Assembly (NCBI GenBank): GCA_945881835.1
Contig: CAMCVP010000001.1
Coordinates: 1-64,000, forward strand
DNA: 64,000 nucleotides
DNA from: Chryseobacterium gleum
GTDB lineage: Bacteria > Bacteroidota > Bacteroidia > Flavobacteriales_D > Sanyastnellaceae
Direction: 5' to 3'
The translations under genes and the position numbers were made by a program. This document shows positions 1-64,000 of this stretch, in pieces (the stretch's first letter is position 1; the number at the start of each line of letters is the position of its first letter). Under the pieces are notes generated by a model that searched no databases, was not told the DNA's origin, and was given only the letters and a program-made list of their open reading frames with translations.

Positions 1-1
1 G

Positions 2-75
2 CTCCCCAGCCTGGACTCGAACCAGGGACCCCATGATTAACAGTCATGTGCTCTAACCAACTGAGCTACTAAGGA
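2..75 (-). tRNA. tRNA-Asn (anticodon GUU)
   Basis: Read on the minus strand, the sequence folds as a 74-base cloverleaf. The 7-bp acceptor stem contains two G-U pairs and the discriminator base is G. The D arm carries AGCTCAGTTGGTTAGAGC, the anticodon loop CTGTTAA gives GUU, and the T arm has loop TTCGAGT closed by CCTGG/CCAGG. Base 1 would be the first C of CCA, so whether CCA is encoded cannot be seen. The upstream side (76-125) has a weak TTGTTGG element but no clear TAnnTTTG box. Confidence 0.95.
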
Positions 76-284
76 ATTTAACATTTTTAGTGGAACTATT
101 CATTCCAACAAAAACAACTCCTCTTTGTCTTCAGTCTTCTGTCGTAACCAGAATAAAGCACCCGTCAGGGATTTCAAGAGAGGTGCAAATTTAATCAACA
201 TTTTTAATTCTACAAGAACAATCACAAAAAAAAATACTTCTTTTCATTTTCTCCGATGTACTTTTGATTCTACAAAATTTGTCT

Positions 285-1601
285 ATGATTCTCGCTTTTC
301 AACTTATACTTTCCCTCTCCATTCTTATTATTCTTCACGAACTAGGGCACTTCATTCCAGCAAGACTTTTCAAAATTCGCGTAGAGAAATTCTACCTCTT
401 TTTCGATCCTTGGTTTAGTCTAGTGAAAAAGAAAAAAGGAGACACCGAATACGGTATCGGTTGGCTGCCACTTGGCGGATACGTTAAGATTGCCGGCATG
501 GTAGACGAAAGCATGGACAAAGAGGCCATGGCTCTTCCTCCACAAGATTGGGAATTCCGCGCGAAACCAGCCTGGCAAAGACTCATTGTAATGATGGGCG
601 GAGTGATCGTGAACATGATCGTTGGATTCGTCCTATACGCCATTATCCTTGGGATGTGGGGACGCGATGTTCTTCCCGTTGAAAATGTAAAGTTCGGTGT
701 GCACGTGAACGAAACTATGAAGGCAGCCGGATTCCAAGAAGGTGATAAAATCTTAGCCCTGAATGGCGAACGCCCTCAAAGCTTCAGCGAAGTAAACAAG
801 TCTCTTCTCGTAGATAATATTTCTGTCGTTACTATTGAAAGAGGCGGGCAGAAAATGGACATTAATATTCCTGCAAACATTGGTCAGCAATTGGTAGACG
901 GAGGAGTGAAGACTGCACCTTTCGCAGTAAGACTCCCTTGCGTTGTCGATAGCGTAGTTGCTGGAAACAAAGCGGCTGAAGCTGGTCTAATGAAAGGAGA
1001 CAGTGTTGTTGGTTTGGGCGATGTTCATTCGATCTACTTCAACGACATTAAAGCAGAATTGAATAACAAGAAAGGTCAAACCGTTCCAATGTGGGTGAAG
1101 AGAAACGGACAAGAGGTGCAGTTGAACGTAGGAGTTAACGACGACGGAACCATCGGATTCATTCCGAAAGCCGACGTAAAACAATTCGGTGTGGAAACTC
1201 TTCATTACGGATTCTTCGCTGCCATTCCAGCAGGAGCGAAATGGGCTTGGGAAACATTCACAGACTATGGAAGTCAATTGAAATATTTGTTCTCTTCATC
1301 AGGGGCGAAGCAAGTAGGCGGATTCGGATCATTTGCAAAAATGTTCCCAGACCAATGGGACTGGGCTATCTTCTGGGAACGCACTGCTTTCATCTCGTTA
1401 ATCTTAGCCTTCATGAACATGCTTCCTATTCCTGCATTGGACGGCGGACACGTGATGTTCTTGCTTTGGGAAATGATTACCGGAAAAGCAGTGAGTCAGA
1501 AAATTCTAGAAAAGGCACAGATCGTAGGAATGGTGCTTCTTCTAGGTCTTATGCTTTGGGGAAATATCCTAGATATTTTCAGGGCTGTTGTTGGAAAATA
1601 G
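285..1601 (+). CDS. rseP: RseP-like site-2 intramembrane zinc metalloprotease
   Basis: This is an M50-family membrane protease of 438 residues. In other bacteria such enzymes cleave membrane-bound anti-sigma factors and remnant signal peptides. The zinc motif HELGH is at residues 18-22 in the first membrane segment, and the second active-site motif LDGGH places the metal-binding Asp near residue 386 in a C-terminal membrane helix. The periplasmic middle part has PDZ-like sequence (GFQEGDKILALNG). Length matches the family. The ATG at 285 was chosen over an in-frame TTG at 264 because it puts the first helix directly at the N-terminus. The 209 bases upstream (76-284) hold no other gene. The anti-sigma substrate is not in this window. 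Confidence 0.95.
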   Translation: MILAFQLILSLSILIILHELGHFIPARLFKIRVEKFYLFFDPWFSLVKKKKGDTEYGIGWLPLGGYVKIAGMVDESMDKEAMALPPQDWEFRAKPAWQRLIVMMGGVIVNMIVGFVLYAIILGMWGRDVLPVENVKFGVHVNETMKAAGFQEGDKILALNGERPQSFSEVNKSLLVDNISVVTIERGGQKMDINIPANIGQQLVDGGVKTAPFAVRLPCVVDSVVAGNKAAEAGLMKGDSVVGLGDVHSIYFNDIKAELNNKKGQTVPMWVKRNGQEVQLNVGVNDDGTIGFIPKADVKQFGVETLHYGFFAAIPAGAKWAWETFTDYGSQLKYLFSSSGAKQVGGFGSFAKMFPDQWDWAIFWERTAFISLILAFMNMLPIPALDGGHVMFLLWEMITGKAVSQKILEKAQIVGMVLLLGLMLWGNILDIFRAVVGK

Positions 1602-1619
1602 AAAACGTGTTTATATTTG
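1588..1619 (+). promoter_or_regulatory. Bacteroidota-type promoter of the tRNA-Leu gene
   Basis: TTGTTGG (1588-1594) is followed after 18 bases, counted from its second TTG, by TATATTTG (1612-1619), an exact TAnnTTTG match. The tRNA 5' end is 22 bases further on. The element overlaps the last codons of rseP. This is the cleanest promoter in the left part of the window. Confidence 0.7.
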
Positions 1620-1641
1620 CACTCCTCAAACGAGAGGAAAT

Positions 1642-1723
1642 GCCTAGATGGCGGAATTGGTAGACGCGCACGACTCAAAATCGTGTGTCTTCGGGCATGT
1701 GGGTTCGATTCCCACTCTGGGTA
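1642..1723 (+). tRNA. tRNA-Leu (anticodon CAA)
   Basis: This is a class II tRNA of 82 bases. The acceptor stem GCCTAGA pairs with TCTGGGT and the discriminator is A. The anticodon stem CACGA/TCGTG encloses CTCAAAA, which gives CAA. A variable arm (GTGTCTTCGGGCAT region) and T arm GTGGG/CCCAC follow. Only CA, not CCA, follows the discriminator, so CCA is added after transcription. It has its own promoter at 1588-1619 and terminator at 1729-1755. Confidence 0.95.
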
Positions 1724-1728
1724 CAGAG

Positions 1729-1755
1729 AAAGGCTTCTTCGGAAGCCTTTTTTTA
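1729..1755 (+). terminator. Rho-independent terminator with UUCG tetraloop
   Basis: A perfect 9-bp stem (1729-1737 with 1742-1750) is closed by loop TTCG and followed by a T tract (TTTTATT). It lies 6 bases after the tRNA-Leu and completes an autonomous tRNA transcription unit. Confidence 0.85.
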
Positions 1756-1766
1756 TTGCAGAATTT

Positions 1767-1886
1767 TTTCGTAGAATCTTGCTTCGCATCTTTCGTAGAA
1801 TCTTGTGAAACATCTTTCGCAGAATCTTGCTTCGCATCTTTCGCAGAATCTTGTGAAACATCTTTCGAAGAATATTGTAATATTGC
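1767..1886 (+). repeat. Tandem 24-bp repeat array, five units in two alternating versions
   Basis: The units are 1767-1790, 1791-1814, 1815-1838, 1839-1862 and a degraded 1863-1886. Each begins TTTCGYAGAATCTTG. Units 1 and 3 end CTTCGCATC-type while units 2 and 4 end GTGAAACATC-type, so the higher-order period is 48 bp. The array sits between the tRNA-Leu terminator and the arsR promoter, and its last degraded unit runs into the arsR operator region. Read on the minus strand in one frame it gives QDSAKDV/QDSAKDA peptides. The same unit recurs within a gene at 51421-51487. There are no spacers, so this is not a CRISPR array. Confidence 0.9.
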
Positions 1887-1891
1887 AATAT
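1880..1891. promoter_or_regulatory. Palindromic candidate ArsR operator
   Basis: ATATTGCAATAT is a perfect 12-bp palindrome ending 11 bases before the arsR start codon. It overlaps TAATATTG (1878-1885), a one-mismatch form of the TAnnTTTG box. A repressor bound here would block the promoter, which fits autoregulation by an ArsR/SmtB protein. No binding data can be read from the sequence. Confidence 0.45.
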
Positions 1892-1902
1892 ACAAATACA
1901 AT

Positions 1903-2232
1903 ATGGGAACCACGAAAGCAGAGCTCTTCACAAAGAAACAAAACGAAACCGCTTCGTTGTTGAAGGCTATTGCACATCCTGCACGTATTGCTATTGTTGA
2001 GTATCTCATGAATGTAGAGTCTTGTATATGCGGTGACATCGTGAACAAACTGCCACTTGCGCAACCCACCGTGTCGCAACACTTGAAAGAGTTGAAGCTC
2101 GCTGGAATCATTCAAGGTTCCATTGAAGGAAACTCCATCTGCTACTGCTTGAATGAAAAGACCATTCAAAAATTAAAGGTCTATTTTGAAACAATAGAGA
2201 ACAAAATTTCGAAACAAATTAAATGTTGCTAA
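1903..2232 (+). CDS. arsR: ArsR/SmtB-family metalloregulator
   Basis: A 109-residue winged-helix repressor heading an arsenic operon. Residues 20-80 contain the ArsR fold, with recognition-helix sequence QPTVSQHLKELKLAGII (54-70). A CxC pair (C41, C43) lies where classical ArsR proteins have ELCVCDL, and there is a second CxC (C80, C82). The chain ends in a vicinal Cys pair (C108-C109). These thiols are the likely As(III) ligands. The reading frame stays open upstream through the 24-bp repeats into the tRNA gene, but the family begins at the ATG at 1903, next to the candidate operator. It is followed after one base by the DUF6428 gene. Confidence 0.92.
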   Translation: MGTTKAELFTKKQNETASLLKAIAHPARIAIVEYLMNVESCICGDIVNKLPLAQPTVSQHLKELKLAGIIQGSIEGNSICYCLNEKTIQKLKVYFETIENKISKQIKCC

Positions 2233-2233
2233 T

Positions 2234-2707
2234 ATGAAAATCTCAGAATTGAAAAGCCGATTAAACGAAGTGGATACGCTCGTTTTCGAATTGCCAAACG
2301 GACAAACTGTTCCTGCGCATTTTCATGTGACAGAAGTGGGACTCATTGCCAAACACTACATCGATTGCGGCGGCACCGTGCGTAATGAAAAGACAGCGAG
2401 CTTCCAACTTTGGGAAGCAAACGATTTCGATCACCGCTTAGCTCCTTCGAAATTTCTGGGTATTATTCTGCAGTCGGAAAATATTTTCGATATGAATGAC
2501 CTTGAGGTCGAAGTGGAATACCAATCGGAAACCATTGGAAAATACAACCTGGCTTTTGCAGATGGAAAATTCAAAATGATTTCAACGCAAACCAATTGTC
2601 TTGCGCAAGACAAATGCGGAATTCCACCAAGTAAGTTGAAGGTGAACTTGAATACAATTGGTACGAATACAAATACAACCTGCACACCCGGAGGCGGATG
2701 CTGCTAA
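2234..2707 (+). CDS. DUF6428-type protein of the arsenic operon
   Basis: A 157-residue soluble protein of the DUF6428 kind, recalled as common in Bacteroidota ars operons; its function is not established. Visible features are His residues in AHFHVTE (27-33), C45 in the segment YIDCGGT, and a cysteine-rich tail with C122-x5-C128, C150-x5-C156 and the final pair C156-C157. The double-Cys C-terminus repeats the pattern of the preceding ArsR, which suggests that both bind arsenite. A role as an arsenite carrier to the Acr3 pump is inference. It lies one base after arsR and ten bases before acr3, so co-transcription is near certain. Confidence 0.8.
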
Positions 2708-2717
2708 ACTTTTTTCT

Positions 2718-3752
2718 ATGCAAGTCAAACTCAAATTCCTCGATCGCTTCCTAACCCTTTGGATATTCCTAGCCATGCTTGTTGGCGTGGGGTTGGGCTA
2801 TTTCTTTCCAAGCATTGCGAATATCACCAACAGCCTTTCTGTTGGAACCACAAACATTCCGCTCGCCATTGGATTAATTCTAATGATGTTTCCTCCGTTA
2901 GCAAAGGTGAACTACAGCCTCTTGCCGAAAGCGTTTCAGGATAAAAAAGTCATGACGCTTTCGCTATTCTTGAATTGGATTGTCGGGCCCATTCTCATGT
3001 TTACGTTGGCACTTTTATTTCTAAGAGATGAACCGCATTACATGGTCGGACTCATTCTCATTGGACTTGCCCGATGCATTGCCATGGTAATCGTTTGGAA
3101 CGACCTCGCTGGAGGAAACAGAGAATACGGCGCGTTGCTCATTGCCTTAAACAGCGTGTTTCAGGTGCTGTCTTATTCATTCTATGCATGGCTCTTCATT
3201 AACGTTCTTCCGAATACCTTGGGACTCGGAAACTTCAGTGTTTCTGTACCTATGAGCGAAGTCACACAAAGCGTTTTGATCTATCTGGGAATTCCATTTC
3301 TTGCCGGATTTCTCACACGCTATTTTCTTATTCAATCGAAAGGAGAAGAATGGTACAACCGAAAATTCATTCCGAGAATTTCACCCATTACACTTTACGC
3401 GTTGCTCTTCACCATTGTGTTGATGTTTAGTTTGAAGGGCGATAAAATTTTGGAACTTCCTCTCGATGTTTTGCGAATTGCCGTTCCTCTCGTCATCTAT
3501 TTTGCACTTATGTTTTTCGTGAGCTTCTTCGTGAACAAATCAATGGGTGTAGACTATGCGAAGAACGCTGCCATCTCATTCACGGCTACCGGAAATAATT
3601 TCGAATTAGCCATTGCTGTTGCTATATCGGTTTTCGGAATTCATTCTGCGGAAGCGTTCGTGGGTGTCATTGGTCCGTTGGTAGAAGTTCCTGTTTTAAT
3701 TCTTTTGGTGAAAGCCAGTTTATTCCTCAAGAAAAAATATTATACACTATGA
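2718..3752 (+). CDS. acr3: Acr3-family arsenite efflux permease
   Basis: A 344-residue inner-membrane carrier with about ten hydrophobic segments that expels arsenite using the proton gradient. The Acr3 signature [18 protein letters not shown] contains the essential Cys at residue 120 in the fourth helix. The late segment [16 protein letters not shown] contains the conserved Glu of the family. The ATG at 2718 gives the usual N-terminus with a first helix at about residues 12-30; an in-frame start inside the previous gene would add unrelated residues. Its stop overlaps the arsC start (ATGA at 3749). Confidence 0.95.
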
Positions 3753-4162
3753 AAAACATACTAGTTCTCTGCACAGGAAACAGTTGCAGAAGTCAAATCG
3801 CCGAAGGTTTCCTTCGTCATTATGCCGGAGAAAAGGCGAACGTTTATAGCGCAGGCGTTGAAACGCATGGCGTAAATCCGCGGGCTATTTCAATCATGAA
3901 AGAAGCGGGAATTGACATTTCCAATCACACGTCGAATCACGTCGACGAATACGGGAACATCAATTTCGATTTTATCATTACGGTATGCGATAACGCCAAA
4001 GAGCGTTGCCCGTATTTCCCTTCGAAGGCTGAAAGATTTCATTACAACTTTCCCGATCCGGCAAAGGCAACAGGCACGGAAGAAGAAATTACAAATGAGT
4101 TTAGACGAGTACGTTTGCTCATTAATGATTATTGTAAGGAATTCGTAGATAAGTACATCTAA
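3749..4162 (+). CDS. arsC: Arsenate reductase, thioredoxin-coupled (LMW phosphatase fold)
   Basis: A 137-residue cytosolic enzyme that reduces arsenate to arsenite for export by Acr3. The P-loop CTGNSCR is at residues 8-14 (nucleophile C8, Arg14). The redox cysteines C80 and C87 ([10 protein letters not shown]) match the relay of the Staphylococcus-type ArsC, and the general acid is in FPDPAKA. All three catalytic cysteines are present, so it is probably active with thioredoxin. It is translationally coupled to acr3 through a 4-base overlap. Confidence 0.94.
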
Positions 4163-4201
4163 GGAAAATTCTCAGTGTAACTTGCTTGAAATTCTTTCGA
4201 T

Positions 4202-4912
4202 ATGAAAACATTTCAAAGCGACATTTCCAACAAATCATTTTCTGTTGCTGAACGAATTTCAGGACATATTGTTCAGCCGAATATTTTGGGATTAATTCAA
4301 AGTGAAAATCCAAATTTCACTATCGATTCACATTTGTCTATTTCTGAATTGAATCAATATCGTGAAAAATATTTGCGTGCACTTTTGGAAAGAGAACGTC
4401 TTGCTATTTCTGGATTGGAAGGGGCCGTTCTGGCTTCAATAAGCAACGAAACCACACTCGCAGACAAGATAGAATTCGAAGACAATACGACCTATACTTA
4501 CGGACAGCGCCTGGCCGATAACGTGGCCACTTTTGGTGGAAGTTGGACTTTCATTATTGCATTCGGTGTGTTCTTATTTATCTGGATAATCACGAATGTT
4601 TTTGTTCTTGTATCACGTCCTTTCGACCCATATCCTTTTATCTTTTTGAATTTGATTCTCTCGTGTATTGCTGCTCTTCAGGCGCCTGTAATAATGATGA
4701 GCCAAAACAGACAAGAAGAAAAAGACAGAAGTAGAGCGAAGAAAGATTACATGATTAACCTGAAAGCAGAATTGGAAATTCGCATGCTGCACGAAAAAAT
4801 TGATCATCTAATTTTGCACCAACAACAAGACTTATTGGAAATTCAGAATATTCAGGTAGATATGCTGAAAGATGTTTTGAATAAATTTGAAAAATCAACA
4901 AAGCAAGAATAA
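4202..4912 (+). CDS. DUF1003 membrane protein
   Basis: A 236-residue protein with a soluble N-terminal half, two membrane helices (about residues 115-137 and 148-168) and a charged, probably coiled-coil C-terminal tail. The motif RLADNVATFGGSWTFII, followed by PFDPYPFIFLN and APVIMMSQNRQ, is the DUF1003 signature. The biochemical function is unknown. It starts 39 bases after arsC, so it may be a distal part of the arsenic transcript, but DUF1003 has no established link to arsenic. Confidence 0.85.
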   Translation: MKTFQSDISNKSFSVAERISGHIVQPNILGLIQSENPNFTIDSHLSISELNQYREKYLRALLERERLAISGLEGAVLASISNETTLADKIEFEDNTTYTYGQRLADNVATFGGSWTFIIAFGVFLFIWIITNVFVLVSRPFDPYPFIFLNLILSCIAALQAPVIMMSQNRQEEKDRSRAKKDYMINLKAELEIRMLHEKIDHLILHQQQDLLEIQNIQVDMLKDVLNKFEKSTKQE

Positions 4913-5352
4913 TGACCGTTACGGAATACGTACAAGCTCTTCCTGAAGAACGAAGAGTTGTAATAGAAAGATTACAGAAATTGTTTAAGAAAAATCTACC
5001 CAAGGGATTTGAAGAACAGATGAGTTACGGTATGGTTGGATATGTTGTTCCGCATACGATTTATGCAGACGGCTACCACTGTGATCCAAAACTTCCTTTG
5101 CCATTTCTTTCAATTGCTTCACAGAAGAATTTCATTGCGGTTTACCACATGGGTGTCTATGCCGTTCCTGAATTGTACGACTGGTTTGTTTCGGAATATC
5201 CCAAACATTGCAAGTCGAAATTAGACATGGGAAAGTCATGTATTCGCTTCAAAAAAATGGAAGAAATTCCGTACGAGCTAATAGCGGAATTGGCGAAGAA
5301 GATGACGGTTCAAGATTGGATTTCTTGCTACGAAAAAAATTACAAGAAGTAA
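4912..5352 (+). CDS. DUF1801 (YdhG-like) protein
   Basis: A 146-residue soluble protein. The N-terminal part (VTEYVQALPEERR) and the segment FEEQMSYGMVGYVVP match the DUF1801 alpha/beta fold, whose role is unknown. The start codon overlaps the stop of the DUF1003 gene (TAATG), which indicates coupled translation. The gene ends one base before the convergent MBL hydrolase. Confidence 0.82.
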   Translation: MTVTEYVQALPEERRVVIERLQKLFKKNLPKGFEEQMSYGMVGYVVPHTIYADGYHCDPKLPLPFLSIASQKNFIAVYHMGVYAVPELYDWFVSEYPKHCKSKLDMGKSCIRFKKMEEIPYELIAELAKKMTVQDWISCYEKNYKK

Positions 5353-5353
5353 A

Positions 5354-5992
5354 TTAGATTCCTTTCACAAAGGGATTTTCATTCTTCTCTTCTCCAATGG
5401 TTGTGGTGTCTCCATGTCCGCAATAAATCACGGTTTCTTCAGGAAGGGCATACATTTTTGTGCGAATAGAATCTGCCAATGTTTCGAAATCGCCACCCGG
5501 TAAATCCGTTCTTCCGATGCTTCGTTCAAACAACACATCGCCGCTGAAAACAACACCTTCTTCTTTGAAATAAAAAGCTACATGTCCAGGGCTGTGTCCA
5601 GGTACGAAAAGCACATCGGTCTCGAATCCATGACGATTCATTTTTCCTTCCTCGAGAATGTATTCCGGCTCTGGTCCTGCGGTGTATGGAATGCCATACA
5701 TGCCTGCAACCAGTTCGCTTCGTTCAATATTCACATGATCTAATTCATGCGCGATTCCCTTCAACCCAAATTCGCGAAAACAAAAATCCAATCCCATAAT
5801 GTGATCAATGTGGCAGTGTGTGAGCCAAACATCGACTACGGTTAGTTCTTCCGATTTCAACCAGGAAAGAAATTCAGATTCTTCCAAACGATTGCTCATG
5901 CCTGGATCAATGATAACGGCTTGTTTTTCTGCGTTCCAAATGACATGTGTGTTCTCAGAGAAGGCGTTGAATTGAAAAGATTGAATATTCAT
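5354..5992 (-). CDS. MBL-fold metal-dependent hydrolase (glyoxalase II-like)
   Basis: A 212-residue metallo-beta-lactamase-fold hydrolase. The metal motif is THCHIDH at residues 58-64 (H59, H61, D63, H64). Further ligands lie in GHSPGH, SGDVLF and the late YCGHG. The sequence suits the glyoxalase II-like thioester hydrolases common in Bacteroidota, but it is shorter than true GloB and the substrate cannot be fixed. It diverges from the TolB-like gene and its coding end abuts the DUF1801 gene. Confidence 0.88.
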   Translation of the reverse strand: MNIQSFQFNAFSENTHVIWNAEKQAVIIDPGMSNRLEESEFLSWLKSEELTVVDVWLTHCHIDHIMGLDFCFREFGLKGIAHELDHVNIERSELVAGMYGIPYTAGPEPEYILEEGKMNRHGFETDVLFVPGHSPGHVAFYFKEEGVVFSGDVLFERSIGRTDLPGGDFETLADSIRTKMYALPEETVIYCGHGDTTTIGEEKNENPFVKGI

Positions 5993-6007
5993 TGCGACGA
6001 GGTATTT

Positions 6008-6015
6008 TATGTTTG
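6008..6015 (+). promoter_or_regulatory. -7 promoter box of the TolB-like gene
   Basis: TATGTTTG is an exact TAnnTTTG match, with a TTG 24 bases upstream at 5981-5983. It lies 24 bases before the chosen start at 6040. That argues against the earlier in-frame ATG-like start at 5992, which would lie upstream of the promoter. Confidence 0.5.
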
Positions 6016-6039
6016 CGAAAATACGCGTACTTTGGTAGT

Positions 6040-9000
6040 ATGATTCGCGAAAGGGGACTGCCGTTTTATTTTTTAGTTGTGCTGTCGGTGTTGAATGCCT
6101 TCGCAGGGCAAGCCCAGTTTTACAGAGGATCTAATGTTTCTTTTGGAAAAAACAGGGTTCAACATAAGCCTTTCGATTGGTCTTATTTTCCGGGTGAGCA
6201 CTTTGAAGTGTACTATTATCAAGGTGGACAACAGATAGCTGAGCGGTCACTGCTTTATTGTGAGCAGGAAAAAATGCGTCTTCAAAAGTTTTATAATGTT
6301 CAGCTCGACGATAAAATTCAGGTGGTGTGCTTCAACAAACAAAGTGAATTTCGTCAAAGTAATTTAGGATTATCAGATGAAGAAACCGCAAGCATTGGTG
6401 GGGCGACGAATATTTTAGGAAATAAAATGTTCGTGTATTTCGAAGGAACCGATTTTGAATTGCGCCAACAAATTGCGTTGGGACTTTCGCGCATTATGTA
6501 TTTGCAGCTTATTTATGGAGGCGATTGGAGGAGCGTGGTTCGCGGAAACAATCGCATTGCTATTCCGACATGGTTTTCAGAAGGTGTAATTCGTTACGCC
6601 GCGCTGAAAGATGATCGTGCAAGTGAGCGCGCTGCTGAGGATTGGTACACCAATGCGCGCTATCCGAATATCCATAGATTAACCGGTGTTCAAGCGGCAC
6701 TCGTTGGACAAAGTTTTTGGTCGTACATCGGAAATATTTATGGTGAAAATGTGGTGCTTGGCATTCTGAATATGACGCAATTGTTTCGCGGTACCGACGG
6801 TGGATTTCAATATGTAATTGGAAGAAATACGGAAACGGTAGTCGCAGATTATCAGCGTTTCATTCAACAAGGAAGAGACTTGAAATTGGTTGAAGAAGAA
6901 TTGGAAAATCTTCACGTGAAGCGGAAAAAATTTCAATTCTTGGAAGAAGGTGTGGTGGGGAAATTTAAGAACACTTACTTGCATGTGACTCCTTCACCCA
7001 ATCAAAAAAAATGGGCATACACGTCGCATTTTAAGGGCGAGTATACGGTGTATATTTATGACACTGAGACCAAGGAAACTACCAAAGTTTCTCGAGGCGA
7101 TTTCAAAAGTGATCGTATTCCAGATGAGAGCACACCGCAGTTGGCGTGGCATCCGAACGGAAAGGTGCTTTCGTATGTGACTGAAAAAAACGGAAAATTA
7201 TTTTGGAATACGTATCAGCTTGAAAGTAAAAAAAAGTCTACAAAGGAGTTGTTTCAAATAGAAAAAATTCTAAGTATGAAATATTCTCCCGATGGGAAGA
7301 GAGTAGTGCTGAGCGGAACGTTAAACGGCAAGACGAATATTTGTTTGCTTCCGATTACAGCGAATGTTCCGCAGAAATTGACCGATGATAATTTCGATGA
7401 CATAGACCCCGTTTTTTCTTCCGATGGAAACACCATTTATTTCAGCTCTAATCGGGGTGAAAATTTGAAGCTGAATAACCACGACAGCATTCGTTCAGAC
7501 GATTCGAATTTTCATATTTATAAATTGAAGCTAACCGATGACTACAAGAGCGACGAGCTCATTCAGCTGACCAATGCGAATTATTCAGATAAGCATTTGG
7601 CGGTTGGAAGGGAGAATAAAATTCAGTTTATTCGATCAAAAGCGTTGTTCGAGGAGCGTTGTTCTGTTTATCGAGACAGTGCTATTTCAAGCATCGACAC
7701 CACTATTCATTATCGTTATTTCAATGTCACAGAAACCCTTCAAAAAACAAATCGGAAGACCTTGAATTTTTTCATTGGATCCGATCAAACCCAAGCGAAT
7801 TGGTTGGTCGAGGAATTAGGTGTTCCTTTTTCAATGCGTGTGAATTTGGTAAACGACCGACCCATTGAAATTGAAGGAGACGAGAGCCAGCCCGAAAAAG
7901 AAAAGTCTGCTTACACCGAAATGGTTTGGGTTGCTAAGAAAAAAAACGATACAAGAATCGATACTGAGAACTTCGCTTTTCCAGGCGATAAAAAGAAACA
8001 ACAGGAAAGCTTGAAGCAGGCAGAAGTACTGACGCAATTGACGAAAATAGATATTCCGAAGGCGAAGAATTACATGGTGAACTACACCACGAGTTATCTT
8101 CAATCTTCTGTAGACAATCAGTTCGCAAGTTCATTCTATCAGAACTATACGGGGCCAACGAGTATTTCTCCGGGATTCTCCGGATTCTTTAAAGTTGGAG
8201 TTTCCGACTTAATGGAAGATTATAAGTTAACAGCTGGGGTTCGCATTGCAGCAAGTTTCAACAACAGTGATTTCGGATTGTCATTTGAGAATTTGAAGAA
8301 CAGATGGGATAAGAAAGCCTCACTGCAAAGGCAATCGCAAGAGATTTCGCAGCAGTACGCGACCATTCGTGTTCAGACATACAATTTAACGCACGAATGG
8401 AAATATCCGTTTACAGAAACCAGTGCGATTAAATTAACGGCCATTGGGCGCAACGACCGAATGGTCGTTCTGTCGAGTGATCCCTACACGGCATCATACA
8501 AGAATCAGAACGAATGGAATCTAGGCGGAAAGGTCGAATACATCTTCGACAACACCTACATCAAAGGATTGAATTACAGAACAGGCACACGCTTCAAAGC
8601 ATGGGGAGAACATTTTCGTCAGCCAACCAAGTGGAAGGAAGAAAACTCGATCTATGTCGTTGGATTTGATTTCCGTCATTACCAGCCTATTCATCGCGAT
8701 TTAACTTTTGCATTTCGTTTGTGTGGAAGCAGTTCTTTCGGCGATTATAAAGTGGTGAATTACTTGGGAGGAGTAGATAATTGGTTGGGGCAGAAAGTAG
8801 ATAATTCGGTTCTTGTTTCTAGTACTCAAGGATACACGTTTCAGGCATTTGCCGGTCCGTTGAGAGGCTTCTATGTAAATGCACGCAATGGAAATAATTT
8901 CCTTTTAAGTAATTCGGAATTGCGCTTGCCACTCTTTAGGTATTTGAGTAACAAATCCATCAAATCAGATTTCGCGGACAATTTTCAAGTGGTTGGATTC

Positions 9001-9252
9001 TTTGATATTGGAAGTGCTTGGACGGGCAAGAGTCCGTATGACGACGCGAACGATTTCAATACCATTACAGTTACGCAAACGCCCATAACGGTTCAGTTAA
9101 GAAGCAACAAGGAGCCAATTATCTACGGATATGGATTCGGATTGCGCTCGAAAGTGTTAGGTTATCACATGCGCGCCGACTGGGCGTGGGGCGTAGATGA
9201 CAGCACGGTATTGCCGCGTGTATTTTACCTGTCGTTGAATCTCGATTTCTAA
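6040..9252 (+). CDS. TolB-like beta-propeller protein with degenerate peptidase-MA domain and outer-membrane barrel
   Basis: A 1070-residue exported protein. Residues 1-25 are a signal peptide (FYFLVVLSVLNAFAGQA). Residues 40-190 resemble a gluzincin (peptidase MA) domain with WFSEG at 178-182, but where HExxH is expected there is LRQQIALGL (141-149), so the zinc site is missing. About residues 300-530 hold TolB/PD40 propeller motifs (WHPNGKVLSY, KYSPDGKRVVLSG, FSSDGNTIYFSSNRG). The last 350 residues look like a surface-antigen type beta-barrel ending in YLSLNLDF with a terminal Phe. Proteins of this layout occur in Bacteroidota without a proven role. It ends exactly where the convergent M28 gene ends. 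Confidence 0.8.
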   Translation: MIRERGLPFYFLVVLSVLNAFAGQAQFYRGSNVSFGKNRVQHKPFDWSYFPGEHFEVYYYQGGQQIAERSLLYCEQEKMRLQKFYNVQLDDKIQVVCFNKQSEFRQSNLGLSDEETASIGGATNILGNKMFVYFEGTDFELRQQIALGLSRIMYLQLIYGGDWRSVVRGNNRIAIPTWFSEGVIRYAALKDDRASERAAEDWYTNARYPNIHRLTGVQAALVGQSFWSYIGNIYGENVVLGILNMTQLFRGTDGGFQYVIGRNTETVVADYQRFIQQGRDLKLVEEELENLHVKRKKFQFLEEGVVGKFKNTYLHVTPSPNQKKWAYTSHFKGEYTVYIYDTETKETTKVSRGDFKSDRIPDESTPQLAWHPNGKVLSYVTEKNGKLFWNTYQLESKKKSTKELFQIEKILSMKYSPDGKRVVLSGTLNGKTNICLLPITANVPQKLTDDNFDDIDPVFSSDGNTIYFSSNRGENLKLNNHDSIRSDDSNFHIYKLKLTDDYKSDELIQLTNANYSDKHLAVGRENKIQFIRSKALFEERCSVYRDSAISSIDTTIHYRYFNVTETLQKTNRKTLNFFIGSDQTQANWLVEELGVPFSMRVNLVNDRPIEIEGDESQPEKEKSAYTEMVWVAKKKNDTRIDTENFAFPGDKKKQQESLKQAEVLTQLTKIDIPKAKNYMVNYTTSYLQSSVDNQFASSFYQNYTGPTSISPGFSGFFKVGVSDLMEDYKLTAGVRIAASFNNSDFGLSFENLKNRWDKKASLQRQSQEISQQYATIRVQTYNLTHEWKYPFTETSAIKLTAIGRNDRMVVLSSDPYTASYKNQNEWNLGGKVEYIFDNTYIKGLNYRTGTRFKAWGEHFRQPTKWKEENSIYVVGFDFRHYQPIHRDLTFAFRLCGSSSFGDYKVVNYLGGVDNWLGQKVDNSVLVSSTQGYTFQAFAGPLRGFYVNARNGNNFLLSNSELRLPLFRYLSNKSIKSDFADNFQVVGFFDIGSAWTGKSPYDDANDFNTITVTQTPITVQLRSNKEPIIYGYGFGLRSKVLGYHMRADWAWGVDDSTVLPRVFYLSLNLDF

Positions 9253-10278
9253 TTACTTCAGATTCCACACGGTGTATGCCAACGTGTGTCCAACAGCTTT
9301 CAAAGTAGGTTTACTAATCACGCTCATGTTATCTGAATGCGTATGATGTGAACTGCCGAATTCGAATTGCGTGCCCATGTAATTTGGACGCATATCTACA
9401 ATGTCTAACGAAGGAACATTCGCTTGAATCATAAATAAGTGGTCATCAACAATCCCCGCAGTTTCTTCGTTTTGAAAATATTCTCCGTAACCCAGTTTCG
9501 CAGCATTTCCCCAAATACGATTCACCGCATTTCCTGCCGATTGCATGGAATATCCTTCCTTGTTGAATCTAGCACCCTCTGCACCAACCATATCAAGAAG
9601 CACTGCATACCTCATTGTGCGTTGTGGCTTTTGTTTTGCCCACAATTGTGAACCAAGGCACCACGTGTAAGCATCGTTTTCACCGTCAGGAGCCCATTCG
9701 GGTTTTCCGCCGTCTTCACTGTCGAAGAGAATGAAATCGATACCAATGTCTTCAGGCAAATCTTTTGAAATACGCGCCAACTCAAGTAAAACACCAACAC
9801 CACTTGCGCCGTCATTCGCGCCATCTATGGGTTGTTTGTGCTTGCTAGCATCGGGATCTTTATCGCCGTAGGGTCTGCTGTCCCAGTGGGCCGCTAGTAC
9901 AATGCGTTTCGTTGCACCCGAATGAACGGAAGCAATAATGTTGCGCACAGGTGTCGTACCACCTTCCCAATTGGGCATAGATCCAACTTGCTCTTTAACC
10001 GTGCAATTGTAACTCTTGAATTTTTCAATGAGCCAATTTCCACATGCCGCATGATTTGCATTTCCTGGAACACGCGGACCAAATGCAACTTGTTTTTGAA
10101 TGAAGGCATAACAACTATCGGTCATGAAATCTGCAGGTTCCAAGATGGCTCCACTTTCGGTTGTGTTGTTTTCAGCACTCTTCGTTTTATTGAAATATTT
10201 TTCCAATGTCACGAACAGGAAGCTGCCCACAAACAAAACAATTAGTACAATGGCAATGATCTTTTTATTATTTCTCAT
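9253..10278 (-). CDS. M28-family zinc hydrolase, glutaminyl cyclase-like
   Basis: A 341-residue protein with an N-terminal membrane anchor or uncleaved signal (residues 6-24) and an M28 peptidase domain. Motifs are AAHWDSRPYGDKD (129-141), GANDGASGVG (153-162) with D156, FDSEDGG (185-191), LLDMVGAEG and the late HTHSDN. The HWDSRP form is typical of glutaminyl-peptide cyclotransferases, which convert N-terminal Gln to pyroglutamate, an abundant modification of exported proteins in this phylum. An aminopeptidase role cannot be excluded. Its start overlaps the end of cysS by 11 bases. Confidence 0.87.
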   Translation of the reverse strand: MRNNKKIIAIVLIVLFVGSFLFVTLEKYFNKTKSAENNTTESGAILEPADFMTDSCYAFIQKQVAFGPRVPGNANHAACGNWLIEKFKSYNCTVKEQVGSMPNWEGGTTPVRNIIASVHSGATKRIVLAAHWDSRPYGDKDPDASKHKQPIDGANDGASGVGVLLELARISKDLPEDIGIDFILFDSEDGGKPEWAPDGENDAYTWCLGSQLWAKQKPQRTMRYAVLLDMVGAEGARFNKEGYSMQSAGNAVNRIWGNAAKLGYGEYFQNEETAGIVDDHLFMIQANVPSLDIVDMRPNYMGTQFEFGSSHHTHSDNMSVISKPTLKAVGHTLAYTVWNLK

Positions 10279-11734
10279 GGGTCCAGGTTGTTCCTTCTTT
10301 TGAATCTTGAAGTTGAATGTTAATGGCTTTTAATTCGTCGCGAATTAAATCAGATGTTGCGAAATCTTTCTTTCCCTTTGCTTCAGCGCGCAGGCGAATG
10401 ATTACTTGCATAAGGTCATTCGAAATATCATTCGAAGCACCGCTCACTTCAACTTGCAAACCAAGTACTTCAAACACGAATCCTTTTACCAACTTTTGCA
10501 AGCGGTCAATATCTGTTTGCGTAAGTTGAATTTTATTATCTACGCACGAGTTAATCACCTTCACTGCTTCGAACAAATGCGAGATAAGAATTGGTGTATT
10601 GAAATCGTCGCTCATGGCTTCGAAACAATTCTTTTCCAACCCGGCAATATCATAGTTGCTCGAATCGGTTGCAGTTAACGTATCTACTTTTTCTACGGCG
10701 ATCATTAATCTTTCAAATCCTTTTTCCGCCGCCTTCAATGCCTCATTGCTGAAATCTAATGTGCTTCTGTAATGCGCTTGCTGCATGAAGAAACGTACCA
10801 CCATCGGAGAAAATCCTTTTTCTAAAAGAGTATGTGTTCCAGAAAATAATTCATGTGGAAGGAAGGAATTTCCTAAAGACTTCGACATCTTCTGTCCGTT
10901 TACAGTTAGCATGTTTGCATGCATCCAATAACGAACAGGAGCCTTTCCGCAGCATGCAGAATTTTGTGCAACTTCCGATTCGTGGTGCGGGAATTTCAAA
11001 TCCATTCCACCACCGTGAATGTCGAATTCTTCACCCAAATATTTCGTACTCATTGCAGAACACTCCAAATGCCATCCCGGGAATCCTTCACCCCAAGGTG
11101 AAGACCAACGCATAATGTGCTCTGGTGATGCAGCCTTCCACAACGCGAAATCGGCGAAGAAACGCTTCTCTTCTTGTCCGTCTAACTCACGTGTGTTTTC
11201 AAGTAATTCGTCAACGTTCCTTCCGCTTAATTCACCGTAAGGAAAAACGTCTTTGTATTTTTTTACGTCGAAGTAAACACTTCCATTTACTTCGTATGCG
11301 TATCCATTTTTAATGATCTCTTCAATCATGGCAATCTGTTCCATGATGTGTCCGGTAGCGCTTGGTTCAATGCTCGGCGGATGGTTATTGAACGAGCGCA
11401 TCATATCGTGGAAATACGTAGTGTATTTCTGCACAATTTCCATGGGTTCAACTTGTTCCAATTTTGCTTGCGCGCCAATGCGATCAACTCCTTCGTCGAA
11501 CTCGGTGGTAATATGTCCAACGTCTGTTATGTTTCGCACATAACGAACTTTGTATCCGAGAAAAGTGAGGTAGCGATAAACGGTGTCGAAAGTGACGAAC
11601 GTTCTACAATTTCCCAAGTGTGCATAATTGTAAACAGTAGGACCACACACATACATTCCAACGAATTGTTTGTGAAGGGGAGTGAACTTTTCTTTCGTTC
11701 GCGTAAGACTATTGTAAATGAACAAATCAACCAT
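10268..11734 (-). CDS. cysS: Cysteine--tRNA ligase
   Basis: A 488-residue class I aminoacyl-tRNA synthetase. The zinc Cys C30 lies in MYVCGPTVYNYAHLGN, where HLGN stands for the HIGH motif. GWHLECSAMS supplies further zinc ligands, and GQKMSKSLGN is the KMSKS loop. The C-terminal DALR-type helical region is present. The ATG at 11734 was chosen; an in-frame TTG at 11755 would reach into the preceding terminator. The M28 gene overlaps its end. Confidence 0.97.
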   Translation of the reverse strand: MVDLFIYNSLTRTKEKFTPLHKQFVGMYVCGPTVYNYAHLGNCRTFVTFDTVYRYLTFLGYKVRYVRNITDVGHITTEFDEGVDRIGAQAKLEQVEPMEIVQKYTTYFHDMMRSFNNHPPSIEPSATGHIMEQIAMIEEIIKNGYAYEVNGSVYFDVKKYKDVFPYGELSGRNVDELLENTRELDGQEEKRFFADFALWKAASPEHIMRWSSPWGEGFPGWHLECSAMSTKYLGEEFDIHGGGMDLKFPHHESEVAQNSACCGKAPVRYWMHANMLTVNGQKMSKSLGNSFLPHELFSGTHTLLEKGFSPMVVRFFMQQAHYRSTLDFSNEALKAAEKGFERLMIAVEKVDTLTATDSSNYDIAGLEKNCFEAMSDDFNTPILISHLFEAVKVINSCVDNKIQLTQTDIDRLQKLVKGFVFEVLGLQVEVSGASNDISNDLMQVIIRLRAEAKGKKDFATSDLIRDELKAINIQLQDSKEGTTWTHEK

Positions 11735-11757
11735 ACTGCAAAGAAACGAAGACAAAT

Positions 11758-11786
11758 AAAAAAAGCCTCATTCATTGAGGCTTTTT
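11758..11786 (-). terminator. Terminator after the threonine dehydrogenase gene
   Basis: An 11-bp perfect stem (AAAAAGCCTCA, 11760-11770, with 11776-11786) has a 5-base loop. On the minus strand it is followed by a run of seven Ts. It lies between tdh and cysS, so cysS needs its own promoter. Confidence 0.85.
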
Positions 11787-11805
11787 ATGAGGCTATTGCT
11801 TTCGG

Positions 11806-12759
11806 TTAAGAAACTTTTTTCGCTATTTCTTCCAACATGGTTGAAACCAAGCGAGGCATTGGGTATTCAATCTCCCAACCCCAATCGTTCTTCGCTGAAG
11901 AATCGTCTATGCTGTTCGGCCATGAATCGGCTAATCCTTGACGAAAATCGGATGCGTAGCTTATTTCAAAACCAGGTAAATGTTTTTGAATTTCTTCAGC
12001 CAATTGTTTTGGTGTGAAGCTTATTCCCGCAAGGTTGTACGAACTGCGGATTTTAATTTTCTCGGCATCCGATTCCATGAGTTGAATGGTAGCGCGAATG
12101 GCGTCTTCCATCATCATCATCGGTAGTTCGGTGTTTTCCGAAAGGAAAGAAGTGTATTTGTTTTCCTTCAACGCAGAATAAAAAATATCTACCGCGTAGT
12201 CCGTTGTTCCTCCGCCTGGAGCAGAGCGGTGTCCAATAAGACCAGGGTAACGCAGACTTCTAACATCTACGCCATACTTCATGAAATAATATTCGCACCA
12301 TCTTTCACCAGCTAACTTCGAAATTCCGTAAACCGAAGTCGGTTCCATGATTGTAGTTTGCGCGGTTTGATCGGCCGGAGTAGTTGGTCCGAAAGCCGCA
12401 ATGGAACTTGGCCAAAACAAACGGAACTTAAATTCTTTCGCAAGCTCAAGAATGTTTAGGAGTCCTTCCATGTTTAGCTTCCAAGCATACATCGGATTTT
12501 TTTCTCCAGTAGCGCTCAATAAAGCAGCCAACTGATAAACTTCTGTAACCGCATGTTCTTGCACGCAAGCGCGCAAAGCGTCGGCGTCTAATACATTCAA
12601 TTGAACATAAGGTCCATCTTCCGAAGAAACACTTTCAGCAGGCTGAATGTCGGCGCCAATCACATTGTTTTGTCCCAACTTCGTACGAAGGGCCATCACA
12701 AGCTCAATACCTATTTGTCCTCTGCAACCGATAACCAATGCTTTTCTATTCGTGCTCAT
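11806..12759 (-). CDS. tdh: SDR-type L-threonine 3-dehydrogenase
   Basis: A 317-residue NAD-dependent enzyme of the extended short-chain dehydrogenase family, unrelated to the zinc MDR-type Tdh of E. coli. It oxidises threonine to 2-amino-3-oxobutyrate. The Rossmann glycine motif GCRGQIG is at residues 11-17, FWPSSIAAFGP at 115-125, and the catalytic YxxxK at Y144/K148 (VYGISK), followed by RYPGLIGH. This matches the flavobacterial and trypanosomal Tdh group. It is transcribed divergently from queA, with almost touching -7 boxes. Confidence 0.9.
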   Translation of the reverse strand: MSTNRKALVIGCRGQIGIELVMALRTKLGQNNVIGADIQPAESVSSEDGPYVQLNVLDADALRACVQEHAVTEVYQLAALLSATGEKNPMYAWKLNMEGLLNILELAKEFKFRLFWPSSIAAFGPTTPADQTAQTTIMEPTSVYGISKLAGERWCEYYFMKYGVDVRSLRYPGLIGHRSAPGGGTTDYAVDIFYSALKENKYTSFLSENTELPMMMMEDAIRATIQLMESDAEKIKIRSSYNLAGISFTPKQLAEEIQKHLPGFEISYASDFRQGLADSWPNSIDDSSAKNDWGWEIEYPMPRLVSTMLEEIAKKVS

Positions 12760-12775
12760 ATTTAAAAAATGTTTT

Positions 12776-12793
12776 CAAAAATAGGTATTTTCG
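12776..12793. promoter_or_regulatory. Back-to-back divergent promoter (tdh / queA)
   Basis: On the minus strand TATTTTTG (12783-12776) is an exact TAnnTTTG box for tdh, with TTG 18 bases upstream. On the plus strand TATTTTCG (12786-12793) is a one-mismatch box for queA. Only two bases separate them, and together they form a near-perfect palindrome. Confidence 0.5.
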
Positions 12794-12797
12794 CGCC

Positions 12798-13994
12798 ATG
12801 GCAATTCCTCAAATTGAAATTGAAGATTTCAATTATTCACTTCCCGAAGAACGTATTCGTGTCATCCCGTTGGAAGACCGAGCTGCTGCTAAATTGTTGG
12901 TCTATGAAAACGGAGAAATAACGGACACCGTTTTTTCGAATTTACCCAACGTTCTTCAGCAAGGAGATTTGCTCGTATTCAACAATTCGAAAGTCATTCC
13001 GGCACGCATTATTTTTCAAAAAGAGTCGGGTGCCTTCATAGAAATCATGTGCCTCGCACCCTTCGGAATCTCATACACCGAAGCCTTTTCGGCACATGAT
13101 AGCGTTTCCTTCACCGCATACATCGGAAATTCAAAACGATGGAAAGAAGGAAAATTAGAATTGAAAATCAATGGGAACAATGCCACCGAAAGCGTCTTCA
13201 TCGAAAGAAAAGGTATTGAGAAAGATGCCTTCATCGTAGAATTCAGCTGGAACTTCAACGCCGTCTTCTCTGAAGTCATAGAGGCCATCGGACAAGTCCC
13301 GCTGCCACCGTACTTCCAACGCAAGCCAGTGGCCAACGATGTTGGCAGATATCAGACCGTCTTCGCCAAAACCGAAGGCTCCGTTGCCGCGCCCACCGCC
13401 GGTCTGCATTACACCGAAGGTGTTCTTTCAGCCTTGAAAGAAAACGGCGTGAATCAAACACAAGTGTGTCTGCACGTCGGAGCAGGTACCTTCAAACCCG
13501 TGAGTTCCGAACGCATCGAAGACCATGAAATGCACGCTGAATTTTTAGAGGTCACCAAAGCATGCATTCATTCAATCCTAAATTGTAAAGGAAGAATCAT
13601 TGCCGCAGGCACCACTTCCATGAGAACCTTAGAGAGTTTGTATTGGCTAGGTGTTCGTGTTCTAGAGGGCAAAGAAGCGCATGGGATCGATCAGTGGGAA
13701 CCTTACTTCGCTGCATCGACTTATTCGAAAGAAGAGGCCTTAACGGCGCTCTTGAATTATCTCGATTCTATCAACAGAGATACTATTTGCGCTACATCAA
13801 GCATTTGCATTGCGCCTGGATATTCATTCAAAATTTGCTCGGGTCTGCAAACAAATTACCATCAGCCTAAAAGCACTTTGTTGCTGCTGATTGCAGCAAC
13901 TGTTGGTGAGGAGTGGAAGCGCATATATAACCACGCTTTAGAACAAGATTATATGTTCTTGAGTTACGGCGATACCATGTTACTCTGGTTCTAG
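12798..13994 (+). CDS. queA: S-adenosylmethionine:tRNA ribosyltransferase-isomerase family protein (QueA-like)
   Basis: A 398-residue protein of the QueA family, which transfers the ribosyl part of SAM to preQ1-tRNA to make epoxyqueuosine. Family motifs seen: VFNNSKVIPARI, the segment FAKTEGSVAAPTAGLHYTE, CLHVGAGTFKPV and HEMHAEF. It is about 50 residues longer than the E. coli enzyme and belongs to the longer Bacteroidota variant, so a somewhat different role is possible. The ATG at 12798 is 4 bases after the promoter box; an upstream in-frame ATG would lie within tdh. Confidence 0.88.
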   Translation: MAIPQIEIEDFNYSLPEERIRVIPLEDRAAAKLLVYENGEITDTVFSNLPNVLQQGDLLVFNNSKVIPARIIFQKESGAFIEIMCLAPFGISYTEAFSAHDSVSFTAYIGNSKRWKEGKLELKINGNNATESVFIERKGIEKDAFIVEFSWNFNAVFSEVIEAIGQVPLPPYFQRKPVANDVGRYQTVFAKTEGSVAAPTAGLHYTEGVLSALKENGVNQTQVCLHVGAGTFKPVSSERIEDHEMHAEFLEVTKACIHSILNCKGRIIAAGTTSMRTLESLYWLGVRVLEGKEAHGIDQWEPYFAASTYSKEEALTALLNYLDSINRDTICATSSICIAPGYSFKICSGLQTNYHQPKSTLLLLIAATVGEEWKRIYNHALEQDYMFLSYGDTMLLWF

Positions 13995-14000
13995 CAAATG

Positions 14001-14026
14001 AAAAAGGATGCCGAAGCATCCTTTTC
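14001..14026. terminator. Bidirectional terminator between queA and ppiD
   Basis: A perfect 10-bp stem (14002-14011 with 14016-14025) with loop CGAA is flanked by As on the left and Ts on the right. It can serve both convergent genes; the T run is better on the minus strand. Confidence 0.75.
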
Positions 14027-14046
14027 AATTATCGCGATTTTAAAAA

Positions 14047-16125
14047 TCAATCTTCTGGGAAGAAACGGTAGTCTTCAATTTCAGCTGCTTCACGAAGTGA
14101 ATTAAACAACGTCATTGGAGCGCTAGCCTTTTGACCACGCATTTTATCTTTTCTGAATGAAACGTAGTTGTCAGGGCTTTCAACACGTGTTACATCTGCA
14201 GCACGTTGAATCACATAAACACCACCTTTTCCTTTGATAGGAGCAGAGATGTTACCTGTTGGCAAACCGAAGGCAGCACCAATGACAGCACTTTCAGTCT
14301 CTTGAACACCGCTTGCAGGAATGTTACGCATAGCCATTGAAAGAGATTCGAAAGTCATTACTTGACTTGAAACTTTACCAGCGATTTCTTCCATTGAACT
14401 TCCAGTCATCATAGCCATGTACTTTTCAGCTTTCTTTTCTTTAATCACTTCTTGCTTTACGCGATCGTATACATTACGCAAAGAAGGAACTCCTTTTTCT
14501 TTGATTTCCATTAAGCAAACCACAACGATTCCATCATCAACAGAGATAGGCTGTGAAATAGCTCCTTCTTCTGTTTCAGGATTGTATGTCCAGCTAATAA
14601 TCTCCGATGCATTCTGAACACCGCTAATAGCAGTTGCTTCCGGACGAACGTTTGGAGAGAAAATAAGGCTGCCATAACTTTCAACGGCACCGGCTCTGAA
14701 GCTTACGCTGTCGCCATGGTTCTGAATGAAGTCAACAGCCTTTTGGTAAGTCTCTTTCTTAGTTGCGGCGCTTGGTACAATAGGTCTTTCTATTTGAGCG
14801 TAATAAGTGACTGGTTTAGCAGCACCTTTCTTTGTTACTTCAATCAAGTGCGTTCCGAATTGTGTTTCTACAATTTGAAGATCACCTACTTTTCCGTTGA
14901 AACAAGCCGCATCGAATTCAGCAACCATTGCGCCTCTTGAGAACATTCCTAAGTCACCACCTTTAACAGCAGAGCCTGGGTCAGTGCTGTACTTCGTTGC
15001 TAACTCTGCGAATTTACCTTTCTTAGAAGTAATCAACTGCTTTAATGAATCGCATTTTGCTTTTCCTGCAGCACCTTTCTCTTTGAAAAGAATGTGACGT
15101 GCCTGAACTGAATCAATTTCAGTTCCGCGAGAAGTTAATTTAACTACGCGAGCAATTCCACCAGAAACGAATGGCCCCAATACGCGACCGATGCTGTCGG
15201 AAGCTAATTGCGAGTTGAATGGCTCTGGGAATGATCCAGCAGCATATTTTACTTTAGCGTTTGCTGGATTTCCACCATTGATTGCTGCAAACAATGAATC
15301 GTCTTTTGCGGTTTTAGACGCTTTGAGCGAAGCAGCCAATGCTTGAAGACTTTCGATAGTAGCAGCGCTGTCGCCGGCACTTGTAATCAATGGAATACGA
15401 ACGTAAGCAATCGTGCGGCTTCTTTCTTGTTTGAAGTCACGGTCGTTTTTGTGCTCGTTGTAATAGCTTTCAATGTCCTCATTCGAGAATGAAATTTCAC
15501 TCTCCATAATTTGAGCGTATGGCTTCACAACATAAACAATAGCGGCTTTGTCGTTCGACTGATGGAACAAACTCTTCGCATCAAGAGAATTCACGTAAGC
15601 ACCAGCACCGACCAACGCGTCATACTTTTCTTTCAAGCGCTTTTCAATAACCAATCTTCTGTATCCATTGAATAGGTTAGGCTTTTCTGTTTCCATTTTC
15701 TTGAAGCTCTCGCGCATTTGCTCTTTGAATGGCAAAGAATCTTGTCCTTGGTAGAACGTGCTCTTCACGTAAGAGCTCAAATATTTTCCGAAAAGAATTT
15801 CATCCAACTCTTCGTCTGTTACCATTAAGCCAAGGCTTTGGTATTCCGGTTGAAGAAGTGTGTTTTCAATAAGATTGGTCCATACATCGTTTTCCAAACC
15901 GTGGGTTTGGCTGTTGTTGTAACTGAACAATTCCGATTGCTCTTGCAGCATTGTTCTCCATTGGTCTTGCTTAACGGTCTCGCCGTTAATAACACCAACT
16001 TTGTCTGATGGACCGCCGAACATTGCCATTATAGCGTCATACGGAATTAAGAAGCCGACAATACCAATGCCGACTAGGGCTAGTACTAGCCATCCTTGTT
16101 TACGAAGGGTTGAAATCATTGCCAT
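14047..16125 (-). CDS. PpiD/SurA-like periplasmic peptidyl-prolyl isomerase
   Basis: A 692-residue foldase anchored by one N-terminal helix (residues 11-35), with the rest in the periplasm. The N-terminal SurA_N-type helical region (about 35-240) surrounds a parvulin (PPIC) domain at about residues 340-440, recognised by ARHILFKEKG, FAELATKYSTDPGSAVKGGD and LGMFSRGAMV. A second, poorly conserved rotamase-like segment follows. It probably helps envelope proteins fold as they leave Sec. It is the last gene of the minus-strand block and is separated from the CBS gene by 76 bases. Confidence 0.9.
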   Translation of the reverse strand: MAMISTLRKQGWLVLALVGIGIVGFLIPYDAIMAMFGGPSDKVGVINGETVKQDQWRTMLQEQSELFSYNNSQTHGLENDVWTNLIENTLLQPEYQSLGLMVTDEELDEILFGKYLSSYVKSTFYQGQDSLPFKEQMRESFKKMETEKPNLFNGYRRLVIEKRLKEKYDALVGAGAYVNSLDAKSLFHQSNDKAAIVYVVKPYAQIMESEISFSNEDIESYYNEHKNDRDFKQERSRTIAYVRIPLITSAGDSAATIESLQALAASLKASKTAKDDSLFAAINGGNPANAKVKYAAGSFPEPFNSQLASDSIGRVLGPFVSGGIARVVKLTSRGTEIDSVQARHILFKEKGAAGKAKCDSLKQLITSKKGKFAELATKYSTDPGSAVKGGDLGMFSRGAMVAEFDAACFNGKVGDLQIVETQFGTHLIEVTKKGAAKPVTYYAQIERPIVPSAATKKETYQKAVDFIQNHGDSVSFRAGAVESYGSLIFSPNVRPEATAISGVQNASEIISWTYNPETEEGAISQPISVDDGIVVVCLMEIKEKGVPSLRNVYDRVKQEVIKEKKAEKYMAMMTGSSMEEIAGKVSSQVMTFESLSMAMRNIPASGVQETESAVIGAAFGLPTGNISAPIKGKGGVYVIQRAADVTRVESPDNYVSFRKDKMRGQKASAPMTLFNSLREAAEIEDYRFFPED

Positions 16126-16201
16126 AGTTATGGACTATAAAAATTAGGAGTGCGAATATCGGGAATTTGAGCGAAAATTCCTTGTTTTTTTTTAGTAACA
16201 C

Positions 16202-17506
16202 TTAGCTATTTGTCAATTCTTCAATATTTTGAAGCTGAACAAGCTTTATTTGTCGTTCGTTAACGGCAAGAATTGTGAATCTGTAGCGCTCAATGATGAA
16301 TTCTTGATTTACTTCCGGGAAGTCTTGGTGGAAGTTCAGAATGAGTCCGCCGAGGGTATCGTACTGCTCTTCATCTTCAGGAAGTTCAAGTTTATATTTT
16401 TCATTGATGTAATGAACATCAAGTCTTCCGGAAAACTCGTACCAACCTTTTTTAATTTCACGCTCTACATTGTCAATGGTGTCGTGTTCGTCTTCGATTT
16501 CACCGAAAATTTCTTCAATAATATCTTCAAATGTTATGAGTCCACTGGTTCCTCCAAATTCATCCACAACCGCAGCTACGCTTTTCTTTTGACTGCGGAA
16601 AATTTTCAAGATTTCGTTGGCCGCCATAGGTTCGGGAACAATGGCAATAGGACGGAGAATTTCTTTAATTTCTTTTGGGTTCTTGAAGAAGTCACTGAAG
16701 TGAACGTATCCAATGAGTTGGTCAATGTTTTCGCGGTAGACGATAATTTTCGAAAGTTTTGTTTCAATGAAAAGGTCTTTTGCTTTCGAAATGCTTTCAT
16801 CAATATCAATGGCAACAATTTCATTCCGAGGTAGCATGCAGTCGCGTGCTTTTAACAAAGAAAAATCAAGTGCGTTTTGAAAGAACTGAATTTCCAAATC
16901 CAACTCTTTTTGCTGAGAATTGGCACCTGTAAATCCTTCCAAGTAATGATTCAAATCGGTTCTTCCAAAAACAATATCTTGTTCTTTCGGAGAATTTCGA
17001 AACAAGACCGAAAGGATCCATTCACTTACTTTCGTCACGCTGTAGGCAAACACAAAAAGCACGGCATACCAGACAACAATAAGCGGAGAGAGACGCAAAA
17101 GCCATTTGTTGGGTTGTGAGGAAAGAAGCGCTTTTGGAATGAATTCACCAAAAATTAAAACAACCAATGTTGAAACGATGGTCTGAAGGATAAGCACTCC
17201 ATATGATCCAATGGTTTCATCAAGAGATGGGAAATTTGCCTCTATTATTTCGGTAAGCACGTCTCCAAAGGCAATTCCATAAATAACCAATGAAATGTTA
17301 TTTCCAACCAGAAGCATAGCCAAGAACAACTTTGGTTTTCCAACCAAAGATGATAAAATAGATGCTCCGAAAACACCTTGTTTTTTATCGAGTTCTATTT
17401 TTAGTTTGTTGGAAGTTAGAAATGCAATTTCAACTCCTGAATAGAACGCACACCCGAGCAGTGTGCCGAGAATGGTAAGTACTTGTGAAGCTTCTAAATT
17501 ACCCAT
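16202..17506 (-). CDS. CNNM/CorC-type membrane protein with CBS domains (hemolysin family)
   Basis: A 434-residue inner-membrane protein. The N-terminal DUF21/CNNM transmembrane domain covers about residues 1-190 with four hydrophobic segments. A CBS pair follows at about 215-335 (with MLPRNEIVAIDID and VVDEFGGTSGLITFEDIIEEIFGEI) and then a CorC_HlyC transporter-associated domain. Relatives act in magnesium or other ion export, and GldE of gliding bacteria belongs to the same superfamily; this sequence alone does not show it is GldE. Its start overlaps the small membrane gene by 8 bases. Confidence 0.88.
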   Translation of the reverse strand: MGNLEASQVLTILGTLLGCAFYSGVEIAFLTSNKLKIELDKKQGVFGASILSSLVGKPKLFLAMLLVGNNISLVIYGIAFGDVLTEIIEANFPSLDETIGSYGVLILQTIVSTLVVLIFGEFIPKALLSSQPNKWLLRLSPLIVVWYAVLFVFAYSVTKVSEWILSVLFRNSPKEQDIVFGRTDLNHYLEGFTGANSQQKELDLEIQFFQNALDFSLLKARDCMLPRNEIVAIDIDESISKAKDLFIETKLSKIIVYRENIDQLIGYVHFSDFFKNPKEIKEILRPIAIVPEPMAANEILKIFRSQKKSVAAVVDEFGGTSGLITFEDIIEEIFGEIEDEHDTIDNVEREIKKGWYEFSGRLDVHYINEKYKLELPEDEEQYDTLGGLILNFHQDFPEVNQEFIIERYRFTILAVNERQIKLVQLQNIEELTNS

Positions 17507-17693
17507 TGTTTTTATTCATTCTTCTATACATTCCAAAACGGAAAAGAAACCACATTAGGGCTATTCCAGGAATAAATAAATTCTCTGACCCTTTGTCCCA
17601 ACCTTGCAAAGATATCATGTACAATGCATAGCCGAGCGAGGCTACAACGACTATTGCCCAAGCAATAAGTACAATTCTATTCAAATTATTCAT
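17499..17693 (-). CDS. Small two-helix membrane protein
   Basis: A 64-residue protein of unknown function with two hydrophobic stretches (about 6-25 and 38-53), ending in a basic segment (RMNKNNG). The ATG at 17693 gives a compact membrane protein; a longer in-frame version reads through lptC and is less likely. It overlaps lptC by 8 bases at one side and the CBS gene by 8 at the other, which supports a real coupled gene. Confidence 0.65.
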   Translation of the reverse strand: MNNLNRIVLIAWAIVVVASLGYALYMISLQGWDKGSENLFIPGIALMWFLFRFGMYRRMNKNNG

Positions 17694-18237
17694 TGTTTTC
17701 TGTATTGAAATTACCCGATGTCTGATTGATTTCGTAATTGGAAAAAGAGCCGTTACTTCGAAGCCCTTTTCCTTTAAGGACACTGTTTTCTGAAGTGATT
17801 TTGACAAAATCTGGGGTGTAGACCAAGTCAGAATCCAAGTAAAAAGTAAGCGAATTGGTTTCTAGTTTTTCCTTTTTCCAATTTTCTAAAACCAAGTTTC
17901 CTTTGGTCCAAAGAACATTACTTTTTTGAGAGAAGATTGCTTCGTTACCGTTCATGGCACCTGTGTATTCTCCAAGCGAATCGAAAAACTGAATATAGAA
18001 TGTTTTTGGAGCAATTAAATAAGAGCTGTCACTCACGTATTGGTCCAATTGTGTTGCAAATATTTTTGTTCGAACAACCCCGTCAATGGAGTAGCTAAAG
18101 CTCGAATTGAATGAGCTTTGAACAGGTACTAGTTTGGGGTCAGTAATGGCCTTGATCTCTGAAATTTCATTCTGACATCCGCTCAAAATAAACATCGCTG
18201 CACATACAACTAATATTTTTCGGAGAGGGTTAATCAT
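17686..18237 (-). CDS. lptC: LptC-like LPS-transport lipoprotein
   Basis: A 183-residue exported protein with a lipobox-like signal ending FILSGC (C21). The body is a beta-jellyroll of the LptC/OstA type, with strand patterns such as IFSQKSNVLWTKGNLVLENW and VLKGKGLRSN. In E. coli LptC is membrane-anchored and passes LPS from LptBFG to LptA; the lipoprotein form is usual in Bacteroidota. The start at 18237 puts the signal peptide at the N-terminus. It overlaps the outer-membrane protein gene by 8 bases. Confidence 0.8.
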   Translation of the reverse strand: MINPLRKILVVCAAMFILSGCQNEISEIKAITDPKLVPVQSSFNSSFSYSIDGVVRTKIFATQLDQYVSDSSYLIAPKTFYIQFFDSLGEYTGAMNGNEAIFSQKSNVLWTKGNLVLENWKKEKLETNSLTFYLDSDLVYTPDFVKITSENSVLKGKGLRSNGSFSNYEINQTSGNFNTENNE

Positions 18238-19591
18238 ACTTTCTCTGAACAAACCATCGCTCAAACGGATGAAGTTTAAATCCAATTAGGAACGAAGCGT
18301 AATTTTCTTTTGTTGAAGTTTCAGCGGCATTCCCGTATGTTCCGAACTCAGCTGAAAGGCAAAGCGTGCTTGTTGTTTTTGAAGAACGCATAGGCATTTG
18401 AATACCACACGTGAATGCTTCTTGAACAATATTGTTTCCGTTTAATCCAACATAAGTTTCCGCTGACTTTAGACCTAAGCGATAAGTGCACGCGCCGAAG
18501 TAGTTGTTTTCACCACCGCTTGCATTGGGAATAAATTCCATTCCGAAACCAACGTTTTTCGATTTGTGAAATGTTTGATTTGAAACATGAATCAAGTCGT
18601 TTAAATCTTCAACAGATTTCCAGTCTTGGCTTATGTACGATGCGGTGAAAGAAAGTGTTCCCGATTTCTTGAACTCATGCGAAATGGCCGCGCCAAGTTG
18701 AATTCGCTGCGGCAATACAAAAGACAAATTCGTATAGGTAGTGTCAAGCACTGTCAATACAGCTAACTCAACACCAGAAACTGATCGGGTAGATTGACGA
18801 ATGTCTTGAACATCAGGATTCACGTTGTTTTTCAATTCGTAAGTTCCTCCTAGATGTAACCACGTAGAGCGACTAACTTTACCAGATGATGTTCGTTGAT
18901 GAATGGGAAATGAATAATGTGCGCCAAATGTCAAGTTCGCGTCAGAAACCGATTTGCGGTTGGTAACCTTGCTGTTGTATATGGAAGTGTTATCAAAGTT
19001 TATGCGGTCTACTTGAAGAATAGATCCGAATCTGAAGTTCAGATTAGTTCCCAAAGAAAGGGTGTGTGTGCGAGCATGTGTGCTGTCTGTGTGAAGAATA
19101 AATGTTCGAGCAAATCCCATTTGAACTTTATTTATTCCGCCCTCTCCGGTGTAGCTGTATGTGGCGTTCAGACTGTCGTTTATAGCTTGCTTATTTGAAA
19201 ACTGATAGCCTACAACACTTTCAGGAGAAACTCCCATTGCAAATCCCCATTTATTTCCTGCACGCTTAAAGCCGAATGCGATTTCCCCAACCTGACCACC
19301 GACATAATTCGTATGCCCATTGGCAGAAAGAAGCTGTGAACTTTTTGCAAAAACACCTGCTTGGAATGTGGTTTCAGAAAACAATGCAAAGGAAGCGGGG
19401 TTCGTTAAGTTCACACCAGATAAATCGGGTAGTGCAATGGATGCGCCGCCTAAGGCTGAATACCTTGGGTTGAATCCAATGTCTGTGAGACCTATTCCAA
19501 AACGCGAGTATGGAGAATTCACGGGTATTTGTGCCTGCACGCCAAAGCACATCGCTGAAATTAAAACAAGAATAATGTTCTTAAGATTCAT
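18230..19591 (-). CDS. Outer-membrane beta-barrel protein (OmpP1/FadL-like)
   Basis: A 453-residue protein with a cleavable signal (MNLKNIILVLISAMCFGVQAQ region) and alternating strand patterns across its length. The opening VNSPYSRFGIGL, followed by ALGGASIALPD and LTNPASFA, is typical of a Bacteroidota outer-membrane protein family placed between coaX and lptC. Substrate unknown. The ATG at 19591 was chosen over an upstream in-frame ATG because it begins the signal peptide. It overlaps coaX by 11 bases. Confidence 0.8.
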   Translation of the reverse strand: MNLKNIILVLISAMCFGVQAQIPVNSPYSRFGIGLTDIGFNPRYSALGGASIALPDLSGVNLTNPASFALFSETTFQAGVFAKSSQLLSANGHTNYVGGQVGEIAFGFKRAGNKWGFAMGVSPESVVGYQFSNKQAINDSLNATYSYTGEGGINKVQMGFARTFILHTDSTHARTHTLSLGTNLNFRFGSILQVDRINFDNTSIYNSKVTNRKSVSDANLTFGAHYSFPIHQRTSSGKVSRSTWLHLGGTYELKNNVNPDVQDIRQSTRSVSGVELAVLTVLDTTYTNLSFVLPQRIQLGAAISHEFKKSGTLSFTASYISQDWKSVEDLNDLIHVSNQTFHKSKNVGFGMEFIPNASGGENNYFGACTYRLGLKSAETYVGLNGNNIVQEAFTCGIQMPMRSSKTTSTLCLSAEFGTYGNAAETSTKENYASFLIGFKLHPFERWFVQRKYD

Positions 19592-20291
19592 TCGCACAAG
19601 AGATGGCATACAGTCCAATTAAAGTTAAATTCAATTCTACAAAGATGCGGTAATTAAGCTGTTTCGCAAAATGGGTTGCATCAGTGCCCGTAAATACGAT
19701 TGAGATATTGGGCCAGTGCTCGAATGCCCATGCAATATAGCCCTTCAATTCCGAGAGAATTCCATAATTCACGCTGCTGAGCATCGCTCCTTCAGTAGAA
19801 TTTTGAAACGGCTCGGCACTTTCAGAAAATGCGATAAGTGGAAGTTGCCCTGTAAATTCGTGCATAGCCCTCAAGCGTGACTGCACGCCTAAAGAAATAA
19901 CGCCGGAAACAAGAGCTTTGTTTTGAGCAACGGAATAAGTAATGCAGGTGCCGAAATCAACAATCAAGCTTTCTGATCCGTCTAAAATTTTAAATGCTCC
20001 GGCTACATTCGCAAGCCGATCATTGCCTGCAACTCCTGAGATGTATTGATAACTCGGGAAATTTTCTTTTGGAACAATTCTACAAAAAGAAAATTCATTC
20101 AAAAATTCAGTTTGTTCAGCTGTGCTTCTTACGGAAGAATAGAAAAATGGAAGCTTGTGTTTTGAATGCAACTGATTCAATTCAAGACGAAGATTTTGAT
20201 TGAGAATTCTTCCAGATTCAACCAAGCATTTTTTTTCGAATAAACCCCACTTTAATGAGGTGTTGCCTTGGTCCAATACAATACAATTCAT
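19581..20291 (-). CDS. coaX: Type III pantothenate kinase
   Basis: A 236-residue cytosolic enzyme catalysing the first step of coenzyme A synthesis. The ASKHA-fold phosphate motif LDQGNTSLKWG (6-16) carries Asp7, and IVDFGTCITYSV is the second motif. GVISLGVQSRLRAM is the substrate-binding GxxxxG-type segment of the family, and IVFTGTDATHFA is the adenosine motif. The length is typical. It lies 9 bases after the T9SS type B cargo gene, so it probably shares that transcript. Confidence 0.93.
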   Translation of the reverse strand: MNCIVLDQGNTSLKWGLFEKKCLVESGRILNQNLRLELNQLHSKHKLPFFYSSVRSTAEQTEFLNEFSFCRIVPKENFPSYQYISGVAGNDRLANVAGAFKILDGSESLIVDFGTCITYSVAQNKALVSGVISLGVQSRLRAMHEFTGQLPLIAFSESAEPFQNSTEGAMLSSVNYGILSELKGYIAWAFEHWPNISIVFTGTDATHFAKQLNYRIFVELNLTLIGLYAISCANES

Positions 20292-20300
20292 CTGGAAAGG

Positions 20301-22397
20301 CTAGTTTTTAAGGACGGTAATGGTTCCTCTTCGCTCATATAAAACACCCACTCCGTTTTTAACAGTGATGTAATAGACATAAGCGTTTTCATGAACATAA
20401 TCTCCACCGTTCATTTTGCCATCCCACTTTTCTGAAAGTTTGTTTGTTTCAAAAACATAATCGCCCCATCGGCTGAAAATATTCAACGTGTATTGCGTGG
20501 TATCTGCGAAAGAAATAACTGGATAGAAAAGGTCGTTCTCTCCATTAATCATCATCGCATTTGGAATCCAAATCAGCGGTTCTTGATTCAAACATTTTTT
20601 ATTGCTGTATGATGAAAACGTTTCGTTAGGGAAGTAACTTATGGGCTGAGAGTATGCCTTAATACGGTAACAAAATTGTCCCTTCGAAGTAAGGAAAGGC
20701 TCCAAGTCTTCGCTGAATGCCAAGTAGCTGGCAGATCCTGTTGAAGCTAGAGTTTCTGGCGAGCCATCTACCGATCGAAGGATTTCGTAAAATTGAACAC
20801 CGTTCTCCCAATCTTCGTATTTCGACCAGTTCAAACTGTTCAATAATAATTCAGAGTTGTTTGCTCCACGAAGGCGAATGTTGCGTCCAACATTGGTGGT
20901 GTCTACAAAATAACCACAAGGATTTTGGACTATTACGCGGTAGTCGTAAATGATGTCGTCAGAGTTTACATCGGTATCCGTAAATACAATGTTTGCTGCA
21001 GAAAGCGTAATGTCACTGAGATATTCCCACTCGTAAGGAGCGTATAAATTTTTTCGTTGAAGTATGTATTTGTGAGGTACCGATGTCGCTTCTGAACGAA
21101 CAGTAATGTCAATACTCTTGTTGCTGTTTACGCTCACAGATGTGAGGTAATTGATGTTCGGAGGAGTTGGGTAAATGACGTTCACAGTTTGAACGTTTGA
21201 AATTGACCAATAGCCTGCATTACCGCCGTTTCGATAGGCTACGATGGAGTAGTAGTTATTCCCGGGAGTTATTGAAGTAAATTCATAATTCAATTGAAGT
21301 ATTGAACCATCTACCGTGTCTAGCGGTGTGAAACCCATACCATCGGGATTGTCGTTCTGCATGAGAACATAATAATCAACACCATTGTCCCAACCGGTGT
21401 AGGGTGTCCAAGAGAAATTGAGTGAATTCTCGCACAAAGTGTAGGTTGTTGGACTGAGATAAATCGTGCAATTACAGGTCGAGCCTGTTGGACTTGTATT
21501 AGGGCTTGGGGGAGTGCCGCTGTAGCAAGAATCTATGGCTGCAATGAGATAACATTCCGGACCCGCATTCGGAGTCGAGAGCATATCGCTAAAGACGCTA
21601 GAGTTTATCCCCACAAAAGCGGTATCTAACAGAGTTACTGTAGTTCCGTTACAGGCATAAATTAAATAACCATCGGTGTCTCCAACAGGGAATGGATTCC
21701 AATCCATTGTCGCTTGGTTAGTGATAGAGTTTACCGTAACGCGCGTAAAAGAAGGGATTGGAGGTGCTGTTTGATCATAGAAAAAGTCTCCTGCGATATT
21801 GCTAGCAAAATCACAAATGGGCAATCCACTGTATCGAATTTGGAAATTCAATTCGTCTCCGCAAGTAGTCACTTCATGATCGTAAGCGGTACTTGATCCT
21901 GGTAAATTGGCTACGCTACTCCATACACCAGCGGGGTATTCCAGCCACACCTGAGCACCTGAAGCAGCAAGCCACACAGCATTGCTAGTAGGCGAGTTCC
22001 ATTGTAAATTTACGAATCCAGGTGGTGAAGCAGAGGCAGTTACCGTTAACAAGGTGCTGCAAAAAGTTTCAGAAGTGGTGAAGTTTGGTGTGCCTCCAAC
22101 ATTGTCCTCTGTTGAAATGTAAACACATACAGAAGTTGCGCTCGCGTTAACGTTCGAATAGACGTAGGTTCCGGATAAATTCGTTGTTTGAGTAATTTCT
22201 GAAATCCCTCCTGAAATGTCTGTTGCAAAAATATGATTCGCCACGAATGTAATTGGGTTGGGAGAAGTGCTCCAGGAAATTGAAACGCTTGTCCCCTGAA
22301 CTTCCAAACAAGTAATGCTCGCAATAGATTGGCCATTACTCGAACGAGTAAAAAACAATCCGAAGATCACAAGACAGAGTATTAAGTGCTTTTTCAT
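20301..22397 (-). CDS. Secreted protein with T9SS type B (gliding-motility C-terminal) sorting domain
   Basis: A 698-residue exported protein. It has an N-terminal Sec signal (about residues 1-22, ending SNG), several fibronectin-type III-like beta domains (repeated patterns such as LQWNSPTSN, MDWNPFPVGDTDGY and FSWTPYTGWDNGVDYY) and a C-terminal CHU_C domain from about residue 608. The domain shows WIPNAMMINGENDLFYP, YTLNIFSRWGDYVFE, WDGKMNGGDY and YVYYITVKNG. Such domains direct transport through the T9SS. It is probably a surface or secreted adhesin-like protein; no catalytic motif was seen. Confidence 0.9.
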   Translation of the reverse strand: MKKHLILCLVIFGLFFTRSSNGQSIASITCLEVQGTSVSISWSTSPNPITFVANHIFATDISGGISEITQTTNLSGTYVYSNVNASATSVCVYISTEDNVGGTPNFTTSETFCSTLLTVTASASPPGFVNLQWNSPTSNAVWLAASGAQVWLEYPAGVWSSVANLPGSSTAYDHEVTTCGDELNFQIRYSGLPICDFASNIAGDFFYDQTAPPIPSFTRVTVNSITNQATMDWNPFPVGDTDGYLIYACNGTTVTLLDTAFVGINSSVFSDMLSTPNAGPECYLIAAIDSCYSGTPPSPNTSPTGSTCNCTIYLSPTTYTLCENSLNFSWTPYTGWDNGVDYYVLMQNDNPDGMGFTPLDTVDGSILQLNYEFTSITPGNNYYSIVAYRNGGNAGYWSISNVQTVNVIYPTPPNINYLTSVSVNSNKSIDITVRSEATSVPHKYILQRKNLYAPYEWEYLSDITLSAANIVFTDTDVNSDDIIYDYRVIVQNPCGYFVDTTNVGRNIRLRGANNSELLLNSLNWSKYEDWENGVQFYEILRSVDGSPETLASTGSASYLAFSEDLEPFLTSKGQFCYRIKAYSQPISYFPNETFSSYSNKKCLNQEPLIWIPNAMMINGENDLFYPVISFADTTQYTLNIFSRWGDYVFETNKLSEKWDGKMNGGDYVHENAYVYYITVKNGVGVLYERRGTITVLKN

Positions 22398-22411
22398 TTC
22401 TTTGAAGAGTG

Positions 22412-22419
22412 CAAAAATA
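22412..22419 (-). promoter_or_regulatory. -7 box of the T9SS type B cargo / coaX operon
   Basis: On the minus strand TATTTTTG is an exact TAnnTTTG match 14 bases before the start codon. No good TTG element is seen at the expected distance, so confidence is limited. Confidence 0.4.
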
Positions 22420-22456
22420 GGCCTTCGGTTGCATTTATGGCCATCTTCAAACGGAA

Positions 22457-23401
22457 TTAAAATGAAATATTGCCCATATTTTTTTGTGCCTCTTGGAATT
22501 CTGAAATGGTTTGATCAATAACTTCTTTCGCCGAGATAATTTCTTTTATTCGGGCACTTACTTGCCCAATTTCCAATTCCCCTTCCTCAAGATTGCCCAT
22601 AGACATTCCTTTTTTGGCTCTTCCTCTTCCCAATAATTCTTTTAATTCGTCAATACTGGCCCCGGATTCATAGGCGTTCAGCACTGCTTTGTAAAATGCA
22701 CTGTTCAACAAACGAACCGGTGTTATTTCATGAAGCGTTAGCTTGGTATCGCCTTCCTTGGCTTGTAAAATTGCGTTTTTAAAATTCTCATGCGCAGCAG
22801 ATTCAGTGGTCATAACAAAACGAGAACCCATCTGAACACCCTGTGCGCCTAAAGACATAGCGGCGAGCATGCTTTTTCCACAAGAAATTCCTCCCGCGGC
22901 GATAACGGGAATGGTAACAGATTCCACCACATTTGGAATGAGGCACAACGTGGTTGTCTCCTCTCTTCCGTTGTGTCCGCCCGCTTCGAAACCCTCTGCC
23001 ACAACAGCATCTACGCCGGCTTCTTGAGACTTTAGAGCGAAAACACTGCTGCTTACAACATGGGCAACTTTAATTCCTGAAGATTTTAATCGTTCGGTAT
23101 ACTTTTTTGGGCTACCTGCCGAAGTAAAGACAATGGGAACACGATATTTTTCAATGAGTGCAATGTGCTCTTCAATGTTCGGATAGAGCAGCGGAAGATT
23201 AACTCCGAAAGGTTTATTGGTTTGTTGAAAGCACTTCGTTATTTCGTCTTCCAACTGATCAGGATACATAGAACCTGCCCCAAGAAGTCCGAGTCCACCG
23301 GCATTGGATACGGCGGTAACCAAATTCGCTCCCGTGCACCAAATCATTCCCCCTTGAATTATCGGGTACTTAATTCCAAAAAGTTGACTGACTGAATTCA
23401 T
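22457..23401 (-). CDS. Nitronate monooxygenase / FabK-like FMN enzyme
   Basis: A 314-residue TIM-barrel flavoprotein. FMN and active-site motifs: IIQGGMIWCTG near the N-terminus, VVAEGFEAGGHNG in the middle, VIAAGGISCG and GAQGVQMGSRF in the phosphate-binding half. The family includes nitronate monooxygenases and FabK enoyl-ACP reductases. The AEGxEAGGHxG motif is common to both, so the substrate is left open. Length fits both. It is probably single-gene; the next minus-strand gene starts 59 bases on. Confidence 0.87.
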   Translation of the reverse strand: MNSVSQLFGIKYPIIQGGMIWCTGANLVTAVSNAGGLGLLGAGSMYPDQLEDEITKCFQQTNKPFGVNLPLLYPNIEEHIALIEKYRVPIVFTSAGSPKKYTERLKSSGIKVAHVVSSSVFALKSQEAGVDAVVAEGFEAGGHNGREETTTLCLIPNVVESVTIPVIAAGGISCGKSMLAAMSLGAQGVQMGSRFVMTTESAAHENFKNAILQAKEGDTKLTLHEITPVRLLNSAFYKAVLNAYESGASIDELKELLGRGRAKKGMSMGNLEEGELEIGQVSARIKEIISAKEVIDQTISEFQEAQKNMGNISF

Positions 23402-23481
23402 GTTGAAATTTTTTCCAAAAATGCGAAAAACATTCGAGTGTCAGAAATTGTTGATTATCTTAGCGAACCACTTTACCAAAA

Positions 23482-24471
23482 ATGAAAAAAATAGCATTCT
23501 TTTTTAGCTTAGTTCTCGTGCTAGCTTCTCATGCTGCCACGGCTCAATACCGTTGGGATTATGGATTGAAAGTAGGTGCCTCGAACTACCTTGGCGATAT
23601 CGGAGGAAAGTATTTACCACGAAGAGATTTTGTAGTCGATATGCATTTAGCGTCTACACGCTTATCGGCAGGAGCATATTTTCGATACAAGGTGAACAAG
23701 CGTTGGGCATTCTCAACGAATTTCGATTGGATAAGAATTACAGACAGAGATGCATATACAACTTATGCCCCCCGTCGTGCGCGAAATGCGAATTTTCAAA
23801 ACGATTTATTGGAATTAGGAGCACGCGCTGAATTAACCATTTGGTACGATAACGACGTTGGAAATAAAGGATATTATAATCCTGACTTCAAAGTATTTTT
23901 ATTCGGAGGACTTGCAGGCTATTCTTCAAATCCGAAGGGACAGATTTATAACAACGGAGAAGTGCAATACGGTGGCGAATGGTTCGAATTGCGTGACTGG
24001 AAAACCGAAGGGCAGAAAGAGTCTTATGCGAAATACGGTTTAGCAATTCCAGCGGGTATTGGTGCTTATTTCACTTACAACAAAAAGTGGAGAGTGCAGT
24101 GGGATCTGAGTTGGAGAACAGTATTCACAGACTATTTAGACGACATTTCTACGGTTTACACCACTCCGAATTCAGAAGATCCAATGGCGTATGAGTATGT
24201 GAACAACCAAACTTATCAAGCCTTGTTAGATGGTTTAGTAGCTGAAAACCCTGAGTATACAGCTGCGGATTTATCGATAGAGAACTTCCAAATTGCACCA
24301 CCGGGCGCAACGTATCAATCTCCAAGAGGGAATGCAACAAACAACGATAGCTATCTAACCACTCAATTAACTGTTACAAGAGTAGTTCGTGGAAGATCTA
24401 GTTTCTACAAGTCGAAGTACAGTTACATGAAAGGGAAACCTGGTGTTAGAAGATCAAGAGCGAAATTCTAA
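23482..24471 (+). CDS. DUF6089-type outer-membrane protein
   Basis: A 329-residue exported beta-barrel protein. It has a signal peptide (residues 1-21, ending ATAQ) followed by RWDYGLKVGASNYLGDIGG, the usual opening of DUF6089 proteins. Barrel strands are rich in Tyr and Trp, and the tail after about residue 290 is strongly basic. Some family members are associated with T9SS outer-membrane components such as PorG; that link is from memory and not shown here. TATCTTAG (23456-23463), a one-mismatch -7 box, lies 18 bases before the start. Confidence 0.78.
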   Translation: MKKIAFFFSLVLVLASHAATAQYRWDYGLKVGASNYLGDIGGKYLPRRDFVVDMHLASTRLSAGAYFRYKVNKRWAFSTNFDWIRITDRDAYTTYAPRRARNANFQNDLLELGARAELTIWYDNDVGNKGYYNPDFKVFLFGGLAGYSSNPKGQIYNNGEVQYGGEWFELRDWKTEGQKESYAKYGLAIPAGIGAYFTYNKKWRVQWDLSWRTVFTDYLDDISTVYTTPNSEDPMAYEYVNNQTYQALLDGLVAENPEYTAADLSIENFQIAPPGATYQSPRGNATNNDSYLTTQLTVTRVVRGRSSFYKSKYSYMKGKPGVRRSRAKF

Positions 24472-24473
24472 TC

Positions 24474-25265
24474 TTAGAAATACTGAATCAATTTAGAAAG
24501 TGGTTTACGCAATAGCGTGAACCACTTTGGTTTTAGGCCATTTATTTTCCAAGCCAAGCGATCTTCTCTGTTCGCCCGTATTCGGTTTTTTAAACTAACG
24601 TTACTAACTCCTCCGGCACGCATGTGAATCATTACTTTCGGGAGATGCACGGCGCTGCATGATTCCTTGAAAAGAAATCTGAGCATTAATTCATAGTCTG
24701 CGGCACTTTTGAATTGCGTGTCGAATTTTCCAAATTGATCGTAACATGTTTTCCGAACGAAAAAAGTAGGATGAGGAGGCATCCATCCTTTCAGAAAATT
24801 TTCTTTCCGGAACGAACCGCTTCGCCATTTGCGAACGATCTTAGAAGTATCAATCGGATTTACGTAATTCAAATCACCATATAGACAGTCTGTGTTGTTT
24901 TGCTGAAAAGCTCGCACGACCTCTTCAATAATATCATTGGAGCAATAGAAATCATCACTATTCAGAACGCCAATAACTTCTCCAGTAGCCAGCGCCAGCC
25001 CTTTGTTCATAGCATCGTAAATGCCTTTGTCTCTTTCACACAAAAACTTTGTTACAAGCTTTTGAGAAGCACCTTCGGAACGACCTTGGATAGCAGCTTG
25101 CGTAGAATCTAGAAATTGCTTCACAATTTCTACTGTTCCATCACTCGAGTTCCCATCGACAACGATATACTCGATGTCTTTGTAAGTTTGAGACTGAACA
25201 GATTTTAAGGTGTCTGCAATGGTCCTTGCACTGTTGTAACTTACAGTAATGAGACTAACCTTCAT
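24474..25265 (-). CDS. Family 2 glycosyltransferase
   Basis: A 263-residue GT-A fold enzyme that transfers sugars from nucleotide donors, probably to a surface polysaccharide or glycoprotein. N-terminal VSLITVSYNSARTI, VVDGNSSDGT (35-44) and the DxD-like VLNSDDFYCSND are seen, then WMPPHPTFFVRK and a basic C-terminus. The sequence resembles colanic-acid WcaE-type transferases. It is the last gene of the DUF6029 / Omp28 / PorT-like operon, 5 bases after its neighbour, an unusual partnership. Confidence 0.9.
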   Translation of the reverse strand: MKVSLITVSYNSARTIADTLKSVQSQTYKDIEYIVVDGNSSDGTVEIVKQFLDSTQAAIQGRSEGASQKLVTKFLCERDKGIYDAMNKGLALATGEVIGVLNSDDFYCSNDIIEEVVRAFQQNNTDCLYGDLNYVNPIDTSKIVRKWRSGSFRKENFLKGWMPPHPTFFVRKTCYDQFGKFDTQFKSAADYELMLRFLFKESCSAVHLPKVMIHMRAGGVSNVSLKNRIRANREDRLAWKINGLKPKWFTLLRKPLSKLIQYF

Positions 25266-25270
25266 TGGGC

Positions 25271-25873
25271 TTAGAAGTTCCTTCCAATTAGGAAATAAAG
25301 CACTTGATTGTAATTTCCTTTTTCGTAGTAGGAGTTTGGATTAGCAAAATTTGGTGAAGGGCGTGTCGGTATCATACTCGAAGAGAATCGTCCTTCAATG
25401 AAAAAATGATCGCCCATTTGCAAAGTAGCGCCTACGGTAATTCCAACGTCGTTATTACGAAAGGCAGGAATCACATCATAGGTTAAGGCATTCGAAAGAA
25501 TGTCTTGCTTAATCAATCGACCATAATACACCCCAGTTAGAAAGGTGAACGGTCCATTTTGAAATGAGTATTGCACAGGTACCTCAATGTATCTTAATCG
25601 ATACGCGAAGGTGTTGAAATTTAGTGTGTCGCGTTTAGTGCGAGAACCTTTGTCTGCGTAATTAAGTCCAATACGAAAACCGTTTTTCGAAGAAAGGGGT
25701 GCGCTTACAAATGCACCTCCAGTCATTCCAAATTTGTCCCAGCCACCAAGCCCATCGCCACTAATCTGAGAAGTAGTCATCCCAAAAGAAACGCCTGCTT
25801 TGAATGCTTGCTGCGCGTTGCTTTTAAACGAGAGCAAAAAGAGAAATAGAAGAATTAGTTTAGTTGATTTCAT
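25271..25873 (-). CDS. PorT-like outer-membrane beta-barrel protein
   Basis: A 200-residue exported protein of the outer-membrane beta-barrel (PorT-family, OMP_b-brl_2) type. The signal peptide ends SNAQ, and strands such as FKAGVSFGMTTSQISGDG, FRIGLNYADKGS and YIEVPVQYSF are the family pattern. It ends with YFLIGRNF. A second ATG 12 bases upstream (25885) is possible; 25873 was taken because it overlaps the preceding gene less (14 bases). Family members vary in role, and this does not identify it as the T9SS protein PorT. Confidence 0.75.
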   Translation of the reverse strand: MKSTKLILLFLFLLSFKSNAQQAFKAGVSFGMTTSQISGDGLGGWDKFGMTGGAFVSAPLSSKNGFRIGLNYADKGSRTKRDTLNFNTFAYRLRYIEVPVQYSFQNGPFTFLTGVYYGRLIKQDILSNALTYDVIPAFRNNDVGITVGATLQMGDHFFIEGRFSSSMIPTRPSPNFANPNSYYEKGNYNQVLYFLIGRNF

Positions 25874-26729
25874 ACTCAATCGCATTCAACACTTCATGGC
25901 TGTTTGCGTCAACCAAATAGCCAATCACGGTCATATTCGTTGGAACCCAATTCGCTTGAAGCGGAATAGTAAAACTGTTGGTTGAAGAATATCCGGTTGA
26001 AGGGCTATTGATAACAAGATTCCCCATGGGTTCGGTGACATTGGTACGTAGCACATGCTCGTGCTCATATTCTTCAATTTCGGAAGGAGTTTGACTGTAA
26101 TCTTCTTGAGCGCTTATGATGTGGTTCTCAACCAAAAGAACAACTAGATTAACATTGCCCGTGTAACTTTCAATAAATTGAGAATTCATGTGGATGTTAA
26201 GAACGTTGTCTGCTGCTACGTATTCGCAGTTAGCTTGCAATGCTACAGGAGTTGCAACGTTCATTCGAGTAGTAACAATATTCTGCCAACTGCTTGGGTT
26301 TGCAGGATCGAGGTATTCATAACTGCTTAATCCTCCTAAGCGATCAATGCGAGCAGTAGGATTGAATCCGCCGTTCAACTGAGCCCAGTAAAGATTGCCG
26401 ACAGGAGTGGTATAATCAGTTTGAAACAATGTTCCCCCAGTAGCTGCAAGAGATCCTGCGTGAATAGCAACAGTAACCATGCGCTCTCCTAATGTGGCGT
26501 CGAGTGCTAAAGCAAGTGCAGTCGAAGGTGGACAGAAGCCGCACAGGTGACCAGTAAATTCTTCGAATAGAACGTTTCGAGTAGCCTCTGAAGTGGCATT
26601 AAAGGTCGGTGCTTGTCCGTATAAATCATCACGGTATTTGTTTTTTGCTACTGTAACCGGATTCTCAATACGGTCGCAAGCTCCAAACAAGAGAGCCATG
26701 GCAAGTAGGATAAAGTAATTCTTTTTCAT
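25860..26729 (-). CDS. Omp28-related lipoprotein with thioredoxin-like CxxC
   Basis: A 289-residue lipoprotein. The lipobox LLFGAC puts the lipidated Cys at residue 18. The Omp28 region starts with VLFEEFTGHLCGFCPPS, with a CxxC at C63/C66 in a thioredoxin-like setting. IAVTVAIHAGS-type strands follow, and the C-terminal half is beta-rich. Omp28 was described as a Porphyromonas outer-membrane protein; its enzymatic role is unproven. One base separates it from the DUF6029 gene upstream. Confidence 0.82.
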   Translation of the reverse strand: MKKNYFILLAMALLFGACDRIENPVTVAKNKYRDDLYGQAPTFNATSEATRNVLFEEFTGHLCGFCPPSTALALALDATLGERMVTVAIHAGSLAATGGTLFQTDYTTPVGNLYWAQLNGGFNPTARIDRLGGLSSYEYLDPANPSSWQNIVTTRMNVATPVALQANCEYVAADNVLNIHMNSQFIESYTGNVNLVVLLVENHIISAQEDYSQTPSEIEEYEHEHVLRTNVTEPMGNLVINSPSTGYSSTNSFTIPLQANWVPTNMTVIGYLVDANSHEVLNAIEYEIN

Positions 26730-26730
26730 A

Positions 26731-28416
26731 TTAAAAACTTGCAGTGTACATTAATTCAAATCCGTTAGTGGCAGGAACTGCTCGGCAAACACCTCCGATA
26801 CAAAACACTCCCTCTCTTCTTTTTCCGTATCCAAGAGTTAAGCGCTGAGAGCCGTTGATATAACCAACTGTTCCAAACAAATAGTGAATGCGTTTTTCTT
26901 CTACAGAATTCCCATAGTTGTATTGATCAATTAATCCAATACTCCAATGAGGTGAATGAGAGAACTCTGCAACAACAGTGGCCCAATCTCCTTTGTCTTG
27001 ATCTGTTTGAAGTCCTTGCAGTTCAAGGTGAAGGTTGTCTTTTGGAGTGAATTTGTAGTTCATTTCGAGAACTTCAATATTCGCATAAACAATTCCTTTG
27101 AAATCATTCGTAACAGGAGTAACCAAAGTGTTGAATTCAAAATAATAGTATGTGAAACCTGTTGAGAATTTTTTACTTAGTTTTTTCTTCACTTCCAAAT
27201 TGAAATCTCTTACATATTTTGTTGGACCGAATTTGACTGAATTGATTTCATAGCCTTCGGTGTATGCTTCAATTCCAGTTAGGCGGGTTGTATCCAAACC
27301 ATTCGCAGCAGCGAAGTTGGCTGAAAGTTGAGTGCCATATTTTCCTCCAAGTTTTGTCCCTTTCTTGAAGGTGTAGAATACTTCGCCCATAAAACTAACC
27401 TCCCCGGTTAAAGGAGTTGCATATGGATACAAGGTGGCTGCCAAGTTGTAGGTGTGTTGTTTTGTAATTGAAGGCAAATAGTTGGTTGGCACATCGAATA
27501 ACTTCAAGTTACGGTCTGCACGGAAACTCATATTGTCTATGTATTTCACAGCTGCATTTACCCCAAGACCGCTACCGCTGTATGAGGCATTCAAAAAGAA
27601 CGCTTTTCCTTTTCTATACAAATAGGCGTTGTCGGCGCTTGGGTCATTAATCTTTTGGGCATATTCCGCTGATAAAGCAAGTGCATTTCTATTTAACTGC
27701 AGGCGAACGGCTGAATTAGAAACGTTGTTCGGCGTCAAGAAAATCAGAGAGTCCTGAAACCTTGTTTCCCCATTTTGATATCGGCTCACGAAACTAGTTC
27801 CAAGTGTCAACTGTGTTTCCTTTTCCGCTAGTGATTTGAAAATAGAATTCAAATTAAACTCGGCGTCGCTTCCACGAATAATACCATCTGCATTGGTAGA
27901 TCTGCTGTCGAAATCCAGGCGCTGGCGACCATATATTCCTTTGAGTGTAATTCCTTTTTTCGGAGTAATGATTAAACGAGCGCCGTCTAGCGCGTTGTCT
28001 ATTCCGAGGTTCGGTTCCCAATAAGTACGAAGGGTCAGTCCATTTCCAAATTGCTCATAAAAATTTCCAATGGTTACATTGAAAATGCTGTCTTGGTATT
28101 GTACGAATCTGTTTCCAATACCCGTTCCCTTGTAACGGTTTTGCGCACTGAAACCTTGAATGGCATTGTTATATGTTTCAAATCGCATTCCTGCACTAAA
28201 ACCACCTTGGGTGTACATTAGATTTCCAAAACCATTAATTGCTGTGGTTGCAGGCGGAACGGTGGCTCCAATAAGACTGTCTTCGCTATACTGCTGTGAA
28301 AGGAATTGGAAATTCCCGTGCAATTGTCCAGGTTTTTTAGGGTCGCCTTGCGCTTGAACACCAAAGGCGAAGGCAAGCAAGGCAGAAAATACAAGTAACT
28401 TTTTCATTCTGTTCAT
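26731..28416 (-). CDS. DUF6029-type exported protein, probable outer-membrane barrel
   Basis: A 561-residue protein with a signal peptide (ending GVQAQ) and many amphipathic strands, resembling Bacteroidota DUF6029 proteins. Recognisable segments are LHGNFQFLSQQYSED near the N-terminus and DGARLIITPKKGITLKGIYGRQ in the middle. A CIGGVCR loop with two cysteines lies near the end. Function unknown. A second ATG at 28407 would give MKKLLVFSALL, an equally good signal peptide. First gene of a four-gene operon with Omp28, PorT-like and GT2 genes; TATTTTCG (28431-28424, minus) is a possible -7 box. Confidence 0.75.
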   Translation of the reverse strand: MNRMKKLLVFSALLAFAFGVQAQGDPKKPGQLHGNFQFLSQQYSEDSLIGATVPPATTAINGFGNLMYTQGGFSAGMRFETYNNAIQGFSAQNRYKGTGIGNRFVQYQDSIFNVTIGNFYEQFGNGLTLRTYWEPNLGIDNALDGARLIITPKKGITLKGIYGRQRLDFDSRSTNADGIIRGSDAEFNLNSIFKSLAEKETQLTLGTSFVSRYQNGETRFQDSLIFLTPNNVSNSAVRLQLNRNALALSAEYAQKINDPSADNAYLYRKGKAFFLNASYSGSGLGVNAAVKYIDNMSFRADRNLKLFDVPTNYLPSITKQHTYNLAATLYPYATPLTGEVSFMGEVFYTFKKGTKLGGKYGTQLSANFAAANGLDTTRLTGIEAYTEGYEINSVKFGPTKYVRDFNLEVKKKLSKKFSTGFTYYYFEFNTLVTPVTNDFKGIVYANIEVLEMNYKFTPKDNLHLELQGLQTDQDKGDWATVVAEFSHSPHWSIGLIDQYNYGNSVEEKRIHYLFGTVGYINGSQRLTLGYGKRREGVFCIGGVCRAVPATNGFELMYTASF

Positions 28417-28445
28417 TGAGCGTCGAAAATACGGCGCATTCTGAA

Positions 28446-28468
28446 ATAAAAAAAGCCCTTTCGGGCTT
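28446..28468 (-). terminator. Terminator after tlpA-like gene
   Basis: The stem AAGCCC/GGGCTT (28453-28458 with 28463-28468) is followed on the minus strand by a T run. It separates the TlpA-like gene from the DUF6029 operon. Confidence 0.8.
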
Positions 28469-28488
28469 ATAAGTTGGAATGAAGAGAA

Positions 28489-28974
28489 TTACTTCTTCAA
28501 TTTTAAAAGTTGCTCGTGAACTTCAGCTTCGTCGCCTTCAGCATAGTTGTTATGCTGCCAAACGATTTTCCCAGTTCCGTCAACCAAAAAAGTGTGAGGA
28601 ACATTGTTCACGCCCAGCGCTTGCGCGAATTGCTTATTGCTGTCTAGCAATATTTCATATGGCCACATAACACTACTTACGTAAGGCGCAACACGCATTA
28701 CAGACCTTTGGTCGTCGATAGAAACGGCAATGATTTTCACACCGGTCTCTGCTTGCCACTCTTCATATAAATCGAGGTAATTGTTGAGTTCTTTTTTACA
28801 AGGGCTGCACCACGTTGCCCAAAAACAAATCAGCGTTGGTTTGCCGTCTTGTGCAAGTGTTGCTGTGTTAATCGTTTTTCCGTTTAGATCTTTTAGGTTG
28901 ATGCTAGGAAGGGTTTCTTGAGCAGATAATCCAAGGGAAATGGCCAAGAAGAAAATTGAAATTGAAAGGCGCAT
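28489..28974 (-). CDS. TlpA-like thiol-disulfide oxidoreductase
   Basis: A 161-residue exported thioredoxin-fold protein. Signal peptide residues 1-18, then the redox site WCSPC (C56, C59) in ICFWATWCSPCKKE. VPHTFLVDGTGKIV carries the cis-Pro loop. The length is typical of TlpA/ResA proteins that reduce apo-cytochromes or other exported thiols. It has a terminator on both sides, so it is probably monocistronic. Confidence 0.9.
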   Translation of the reverse strand: MRLSISIFFLAISLGLSAQETLPSINLKDLNGKTINTATLAQDGKPTLICFWATWCSPCKKELNNYLDLYEEWQAETGVKIIAVSIDDQRSVMRVAPYVSSVMWPYEILLDSNKQFAQALGVNNVPHTFLVDGTGKIVWQHNNYAEGDEAEVHEQLLKLKK

Positions 28975-29018
28975 AAATATTTTTTTTAAAAGTAAAAAAC
29001 TTTAGCCAATGACTGTAC

Positions 29019-29050
29019 CAAAAAAAAGAGCCGACGCATCGTCGGCTCTT
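29019..29050 (-). terminator. Terminator after the T9SS thioredoxin-domain gene
   Basis: A perfect 10-bp stem (29026-29035 with 29041-29050) has a 5-base loop and is followed on the minus strand by about seven Ts. It ends transcription 20 bases past the stop codon. Confidence 0.85.
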
Positions 29051-29069
29051 CTTCCTTGAAAAATCAAGA

Positions 29070-30587
29070 TTATTTTACAGAAACACGAACAGTGTTAACA
29101 GTTCCGTTGATTGTTACATTCAACATGTAAACACCAGCAGAAAGGTTAGAAACATCTAAACGTGAAGTGTAGTTTCCAGCAGCTTGGCTACCTACGTATT
29201 CAGTCATTACGCGCTCACCAAGAACGTTGATAACGTCAACAGTAACAACGCTGTTGTTTGTTAAACCGTAAGCAACATTGATGAAATCGTTTGCAGGGTT
29301 AGGGTAAACACTAACACCAGCTGAAAGACTAACTTCTTCGATACCTACTACAGTGTTTACGTTAGAAGGAGCAGCAGCTTCAGCGAAGTTGTATGTTCCA
29401 TCATAGTTCCACAATGTAGAGAAAGTAGCACCAGCATCGTTTACTGTTGTAACGAACATGTGTCCGTTTACAGCAGCACCCCATTGCATGTCATAGAAAC
29501 CATCACCATAAGCATCAGTTGCAGTGAAAGTGTAACATCCAGTTGATGGAAGGTATACGTTTTCAATTTTAGTAGAGTTGTCAGCAGGAAGTGGAGCTGC
29601 GCTGTAATCACGAGAAGCAACTACGTTTCCAGCATCATCAGTGATAGACCAAGAAGACTCTTCTGGGTAACGGTCGAATAAGATATCAATCTTAACGTGA
29701 GTTGTACCGTTATCAGCAAAGGCGATAGCAGCAGTAGTTGCGTTGTTAGCAGTGTTGTCATCAGCAGAAGTGATAGACACGTTCAAGTTAGTAGCACCAG
29801 TGATAGCAACTGAACCAACGTTTACAGTTTCAACTGCGTATGTAGCAAGGTTACCAGTCCAGTTAAAAGTAACAGGAGCAGTACCACCAGTTACAGTGAT
29901 TGTGCAAGCAGTTAATGGAGCAGTACCGTTGTTTTGAATAGTAACAGCAACGTCTACGTTTCCACAAGTAGCTAAATCACCATCGTAGCTTAACACAGAA
30001 GGATCATTAGATTGGAAAGCTGGAGGAGGACACTCTTGAAGAGTAGCGTACAAACCTGCAGCATCTAATTGTCCTACTTCAGTAACGATACGGTTAGGGC
30101 AAATGCGGTAGATTGTTGGGTAGTAAGCAATACCGTAATCGTTGTTGATTGAGTTTGCTGAAGCCGTTGCTGGGTTAGCCATTGGAAACTCGATAGCAGT
30201 TCCAGCTGGGTTCAACCAGTTACCTTGTGTGCTAGCACCAGTACCAGCCATGTCAGCATCAGTAGTAGTACCATCACCGTCAATCCAAATAACCATTACT
30301 TCGTCAGTAGTAGAAGCAGAAACTCCAGGAGCACCAGCAGGACCGTGGTTGATATACAACTCGTCCAATGCACCAGAAAGGTGGAAGTTCCAACATGGTC
30401 CGCACCATGTTGCAGATACGTCAAGGTATACAGTGTATCCTTGATCTAAATAGTTGTACAAGTTGTGCGAAACACCGAATTGGTCAGTGATTGTGAAATC
30501 TTGACCAAAAGATCCAGCAGGCAACTGAGCGAAAGACATTGTTGACGACATTACGGCAACAACCATCAATAGTAGAGCTTTTTTCAT
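29070..30587 (-). CDS. Secreted thioredoxin-domain protein with T9SS type A sorting domain
   Basis: A 505-residue protein. It has a signal peptide (residues 1-20), a thioredoxin-like domain with VSATWCGPCWNF (C62, C65) and about 200 residues of beta-sandwich repeats rich in Ala, Thr and Val (for example TVNVGSVAITGATNLNVSITSADDNT split by short loops). The C-terminal T9SS type A domain has VYPNPANDFINVAY and LSAGVYMLNVTING, ending VRVSVK. Thioredoxin fused to a T9SS signal implies a redox-active cargo at the cell surface. Start at 30587 rather than an earlier in-frame codon because the signal peptide begins there. Flanked by its own terminator. Confidence 0.9.
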   Translation of the reverse strand: MKKALLLMVVAVMSSTMSFAQLPAGSFGQDFTITDQFGVSHNLYNYLDQGYTVYLDVSATWCGPCWNFHLSGALDELYINHGPAGAPGVSASTTDEVMVIWIDGDGTTTDADMAGTGASTQGNWLNPAGTAIEFPMANPATASANSINNDYGIAYYPTIYRICPNRIVTEVGQLDAAGLYATLQECPPPAFQSNDPSVLSYDGDLATCGNVDVAVTIQNNGTAPLTACTITVTGGTAPVTFNWTGNLATYAVETVNVGSVAITGATNLNVSITSADDNTANNATTAAIAFADNGTTHVKIDILFDRYPEESSWSITDDAGNVVASRDYSAAPLPADNSTKIENVYLPSTGCYTFTATDAYGDGFYDMQWGAAVNGHMFVTTVNDAGATFSTLWNYDGTYNFAEAAAPSNVNTVVGIEEVSLSAGVSVYPNPANDFINVAYGLTNNSVVTVDVINVLGERVMTEYVGSQAAGNYTSRLDVSNLSAGVYMLNVTINGTVNTVRVSVK

Positions 30588-30669
30588 TTGATAAATTATT
30601 AATAGGTTTACTTTAGGGCAACGAATATAAAGAAATATTTCGCCCAAATACTTTTTATATCTTTGGACA
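30588..30669. promoter_or_regulatory. Divergent promoter region between two T9SS cargo genes
   Basis: On the plus strand TATCTTTG (30658-30665) is an exact TAnnTTTG box only 4 bases before the ATG at 30670, which implies an almost leaderless mRNA. On the minus strand TATATTCG (30629-30622) is a one-mismatch box 34 bases before the ATG at 30587. Nothing else is seen in the interval. Confidence 0.5.
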
Positions 30670-31383
30670 ATGAAAAAAAATCTTCTCTTTTTTGGATTGG
30701 CCCTTTCTTATCTAGGGATGTCTGCACAAAGTATGGAATTGGTTAACCCTGTGGTACAAGTAAATGCCACAGCGGCAACCTTAACAGGAGCCGGTGAAAT
30801 GGTTGCTGAATGGCCAGTAACGAATATATCAGATGCGAGTATTTCTGTGAAATGCAATCGAAGCGTTATTTCTGAAATTGCAGGGTCTTCGAATTATTTC
30901 TGTTGGGGCGTTTGCTACGGTGAAACAACCAACGTTTCGCTCTTAGCTCAGACAATTTTAGCAAGTGATACGAATCATACGTTTTATGCGCACTACAAAC
31001 CACTAGGAAATTCAGGGGAAACGCTAATCAAATATTGTTTCTTCAACACAGCCAATCCTGCTGATCAAGCTTGTCAGACTGTTAGTTTTTGCTACGAGTC
31101 TTCATGTCCTATGGGTGTTGATGAAGAGGCAGTTCCAAAACTTGAACTTGTTGGAAGCAACCCTCTAAAAGGTCTAAGTTTCATGAATTATAAATTACCA
31201 ACAGGAGAGAAAGAAGGACAGTTAGTCATTACGAATCTTCAAGGCGAATTAGTTAAAAAAGTTGTAGTGAAAGGAAATTCAGGCAGCATCCTTTTGAATG
31301 CACAAGATTATGCCGCAGGAGTGTATCAGTTTACATTATTGACTGCAAAAGGAAAGGAAACGATTCGATTAGTAGTTGAATAA
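30670..31383 (+). CDS. Small secreted protein with T9SS type A sorting domain
   Basis: A 237-residue exported protein. It has a signal peptide (residues 1-19, ending MSAQ), a beta-sandwich domain of about 130 residues with several cysteines (FCWGVCYGE, YCFFNTANPADQACQ) and a T9SS C-terminal domain. The domain (LELVGSNPLKG, GQLVITNLQGELVKKV, YAAGVYQFTLLTAKGKETIRLVVE in two blocks) has SNPLKG in place of the usual YPNP. No catalytic motif is visible. A strong terminator follows at 31408. Confidence 0.82.
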   Translation: MKKNLLFFGLALSYLGMSAQSMELVNPVVQVNATAATLTGAGEMVAEWPVTNISDASISVKCNRSVISEIAGSSNYFCWGVCYGETTNVSLLAQTILASDTNHTFYAHYKPLGNSGETLIKYCFFNTANPADQACQTVSFCYESSCPMGVDEEAVPKLELVGSNPLKGLSFMNYKLPTGEKEGQLVITNLQGELVKKVVVKGNSGSILLNAQDYAAGVYQFTLLTAKGKETIRLVVE

Positions 31384-31407
31384 TTCAGTAAAGAATTCAT
31401 ACTAGAG

Positions 31408-31436
31408 CAACCTCGAATTCGAGGTTGTTTTATTTT
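31408..31436 (+). terminator. Terminator after the small T9SS cargo gene
   Basis: The perfect inverted repeat CAACCTCG-AATT-CGAGGTTG (31408-31427) is followed by TTTTATTTTT. The T tract overlaps the -7 box of maeB. Confidence 0.85.
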
Positions 31437-31438
31437 TG
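31431..31438 (+). promoter_or_regulatory. -7 promoter box of maeB embedded in a terminator tail
   Basis: TATTTTTG is an exact TAnnTTTG match 18 bases before the maeB ATG. It is made of the T tract of the preceding terminator. No TTG is found at the expected upstream distance because that region is the terminator stem. Confidence 0.4.
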
Positions 31439-31456
31439 CAAACCGAAAGAACGAAC

Positions 31457-33736
31457 ATGAAGCAAATAAAGAGGAAAGAGGCGCTCGATTACCACGAGTT
31501 AGGTAGGAAAGGAAAGTTAGAAATAGTTCCGACTAAACCATACAGCACGCAAAGAGATTTGGCATTGGCCTATTCTCCAGGTGTTGCAGAGCCGGTAAAG
31601 GCGATTGCTGAAAACATTGACGACGTTTACAAGTATACAGGGAAGGGAAATTTAGTTGCTGTTATTTCAAACGGTACAGCCATTCTTGGTCTTGGTAATT
31701 TAGGACCAGAAGCCAGCAAACCCGTGATGGAAGGAAAGGGGATGCTCTTCAAAATTTTTGCAGATATCGATTCTATTGATATTGAAATGAAGGCGACTGA
31801 AGTTGATGATTTCGTGAACACGGTTATCAATATTAGCCCAACGTTTGGAGGAATAAACCTCGAAGACATTAAGGCTCCTGAGGCATTTGAAATTGAAGAG
31901 AGGTTGAAAGAAGCGTTGGACATTCCAATCATGCACGATGATCAGCACGGTACAGCAATCATCTCAAGCGCGGCTTTATTAAATGCACTTGAAATTGCTG
32001 GCAAGAGTATCAGTGCTATTAAAATAGTGGTGAGCGGTGCAGGAGCAGCAGCGCTAAGTTGCCTGAACACCATGATTGGCCTTGGATTGAATCCAGCAAA
32101 CATTCGAATGTTCGATTCAAAGGGACTCATTAATACGTCAAGAGAAGATATAGATCACCGCAAGAAGAGATTTGCAGTGGATTCGAACGAAGGCTCGCTT
32201 GCTGAAGCATTGATTAACGCCGATGTGTTTTTAGGATTGTCACAAGGAAATATCGTTTCTCAAGAAATGATTCGATCAATGGCAGACACCCCAATTGTTT
32301 TTGCTTTAGCTAACCCAGATCCAGAGATTCCATACGAAGAAGCAATGGCTGCTCGTCCAGATGTTATAATGGCAACAGGAAGAAGTGACAATCCAAATCA
32401 GGTAAACAATGTTCTAGGTTTTCCATTCATTTTTAGAGGTGCTTTAGATGTTCGCGCAACGAAGATCAACGACGCCATGAAACTTGCTGCCGTTAAGGCA
32501 TTGGCAGATTTAGCCAAGTCTACTGTTCCGGAGGAAGTTATGGAGGCGTATCATATCACAAGCCTGTCTTTTGGAAAGGACTACATCATTCCAAAACCAA
32601 ATGACCCACGTTTGTTAGTTGCTGTTTCTACTGCCGTTGCAAAAGCTGCAATTGAAAGTGGAGTGGCAAAGAATCCAATCACCGATTGGGACGCCTACGC
32701 AAGTGAACTTCTCGGTCGAATGGGACGCGACAACGCTCTCACCAGAGGTATTTCCGAAAGAGCAAGAAAAGACAAGAAACGAGTTGTATTCGCTGAAGGA
32801 GACAATCCGAAAATCCTCAAAGCGGCAGAGCAAGCCAAGGACGATGGAATTGCCATTCCAATTTTATTGGGGCAGGAAGAGAAAATTCGTGAACTTATTC
32901 ACGAGTACGATTTAGATCTAGCTGATGTTGAAATAATAGACCCACGCTTGGAATCACACAGAGCTGAGCGTGAGAAATACGGAGAGTTTTTCTATCAAAA
33001 AAGAATGCGCAAAGGCATTACCAAAACCGAGGCTTCACGCATTATGCGCGAAAGAAACTATTTTGGTGCTATGATGGTTGAAACTGGTGCGGCAGATGCC
33101 ATGATTTCCGGAATGACTCGAAACTACGCTAAAGTTATTCGTCCAGGTTTGGAAACCATAGGAACTGCTAAAGATGTGAAAACTGTTTGCGGAATGTATA
33201 TCGTTCAAACTCCGAAAGGACCGATGTTTTTCGCAGACACAACCGTTAACAGAGACCCGACTGCAGAACAATTGGTAGATATCACCTTGTTGGTTGCAGA
33301 TGCGGTAACAAAAATGAAGATAGCTCCGCGAATGGCCATGCTGAGCTATTCGAATTTCGGCTCTTCACACGGTTCAGATCCGGAAAAGGTGGCAAAGGCT
33401 GTTGCACTTCTGCATCAGAACCATCCGCACTTAATCGTTGATGGTGAAATTCAAGCCAATTTTGCATTGAATCCTGAAATGAGAAAAGAGAATTTCCCAT
33501 TCTCTAAATTGGCCGATTCCAAAGTAAATACTTTGATATTCCCGAATCTTTCTTCTGGAAATATCAGTTATAAAATTCTTCAAGAAGTTGCCGGAATGGA
33601 AGTAATAGGTCCAATTTTATTGGGAATGAAACGCAGCTATCATATCTTGCAAATGGGTTGCTCTGTGCGCGAAATCGTGAACATGGTTCGTGTTGCAGTG
33701 GTTGACGCACAGGCTAAAGGTACCTTAAACAGATAA
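31457..33736 (+). CDS. maeB: NADP-dependent malic enzyme with phosphotransacetylase-like C-terminal domain
   Basis: A 759-residue bifunctional-type malic enzyme that decarboxylates malate to pyruvate with NADP. The N-terminal malic domain (about 1-420) shows YSPGVAEPVK, MHDDQHGTAI (metal site) and VVSGAGAAALSCLN (nucleotide site). The C-terminal half (about 430-759) is a PTA_PTB domain (VVFAEGDNPKILKAAEQA, MLSYSNFGSSHG), which in MaeB relatives is regulatory and binds acetyl-CoA. The ATG at 31457 is preferred over a TTG at 31436. It is followed after one base by ruvA. Confidence 0.96.
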   Translation: MKQIKRKEALDYHELGRKGKLEIVPTKPYSTQRDLALAYSPGVAEPVKAIAENIDDVYKYTGKGNLVAVISNGTAILGLGNLGPEASKPVMEGKGMLFKIFADIDSIDIEMKATEVDDFVNTVINISPTFGGINLEDIKAPEAFEIEERLKEALDIPIMHDDQHGTAIISSAALLNALEIAGKSISAIKIVVSGAGAAALSCLNTMIGLGLNPANIRMFDSKGLINTSREDIDHRKKRFAVDSNEGSLAEALINADVFLGLSQGNIVSQEMIRSMADTPIVFALANPDPEIPYEEAMAARPDVIMATGRSDNPNQVNNVLGFPFIFRGALDVRATKINDAMKLAAVKALADLAKSTVPEEVMEAYHITSLSFGKDYIIPKPNDPRLLVAVSTAVAKAAIESGVAKNPITDWDAYASELLGRMGRDNALTRGISERARKDKKRVVFAEGDNPKILKAAEQAKDDGIAIPILLGQEEKIRELIHEYDLDLADVEIIDPRLESHRAEREKYGEFFYQKRMRKGITKTEASRIMRERNYFGAMMVETGAADAMISGMTRNYAKVIRPGLETIGTAKDVKTVCGMYIVQTPKGPMFFADTTVNRDPTAEQLVDITLLVADAVTKMKIAPRMAMLSYSNFGSSHGSDPEKVAKAVALLHQNHPHLIVDGEIQANFALNPEMRKENFPFSKLADSKVNTLIFPNLSSGNISYKILQEVAGMEVIGPILLGMKRSYHILQMGCSVREIVNMVRVAVVDAQAKGTLNR

Positions 33737-33737
33737 T

Positions 33738-34328
33738 ATGCTCTACTCAATAACAGGACATCTCATTGAAAAATCACCGGTGCATGCCGTTATCGATTGC
33801 AACGGAGTGGGTTATTTTTTAAATATCAGCCTAGCCACCTACTCAGCTCTTCCAAATAACGGAGCGGTTATGCTTTACACGCATCTGCACGTTAACGGAA
33901 ACGACTTTTCATTGGTTCTGTATGGGTTTTATTCCGATCAAGAAAAAGAATTGTTCAAGAAATTGACAAGTGTAAGTGGTGTAGGTCCGAATACGGCTCG
34001 AATGGTGCTTTCGAGTTTGAATGTGAACGAGTTGATTCAGGTTATCGCTAGCAAAGATTTGCCATCACTGAAACGTATCAAAGGAATTGGTGAAAAGACT
34101 GCGGAGCGCATTTTAGTAGATCTTCACAACAAAGTTGGAAAGATAGATGGGGCCATGGTAGAAAAAATTGGCGGTGTACACAATACCATTCGTCAAGATG
34201 CGTTAGTGGCACTGTCCCAATTGGGCCTAGACAAAACCAAAACTGAAAAAATGTTGGATAAGATTTTAATGACGAATGGTGAATTGCCATTGGAAGATCT
34301 TATTAAACAAGTGCTGAAACAGATATAA
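33738..34328 (+). CDS. ruvA: Holliday junction DNA helicase subunit RuvA
   Basis: A 196-residue DNA-binding protein that holds four-way junctions for the RuvB motor. It has the N-terminal OB fold (MLYSITGHLIEKSP), two helix-hairpin-helix motifs (VSGVGPNTARMVLSS and IKGIGEKTAERILVDL) and a C-terminal three-helix domain (QDALVALSQLGLDKTKTEKML) that contacts RuvB. All parts are present at normal length. It lies in a maeB-ruvA-sprA operon with gaps of 1 and 5 bases. Confidence 0.96.
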   Translation: MLYSITGHLIEKSPVHAVIDCNGVGYFLNISLATYSALPNNGAVMLYTHLHVNGNDFSLVLYGFYSDQEKELFKKLTSVSGVGPNTARMVLSSLNVNELIQVIASKDLPSLKRIKGIGEKTAERILVDLHNKVGKIDGAMVEKIGGVHNTIRQDALVALSQLGLDKTKTEKMLDKILMTNGELPLEDLIKQVLKQI

Positions 34329-34333
34329 TAACC

Positions 34334-37300
34334 GTGAAAGAAATTGCCCTACGCCTCCTTTCAAGAGCCATTTTCGTAATGGCCCTTTGTGTTTCTGGCT
34401 GGTTGGCCTGGGCAAACACTTCGGTTGAGACACGCGTCATTGCGAAGTCGAATCATAATTTTGTTTTTGCTCCTGATACCGTAACGCCAATTTGGCCAAA
34501 CAATGACAGTCCTGCTCCGAGTGAGGGAGGCAGCGGTATCGAAATTCCATTGCCGTCAAACATTCACTATTCAGTAGAATACAATCCAGCCACAGGACGT
34601 TACGAAGTCGTGCAGAAAATCGGAGATAAGTTCGATTATCGCAGGCCGACTACTATGGATATGGAAGATTTTCTTGACTTCCAATTAGATAAAAATGTCT
34701 CGAAGTATTGGAACAAAATCAAGGACGATAAGTCTGCTGCAAACAAGGAGTTTGCTCCAGTAATTAAAGTTGGGGGAGATAACTTCGAACATATTTTTGG
34801 TTCGAATGAAATTGAAATTCGACCTCAAGGTTCAGCCGAATTAACGTTCGGTTTAAACTCTCAACGTACTGAAAACCCTCGTATTCCAGAGCGTCAGCGT
34901 AAAAACACTAACTTCAACTTCGATCAGAAAATTCAAATGAATGTCATTGGTAACATTGGCACCAAGATGAAGTTAAAGGTGAACTACAATACGGAAAGCA
35001 CCTTCGAATTCGAGAACAACATGAAGGTGGAATACACCGGCGATGAAGACCAAGTCATGCGCAAAATTGAATTGGGTACTGTTGCGCTTCCATTAACAGG
35101 AACGCTTATGCCCGGAAGCCTTGGTTTATTCGGAGCGAAGATTGAAACTCAATGGGGCAAGCTAAAGAACACAACCATTTTAACTCAACAAAAGGGTGAG
35201 CGAAAGGAAATCACGGTTCAAGGAGGGGCACAAACAACGCGCTTCGATATTGCCGCAGATAATTACGAGGCGAACCGACATTATTTCCTTTCAGGATATT
35301 TCAGAGACAATTACGACAATGCTTTGGCCGCGCTTCCTGTTGTAAACAGTGGAGTGAACATTACCCGAATTGAAGTTTGGGTAGTTAACCAGCAGGCCAA
35401 TACGCAAGACGTTCGGAATATTTTAGCATTTACTGATTTGGGGGAAAACTCTCAGTATTTGGCAACCGATTACAACAATTCAACACTTTTCAATCCGGGT
35501 CAACTTCAAAACCCAGACAACGAAAACAACAACCTTTACAATGTTGTTTCGAACAACCAAAATATTTTAGATTTTTCAAATGCTAATGCGGCCATTCAGT
35601 CGCTAGGATATGGAATGCGCCAAGGTATTCATTATGAAAGAGTCGGTAACGCAAGAAAATTGACGCCCTCTGAGTACACGTACAATTCTCGTTTGGGTTT
35701 CATTTCATTGAAGCAATCATTAAATAACGCCGAAGTTTTAGGGGTGTCCTACGAATACACGCTTAACGGTCAAACCTATCAGGTAGGTACGCTTTCTCAA
35801 GACGGAATAGCTGCACCACAAGCCTTAATGTTAAAGATGTTGAAGTCTTCTATCACCTTGGTGAAGTTGACAAACGGTGATCCTTCTCCGCTTTGGAAAA
35901 ACATGATGAAGAACGTCTACAACTTGGAGTCGTTTGGAATTTCTCCTGATAAGTTTCGTCTTGAAGTGTGGTACAACAACCCGGCAACGGGTGTGAACAT
36001 GAACTACATTCCACGAGAACCTCTCAGCGGGACACTTCTTTTACAGGTAATGAACCTCGATAGAATTGATGCCCAGCAAATGCCTGGAAGCGATGGTTTC
36101 TTCGACTTTGTTCCGAATGCGTCAACTGCAGGAGGATTGATAGACGCCTCTTCCGGACGCGTCTTTTTCCCAGTTGTCGAACCATTTGGTTCGCACCTGT
36201 CCGATAAAATATACGCGGGACTGGGAAACACACCGCAGGCTGCACAAGTGGTTTCGCAAGTAGTCTTCCAAGCGTTGTACGATTCAACCAAAACGGCAGC
36301 CCAAATCGGTTTCCCTCAATTGAATCGCTTCAGAATTAAAGGAGAATATCAAAGCGCTTCTGGTTCAGAAATTTCACTGAATGCATTAAATATTCCGCAG
36401 GGTGCCGTTACAGTTACAGCAGGTGGAATGAGACTTGTTGAAGGAACCGACTTCACGGTGAATTATAATTTGGGAAAGGTTACAATCCTCAATGAAAGCA
36501 TCATGAGCTCCGGTCAGCCAATAAAGGTGGCTGTTGAGAGTAACTCCATGTTTAATCTGCAATACAAAACCTTATTGGGAAGTAGATTCGATTACAAGTT
36601 TTCTGAAAATTTGGCCATGGGAGCCACTTTCATGAATTTGAAGGAACGTCCCCTTACCCAAAAAGTAAATGCTGGAGACGACCCCGTGAACAACGGTATG
36701 ATTGGTTTCGATATGAATTTCCAGAAGGAAGTTCCAATCATTACGAAATGGATAGATCGTATACCTGGAATTCAAACCAAAGAAAAGTCTACCGTTACCT
36801 TCAATCTAGAAGCCGCGAAAATTTTCCCAGGTCATTCACGAGCAATTTCGAAGGATGGAAATGCATACGTAGATGATTTCGAAGGAAGCCAAAGTGTCAT
36901 AGACTTGCGTTCTTTGAATCAGTGGTTCCTCGCTTCAACTCCGAAATTACAATCTTCACTTTTCCCTGAAGGAGATTTTGAAGACAGCTTGGTGTATGGC
37001 GCGAATCGCGCTCAATTGTCTTGGTATATCATTGATCCACTGTTTTACCGAAACAGTTCATACACACCTCCGAACATTACTGCAGATATGCAAAGCGATC
37101 ACCGCATGCGCGAGGTTTTGGAATCAGAGGTTTTCCCGAACAGACAATTGCCTTCAGGTACTCCACCGAACATCACGTGTTTAGATTTGACCTATTATCC
37201 AGACCAACGTGGTATGTACAATTACGATTTGCCGAATGGTTATTCGGGCAGAACCGCGGGATTGAATGACGACGGTACATTGAAAGATCCAGCTTCTCGT

Positions 37301-40300
37301 TGGGGAGGTATTCAACGTGCGTTAACCACAACAGATTTCGAAACGTCAAACGTTCAATTCATACAGTTTTGGGTAATGGATCCGTTCAATGAAGATTCTG
37401 AAAACGCTCAAGGGGGTGACCTTTATTTCAACTTGGGAAATGTTTCGGAAGACATCATGAATGATTCGCACATGAGTTTCGAAAACGGATTTCCATCTGC
37501 GAACAATGACTTGCCTATTGAGCAAGGAACTTGGGGAAATTATCCTTCACCTACAACATTCAATGTTGTTAACGCCTTTGATTACACTTCAGGAAATTAC
37601 GAGCAGCAAGATATTGGATTAGACGGATTGAACTCTGCAGCTGAGCAATCGTATTTTGCCAATTGGTTGTTACAAGTTCAGGGCTTTCTAACGCCAGATG
37701 CCTATGCGAAATATCAGCAGGATCCTTCTGCAGATAATTTCAGTTACTTCCGCAGTTCTCAAGCAGATGCGGCTAACTTGAACACCCTTGAGCGTTACAA
37801 GAACTTTAACAGGTACGAAGGGAATTCCAATACCAACACACCAGACGGATATCCGATTGCCGCAACTACAATTCCGAATTCGGAAGACATAAATCAAGAC
37901 ATTACGCTAAACACCATTGAAAGTTATTTTCAATATAAGGTTAGTCTTCGTCCTGGTGATTTAGGAGATGCTAATTTGGGAAGGAATTACATCACAGACA
38001 CTTTCGTAACAACGAAGACAACGGCGAATAACGAAGAGCGACAAATTCGTTGGTATCAGTTCAAAATTCCAATCAAAGAGTTTGAGAAGCGTGTGGGAAG
38101 TATTCCTGATTTCAGGTCAATTCGATACATGCGAATGTATTTAAAGGGTTGGGAAGAACCAGTAACCTTGCGTTTTGCGCGTTTGGAATTGGTGCGCGGC
38201 GAATGGCGCAAATATGATTACACCTTAGCCGGAAATCAAGAACAAGAAATTAACGACGATCCAGAAACGTCGTTCAACATTGCTGCTGTAAACATTGAAG
38301 AAAATGGAAATCGCGAGCCTGTTCCATACGTGGTTCCTCCAGGAATTATTCGTGAGCAAGACGTTGCCTCTGCCAACTTGAGAAATTTGAATGAGCAATC
38401 ACTTTCGTTAAGTGTATGCAATTTGAAAGATGGAGATGCGCGTGCAACCTATAAAAATGTGAAGTATGACTTGCGACAATACAAGCGTCTTCGAATGTTC
38501 GCGCACGCAGAAGCGGCGGGTATACAATCTGAATTAAAAGACAACGACGTTTCCGTATTCATTCGCTTGGGTTCTGACTTCGATCAGAACTATTATGAAT
38601 ACGAAGTGCCTATGAGCGTGACGCCGTGGTACACTAATAACGACGACGAAATTTGGCCTGGAGATAATAATTTTGATATTCAACTTTCAGATTTACAAAA
38701 TCTGAAAATAAATAGGCCTTCATCAACATCTGTATTGTCTGTTGTAGATACCATTCTCGACAACAACGTTCACCTTTCTGTAAAAGGAAATCCGAATTTG
38801 GCCAACATTACAACTATGATGATTGGTATTCGAAATCCCGATAAGGACACCAATCCTTTTGGCGTGGTCGATGACGGAAGAGGGAAATGTGCAACCGTTT
38901 GGGTAAACGAATTAAGACTGTCTGAATTCGATGAGAAATCGGGTTCTGCGGCAATTGCACGATTGAATGCACAATTGGCAGATTTTGGTAACCTTGCAGT
39001 ATCGGGAAATATAAGTACTCCTGGATGGGGTGCAATAGAACAGCGCGTGCAGCAAAGACAACAAGAAACGAAGATGGGTCTCGATGCGAGCAGCACATTG
39101 CAGCTTGGAAAATTCTTCCCTAAAGATTGGGGAGTGCAATTACCAATGTATTTAGGCTTCTCGGAAAATGTTCAAACCCCTCGTTACAGTCCTCTTCAAC
39201 CAGACATTCAAATGACGGATTTGCCGACATTGAATAAACCATTGAAGCAAAAATCGCAAACGTATACGAAGCGAAGAAGTATCAATTTCACAAATGTGAA
39301 AATTGCACCGAAGAAAGATGCTGCTGCAGCAAAAGGGGTTGGACTTCCAGGGGCCGACGATAAAGGGAAGACCGGAACACAAGCTGCTCCAACCAATTCC
39401 GATAAGCCGAAGTTTTATGGAGTAGACAATTTCTCTGTTTCATATGCCTACAACGAAACGTATTTCCGCGATATCAATACCGATTGGCGCTTGCAAAAGC
39501 AATATCAAGGAGCTTTCGATTATAGCTTCACCAACAAGCCAAAGGAATTTAAACCGCTTGCGAATATTCCAATTATTAAAACTTCGAAATATTTGAAGTG
39601 GTTGAAAGAGTTCAATTTCTACGCGGGTATTAAGCAAATGAGTTTCAGAACAGAAATGAATCGATCGTATGAAACAAGCAGAATCAGAAACAATTCATTG
39701 GAGTTAACGGGGGTTTACAGCGACATGCTCATTCAGACTCAAGCGCAAAAGAATTGGAATTGGACAAGGAATTATTCCATGAAATATGATTTGACAAAGA
39801 ATTTGAAAACTGATTTCGCGGCGAGCAATATTGCTTTGGTAGGCGAGCCTAGAGGGGTCATTAATAAGACAGATGTGGATTGGTATCAGTCTTATAAAGA
39901 TTCTGTGTGGAATAACATTCAGAATTTCGGTGAAACAACGACTTATAATCACAACGTTGGTGTTACCTACAAACTGCCGCTTGATAAATTTCCATTGTTG
40001 AATTTCATGAGTGCTGATGCGAGATATGGAGGAACATTCAGATGGGATCGAGCTCCGTTCACTCAAGATACATTGGGAAACACCATTCAGAATAGTCGCC
40101 AAATTCAGTTGAATGCCCAAGGTAATTTCGAGACGTTGTACAACAATGTCCCTCGATTGAAACAAGCATTAACAGGAAAGAAGCCAGATGCCGGAAAGAA
40201 GCCGGATGCTGGTAAAAAAGATGACCCCACGAAAAAGGACGGATTCGGAGATGACTTAACGAAGAAAGACAAAAAAGAAAAAGTAGATCCGTTAGATGTT

Positions 40301-41755
40301 GCCCTTCGTTTCTTTATGATGGTTCGAACCGTGAATGGAAGTTACACGAAAAATGAAGGCCTACTCTTGCCAGGATACGAGAATAGCACGAGTATTTTAG
40401 GATTCGACAATCAGTTTGACGGACCGGGAATAGGATTCCTTGTAGGACAGCAGAATACAGATCTCATGGGCAACCCAACGGGTCGAAATTTCGCGACAGA
40501 TGCCGCTAGCAATGATTGGTTGGTGCAACGACAGTCGTTGAACATTCAGTACAACGAAACCTTCACTGAAACATGGAATGCGAAAATGAATTTGGAGCCC
40601 TTCCGCTATTTCAAGGTTGAACTTTCAGCCACTCGTCAGGAAGGAAGAAATTACAACTCGTTTTTCAGATACGATCCAACCATTGACGACTTCGCTTTCC
40701 AATCTCCTATGGAGACCGGTAATTTCTCAGCTTCAATTATCACATGGAACACCGCGTTCACAAAAGACGATAAAGAAAACAACTATGCTAGTCCTATATT
40801 CGATCAGTTACTTGCGAATAGAAGAGAAATTTCAAGTCGTTGGAACGATGAGACCTATCAGTTGGCGAATCCGAATGATTCAGGTTATTACGATGGTTTT
40901 GGTTCACTTTCGCAGAATGTAGTTATTCCTTCTTTCATAGCAGCCTATTCAGGAAAGTCAGTAGATGAAGTTGCACTGAATCCTTTTGCAACGAAGGCGC
41001 AACCCAATTGGAAAATTACGTACGACGGTCTAACGAAATTGCCGGCCGTAAAGAAGTACTTCAAGCAGTTCAATGTTTCCCACAATTATCGTTCAACAGC
41101 AACGGCTTCTTATGTCACGAACTTGAAGTATGAGGAATTTAATAACCTTCCTTCGGCCATAGATCAAAGTGCAGAGCAGAACTTTGTTTCTCAGCAGCAA
41201 ATAGGTACAGTAACCCTTACAGAGTCAATGTCGCCATTGGTTGGATTCGACATGACCTTGAAGACAAAGAAAGTGAATGACCCTCTAATAAAGCTAGAAT
41301 ACAAGCGCGATAGAACAATTGCTTTGGGAATGGCCAACTACCAGATCACAGAAACCAAGAGCAACAGTTTTGTCATTGGTCTTGGATATAAAATTACCGA
41401 AGTCCCAAACCCGTTTGGAAGAAAAAAGGGCAGTAAACTTCCTGTAAAATTATTAGACAAATCAACCTTGAATCTGCGTGTCGACTTCACCATTCGCGAG
41501 AACTTTACTTTGATTAGAAAAATTGAAGAGCAACAGAATCAAGTAACTGCTGGACAAACATTATTTAGTGTGAAGTCAAGCGCAGACATGGCCATAAGTG
41601 ATAAGTTAACACTTCGTTTCTTCTACGATCATCAAATAAACAAGCCTGCAATCTCAACCAGTTTCCAAACGTCGAACATTTCGACAGGCTTGGCCATTCG
41701 CTTCACATTAAACGGTTCAGGAGGCTCAAATACCGCTCAGCCGCAGGGTCCATAA
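34334..41755 (+). CDS. sprA: SprA/Sov, outer-membrane translocon of the type IX secretion system
   Basis: A giant 2473-residue outer-membrane protein that forms the T9SS conduit (SprA of Flavobacterium, Sov of Porphyromonas). The start is GTG at 34334, with a signal-like segment FVMALCVSGWLAWA following; an ATG at 34379 is the alternative. The SprA family pattern is seen early: FEHIFGSNEIEIRPQGSAE, then GNIGTKMKLKVNYNTE. Further on are VDDFEGSQSVIDLRS and repeated amphipathic barrel strands to the end. Around residues 1948-1986 is a Lys/Asp-rich hydrophilic linker with an 18-bp repeat. The maeB-ruvA-sprA order is recalled as typical of gliding Flavobacteriales. Cargo for it is encoded elsewhere in the window. 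Confidence 0.96.
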   Translation: MKEIALRLLSRAIFVMALCVSGWLAWANTSVETRVIAKSNHNFVFAPDTVTPIWPNNDSPAPSEGGSGIEIPLPSNIHYSVEYNPATGRYEVVQKIGDKFDYRRPTTMDMEDFLDFQLDKNVSKYWNKIKDDKSAANKEFAPVIKVGGDNFEHIFGSNEIEIRPQGSAELTFGLNSQRTENPRIPERQRKNTNFNFDQKIQMNVIGNIGTKMKLKVNYNTESTFEFENNMKVEYTGDEDQVMRKIELGTVALPLTGTLMPGSLGLFGAKIETQWGKLKNTTILTQQKGERKEITVQGGAQTTRFDIAADNYEANRHYFLSGYFRDNYDNALAALPVVNSGVNITRIEVWVVNQQANTQDVRNILAFTDLGENSQYLATDYNNSTLFNPGQLQNPDNENNNLYNVVSNNQNILDFSNANAAIQSLGYGMRQGIHYERVGNARKLTPSEYTYNSRLGFISLKQSLNNAEVLGVSYEYTLNGQTYQVGTLSQDGIAAPQALMLKMLKSSITLVKLTNGDPSPLWKNMMKNVYNLESFGISPDKFRLEVWYNNPATGVNMNYIPREPLSGTLLLQVMNLDRIDAQQMPGSDGFFDFVPNASTAGGLIDASSGRVFFPVVEPFGSHLSDKIYAGLGNTPQAAQVVSQVVFQALYDSTKTAAQIGFPQLNRFRIKGEYQSASGSEISLNALNIPQGAVTVTAGGMRLVEGTDFTVNYNLGKVTILNESIMSSGQPIKVAVESNSMFNLQYKTLLGSRFDYKFSENLAMGATFMNLKERPLTQKVNAGDDPVNNGMIGFDMNFQKEVPIITKWIDRIPGIQTKEKSTVTFNLEAAKIFPGHSRAISKDGNAYVDDFEGSQSVIDLRSLNQWFLASTPKLQSSLFPEGDFEDSLVYGANRAQLSWYIIDPLFYRNSSYTPPNITADMQSDHRMREVLESEVFPNRQLPSGTPPNITCLDLTYYPDQRGMYNYDLPNGYSGRTAGLNDDGTLKDPASRWGGIQRALTTTDFETSNVQFIQFWVMDPFNEDSENAQGGDLYFNLGNVSEDIMNDSHMSFENGFPSANNDLPIEQGTWGNYPSPTTFNVVNAFDYTSGNYEQQDIGLDGLNSAAEQSYFANWLLQVQGFLTPDAYAKYQQDPSADNFSYFRSSQADAANLNTLERYKNFNRYEGNSNTNTPDGYPIAATTIPNSEDINQDITLNTIESYFQYKVSLRPGDLGDANLGRNYITDTFVTTKTTANNEERQIRWYQFKIPIKEFEKRVGSIPDFRSIRYMRMYLKGWEEPVTLRFARLELVRGEWRKYDYTLAGNQEQEINDDPETSFNIAAVNIEENGNREPVPYVVPPGIIREQDVASANLRNLNEQSLSLSVCNLKDGDARATYKNVKYDLRQYKRLRMFAHAEAAGIQSELKDNDVSVFIRLGSDFDQNYYEYEVPMSVTPWYTNNDDEIWPGDNNFDIQLSDLQNLKINRPSSTSVLSVVDTILDNNVHLSVKGNPNLANITTMMIGIRNPDKDTNPFGVVDDGRGKCATVWVNELRLSEFDEKSGSAAIARLNAQLADFGNLAVSGNISTPGWGAIEQRVQQRQQETKMGLDASSTLQLGKFFPKDWGVQLPMYLGFSENVQTPRYSPLQPDIQMTDLPTLNKPLKQKSQTYTKRRSINFTNVKIAPKKDAAAAKGVGLPGADDKGKTGTQAAPTNSDKPKFYGVDNFSVSYAYNETYFRDINTDWRLQKQYQGAFDYSFTNKPKEFKPLANIPIIKTSKYLKWLKEFNFYAGIKQMSFRTEMNRSYETSRIRNNSLELTGVYSDMLIQTQAQKNWNWTRNYSMKYDLTKNLKTDFAASNIALVGEPRGVINKTDVDWYQSYKDSVWNNIQNFGETTTYNHNVGVTYKLPLDKFPLLNFMSADARYGGTFRWDRAPFTQDTLGNTIQNSRQIQLNAQGNFETLYNNVPRLKQALTGKKPDAGKKPDAGKKDDPTKKDGFGDDLTKKDKKEKVDPLDVALRFFMMVRTVNGSYTKNEGLLLPGYENSTSILGFDNQFDGPGIGFLVGQQNTDLMGNPTGRNFATDAASNDWLVQRQSLNIQYNETFTETWNAKMNLEPFRYFKVELSATRQEGRNYNSFFRYDPTIDDFAFQSPMETGNFSASIITWNTAFTKDDKENNYASPIFDQLLANRREISSRWNDETYQLANPNDSGYYDGFGSLSQNVVIPSFIAAYSGKSVDEVALNPFATKAQPNWKITYDGLTKLPAVKKYFKQFNVSHNYRSTATASYVTNLKYEEFNNLPSAIDQSAEQNFVSQQQIGTVTLTESMSPLVGFDMTLKTKKVNDPLIKLEYKRDRTIALGMANYQITETKSNSFVIGLGYKITEVPNPFGRKKGSKLPVKLLDKSTLNLRVDFTIRENFTLIRKIEEQQNQVTAGQTLFSVKSSADMAISDKLTLRFFYDHQINKPAISTSFQTSNISTGLAIRFTLNGSGGSNTAQPQGP
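40175..40228 (+). repeat. 18-bp tandem repeat inside sprA
   Basis: Units 40175-40192 and 40193-40210 encode GKKPDA, and a degraded third copy (40211-40228) encodes GKKDDP. It opens a Lys/Asp-rich stretch running to about 40290, likely a disordered loop between barrel strands. Confidence 0.75.
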
Positions 41756-41802
41756 GATTGAGATTGCCCGAACAGATTAAACTTTGTACTCAATTAGTAG
41801 CT

Positions 41803-41840
41803 CTTAACATCATTTTTGTGTTAAGTTCGTAACATACGAA
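41803..41840. promoter_or_regulatory. Two adjacent inverted repeats ahead of the VTC-domain gene
   Basis: CTTAACA (41803-41809) pairs with TGTTAAG (41819-41825). Immediately after it, TTCGTA-ACA-TACGAA (41826-41840) is a perfect 6-bp dyad ending one base before the ATG. There is no T tract, so neither looks like a terminator for sprA. They may be operators or a leader structure. Confidence 0.4.
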
Positions 41841-41841
41841 T

Positions 41842-42597
41842 ATGTTAGAGCCGATAGAGCAAATAGTGCAGCAGTTTAGTCCAATTACTTTGAAGGAAAT
41901 GGATGGCGTTGAATTAATGAATCGAACAGACACAAAGTTTGTTGTTTCGTTAGAACAATTGCTAGCAATCTTGGAAGCCGTTAAAACATCGTATGCCATT
42001 TTAGAGGTCAATGGAATCCGATTCAGTCACTACGACACCCTCTATTATGACACCAACGATTTTCTGTTCTACACCAAGCATCACAACGGTAAAAGAAATA
42101 GATGGAAGATTAGAAAGCGCTCTTATCTCGACAGTCAATTGAATTTTCTCGAATTGAAATTCAAAACCAATCGAGGTCGAACAGAAAAGCAAAGGATCGG
42201 TATTCCAGATATGGAAGGAAATTTAAGCGATGACGAGGAGCGATTTGTAGGATTTAAATCGGGTATTGAAGTCAACCTTTCACCAAAATTAGATAATCGA
42301 TTTACGAGACTAACCTTGGTTAATACCGAATTGAAAGAACGAATTACGATTGATTTGAATCTTTCTTTCGTGTGGAACGACACGAAAATGAATCTTCATA
42401 ATGTGATTATTGTTGAAGTGAAGCAAAAGCGGCGAAATCGTTTTTCTCCGTTTGTAGTGGCCTTGAAGAAGTTGCAAATTCACGAGGAAAGCATAAGTAA
42501 ATATTGTTTGGGAGTGGCCTTACTCGTGCCTTTTGTGAAAAAGAATAACTTCAAAGAGAAATTATTAAAAGTCAATAAATTAGAATCAATAAAATAA
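41842..42597 (+). CDS. VTC-domain (polyphosphate polymerase-like) protein
   Basis: A 251-residue cytosolic protein with a VTC/CYTH-like tunnel fold. Family features seen: LMNRTDTKFVVS near the N-terminus, YYDTNDFLFYTKHHNGKRNRWKIRKR in segments with many basic residues, FLELKFKTNRGRTEKQR and IIVEVKQKR. The alternating Lys/Arg and Glu residues in the strands are those that bind polyphosphate and metal in yeast Vtc4. It is followed by a DUF4956 membrane gene, a frequent partner. Polymerase activity itself is inferred. Confidence 0.85.
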   Translation: MLEPIEQIVQQFSPITLKEMDGVELMNRTDTKFVVSLEQLLAILEAVKTSYAILEVNGIRFSHYDTLYYDTNDFLFYTKHHNGKRNRWKIRKRSYLDSQLNFLELKFKTNRGRTEKQRIGIPDMEGNLSDDEERFVGFKSGIEVNLSPKLDNRFTRLTLVNTELKERITIDLNLSFVWNDTKMNLHNVIIVEVKQKRRNRFSPFVVALKKLQIHEESISKYCLGVALLVPFVKKNNFKEKLLKVNKLESIK

Positions 42598-42601
42598 GAT
42601 T

Positions 42602-43294
42602 ATGTTAGATACCTTGAACGCGATTTTTATGCAATCAGATTTCGACCCAATGGGTGGAATGAAACTTATTCATCTGGAAGATTTTTTGGGTCTTATCATA
42701 CGCTTATCGGTTCACATGTTATTTGTGATGATTCTTGTTCGAGTTATATATTATCCTATAGCAAAGCGAAAAGACTTTTTGTTTACTTATTTGTTATTCA
42801 GTTTAACAATTTTCCTGATGTGTTTCATGCTTGAGAGTGTGAAACTTCAAATGGGATTTGCACTCGGATTGTTCGCTGTATTCGGAATTATTCGTTACAG
42901 AACAGATGCTATTCCAATCAAAGAAATGACATACTTGTTCGTTGTTATTGGCATGTCAGTGATGAACGCTTTGATAAACAAGAAAATTTCATTGATCGAA
43001 TTGTCATTCGCAAACCTCGTAATCATAGGTGCAACCTACGGCTTAGAGCGCGTTTGGTTGCTGCGCCATGAAGCACAAAAGATTATCGTTTATGAAAAAA
43101 TAGATTTGATCAAAGTGGGTAGAGAAGAGGAAATGAAAGCAGATATTGAAGAGAGAACGGGTATTAAAGTGAATCGTTTCGAAATTGGAAAAATCGATTT
43201 TCTTCGCGATACAGCACTGATTAAAATTTATTTCTTCGAAGACGAACAACAGAATCAAATGGATGATACCTTTTCGGGTAACATAAACATCTGA
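42602..43294 (+). CDS. DUF4956 membrane protein
   Basis: A 230-residue inner-membrane protein with about four hydrophobic helices (roughly residues 28-48, 60-78, 85-98 and 108-150) and a soluble C-terminal domain. The segment LGLFAVFGIIRYRTDAIPIKEMTYLF is the DUF4956 hallmark (given here as two motifs, FGIIRYRTD and IPIKEMTY). Four bases separate it from the VTC gene. A joint role in making or moving polyphosphate is inferred from this pairing. It ends 6 bases before the convergent NeuB-like gene with no terminator visible. Confidence 0.85.
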   Translation: MLDTLNAIFMQSDFDPMGGMKLIHLEDFLGLIIRLSVHMLFVMILVRVIYYPIAKRKDFLFTYLLFSLTIFLMCFMLESVKLQMGFALGLFAVFGIIRYRTDAIPIKEMTYLFVVIGMSVMNALINKKISLIELSFANLVIIGATYGLERVWLLRHEAQKIIVYEKIDLIKVGREEEMKADIEERTGIKVNRFEIGKIDFLRDTALIKIYFFEDEQQNQMDDTFSGNINI

Positions 43295-43300
43295 TAAATT

Positions 43301-44353
43301 TTATTTGAACATATTCCAGCGCAATACGTCGTCTTCAGCGATGTCTTGCGCTGTTTGCTTTCCTATCAATTGTGAAATGTCTTTGGGTGAAATGCCACTC
43401 GCAGGACGCTTCCATGTTAGATCTTCAAATGTTACAACGTGTCCAGCAGGCATAGCTTTTGCTGCCACTAAACTTCTTCTTGCATTTGCACGTGCAGGTG
43501 CTTCGTCATCAATGGCAGTTAATTCAAATCCACCCAACAATTCAACAGTTCTATCCAGACGTGAATGGAAATGCTTTAAATCTTCTTTATCCATTGCGTG
43601 GTAATGATCGTTACCCGGCAAGGTCTTATCATGAGTGAAGTGTTTTTCCAATACCGCGGCACCCAATATGGTCGCAACTTCAAGCGTATGCATGTCCTTT
43701 GGAAGGGTATGATCACTGTATCCTGGAACCGCTTGCGGGAAAGTCGAAATTAAATCTTTAATCATGCCCAAATGCGCATTCGGGTCTGGTGTTGGATAAT
43801 TCAACACACAGTGCATTAAGCAAAGTTTATTTCCATATTTCGCAATGGTCTCCACCGCTTGCTGAACCTCCCATTTGTATGAAGCACCAGTACTTAAGAT
43901 GATAGGCTTACCAAATTGGCATTGGTGTTCAATGAATGGAAGATTGGTAATATCTGAACTTGAAATCTTGTAAACGTTCATTAAATCGTTCAGGAAATTA
44001 GCGCTCTCCACATCGAAAGCTGTGCTCATGAATTCAATTCCAACCTCTTCGCAATAGCGCGCCAGTTGCTCGAATTCGGTCTTCCAAAACTTATCATATT
44101 TCTTGAATAGCTCAAACTGACTGCGCGTAGGTTCTTTGGTAATGTCCCAATAATACGGACTGTCTTTGCTTGCAATGGTTTCAGCTTTGTAAGTCTGAAA
44201 CTTAATGGCATTTGCTCCACCTTCCGCAGCTTCATCAATAAGTCTTTTTGCCAGATCCATGGAGCCTTCGTGATTCACGCCTGCTTCAGCAATGATAAAT
44301 GGACGAACGATTTTTTTTGAATCGTAGTTGTAGAGGAAATCGGTTAAGCTCAT
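43301..44353 (-). CDS. NeuB-family nonulosonic acid synthase
   Basis: A 350-residue enzyme that condenses phosphoenolpyruvate with a hexosamine to form a sialic-acid-like sugar. The TIM barrel (about 1-280) shows FIIAEAGVNHEGS, ANAIKFQTYKAE, PIILSTGAS, VPGYSDHT and VLEKHFTHDKTLPGNDH. The C-terminal SAF/antifreeze-like domain starts near RSLVAAKAMPAGH and ends WNMFK. Whether the product is neuraminic, legionaminic or pseudaminic acid cannot be said. No other nonulosonate genes are near. The ATG at 44353 lies two bases after the M20 gene. Confidence 0.9.
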   Translation of the reverse strand: MSLTDFLYNYDSKKIVRPFIIAEAGVNHEGSMDLAKRLIDEAAEGGANAIKFQTYKAETIASKDSPYYWDITKEPTRSQFELFKKYDKFWKTEFEQLARYCEEVGIEFMSTAFDVESANFLNDLMNVYKISSSDITNLPFIEHQCQFGKPIILSTGASYKWEVQQAVETIAKYGNKLCLMHCVLNYPTPDPNAHLGMIKDLISTFPQAVPGYSDHTLPKDMHTLEVATILGAAVLEKHFTHDKTLPGNDHYHAMDKEDLKHFHSRLDRTVELLGGFELTAIDDEAPARANARRSLVAAKAMPAGHVVTFEDLTWKRPASGISPKDISQLIGKQTAQDIAEDDVLRWNMFK

Positions 44354-44355
44354 GG

Positions 44356-45537
44356 TTATTTTAATTCTTGAATGGCATGCCAAGCAAGCAAGCCCATTCC
44401 AGTTTTTAATGCGTTCTCATTCACTGCAAATTTGCTGTTATGCACAGGGGCGCTCAAGGTGCCATCATCGTTCGAGGTGCCCAAGCGATAGAAACATCCT
44501 GGCATATGTTGAGAATAATAAGCGAAATCTTCTGCGGTAGTGCGCATGTCTAAATCAATTACATTCTCTTCACCCAGATATTCTTTCGCTTGCACGATAG
44601 CTCTTTCCGTTAATTCTGGATTGTTGTATACTACAGGGTATCCTTTTTCTATTCGGAAGTCAATGGTTCCGCCCATTCCTTCAACCAGACCTTTCGACAA
44701 TGCAATAATTTTTTCGTGAGCTTTCGTTCTCCACGATTCCGAAAATGTGCGGAAGGTTCCTTCCAAATTCACTTCATTCGGAATGATATTCGTTGCGCCG
44801 TTTCCAATTATTTTTCCGAAGGAAAGGACTGTTGGCATTTGCGGATTGCTCCATCTTGAAACAACTTGTTGCAATGCGATAAGTAAATGAGAAGCAATTA
44901 ATATAGGGTCGATGCATTGATCCGGTTTCGCACCGTGTCCGCCTTTTCCTTTGATCGTAACATAGAGCTCATCGGTAGAAGCCATGTAGGCACCTGCACG
45001 ATAGCCAACCTTGCCAGCAGGTAATTCAGGAAAGACATGCTGTCCAAAAATTCCATTCGGTTTTTTATCTTGGAACAATCCGTCTTTCATCATGAGTAAA
45101 GCACCTCCCGGAAGAACTTCTTCTGCAGGTTGAAAAACCAAAGTGACAGTTCCGCCCCAATTGGATTTGGTTTCATTTAAAATTTTCGCGGCACCAAGCA
45201 GCGACGATGTGTGAACATCATGACCACAGGCATGCATCACTCCTTGAACAGTGCTTTTGAATGGCAAATCATTGTCTTCAACAATAGGAAGAGCATCCAT
45301 GTCTCCTCGCAAAGCAATGCTTTTTGAAGAAGCGAGGTCTCCTTTTATTTCTGCACGAATGCCATACCCACCAATGTTTTCAGTGAATGGAATTCCCCAT
45401 TCTGAAAGGTGTTGAGCAACGAAAGCAGAAGTGTTTTTTTCTTGATAAGAAAGTTCTGGATTCGCATGAATGTGTCTGCGAATCGAAACTATTTCGTCGA
45501 AATATTTTTCAGAAAGTTCTTGTATTAAGGCTTTCAT
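44356..45537 (-). CDS. M20-family amidohydrolase
   Basis: A 393-residue binuclear metallohydrolase of the N-acyl-amino-acid amidohydrolase/hippurate hydrolase group. Motifs: IRRHIHANPELSYQE, ALRGDMDALPI, MHACGHDVHTSSLLGAA and FQPAEEVLPGGA, with a late APVHNSKF supplying the last metal His. A dimerisation domain lies at about 185-300. The start at 45537 overlaps the DUF4258 stop (ATGA); an upstream TTG is less likely. It precedes the NeuB-like gene, but a shared pathway is not proven. Confidence 0.92.
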   Translation of the reverse strand: MKALIQELSEKYFDEIVSIRRHIHANPELSYQEKNTSAFVAQHLSEWGIPFTENIGGYGIRAEIKGDLASSKSIALRGDMDALPIVEDNDLPFKSTVQGVMHACGHDVHTSSLLGAAKILNETKSNWGGTVTLVFQPAEEVLPGGALLMMKDGLFQDKKPNGIFGQHVFPELPAGKVGYRAGAYMASTDELYVTIKGKGGHGAKPDQCIDPILIASHLLIALQQVVSRWSNPQMPTVLSFGKIIGNGATNIIPNEVNLEGTFRTFSESWRTKAHEKIIALSKGLVEGMGGTIDFRIEKGYPVVYNNPELTERAIVQAKEYLGEENVIDLDMRTTAEDFAYYSQHMPGCFYRLGTSNDDGTLSAPVHNSKFAVNENALKTGMGLLAWHAIQELK

Positions 45538-45917
45538 GGAGCGCAATCACATTTGGTTTTCTCTCCTTCGCGACTCGCTTCGGCCACTGCAACGGTTGAG
45601 TCTGTGCAAAGGATAATGTAGTTAACATTGTTGTGCGAAAGGAAGTAGCGCTTGGGATTGTTCTGTGCATCTGATTTCGAAAAATCCACTTCACCCTGCC
45701 ACTTTGCTGTTTCGAAATTCTCCATTGAAATACCTTGGCAATCCATACGGCATTTACCGTGATTGGTGACCAACGTTTTAGAAGCTTGAATCTGTTTCAT
45801 GATTTGCTTTCCGGGCAACCATCCCAACCAATCGTAGTTAGGGAACATCATAAATACAAGCAAACAACCAATGGTTAGGCCTGTTGCAAAAAGTAAAAGT
45901 CTTCTTCGAAATTTCAT
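45534..45917 (-). CDS. DUF4258-like protein with membrane anchor
   Basis: A 127-residue protein with an N-terminal hydrophobic helix (about residues 6-24) and a small domain resembling DUF4258: CRMDCQGISMENFE, then YFLSHNNVNYIILCTDSTVAVAE and a tail EKTKCDCAP. Four conserved-looking cysteines lie in two pairs. Function unknown. The start at 45917 was chosen because it begins a basic-plus-hydrophobic leader. Translationally coupled to the M20 gene. Confidence 0.65.
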   Translation of the reverse strand: MKFRRRLLLFATGLTIGCLLVFMMFPNYDWLGWLPGKQIMKQIQASKTLVTNHGKCRMDCQGISMENFETAKWQGEVDFSKSDAQNNPKRYFLSHNNVNYIILCTDSTVAVAEASREGEKTKCDCAP

Positions 45918-45981
45918 GGTCTTCAGATTCCCACAAAAGTGCATAAAATTTCCGAGTTAGCCATTAACTTAGTGGCCTATT

Positions 45982-46629
45982 ATGGCAATCATTCAAACAA
46001 GTGATCTTCAATACACCTTTGCTAAAGGTCCTGATTTATTCTTCCCGTCATTTCAAGCCGAAGAAAACAGCGAGTTATTGATTTTAGGAAACAGCGGAAC
46101 TGGCAAGACCACATTGCTGCATTTGCTAGCAGGATTAAGGAAGCCAATGGCTGGTGAAGTAGTTGTGAATGGCGTGAAATTGAACTCATTGAGTGGTGCT
46201 TCTTTGGATCGTTTCAGAGGGAAGAACATTGGTGTCGTATTTCAAACATCACATTTCGTTCAATCACTTTCCGTAATGGATAACATATTATTGGCGCCCT
46301 ATTTTTCAGGAAATAAAGTTTCGAAAGCCGATGCTGAGAAAATGTTAGACCGCTTGAATATTCTTTCAAAAAAAAATAAAAAGACTTCAGCGTTAAGTGT
46401 TGGTGAACAGCAACGGGTAGCCATTGCTCGCGCGTTGTTGAATAATCCTTCGCTGATACTTGCCGATGAGCCAACTAGTGCGCTCGACGATGAAAATGCG
46501 AAAGAGGTATTAAACCTTTTGCGCGAACAAACGCATGCGCTTAAAGCCGCGTTGTTAATCGTTACTCACGACAATCGATTGAAAGATGAAGTGAAGCAAC
46601 GCATTGAGTTAACTACTTCTAACCGATAA
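45982..46629 (+). CDS. ABC transporter ATPase (LolD/MacB type)
   Basis: A 215-residue nucleotide-binding subunit. Walker A is GNSGTGKT (36-43), the signature is LSVGEQQRVAIARALL, Walker B is LILADEPTSALDDEN, and the switch His is in LIVTHDNR. It is of the small MacB/LolD class that works with FtsX-like permeases. Twelve bases separate it from the His-rich permease. TAACTTAG (45965-45972), a one-mismatch -7 box, lies 9 bases before the start. Confidence 0.9.
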   Translation: MAIIQTSDLQYTFAKGPDLFFPSFQAEENSELLILGNSGTGKTTLLHLLAGLRKPMAGEVVVNGVKLNSLSGASLDRFRGKNIGVVFQTSHFVQSLSVMDNILLAPYFSGNKVSKADAEKMLDRLNILSKKNKKTSALSVGEQQRVAIARALLNNPSLILADEPTSALDDENAKEVLNLLREQTHALKAALLIVTHDNRLKDEVKQRIELTTSNR

Positions 46630-46641
46630 CCAGAATTCAAC

Positions 46642-47946
46642 ATGAAAATAATTTTTATTGCTTGGAAAAATTGCTGGCAAAAAGCAGGGGCAACCACTTT
46701 AACACTTTTGCTTTTGTCGTTTGGAGTGGGAATCATCTCTATGATGCTTCTTCTGGAAAATCAGTTAAGCGAGAAGTTCAACAAGAACATTAAGGACATT
46801 GATTTCGTGCTAGGCGCAAAGGGAAGTCCGCTTCAATTGATCTTGGCCAATGTCTATCACATCGATGCTCCAACCGGAAATATTAAGGTTTCAGAGGCGC
46901 AGCGAATCATTAAAAATCCAACCGTTAAAGAAGCCATTCCATTGGCTTATGGAGATAATTACGAAGGTTGGAGAATCGTAGGAACCACTCCACGCTATGC
47001 AGAGTTTTATGAAGTGAAGTTGAAAGAAGGAAAAGTATTTGAAACACCTTTTGAAGTAACCGTTGGTTCTTATGCTGCCAAAGAATTAGGATTGAAATTG
47101 GGACAAACCTTCAAGAGCAATCACGGCTTAGATAAAGACGGTGAAGAAGAGGAGGGGCACGACCAACTCTTTACTGTCGTTGGAATATACGAAGCGAGCG
47201 GAACTGTAATAGATCGACTTATTCTTACGCCGGTTGAATCTATCTGGGAAGTGCACGATCACGGCAATCACGAAGAATCTCCGCACAATGTCATTGTTTC
47301 TGCTGAAGAGCACGATGCAGAGGAACATGAACATGATCACGAAGCGGAGCATACAGCAGAAGAGGGGCATGCTGATCACGAAGATGAACACATGCATGAG
47401 GAAGAAAGAGAAGTGACCGCATATCTTCTTATTAAGCGTCTTCCAATGGCTCCAATGATTCTTCCACAATTGGTGAAGAACACGAACATGCAGTTGGCAT
47501 TGCCTGCAATTGAAATCAATCGATTGAATGAGAACTTTGGAATAGGAATGAGTGTAGTGAAGGCAGTGGCCATTCTAATCATGATCATTTCGTTCTTAAG
47601 CGTTTTCATTTCGTTGTTCAACGCCTTACGTGAAAGACAATACGAGTTGGCTATTCTCCGCACGTTGGGTGGAAGAAGAATTCAATTGTTTATTTTGATT
47701 TTGTTGGAAGGATTCTTTATGGTAGCGCTCGGATTAATCATCGGTCTTGTATTAAGTCGGGTGGGAATAACCATGCTTTCAGATATGGCGAAAGACAGTT
47801 TCCACGATGAATTCAACGCTATGATTTTCCTTCCACAAGAATATTATTTAGTTGGAATAACGCTGGGTCTTGGTGTGGTGGCATCGTTGTTGCCTGCCTT
47901 GCGAGCGTTCTTTATGGACATTTCAAAAACACTTACGAATGATTAA
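46642..47946 (+). CDS. FtsX/MacB-like ABC permease with histidine-rich periplasmic insert
   Basis: A 434-residue membrane protein. One N-terminal helix (about 17-38) is followed by a MacB-type periplasmic core domain, then three C-terminal helices (about 310-332, 350-378, 400-420) with RERQYELAILRTLGG in the typical coupling loop. Residues 205-252 (bases 47254-47397) hold 13 His among many Glu and Asp, a likely zinc- or nickel-binding segment within the periplasmic part. With the ATPase before it and the DUF3299 gene overlapping its end, it forms a three-gene metal-linked module. Confidence 0.88.
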   Translation: MKIIFIAWKNCWQKAGATTLTLLLLSFGVGIISMMLLLENQLSEKFNKNIKDIDFVLGAKGSPLQLILANVYHIDAPTGNIKVSEAQRIIKNPTVKEAIPLAYGDNYEGWRIVGTTPRYAEFYEVKLKEGKVFETPFEVTVGSYAAKELGLKLGQTFKSNHGLDKDGEEEEGHDQLFTVVGIYEASGTVIDRLILTPVESIWEVHDHGNHEESPHNVIVSAEEHDAEEHEHDHEAEHTAEEGHADHEDEHMHEEEREVTAYLLIKRLPMAPMILPQLVKNTNMQLALPAIEINRLNENFGIGMSVVKAVAILIMIISFLSVFISLFNALRERQYELAILRTLGGRRIQLFILILLEGFFMVALGLIIGLVLSRVGITMLSDMAKDSFHDEFNAMIFLPQEYYLVGITLGLGVVASLLPALRAFFMDISKTLTND

Positions 47947-48478
47947 GTCTATCAAATTTTTAGCTTTTATTTTTTCAGGAATTTTATTCTTGAATGCTTC
48001 CGAAGGAACCGAGAAGTTGAAAGCGCACGCATACAAACGTGTAGAACTTGGAACGGTTCCAAGCGCTATTGTCCCATATTTGCCTGAAGGCCAAGGTCCA
48101 ATTGAAATCACTTGGAAAACCCTGTCAGACGTGACGTACAAAGATATTTATGTGCAAGAATTAGATGCGTATTATTGGAAGCCAACCTTCGGTGCATCCG
48201 TGAAAGCTGTTGCTGGAAAAGAAATTTTTATCACGGGATATTTAATTCCAGTAGATTATGACGCAGGATTTTATGTGGTTTCAAAATACCCTTACGCCAA
48301 TTGTTTCTTTTGTGGTGGCGGTGGTCCTGAGTCGGTGGTTGATTTGCGTTTTGTTGGAAAGCACCGCAACTATAAAACAGATGAGCGCTTAACGTTCAAA
48401 GGCAAATTGAAATTGAATGCCGATGATGTTTATCAAATGAATTACATCTTGGAAGGAGCAACAGAATACACTCCTTAA
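47939..48478 (+). CDS. DUF3299-type exported protein
   Basis: A 179-residue protein with a signal peptide (about residues 1-20). The domain includes KEIFITGYLIPVDYDAG and then YANCFFCGGGGPESVVDL with C122xxC125, which may bind metal. The end is an OB-like strand pattern (RLTFKGKLKLN). It resembles DUF3299 proteins found beside zinc-regulated ABC transporters in other bacteria. The start at 47939 overlaps the permease stop by 8 bases, and a bidirectional terminator follows. Confidence 0.8.
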   Translation: MIKSIKFLAFIFSGILFLNASEGTEKLKAHAYKRVELGTVPSAIVPYLPEGQGPIEITWKTLSDVTYKDIYVQELDAYYWKPTFGASVKAVAGKEIFITGYLIPVDYDAGFYVVSKYPYANCFFCGGGGPESVVDLRFVGKHRNYKTDERLTFKGKLKLNADDVYQMNYILEGATEYTP

Positions 48479-48495
48479 TTTTTTTACGTTGAAAT

Positions 48496-48524
48496 AAAAA
48501 TGGCGACCATTGGTCGCCATTTTT
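48496..48524. terminator. Bidirectional terminator between DUF3299 gene and groL
   Basis: A long symmetrical inverted repeat centred on ATGGCGACC/GGTCGCCAT is flanked by five As on the left and five Ts on the right. It serves both convergent transcripts. Confidence 0.85.
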
Positions 48525-48542
48525 GTTTGTCTATGTTTGGAA

Positions 48543-50177
<1,635 letters not shown>

Positions 50178-50191
50178 CTAAAATTTAGTAA

Positions 50192-50467
50192 TTAAACAAT
50201 TGCAAAAATGTCCGACTCGCGCATGATCAGAAGATCTTTTCCGTCAACGCTAATCTCTGTTCCGGCATACTTGCCGTATAAAATTGTATCGCCAGGCTTA
50301 ACGGTAGTTGGCTCGTCTTTTTTACCTGGGCCTACAGCTATTACTGTTCCTCTTTGTGGTTTTTCTTTCGCCGTTTCTGGAATAATAATTCCCGATAGAG
50401 TGGTTGTTTCAGCAGCAGCTGGCTCTACCAAAACGCGATCTCCTAGTGGTTGAACGTTATTTGACAT
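50192..50467 (-). CDS. groS: Co-chaperonin GroES (10 kDa)
   Basis: A 91-residue co-chaperonin lid. It begins [16 protein letters not shown]. The mobile loop region [21 protein letters not shown] is seen as [10 protein letters not shown], and the end has [13 protein letters not shown]. Length is normal. The 92 bases upstream (50468-50559) hold no CIRCE element and no TAnnTTTG box on the minus strand, so the promoter is not identified. Confidence 0.98.
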
Positions 50468-50562
50468 GTTTGTTTGATTTTAATGTTTGTGCCCGTCGCA
50501 GTCACTATTTGTGCCAAGCGGGGAATTGATGAATAAGTGTGAACTTTCGTCAGTTAAAGGAC

Positions 50563-50598
50563 AAAAAAAATGTCAGTAGTTTGAATTACTGACATTTT
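50563..50598 (-). terminator. Terminator after secG
   Basis: A perfect 12-bp stem (50567-50578 with 50587-50598) with an 8-base loop is followed on the minus strand by eight Ts. It ends the secG transcript 20 bases past the stop and separates it from groS. Confidence 0.88.
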
Positions 50599-50617
50599 GA
50601 AAATGCTATAATGACAA

Positions 50618-50929
50618 TTATTGCCCTTGTTGCTGTTGGTCACCACCTTGTTGTTGGCCACCTTCAGCTTGTTCAGTTTGTTGTTCTTCTTCTGTTGCAG
50701 GACGAGCAGAAGTTGAAAGGCTCGTTGAAGCTAAGCAAAGAACGAAAAGTGCGATGCCTAAATACCAAGTTGCCTTTTCCAAGAAGTCTGCAGTACGCTT
50801 AACTCCGCCAATCTGCGCGCTGCCCGCGAAGCCAGATGATAAACCACCACCTTTTGGATTTTGAATTAAGACTACCAATCCAAGTAGAAGTGCTGCGATT
50901 ACGATTAAAACTGTTACGATAAATTCCAT
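50618..50929 (-). CDS. secG: Preprotein translocase subunit SecG
   Basis: A 103-residue inner-membrane protein with two helices (residues 2-20 and 55-72), the auxiliary subunit of SecYEG. The core motif LIQNPKGGGLSSGF (21-34) is diagnostic. The C-terminal 30 residues are an unusual Gln/Gly/Glu-rich tail (GGQQQGGDQQQQGQ), as often seen in Bacteroidota. It has its own promoter and terminator. Confidence 0.95.
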   Translation of the reverse strand: MEFIVTVLIVIAALLLGLVVLIQNPKGGGLSSGFAGSAQIGGVKRTADFLEKATWYLGIALFVLCLASTSLSTSARPATEEEQQTEQAEGGQQQGGDQQQQGQ

Positions 50930-50952
50930 GGTCTATTAAAATTTGAGGTCCA

Positions 50953-50982
50953 CAAAGATACACGAATTAAAGGAGGAACAAA
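50953..50982 (-). promoter_or_regulatory. Bacteroidota-type promoter of secG
   Basis: On the minus strand TTTG (50982-50979) is followed after 18 bases by TATCTTTG (50960-50953), an exact TAnnTTTG box, 23 bases before the secG start codon. Confidence 0.7.
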
Positions 50983-50992
50983 GGAAGAACCT

Positions 50993-52087
50993 TTATTTTC
51001 TTTGGTTCAGTGCTTTCAATTGATTTTCGAAGTGTATTTTCTTCTCAGGATGAAGTTCAATCAATCGTTTGTAAGCCTTTCGCGCGCGATCAATTTTCCC
51101 CTGCGTGGCGTACAGTTTTGCCATGGTCTCTGTCACCCAATCGAAATTTTCTTCCAAACTCTCTTTAGCGAAACTTACGCCTGTGTATTGCTCCACTTTT
51201 CCAGGAGTAATGCGGGGTTCCGTGGCAATGAATTTTTCTATCAAGTCGAGCGAAGGCTGCACAGACTCCGTCGATTTTCCTATCTCTTCTTCCCCTCTCT
51301 TAACTTCTCTTACCTCTTGTTCTTCCCCTTTCTTCTCTTCTCTTCCCTGTTCTATTATTTCCTCTTCATCACTCACACTCCTCAGCCAAGTGAACAAAGC
51401 TTCGTTCTCTCCCTCTTCCGCAGGACCTTGCGAAGCATCTTTCGAAGAATCTTGCGTCACATCTTTCGCAGAATCTTGCTCCGCATCTAGTTCGTCTTCC
51501 TCTTCTGTTTCACTCACCTCAAGGAAAATTGAACTCGCAACGGCAGTTGCTAAAATTGATTTATCTAAAAAATCTAAATCGGCGACCTCTTCCTCTTCTT
51601 CTTGTCTTCCCTTTTCTTCCTCTATCTTAGCTTCTCTTACCTCTAGTTCTTCCCCTCTCTCAACTTCTCTTACCTCTAGTTCTTCCCCTCTCTTAACTTC
51701 TCTTACCTCGGGTTCTTCATCCATCATCGATGCCGCCAATTGAGCCAACGTGTTTGAGGGTGCTGCTGCGCTTGGAGTAACTTCAACAACGGTCTCTGTA
51801 ATTGTTTCGGTTGGAAGGGATTCGACAGCTTCAACGGGATCCTGTTTTTGAAGAATAGGTTCCTTTAAGAAACTAAACAACCACGTTCGGTTGGAGTGAA
51901 GCGTGGAGGCCAAGGCTATTTGTCCAGATGTCTTATAGCTATTATTTTCTTGATAGGCTTTTGCTAAATAGGAGTGAGCTAAACTAAACCAAGGATAGTC
52001 CTTGGTAATGGTTTCCAATTGCTCAATGGGCATAGAGGCCAGCAGATGTGGCGACTTCAAAAGCTCATTGAATTGTGTGTTTTCCAT
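50993..52087 (-). CDS. TPR-like protein with repeat-expanded acidic middle region
   Basis: A 364-residue protein. Residues 1-80 form a helical domain (FNELLKSPHLLASMPIEQL, YPWFSLAHSYLAKAYQENN). Residues about 285-364 form a helical, tetratricopeptide-like end (VTETMAKLYATQGKIDRARKAYKRLIELHP). The middle 200 residues are low complexity and contain two DNA minisatellites: 33-bp units giving GEELEVREVKR and 24-bp units giving QDSAKDVT. The start at 52087 overlaps the lptE stop by one base (TAATG). A TPR gene between lptE and secG is usual in Bacteroidota; the expanded core is not. Function unknown. Confidence 0.82.
   Translation of the reverse strand: MENTQFNELLKSPHLLASMPIEQLETITKDYPWFSLAHSYLAKAYQENNSYKTSGQIALASTLHSNRTWLFSFLKEPILQKQDPVEAVESLPTETITETVVEVTPSAAAPSNTLAQLAASMMDEEPEVREVKRGEELEVREVERGEELEVREAKIEEEKGRQEEEEEVADLDFLDKSILATAVASSIFLEVSETEEEDELDAEQDSAKDVTQDSSKDASQGPAEEGENEALFTWLRSVSDEEEIIEQGREEKKGEEQEVREVKRGEEEIGKSTESVQPSLDLIEKFIATEPRITPGKVEQYTGVSFAKESLEENFDWVTETMAKLYATQGKIDRARKAYKRLIELHPEKKIHFENQLKALNQRK
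51287..51319 (+). repeat. Isolated copy of the 33-bp repeat
   Basis: This 33-base segment starts TTCTTCCCCTCTCTTAAC and matches the tandem units at 51614-51712 nearly base for base. It lies about 300 bases away within the same gene and is in the same reading frame on the minus strand. Confidence 0.85.
51421..51487 (+). repeat. In-gene copies of the dispersed 24-bp repeat
   Basis: Two full units (51440-51463 and 51464-51487) plus a partial one (51421-51439) match the array at 1767-1886: TTTCGAAGAATCTTGCGTCACATC in two parts and TTTCGCAGAATCTTGC. On the minus strand they encode AEQDSAKDVTQDSSKDASQ in frame with the host protein. Confidence 0.9.
51614..51712 (+). repeat. 33-bp tandem repeat, three units
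   Basis: The units are 51614-51646, 51647-51679 and 51680-51712; the last two differ at only a few bases and the first is more diverged. The unit length is a multiple of three, so copy changes keep the frame. Encoded on the minus strand: an 11-residue charged unit (EVREVKRGEEL type). Confidence 0.9.
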
Positions 52088-52587
52088 TACCAATTTCCTA
52101 CACTAGCGTTATAAATTTCTTGCGCAAGCTGATCGTTGATCTGCTTCCATAAATCTTCTTGCACCGCAAACAAACTTTCCGTTGCAGAGAAGTCTGCGAA
52201 TTTCGTAAATGATTTCTCGAAATTCAAATCTGGCTCGAGCGTATTCGTGTATTTTATTTTTACTGTAATGGAAAGGCGAGTCAATGAAGCGGTTTCATTG
52301 CTCTGAATGGCCATTGGTGCCACGACATAATTCGTAACGCTTCCTTCAAACTGTAAATCACCATTCGTCTCACTTAATGAAAGCGGACTTTGAGAAAGCA
52401 TGACATCTTTTAGTTCTTCAGTTAATCGTTGCGAATAAGTTGGAGAAGCCAAAGCTGTTTGAGGCTTTAAATAGGAGACCGAAAAAGTTTTTGCTCCGCT
52501 GAATTGCCCGCCAGTAAAGGAGTATCTTATTTCACACGAAGTGAAAAGAAGCACTACAAGCAGTAATCCGAAGAGTTTAAATTTCAT
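52087..52587 (-). CDS. lptE: LptE-like LPS-assembly lipoprotein
   Basis: A 166-residue lipoprotein with lipobox LLFTSC (C18). The body YSFTGGQFSGAKTFSVSYL, then TYSQRLTEELKDVML and FEGSVTNYVVAPMA, matches the LptE/RlpB-type fold of Bacteroidota that plugs the LptD barrel for LPS insertion. It overlaps the AAA+ activator gene by 4 bases and the TPR gene by one, so it is part of a coupled operon. Confidence 0.85.
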   Translation of the reverse strand: MKFKLFGLLLVVLLFTSCEIRYSFTGGQFSGAKTFSVSYLKPQTALASPTYSQRLTEELKDVMLSQSPLSLSETNGDLQFEGSVTNYVVAPMAIQSNETASLTRLSITVKIKYTNTLEPDLNFEKSFTKFADFSATESLFAVQEDLWKQINDQLAQEIYNASVGNW

Positions 52588-53813
52588 TTTCCTAAATCGT
52601 ATTCCTTAATTTTTCTGTACAAGGTGCGCTCTGAAATTCCAAGTTCTTGCGCGGCGTATTTGCGACGGTTTCTGTGTTTTTGAAGCGCCTTTTTAATTAA
52701 GTCTTTTTCTGTTTGACTCAATGAAAGTGATTCTTCAACTTCTTCTTCATCTGTGCTGCTTCCGCTTCCCAAATGTATGATATTACTTGAAGCATTGATG
52801 CGCACAGGTAAATCTGAATTTTCATGTTCTTCCGCTTGAAAAACTTTTTGAAACAGTGCCGCGTTTTCATCTGAGTTAACGAAGTTGCTTCCACCTTGAA
52901 TCATACCTAAGACTAACTTTTTCAAATCGGTTAGGTCGTTTCGCATGTCGAACAACACCTTATACAAGATCTCACGTTCGCTGAAGTCATTGCCCGAATT
53001 TCCACCCATGTAAACTGGCTTGTTCGTGGCCATGTCTTGTGGCAAATAGCGAATTAATAACTCGGGTGAAACAATGCGATCTGTTTCAAGAATGCTTATT
53101 TGCTCGGTAATGTTTTTCAATTGACGAATATTCCCAGGCCAGCGATATTCTCTTAACGCATTGGCTCCAGAATCTGTTAATTGTAGCACAGGAATGCGGT
53201 ATCGCTCCGCGAAATCAGTTGCGAATTTTTTGAATAACAACTCAATGTCTGCGCCTCTTTCACGCAGCGAAGGCATGAAGATGGGAACCTGATTCAAACG
53301 ATAATAAAGGTCGTCGCGAAATTTTCCGTTTTGAATGGCTTGCGCGAAATTGACATTTGTTGCAGCAACAACGCGCACATTGGTTTTTTGAACTTTAGAA
53401 GAACCCACGCGAATGAATTCACCGGTTTCCAAAACACGAAGCAAACGCACCTGCGTTCCCAAAGGAAGTTCAGCAACCTCATCTAAAAATATGGTGCCTT
53501 CATTCGCTTCTTCGAAATATCCTTTACGGCTTTCATGCGCTCCTGTGAAAGAACCTTTTTCATGTCCGAACAATTCGCTGTCAATCGTCCCTTCCGGAAT
53601 AGCACCGCAGTTCACCGCGATGTATGGTCCGTGTTTCCTAGAACTTAAATGATGAATGATTTTCGGAATACTTTCCTTCCCCACACCACTTTCACCTGTG
53701 ATTAAAACAGACATATTTGTGGCGGCAACCTGCATAGCAATATCCAATGCGCGATTTAGCGCAGGGGCATTGCCAATAATTCCATAGCGTGTTTTTACTG
53801 ATTGAATTTCCAT
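52584..53813 (-). CDS. Sigma-54-type AAA+ transcriptional activator without receiver domain
   Basis: A 409-residue regulator. The AAA+ domain starts close to the N-terminus: Walker A GESGVGKE (40-47), sigma-54 contact loop GSFTGA (87-92, canonical GAFTGA), Walker B GTIFLDEV (106-113) and PGNIRQLKN near the end of the domain. About 100 residues of linker follow, then a Fis-type HTH (KYAAQELGISERTLYRKIKEY). There is no receiver or sensor domain, so activity must be controlled by other means. It sits upstream of lptE in the conserved miaB-lptE-secG region. Confidence 0.92.
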   Translation of the reverse strand: MEIQSVKTRYGIIGNAPALNRALDIAMQVAATNMSVLITGESGVGKESIPKIIHHLSSRKHGPYIAVNCGAIPEGTIDSELFGHEKGSFTGAHESRKGYFEEANEGTIFLDEVAELPLGTQVRLLRVLETGEFIRVGSSKVQKTNVRVVAATNVNFAQAIQNGKFRDDLYYRLNQVPIFMPSLRERGADIELLFKKFATDFAERYRIPVLQLTDSGANALREYRWPGNIRQLKNITEQISILETDRIVSPELLIRYLPQDMATNKPVYMGGNSGNDFSEREILYKVLFDMRNDLTDLKKLVLGMIQGGSNFVNSDENAALFQKVFQAEEHENSDLPVRINASSNIIHLGSGSSTDEEEVEESLSLSQTEKDLIKKALQKHRNRRKYAAQELGISERTLYRKIKEYDLGK

Positions 53814-53838
53814 AATTGCCGTCTAGTCAAGAACTAAA

Positions 53839-53846
53839 CAAAGGTA
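53839..53846 (-). promoter_or_regulatory. -7 box of the AAA+ activator gene
   Basis: On the minus strand TACCTTTG is an exact TAnnTTTG match 25 bases before the start codon. Upstream, where the -33 element should be, lies the dyad at 53854-53868. Confidence 0.5.
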
Positions 53847-53853
53847 GCGTAAG

Positions 53854-53868
53854 GTGACATTCTGTCAC
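53854..53868. promoter_or_regulatory. GTGACA-TTC-TGTCAC dyad
   Basis: A perfect 6-bp inverted repeat lies 7 bases upstream of the -7 box and 11 bases after the miaB stop. No T run follows, so it is not a clear terminator; its position suits an operator. Confidence 0.45.
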
Positions 53869-53878
53869 TTGAAAAAAA

Positions 53879-55315
53879 TTAATCGATGTAAGTGTCGATT
53901 TCTCCGATTAAGGTCACTGCGGTAGAAGAAAGTGCATTTACCCATACATATTTGCCAATTTTCGCTTCTTTTTTCGAAAAAACCACCACGACGTTCTGGG
54001 TATTGCGTCCGTAAAAGTGTTCTTGCGATTTTTTGGAAATTCCCTCAACTAAGACTTTATGTCGCTTTCCTACGTGTGCGGCTGTTCTTTCAGCGACACA
54101 AGCCATGTGCATGTCAATGATTTCATTCAGGCGTTGGCTTTTTACTTCTTCTGAAATATTGTCTTCGAATTTTCTCTCGGCCAGGGTTCTAGGTCTTTCA
54201 GAATATTTAAACATGTACGCCATGTCGTATTTCACTTCAGCCATTAATGAAAGTGTATCTGCATGCTCAGCATCTGTTTCATCGCAGAAGCCCGCGATGA
54301 CATCTGTACTAATTGCACATTCAGGCATGTACTTGCGAATAGCTGCAATGCGATCGAGGTACCATTCGCGAGAATACCCGCGGTTCATGCGCTTCAATAC
54401 ATCTGTGTTTCCACTTTGAACAGGCAAGTGTATGTAATCGCATATGTTTTCGTACTTCGCCATGGTGATTAGCACTTCATCGGTCATGTCTTTCGGATGA
54501 CTGGTTGAAAAGCGAACACGAAGGCTTGGACTTACTTCAGCAACAGCGGCGAGTAGCTGAGCGAAATTTACGGTTGGTTCATTCGGATCAACGATTTCTC
54601 CTTTTGCCGTGATGTTCCATTTATAACTGTCTACGTTTTGGCCGAGAAGGGTAACCTCTCGGTAGCCGCGATTGAAAAGATCTGTTGCTTCTTCAACAAT
54701 GGTTTTAGGATCGCGGCTACGTTCTCTTCCGCGTGTAAAAGGAACTACACAAAAGGAACACATGTTATCGCATCCGCGCATAATTGAGATAAACGCAGTT
54801 ACACCGTTGCTGTCTAAACGAACAGGGGTAATTTCTGCGTACGTTTCTTCACGGCTAAGCAAAACATTTATGGCTTTGCTTCCGTGTTCAACTTGAGAAA
54901 CGAGTCGAGGTAAATCGCGGTAGGCATCTGGACCTACGACCATGTCTACGAGTTTCTCTTCTTCCATGAGTTTTTCTCGCAAACGCTCGGCCATGCAGCC
55001 AAGTACGCCAACGACCATTTCGGGTTTGCGTTTTTTTACTGAATTCAAAAATTCAAGTCTTCCGCGAATGCGTTGTTCTGCGTTATCGCGAATGGCGCAA
55101 GTGTTTAGGAGCACTAGATCGGCCTCTTCAACATCGCGTGTGGTGGTGAATCCTTCTTGCGCCATAATAGAGGCTACAATTTCAGAATCTGCAAAATTCA
55201 TTTGGCAACCGTAGCTCTCGAGCAACAGTTTTTTTTGCGCTCCATTCTGATTTATGGGAGTCGAAATTTCAAAAAATTCGCCCTGTCTTGTCTCGTCAAT
55301 TTGTTTTTCTTCCAC
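53879..55315 (-). CDS. miaB: tRNA-2-methylthio-N6-dimethylallyladenosine synthase MiaB
   Basis: A 478-residue radical-SAM methylthiotransferase acting on i6A37 of tRNAs. The N-terminal UPF0004 domain holds three cluster cysteines (SYGCQMNFAD, LLNTCAIRDNA, GVLGCMAERL). The radical-SAM CxxxCxxC is in RGCDNMCSFCVVPFTRG, and a TRAM domain ends the protein. The start codon is GTG at 55315; no ATG precedes the first cluster motif. It diverges from topA across 129 bases. Confidence 0.96.
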   Translation of the reverse strand: MEEKQIDETRQGEFFEISTPINQNGAQKKLLLESYGCQMNFADSEIVASIMAQEGFTTTRDVEEADLVLLNTCAIRDNAEQRIRGRLEFLNSVKKRKPEMVVGVLGCMAERLREKLMEEEKLVDMVVGPDAYRDLPRLVSQVEHGSKAINVLLSREETYAEITPVRLDSNGVTAFISIMRGCDNMCSFCVVPFTRGRERSRDPKTIVEEATDLFNRGYREVTLLGQNVDSYKWNITAKGEIVDPNEPTVNFAQLLAAVAEVSPSLRVRFSTSHPKDMTDEVLITMAKYENICDYIHLPVQSGNTDVLKRMNRGYSREWYLDRIAAIRKYMPECAISTDVIAGFCDETDAEHADTLSLMAEVKYDMAYMFKYSERPRTLAERKFEDNISEEVKSQRLNEIIDMHMACVAERTAAHVGKRHKVLVEGISKKSQEHFYGRNTQNVVVVFSKKEAKIGKYVWVNALSSTAVTLIGEIDTYID

Positions 55316-55390
55316 AGTGTCTGGCTGTTTTGATTAGTGTGCAAAAATAATCTATTTCTATAGAAATAGCATATATAATCGCATAACCAA

Positions 55391-55424
55391 TTTGGAGACT
55401 AACGAATAAATGCATATACCTTTG
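55391..55424 (+). promoter_or_regulatory. Bacteroidota-type promoter of topA
   Basis: TTTG (55391-55394) is followed after 22 bases by TACCTTTG (55417-55424), an exact TAnnTTTG box, 20 bases before the topA ATG. Confidence 0.6.
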
Positions 55425-55444
55425 CCGCAATTCAAAAACAAAAT

Positions 55445-57865
55445 ATGGCTAAAAATCTTGTTATAGTAGAGTCCCCTGCAAAGGCGAAAACAATCGAAGG
55501 TTATTTGGGAAGTGACTACGTCGTTAAGGCGAGTATAGGGCACGTTCGTGATTTGCCAAAGAATAATTTTGCAGTGAGTGCTGATGGAAATTTCGATGTG
55601 ACTTACGAAGTTTATCCAGACTCGGAGAAGGTGGTTAGTGAATTGAAGAAATTAGCGAAAGACGCAATTAAAGATAATAAGTTTGTTTGGTTAGCGACGG
55701 ATGAGGACCGCGAGGGAGAGGCAATTTCTTGGCATTTGTTGGAGGCAATGAAGCTCGAGGAGAGCAATACAAAACGCATTGTATTTTCCGAGATTACCAA
55801 AAAAGCAATCCTAGCGGCAATGGAAAAGCCAAGAACCATAGACATGGACTTGGTGAATGCGCAGCAAGCAAGAAGAATTTTAGATAGAATAGTTGGTTTT
55901 GAACTTTCGCCAGTTTTGTGGAGAAAAGTTGGACCATCATTGAGCGCCGGCCGTGTGCAAAGCGTTGCCGTTCGATTAATTGTGGAAAGAGAACGTGAGG
56001 TAGAAGCCTTCAATGCATCTGCATATTTCGGTATTCGTGCCATGTTCGATTTGACTGACGCTGTGTTAAAAGCAGATTTACCTGGAAAAATTTCTGACGG
56101 AACAGCTGCTCAAGCGTTTTTAGAAGATTGTAAAAATGCTGAGTTTGCGATTTCTTCATTGGAAACGAAGCCGGGATCAAGAACGCCTGCGGCACCATTC
56201 ACAACTTCAACCCTTCAACAAGAGGCAGGCAGAAAGTTGGGTATGTCTGTAAAGGCAACCATGACTGTTGCACAGAAACTATATGAGAGTGGAAAGATTA
56301 CCTACATGAGAACTGACAGTATGAACTTGTCAGATTTCGCAAGGGATGCGGCGAAGCTCGAGATCGTTTCAAGTTTCGGAGAAAAATATTCAAATCCAAG
56401 AGTATTCAAGTCGAAAAAGGGTGCGCAAGAAGCACACGAGGCGATTCGTCCAACCGATATGGCTGTAAAAACCATTGATGGAGATACCAACGAGAAAAGA
56501 CTTTACGAATTAATTTGGAAGAGAACATTGGCAAGCCAGATGGCCGATGCGAAATTGGAAAACACAACGGCACATGTGAACATTTCAACACGAAGTGAAA
56601 CCCTTGTTGCAAAAGGACAAGTTGTGAAATTCGATGGTTTCTTGAAGGTGTATATGGAAGGAACAGACGATGAAGAGTCTGACGAAAGCGGCGTTCTTCC
56701 TCCATTGCATGAAGGACAGATTCTCGATTTGAGAAACATGGTGGCGCAAGAAAAATTCACACAGAAACCTGCACGTTATAGCGAGGCTAGTTTGGTGAAG
56801 AAAATGGAAGAGTTAGGTATTGGAAGACCTTCAACCTATGCATCTACAATCAGCACAATACAGGCTCGTACTTATGTTGTGAAGCAGGATTTGGAAGGTA
56901 AACCGCGATCATATGCAGTACACACTTTAGCGAATAAGAACATTACTTCAGAGACGAAAACTGAGAATACCGGAGCTGAAAGAGCAAAGTTATTCCCAAC
57001 AGACATTGGACGTGTGGTAAATGATTTCTTGGTGGAAAATTTCAAGAAGATTCTTGATTACGCATTTACTGCCAACGTCGAAGAAGAATTCGACACCATT
57101 GCTGAAGGTAAGTTAGATTGGAAGAAAATGCTTCATACATTCTACAATCCGTTTCATGAGAACGTGAATAAAACAATGAACGAAGCTGCCCGTGCTTCCG
57201 GTGAGCGTTTTTTGGGAGACGATCCTGCAACTGGAAAGCCAATCATTGCACGTATCGGAAGGTTCGGTCCGATGATTCAATTGGGAACTGCTGAAGAAGA
57301 AGAGAAGAAATTTGCATCGCTTCGTCCAAACCAAAGTATCAACACCATAACCTTGGAAGAAGCATTGGATTTATTCAAAATGCCGCGTAACCTAGGTGAA
57401 TGGAATGGTGAAAAGATTGTGGTGGGAATCGGTCGTTTCGGTCCGTATGTGAAATACAAATCTACCTACGCTTCGCTTCGTGTGAAGGAAGGGGATGATC
57501 CGTTCACCATTGATTTGGAAAGAGCAGTCAAACTCGTTGAAGATAAAATCAACGGAGTGAACGCAAACCTGCTTAAGACTTTCACGGAAGATGAGAATGT
57601 TCAGATCATTAATGGACGCTTCGGGGCTTATTTGAAATCAGGAAACTTGAATTTCAAACTTCCCAAAGGAGCTAAGGCTGAAGACATTTCTTGGGCAAAT
57701 GCTCAGCAAATCATGGAAGAGCAAATGGAGCAGGCAACGAAAAAGGCAGCTTCAAGAAAGCCAGCACCTAAAAAGGCTCCTGCAAAGAAGGCTCCTGCAA
57801 AAAAGGCGGCAGCTAAGAAAGCGCCTGCTAAGAAGGCCGCAGCGAAAAAATCACCGAAGAAGTAA
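55445..57865 (+). CDS. topA: DNA topoisomerase I
   Basis: An 806-residue type IA topoisomerase that relaxes negative supercoils. The Toprim domain opens with NLVIVESPAKAKTIEGYL and has the acidic DEDREGEAISWHL. The catalytic Tyr is in ITYMRTDSMNLS, and GRPSTYASTI and RVQSVAVRLI are also seen. There is no tetracysteine zinc-ribbon; instead C-terminal repeats (IGRFGPMIQ, IGRFGPYVKY, INGRFGAYLKSG) are present. The last 38 residues are a Lys/Ala/Pro tail resembling histone H1 (57750-57862). A short hairpin (57865-57882) follows the stop. Confidence 0.97.
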   Translation: MAKNLVIVESPAKAKTIEGYLGSDYVVKASIGHVRDLPKNNFAVSADGNFDVTYEVYPDSEKVVSELKKLAKDAIKDNKFVWLATDEDREGEAISWHLLEAMKLEESNTKRIVFSEITKKAILAAMEKPRTIDMDLVNAQQARRILDRIVGFELSPVLWRKVGPSLSAGRVQSVAVRLIVEREREVEAFNASAYFGIRAMFDLTDAVLKADLPGKISDGTAAQAFLEDCKNAEFAISSLETKPGSRTPAAPFTTSTLQQEAGRKLGMSVKATMTVAQKLYESGKITYMRTDSMNLSDFARDAAKLEIVSSFGEKYSNPRVFKSKKGAQEAHEAIRPTDMAVKTIDGDTNEKRLYELIWKRTLASQMADAKLENTTAHVNISTRSETLVAKGQVVKFDGFLKVYMEGTDDEESDESGVLPPLHEGQILDLRNMVAQEKFTQKPARYSEASLVKKMEELGIGRPSTYASTISTIQARTYVVKQDLEGKPRSYAVHTLANKNITSETKTENTGAERAKLFPTDIGRVVNDFLVENFKKILDYAFTANVEEEFDTIAEGKLDWKKMLHTFYNPFHENVNKTMNEAARASGERFLGDDPATGKPIIARIGRFGPMIQLGTAEEEEKKFASLRPNQSINTITLEEALDLFKMPRNLGEWNGEKIVVGIGRFGPYVKYKSTYASLRVKEGDDPFTIDLERAVKLVEDKINGVNANLLKTFTEDENVQIINGRFGAYLKSGNLNFKLPKGAKAEDISWANAQQIMEEQMEQATKKAASRKPAPKKAPAKKAPAKKAAAKKAPAKKAAAKKSPKK

Positions 57866-57933
57866 ATGTGAATCATCACATTCCTTTGTTGAAATGATTT
57901 TTTAGTGGAAGGAAAATGATTGACTCATCCATG

Positions 57934-57941
57934 TAGTTTCG
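57934..57941 (+). promoter_or_regulatory. Possible -7 box of the ureohydrolase-fold gene
   Basis: TAGTTTCG differs from TAnnTTTG at one base and lies 5 bases before the ATG at 57947, a position that would give an almost leaderless mRNA. Weak evidence on its own. Confidence 0.3.
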
Positions 57942-57946
57942 TACTC

Positions 57947-59113
57947 ATGGATTTGTCAGTATTTCTCTCGCCGAGTATTTTTCACGATAGCTCGAATCGC
58001 TTCTTTGCGAACAACACCTTGGGTGCTCAAACGCGTTTTTATTTCGATGATGAAAACGATTTGAACGAAAGGCAAATAGCTATTGTTGGTGTTTGTGAAG
58101 ACCGAAATTCGGAAAACAATTCAGGCGCGGCAAATGCTCCCGATGATGTTCGAAGAGAATTGTACAAATTGTTAGCCTGCGACGATTATTCGAAAATTGT
58201 CGATTTAGGAAACATACTGCCTGGAGAAACTCCCGAGGATACCTATTATGCCCTTTCGGAAGTCTGCACGGCTTGTATGAAGTTGAACATTATTCCTGTT
58301 GTCATTGGTGGGACCCAAGATTTAACCTTTGCAACCTACAAGGCCTACGAGGCCATGGAGCAAACGGTAAACCTAGTAACCATAGATTCAAAGTTAGACT
58401 TTGGATCAAGTCCGGACGACTCCTCAGCGGAAGGTTATTTGAATCGAATTATTCTTCATCGTCCAAATTATTTGTTCAATTTTTCAAATTTGGGACATCA
58501 GCGTTATTTAACAGACAAGGCTCTGATTGAATTAACGACCAAGATGTATTTTGATGCCATAAGGTTGGGTGAAATTCAGCAAGATCTTTCGATTGCGGAA
58601 CCGGTCATTAGAAATGCAGATTTGTTAAGTTTCGATTTAAGTTCCATACGTTTTTCGGAATTTATGTCCACCAAGAAAAGCGGCCCGAATGGTTTTTTTG
58701 GTCATGAGGCGGCACAGTTGTGTAAATATGCGGGTATGAGTGAAAAGCTTACCTGCATAGGATTTTATGAGTTTAATCCTTCCTTGGATGATACTGGCCA
58801 GTCTGCAAAACTGATGGCACAATTGATATGGTGTTTCATCGATGGGTACCATGCTCGCCGTGGCGATTATCCAATTGCATCACTTTCAGAATATGAAAAA
58901 TTCATTGTTCTACTAACCGACTCAGGCGACGAGCTGGTTTTTTATAAAAGTCATTTAACAAATCGTTGGTGGTTGGAAGTTGCTTATCCCGCAGGTTCCG
59001 AAGAAAAACATGAGCGAAATCATGTTGTGCCATGCACCTATGCCGACTATATGATGGCCTCTCAACAAGAAATGCCAGACAGGTGGTGGATGACTTTTCA
59101 AAAGTTGGTGTAA
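57947..59113 (+). CDS. Arginase/formimidoylglutamase-fold protein with degenerate metal site
   Basis: A 388-residue protein of the ureohydrolase fold. The core strands and loops are recognisable (PVVIGGTQDLTFA, LVTIDSKLDFGSS, LLSFDLSSIRFSE), but manganese ligands are lost. GGxHD has become GGTQD (Gln124 for His), DxHxD has become DSKLD (Lys149 for His), and the SFDxD motif reads SFDLS (Ser232 for Asp). It is therefore unlikely to hydrolyse guanidino or formimino substrates by the usual two-manganese mechanism. A 100-residue N-terminal part and a long C-terminal part (TNRWWLEVAYP) are outside the standard fold. It lies just before the T9SS motor operon. An in-frame TTG at 57920 was not used. 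Confidence 0.8.
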   Translation: MDLSVFLSPSIFHDSSNRFFANNTLGAQTRFYFDDENDLNERQIAIVGVCEDRNSENNSGAANAPDDVRRELYKLLACDDYSKIVDLGNILPGETPEDTYYALSEVCTACMKLNIIPVVIGGTQDLTFATYKAYEAMEQTVNLVTIDSKLDFGSSPDDSSAEGYLNRIILHRPNYLFNFSNLGHQRYLTDKALIELTTKMYFDAIRLGEIQQDLSIAEPVIRNADLLSFDLSSIRFSEFMSTKKSGPNGFFGHEAAQLCKYAGMSEKLTCIGFYEFNPSLDDTGQSAKLMAQLIWCFIDGYHARRGDYPIASLSEYEKFIVLLTDSGDELVFYKSHLTNRWWLEVAYPAGSEEKHERNHVVPCTYADYMMASQQEMPDRWWMTFQKLV

Positions 59114-59225
59114 AGAAAGTTAGGTTTCCAAGAATAGACATGTCTAATTTGTTGAGTTATCTCGCTGAAAATCATGGGGTATTGGGTGTTTAGGCTTTAG
59201 TGAATGTTGAATTTCACTTGTTTTT

Positions 59226-59256
59226 TTTGTTTTTTTAAATAGATTTTCTATTTTAG
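59226..59256 (+). promoter_or_regulatory. Probable promoter of the sprF-gldKLM operon
   Basis: TTTG (59226-59229) is separated by 19 bases from TATTTTAG (59249-59256), one mismatch from TAnnTTTG. This would give a leader of about 50 bases before the ATG at 59315. The rest of the 201-base gap (59114-59314) shows nothing else. Confidence 0.45.
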
Positions 59257-59314
59257 CAAACTCTGTGACTTCCCAGATGGGGTGGAAGCAGACTTAAAAC
59301 GAACGAAACAAACG

Positions 59315-60268
59315 ATGAAAAAACTTTATTTTCTTCTCTTAACGTTTTCTCTTGTAGGTGCGGTTAATGCCCAACAAGATCCTCAATTTTCGTTGTGGAT
59401 GTTTGACAAAATTTCATTCAACCCTGCTGCTGCGGGTATTGATAACATGCATCAAATTCAAGCCTTCCACAGAGATCAGTGGGATGGTTTTGATCGCGAT
59501 CCCAAAACCTATTTGTTTAATTACAATGGCTACGTTAAGGCAGCTGGAAGAACGATTGGTTTGGGTGTCAGCGCCATGACTGAAGTTCTTGGACAAGAGC
59601 AAAATAAGTTTGCAAGATTGTCGGGATCTTTTCATCAGCCAATCGGTAATAATATTTTGTCTGCAGGATTTCAAGTTGGAATGGTTTCAAAGACATTGGG
59701 TACGAATTGGATAGCAATTGACCCGACTGACCCTAACATTCCTATAACTGGACTTTCTCAGGGAGGTTTCGACGCAAACTTCGGATTAATGTTTTATCAG
59801 AAGGATAAGTTTTACGCTGGTGTAAGTGCAACCCATTTACCTGCTACAAGTTTGGCTGATCTTGGTTTTGCTACAGCGCGTCACTTGTATATCATGGGTG
59901 GATATAATCACGATTTAAACAATGGATTAGTCATTCGCACAAATGTTTTAGCCAAAACAGATATGAAAGCCTCCCCAGCTATTGACGTTAATGCGAATGT
60001 TCTCTGGAACAATTTACTATGGGGTGGAGTTGCTTTCCGTCCTGGAGATGCAATCGTTCCAATGGCGGGTATGCAAATGGCTTTGAACACTGTTCAGCAA
60101 GGGCGTTACACGTATACCCATGGATTTAAAATGGGCTATTCCTACGATGTTACTTTAAGCACAATTAAAGATTACAGCGCAGGTTCACACGAGTTCTTTT
60201 TGACATATGAATTTAATTTAGGAAAAACCCCAATTCGAAGAATTTCAGGTGATCCTCGATTATTGTAA
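59315..60268 (+). CDS. PorP/SprF-family T9SS outer-membrane protein
   Basis: A 317-residue outer-membrane barrel. The signal peptide (residues 1-19, ending VNAQ) is followed by QDPQFSLWMFDKISFNPAAAG, shown here as QDPQFSLWMF and FNPAAAG, the start typical of PorP/SprF. Later FHRDQWDGFDRDP and strands such as GVSATHLPATSLAD appear. Family members accompany GldK/PorK in the T9SS core or serve one SprB-like cargo; lying directly ahead of gldK, this one is probably the core member. ATG at 59315 chosen because it begins the signal peptide. Confidence 0.9.
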   Translation: MKKLYFLLLTFSLVGAVNAQQDPQFSLWMFDKISFNPAAAGIDNMHQIQAFHRDQWDGFDRDPKTYLFNYNGYVKAAGRTIGLGVSAMTEVLGQEQNKFARLSGSFHQPIGNNILSAGFQVGMVSKTLGTNWIAIDPTDPNIPITGLSQGGFDANFGLMFYQKDKFYAGVSATHLPATSLADLGFATARHLYIMGGYNHDLNNGLVIRTNVLAKTDMKASPAIDVNANVLWNNLLWGGVAFRPGDAIVPMAGMQMALNTVQQGRYTYTHGFKMGYSYDVTLSTIKDYSAGSHEFFLTYEFNLGKTPIRRISGDPRLL

Positions 60269-60301
60269 CAATAAAATGAAACCCAACGTAGTTATAAATA
60301 C

Positions 60302-60328
60302 GTTAAACTTAACCCAACAGAGTTTAAC
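60302..60328 (+). other. Intercistronic hairpin between the sprF-like gene and gldK
   Basis: GTTAAACT (60302-60309) pairs perfectly with AGTTTAAC (60321-60328) across an 11-base loop, 18 bases before the gldK start. There is no T tract, so it is not a standard terminator. It may mark an mRNA processing or stability site. Confidence 0.5.
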
Positions 60329-60346
60329 TCATTAATTTAGGAAGTC

Positions 60347-61738
60347 ATGAAAAAGTCAATTTTGTTTTTCGCATTAGTGTCTTCGCTGCTTGTCGGATGT
60401 TATTCCGGTCCTGCAGGAGAACTAGTAGGTGTATATCCTCGCGAGGAATGGGTTCAAGTGAATCCATATGGAATGAATTACATTCATTTTGGTTCCTTCA
60501 CCATGGGTAACAATGACCGCGACTTAGCTGGCGGGATGACCGTAAAGGCAAAAACCGTTACTGTTTCGGCGTATTACATGGATCAACATGAAATTTCAAA
60601 CAACGAATATCGCCAATTCGTTTATTGGGTGCGCGACTCTCTGATGAGAGATCAGTTAGCTCAAAACGAAATCGAAGGTTTCGGTATTTCTGAGCGTGAA
60701 GACGGTCGTGAAATGGATCGCTTCATTAATAAGGGGTACAAGTTGGATTGGGAGACTGAAATAGATATGGAGAATGATGAGATTTTCGATATCGTTTATG
60801 ATGAATTTTATCTTCAAGGTGCTGACAAGTACTACGATCGTAAGGAAATTGATTCTCGTAAGTTGAAATACCGTTACTGGTGGATCGATTTCGAGGGCGC
60901 GGCTAAGAAAAAAGGAAATCGTGATGAAGAGACAGGAGAGAAGAACTCTTTGGATCAATTGCACTCTATTAAAATCAACTCAGACAGAACGAAATTCGTT
61001 GTTGAAGAACAAATAAACGTATACCCTGACACATTAGTTTGGGCACATGATTTCACATACTCGAACAACACTCACTTAACTGAAACTTATTTTTGGCACC
61101 CGGCTTATGACGACTATCCAGTTGTAGGTGTTACTTGGGGTCAATGTCAAGCATTCTGCGCTTGGAGAACACAAATTCTAAACGAGTGGAAGCAACAAAA
61201 CGGTGAGACCTTTGTACAACGTTTCCGCCTGCCTTCGGAGGCTGAATGGGAATATGCATCTCGCGGTGGACTTTCTAACGAAGAATATCCTTGGGGTGGT
61301 CCATACACACGTAACTACTTAGGTTGTCCATTGGCTAACTTTAAGCCTATGCGCGGTGATTATCCGGATGATAACGGTGTTCATACCGTTCCAATCGGGT
61401 CATACTCACCAAACGGATGGGGTCTATACAACATGGCGGGTAACGTAGCAGAGTGGTGTAACACCGCTTATGACGAGGCGGCTTACGAAATCATGCATGA
61501 CTTGAACCCTGAATACGACTACCGCGCGAAGGAAGATGATGCAACAACACAAAAACGTAAGGTAATTCGTGGAGGATCTTGGAAAGACATTTCTTATTTC
61601 ATTCAATGCGGATCGCGTTCGTATGAATTCCAAGACACTGCAAAGTCTTACATCGGATTTCGTTGCGTAATGACCTACTTAGGTCGCGGAAAGAGTGGTC
61701 CTGCTGAAGATTGGAACAATCCTGCTGGCAACGAATAA
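60347..61738 (+). CDS. gldK: Gliding motility / T9SS lipoprotein GldK (PorK)
   Basis: A 463-residue outer-membrane lipoprotein with lipobox SLLVGC (C18). The body is a formylglycine-generating-enzyme (SUMF1) fold: FGSFTMGNNDRD, YYMDQHEISNNEYRQF, FRLPSEAEWEYASRGG, NMAGNVAEWCNTAYDE and VIRGGSWKD. In the T9SS this fold is structural: with GldN it makes the periplasmic ring. An insert of about 150 residues in the middle (FVVEEQINVYPDTLVWAHDFTYS region) is normal for GldK. Gap of 78 bases from the sprF-like gene. Confidence 0.96.
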   Translation: MKKSILFFALVSSLLVGCYSGPAGELVGVYPREEWVQVNPYGMNYIHFGSFTMGNNDRDLAGGMTVKAKTVTVSAYYMDQHEISNNEYRQFVYWVRDSLMRDQLAQNEIEGFGISEREDGREMDRFINKGYKLDWETEIDMENDEIFDIVYDEFYLQGADKYYDRKEIDSRKLKYRYWWIDFEGAAKKKGNRDEETGEKNSLDQLHSIKINSDRTKFVVEEQINVYPDTLVWAHDFTYSNNTHLTETYFWHPAYDDYPVVGVTWGQCQAFCAWRTQILNEWKQQNGETFVQRFRLPSEAEWEYASRGGLSNEEYPWGGPYTRNYLGCPLANFKPMRGDYPDDNGVHTVPIGSYSPNGWGLYNMAGNVAEWCNTAYDEAAYEIMHDLNPEYDYRAKEDDATTQKRKVIRGGSWKDISYFIQCGSRSYEFQDTAKSYIGFRCVMTYLGRGKSGPAEDWNNPAGNE

Positions 61739-61788
61739 TTTTCTTTGAAACCAATTAAACCTCATAAATAACTTAAATTTTTAAATCA

Positions 61789-62583
61789 ATGAAACCTGGA
61801 AGTAAAGCTTGGAAAAATTTTATGGCAAAACTGTACGGAATCGGGGCAGCTGTCGTAATTATTGGAGCGATGTTTAAAATTCAGCACTGGCCATTCGCGT
61901 CTTTGCTACTTGTTGTGGGATTGAGTACAGAAGCTGTTATCTTCTTTTTCTCTGCATTTGAACCGTTACACGAAGAACCAGATTGGTCTTTAGTATACCC
62001 TGAATTAGCTACTCCAGAAGACGGTGAGCACGGTCACGGGTCTTCAAAGAAGCCTGCTGTTAACAAAGGAGTTTCTCAGCAATTGGATGCACTTTTGAGT
62101 GAAGCTAAGATTGACGGAGATTTGATTTCAAGTCTTGGTGATGGAATGAGAACTTTCAGTTCTAACGCTCGTCAAATGGCAGATTCTACCGACGCTGCAA
62201 TGGCTAGCTCTAACTATGCTTCTTCATTACAAGACGCTTCTGCAAAGGTTGCTAAATTGGCTTCAACTTATGAGGCTGCTTCTGAGCAATTAACAGGTCT
62301 TGCTGCTCATTCTGAGCAAGGAGCTAACGCAGGAGAACATCTTCAAAAAATGTCGCAAAATCTTGCTGCATTGAACGGAATGTACGAATTGCAATTGTCT
62401 GAATTGGAGAAAACTCGTGTTATGTTCGGCGATATGGGTGCATTGGTTAAAAACCTTGCAGACTCTGTTGAAGATACCAAGTTGTATAAAGAGAACATTT
62501 CTGAGCTTGCGCATAACTTGAAATCTTTGAATACGATTTATGCGAACATGTTGAATGCAATGGGCTCTGGCCGTCAAGCATAA
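61789..62583 (+). CDS. gldL: T9SS / gliding motor membrane protein GldL
   Basis: A 264-residue inner-membrane protein with two helices (about 15-30 and 38-57). It makes the proton-driven motor with GldM. In KIQHWPFASLL and LSTEAVIFFFSAFEP the buried charged residues are Lys30, Glu48 and Glu58, positions matching Lys27, Glu49 and Glu59 discussed for the Flavobacterium protein (from memory). The rest is a long, probably coiled-coil cytoplasmic part rich in Ala and Ser. It is followed after 43 bases by gldM. Confidence 0.96.
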   Translation: MKPGSKAWKNFMAKLYGIGAAVVIIGAMFKIQHWPFASLLLVVGLSTEAVIFFFSAFEPLHEEPDWSLVYPELATPEDGEHGHGSSKKPAVNKGVSQQLDALLSEAKIDGDLISSLGDGMRTFSSNARQMADSTDAAMASSNYASSLQDASAKVAKLASTYEAASEQLTGLAAHSEQGANAGEHLQKMSQNLAALNGMYELQLSELEKTRVMFGDMGALVKNLADSVEDTKLYKENISELAHNLKSLNTIYANMLNAMGSGRQA

Positions 62584-62613
62584 GTTCCAAAAATATTTGT
62601 TGTAATAAAAAAC

Positions 62614-62620
62614 AGGAGGA
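62614..62620 (+). promoter_or_regulatory. Strong Shine-Dalgarno sequence for gldM
   Basis: AGGAGGA lies 6 bases ahead of the gldM ATG. Nearly all other genes in the window have A-rich leaders without such a site, as expected for Bacteroidota. Confidence 0.7.
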
Positions 62621-62626
62621 ACTAAA

Positions 62627-64000
62627 ATGGCAGGTGGAAAAGAAACCCCACGGCAGAAGATGATCGGGATGATGTATCTCGTTCTTACCGCACTTCTAGC
62701 CATGAATATATCGAAGGACGTTTTGAACGCCTTCATTCAAATCAATCGCGGATTGGTGAAAAACAGCGCTAACTCTGAGGAGCGTGCTGACGCAACGTTA
62801 GGATTACTAGACAACTGGAGTGACAAGGAAAAGGCTCGCCCTTTCCAAGACAAAGCGCATGAAATGGTTGAAAAAGCCGATGCGTTAGTTAAGTATGTCA
62901 TTGAAATGCAAGCACACGTTTTGGCATGTTCTGCAAAGGGCAGTCCTGATGGCGCTGGATTTGAAGAATTTATCGTAGATGGACATTTGATTGACATAGG
63001 GGACAAAGAAAAAGTTTCTAAACCCGATGAAAACCAAAATACCACAGGTATGTTAATTGGCGATGAGCCAGCTTCTCCAAAGAACGGTGCTTGGTCAGCT
63101 TTGGAACTACGTGAAAAGTTGACTGCTTTTTCTAATGAGTGTCAAAATTTATCTGTAACTGATTTAAAAGGAAATGTTCACACACTGGCCGACAGAGCTC
63201 CGGAAGCCAAAGCTCTTATTGCTAACACATTTGCTTTCGAGGATGTTAAAAATCACGAAGAAGGTGAGCCAGACGAGAAGTGGGAAACTGCTCTTTTCTA
63301 TCACACACCTCTTGCTGCGGTAATTGCTCACTTAAGTAAAATTGAGTCTGACGTTATCTTGGTGAAGAACACCGTATTAAACTTCTTGGCTTCTTCGATC
63401 AACGCATCCGATTTGAAATTCTCGGATGTAACCGTAGCTGTTGTTCCAAAACAAAGCTATATTTTGAAAGGAGACTCGTTTGTAGCAGAAATTTATTTGG
63501 CTGCATACAACAAGGCTAGCAAAACTAGAGTTTATATGGGTGGTGAAGTAGGAGAAGGAGCAAAGCCTGAGTTATTCGATTACGCCGGTAAGGAGCCGAT
63601 CATGTCTGGTTCAGACGGAAAGTGTAAATTCAAGATTAACGAAAGCGCTTTAGGTTCTCACTCTCACAAAGGGGTAATTGTGTATCAAGATGCCGATGGT
63701 AATGATGTGCCAAAACCATTCATCATTCCTCCATTCACGGTAGGTGAAGCAGCCTTGGTTGTTTCTCCAACTGCTATGATGGTGTTTTATGAGCGTGTAG
63801 AGAACCCAGTTGAAATTTCAGTTCCTGGTGTTGACCCAAGTCAATTGAGCGTGAGCATGAGCGGAGGATCTATTTCACCGAAGGGTGGTGGAAACTACGT
63901 TGTAATGCCAACGAACGGTTCGAAAGATGCAACGATTAACGTATCTGCTACCATCAATGGAAAACAAGTGAGCATGCCTGGTAAGCAATTTAAGATTAAA
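62627..64000 (+). CDS. gldM: T9SS / gliding motor protein GldM (N-terminal part, cut by window end)
   Basis: 458 residues of GldM are visible and the frame is open at the window edge; full-length relatives have about 510-530. It has one N-terminal helix (about 12-28 in MIGMMYLVLTALLAMNIS) that inserts into the GldL ring, then a helical periplasmic domain (about 30-220) and successive beta domains (from VTVAVVPKQSYILKGDSFV). GldM carries motor torque to the GldK/GldN ring. gldN would be expected beyond the window. Confidence 0.96.
   Translation, partial: MAGGKETPRQKMIGMMYLVLTALLAMNISKDVLNAFIQINRGLVKNSANSEERADATLGLLDNWSDKEKARPFQDKAHEMVEKADALVKYVIEMQAHVLACSAKGSPDGAGFEEFIVDGHLIDIGDKEKVSKPDENQNTTGMLIGDEPASPKNGAWSALELREKLTAFSNECQNLSVTDLKGNVHTLADRAPEAKALIANTFAFEDVKNHEEGEPDEKWETALFYHTPLAAVIAHLSKIESDVILVKNTVLNFLASSINASDLKFSDVTVAVVPKQSYILKGDSFVAEIYLAAYNKASKTRVYMGGEVGEGAKPELFDYAGKEPIMSGSDGKCKFKINESALGSHSHKGVIVYQDADGNDVPKPFIIPPFTVGEAALVVSPTAMMVFYERVENPVEISVPGVDPSQLSVSMSGGSISPKGGGNYVVMPTNGSKDATINVSATINGKQVSMPGKQFKIK

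Follow-up and report, generated by a model that had tools for sequence, protein, structure and literature searches.

Inactive ureohydrolases are known already, and the cases named in the available portion of PMC11271267 (Trypanosoma brucei, mammalian agmatinase, Fusobacteriaceae and metformin degraders) come from few lineages; the same portion describes the earlier cases as elusive in function. The arginase-like protein of T. brucei (Hai et al., 2015, as cited in that portion) is eukaryotic and has no T9SS context. In metformin hydrolase, MetCb (MfmB) is a ureohydrolase-fold pseudoenzyme kept for binding (PMC11271267, available portion).

The gene considered here is an open reading frame encoding 388 amino acids on the forward strand (57947..59113, with its ATG at 57947 and its stop codon, included in this interval, at 59111-59113) of a 64,000-nucleotide stretch from Chryseobacterium gleum, hereafter called the window. 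Its product belongs to the ureohydrolase superfamily, as seen from the match to Pfam Arginase PF00491 (69.5 bits for a cut-off of 22) and from an arginase alpha/beta fold. Among the curated enzyme models, formimidoylglutamase is the closest to it, and the 54 members of its family that were scanned all match the NCBIfam model hutG (TIGR01227). As regards structure, HutG (4mxr, 3m1r, 1xfk) exhibits the same fold (Z 32-37), and the chains of metformin hydrolase (8x3g, 8snf, 8ryi; the subunit identity of the chains being left aside) reach Z ~33 against the window model. However, the window protein differs from HutG in its score (85.1 bits, well below the equivalog cut-off of 229.15), in the loss of two metal-B ligands and in the addition of an 85-residue C-terminal extension. 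A plain catalytic formimidoylglutamase is ruled out by the ligand changes together with this score. No publication describing the gene was found among the titles and abstract openings listed by literature searches, and the word "arginase" is absent from the available portions of PMC12635249 and PMC8754138.

The best explanation for this protein is a cytosolic pseudo-ureohydrolase with a binding or scaffold function, most likely in an accessory and dispensable T9SS or gliding role, a reading to which we give a probability of roughly one in two. If the T9SS link is true, a well-studied secretion and gliding motor may include a cytosolic component that went unnoticed because of its resemblance to an enzyme.

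Metal ligands lost and kept

In arginase, H101 and D128 bind metal A only, H126 and D234 bind metal B only, and D124 and D232 bridge the two metals. We take Q124, D147, K149, D151, D230 and S232 of the window protein to match the rat arginase ligands H101, D124, H126, D128, D232 and D234, respectively. As proposed in an earlier note on this DNA, Q124, K149 and S232 replace H, H and D in the window protein; D147, D151 and D230 are kept. The codon of Q124, which replaces the metal-A histidine, lies at 58316..58318 (forward strand), and 144 of the 174 family members have Q at this position, 22 have H and 6 have N. The DxHxD motif has lost its His but kept both Asp in D147-S-K149-L-D151 (58385..58399, forward strand), with D147 in 169/174 and D151 in 156/174 members, and the DxD motif has lost its second Asp in D230-L-S232 (58634..58642, forward strand), where D230 is found in 168/174. 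Position 149 displays 17 different residues across the 174 members; H at this H126-equivalent position (16/174) and D at the D234-equivalent position 232 (5/174) never occur together.

The 174 members are the distinct sequences, some of them fragments, obtained from 180 loci, nine sub-threshold sequences having been dropped before the count (L036, L037, L038, L041 and L186-L190). None of them has all six ligands, and neither does any of 30 further members, which are the best-scoring ones from the order of genome G267 (presumably Bacteroidales) and may overlap the named MAGs mentioned below. The pseudoenzyme claimed in the earlier note thus held up when the ligand positions were checked on orthologues, and the family is almost certainly one of pseudo-ureohydrolases, meaning here that the binuclear site is lost. 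The window's genome carries two other PF00491 proteins, both stronger matches, and one of them, the control arginase L192, shows the canonical motifs (GDHS, DAHAD and FDVD) together with 230.4 bits against an arginase cut-off of 227.6.

Taken alone, the H-to-Q124 change would not necessarily inactivate an enzyme, since N stands at this position in L190, the nearest non-family relative aligned, where the other five ligand letters are intact, and since the title of PDB entry 4myn, "N114H variant", points to N in wild-type Trypanosoma cruzi formiminoglutamase (we take N114 to be equivalent to window position 124). The decisive losses are K149 and S232. In a FastTree phylogeny of the 174 members and 7 outgroup sequences (322 columns), the lost His changes 68 times and the lost Asp 43 times, the median over 387 sites being 35; at the three kept Asp there are 1, 12 and 2 changes and at the H101-equivalent position 13, all these counts being approximate because the deepest splits within the family are poorly supported (0.16-0.76). 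The metal-B-specific positions are therefore without detectable constraint, whereas the other three carboxylates are strongly constrained. On the same tree, with its weak deep splits, the ancestral residue at position 124 is H or Q.

Such constraint on the three Asp, well below the median of changes, would suit a re-tooled enzyme, i.e., a one-metal hydrolase, lyase or esterase working on Q/H124, D147, D151 and D230 with the help of E275, which presumably aligns with the catalytic Glu of arginase and is kept in 131/174 members; the 22 members retaining H124 point the same way. However, known ureohydrolase catalysis uses two metals, in five members of f15 two of the three Asp are replaced by S and the third by N, and the decayed proteins L186 and L189 are without the site but keep the C-terminal signature described below. 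A re-tooled enzyme is considered quite improbable.

Regarding a possible partner enzyme, the protein could be the inactive subunit of a heteromeric ureohydrolase of the MetCb/MetCa type. There is a precedent in the same superfamily, MetCb being an inactive, metal-free binder according to the available portion of PMC11271267, and the two other PF00491 proteins of the window's genome are in keeping with this idea. MetCb requires an active cognate, whereas 8 of 80 gene-bearing genomes show a single, weak PF00491 match, located at the gene itself in G010, G136, G251, G298, G383 and G386 (its placement is not listed for G018 and G175); another PF00491 match or a strong one is found in 72/80. An obligate active partner is contradicted by these eight genomes, because they show one weak match only. 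Moreover, no second arginase-like gene was found beside the gene in the loci scanned with the window protein and the family profile, and the heteromeric subunit is regarded as highly improbable.

Besides this family, a second low-scoring arginase-family protein of ~340-380 aa, with 80-90 bits to PF00491, is found elsewhere in several genomes (e.g., G060:C6:75311-76135 and G263:C1:2459562-2460410). L041, possibly of the same kind, has all six ligand letters intact.

Conserved residues and the C-terminal extension

Strong purifying selection acts on the gene, with dN/dS values of 0.017-0.084 in 15 pairs, which are approximate since several dS exceed 1 and the stop-to-stop frames used include ~9 codons before the ATG. 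These values, together with the lack of stops in the matches listed, rule out a decaying pseudogene. Fourteen sites are unchanged in the 174 members, namely R69, D86, G88, G121, Q185, E218, P219, R222, G249, G263, W295, G300, W341 and C363, and none of them is a metal ligand. Two of these, W341 and C363 (174/174), are carried with W342 by the C-terminal extension of ~85 residues (residues 305-388; 58859..59110, forward strand), which is not found in the ordinary ureohydrolases compared.

The AlphaFold model of the window protein (pLDDT 88.9, pTM 0.91) superposes with its residues 20-305 on T. cruzi formiminoglutamase 4myn (VIA-align Z 36.6, rmsd 2.0 over 277 residues), with VIA-align Z values of 28-37 to structures of the superfamily and a Foldseek match of the model to structures at E 4.5e-18. 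The 50 structural matches listed stop at model residues 299-310, short of the extension. When modelled alone (pLDDT 76, pTM 0.64), the extension gave no PDB match at E<=0.001, and the best match in a search with its sequence reached only E 1.5.

Three decayed members from f17, outside the 174, bear on where the conserved function resides. In L186 and L189, the N-terminal half and the metal motifs are unrecognisable, and Q185, E218, P219, R222, G249, W295, W341 and C363 are kept. The conserved function can be placed in the C-terminal half and the extension because these two proteins keep the signature without the N-terminal half, L188, which has lost E218, P219, R222 and C363, being a counter-example.

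The members of the family probably serve a new function that is not enzymatic. The protein would very probably act mainly by binding and not by catalysis, and its N-terminal sequence suggests a cytosolic location. It can be hypothesized that the protein does not hydrolyse guanidino compounds and has a binding or scaffold role, the working surface being formed by residues from the fold's second half (Q185, E218-P219, R222 and G249) and by the extension (W341 and C363), while the kept carboxylates may either bind a single metal ion or simply stabilise the fold. As it occurs in most sampled genomes of one class, under strong selection and with a fixed signature, the family offers a tractable system for studying an arginase fold without its metal cluster.

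Gene neighbourhood

Upstream of the gene lies topA (55445..57865, forward strand; TIGR01051, 669.7 bits), which is probably co-transcribed with it. Downstream, an intergenic stretch (59114..59314, forward strand) leads to a gene of the sprF/porP family (59315..60268; TIGR03519, 201.7 bits for a cut-off of 90.55), followed by gldK (60347..61738; TIGR03525, 565.8 bits, cut-off 350), gldL (61789..62583; TIGR03513, 222.1 bits, cut-off 68.3) and gldM (62627..64000, cut by the window end; TIGR03517, 234.3 bits, cut-off 180), all on the forward strand. No Rfam match was found at 55200-60500, and a scan of 57800-60400 yielded 7 promoter-like sites for 5.9 expected and 2 terminator-like sites for 2.8 expected.

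The same arrangement is found in many genomes. Among loci L001-L034 of a 40-genome set, the order in 31 of the 34 is topA, gene, sprF, all on the same strand, and in 30 of these gldK then follows within the sequence stretch examined; as for the exceptions, only topA is present in L023, L026 is cut short by a contig edge and L033 is without topA. Across the 180 loci, many of which have short flanks, topA is found upstream in 101, sprF or gldK downstream in 87 and both in 83; the 79 loci with no topA upstream owe this in part to their short flanks. In family f16 (inferred to be Flavobacteriaceae), gldL lies within 3 kb of the gene in all 45 sampled genomes (2.1-2.9 kb, start to start), and 61 of the 104 genomes in the order of G267 have it within 6 kb, which is a lower bound because of contig breaks. 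In 30 loci of this order (own locus L194 left out), topA is upstream in 27 and sprF within the short flank in 10. The neighbourhood between topA and sprF-gldKLMN is ancient. The position between topA and sprF-gldKLM given in the earlier note is confirmed by the profile matches of the neighbours, and its idea is not refuted for want of a conserved link to T9SS genes, given these downstream counts (87/180, 45/45 and at least 61/104) and the gldJ neighbourhoods described below.

The spacing on the two sides of the gene differs. In the 83 loci with both neighbours, the gap from topA has a median of 22 nt (52/83 are <=60 nt, some overlapping; 81 nt in the window) and the downstream gap one of 228 nt (4/83 are <=60 nt, three of these negative from the start-codon rule), these lengths being approximate as start codons were chosen by rule. 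The medians of 22 and 228 nt suggest that the gene is transcribed together with topA and that the gld operon starts separately. A Bacteroidota-type promoter pattern occurs in 6/83 downstream gaps and in 0/83 upstream gaps, the downstream stretches being longer. Thus, although the core T9SS and gliding genes sprF and gldKLM(N) adjoin the gene in most loci of the window's order and in many of that of G267, the gene differs from them in forming a separate spacing unit, and also in a distribution that is not strictly shared.

These tight topA gaps (52/83 against 4/83 downstream), and the topA adjacency without gld genes in G267's order (27/30 against 10/30 for sprF, within short flanks), would fit a non-catalytic housekeeping protein unrelated to T9SS, e.g., belonging to a topA unit or to the envelope, with the gld adjacency as mere inherited order. 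So would the retention of the gene in the T9SS-less genomes G383 and G637 and its lack in T9SS-bearing lineages, both described below. However, the topA adjacency is lost in many loci, those of f13, f14, f18 and f19 among them, and the gene stays; in these four families it is located elsewhere, beside varied genes. Further points against a housekeeping protein are the lack of the gene in all nine GldL-less genomes of G267's order, although GldL-bearing sisters from f188, f121 and f21 lack it too, and two lineages that place it near gldJ. On balance, a housekeeping role is considered somewhat unlikely.

At loci without gldK, the 19 neighbour proteins scanned include an epimerase, a serB-like protein, AhpC/TSA, purD, SecA, peptidase S13, MutL and pheS; two gave no match, and other T9SS genes may be missed in such a scan. 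With regard to gldJ, the decayed gene and a gldJ-like gene point towards each other, with one gene between them, in three f17 genomes (L186, L188 and L189). This gldJ-like gene scores 404-411 bits with GldJ (cut-off 458) and 237-246 bits with GldK (cut-off 350); in L186 the intervening gene is murF, and in both L186 and L189 gldJ is preceded by sprF. At the Pedobacter xixiisoli locus (L132:6971-13030), 1.7 kb separate the gene from a gldJ-like gene (403 bits), which itself adjoins porV (486 bits, cut-off 250). For a T9SS link, these gldJ neighbourhoods are suggestive only, because they were met by chance, the GldK model also catching GldJ. The Pedobacter loci L129 and L140 display an ORF with the appearance of purD where L132 has the gldJ-like/porV region.

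Distribution relative to T9SS and proposed role

The gene was matched in 38 of the 40 genomes, the window's own included, the match in G031 being only weak; in a class sample, 234 of 246 genomes (own included) match at E<=0.001. The class is inferred to be Bacteroidia, and relatives include Pedobacter, Mucilaginibacter, Solitalea, Arcticibacter, several MAGs with a Bacteroidales label and the Flavobacteriales MAG ZE-3nov15-71 (95% identity). When 392 genomes were drawn from across the phylum, the full-length matches listed all lay inside the window's class; those listed outside the class have <=143 bits and are without the C-terminal extension, because they end at or before profile position 323. 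In f13 (presumably Sphingobacteriaceae), the gene is present in 71/71 genomes and GldL over its cut-off in 68/71. This distribution is that of an orthologous family of the class, presumably Bacteroidia, derived from a formimidoylglutamase-like enzyme.

In the class sample, 231 genomes have both the gene and GldL over the cut-off, 7 have GldL only, 3 the gene only and 5 neither; G537, one of the gene-only genomes, has a sub-cut-off GldL match and SprA, and G475 from the last group has SprA. In the order of G267, the corresponding counts are 104, 36, 0 and 9, five weak matches (<=66 bits) being counted as ordinary ureohydrolases. Fisher tests on the raw counts give p ~6e-6 and ~1e-5 with kinship ignored, and the raw association of the gene with T9SS is confounded by kinship. 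GldL-bearing members of f121 and f188 (both from G267's order) and of f21 are also without the gene, so the co-absence may predate the GldL losses.

Strict dependence on T9SS is contradicted both ways. SprA and GldL are found without any match to the gene in G374, G410, G565, G581, G227, G286, G392 and G443, and in G031, whose listed completeness is 100%, SprA is accompanied by no more than a weak match of the ordinary ureohydrolase kind. Conversely, the gene is open and full-length in G383 and G637, where neither GldL nor SprA was found, and it is kept in G473 (95% completeness), where GldL and SprA were not found. With the gene missing in 7/238 GldL-bearing genomes of the class sample and in 36/140 of G267's order, and present in G383 and G637, the protein is not a core component of the T9SS or gliding machine. 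A phylogenetic profile against T9SS, as proposed in the earlier note, hence gave an association in raw counts, and these same genomes speak against strict co-distribution. Distance co-evolution over 28 loci, based on rough distances, gave a mixed picture, with partial r values of 0.48 for gldK, 0.26 for gldL, 0 for gldM and 0.42 for topA.

The earlier note had further suggested that the dead enzyme became a partner of gliding and secretion. Its premises of a dead enzyme and of the neighbourhood stood; the partnership itself is not favored by the spacing, which groups the gene with topA, and by the non-strict distribution. That the binding serves T9SS or gliding is proposed tentatively, at somewhat less than even odds. 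If it does, its most likely use, as the neighbourhood suggests, would be an accessory role on the cytosolic face of the T9SS or gliding machine, in its building or regulation. PorL binds the regulator PorX, according to the title of PMC5005315, and by analogy the cytosolic domain of GldL may be a plausible docking place. In its most specific form, the proposal would be that of an unnamed cytosolic T9SS/gliding accessory, which arose from a dead formimidoylglutamase in the Bacteroidia ancestor, uses its invariant C-terminal half to bind either a metabolite or the cytosolic portion of the GldL motor, tunes assembly or activity, and is dispensable where T9SS control has been rewired; this full version is unlikely as it stands.

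Within f13, SprA is present in G631, which has a sub-cut-off GldL, and G041 and G661 are without SprA. Signs of T9SS loss in this family comprise GldL missing in G383 and G637 or carrying internal stops in G651, and SprA missing in G383, G637, G041 and G661. In the window itself, sprA, which encodes the T9SS translocon, is also found (34541-41710, two SprA matches in one 2482-aa frame), ~18 kb upstream of the gld cluster.
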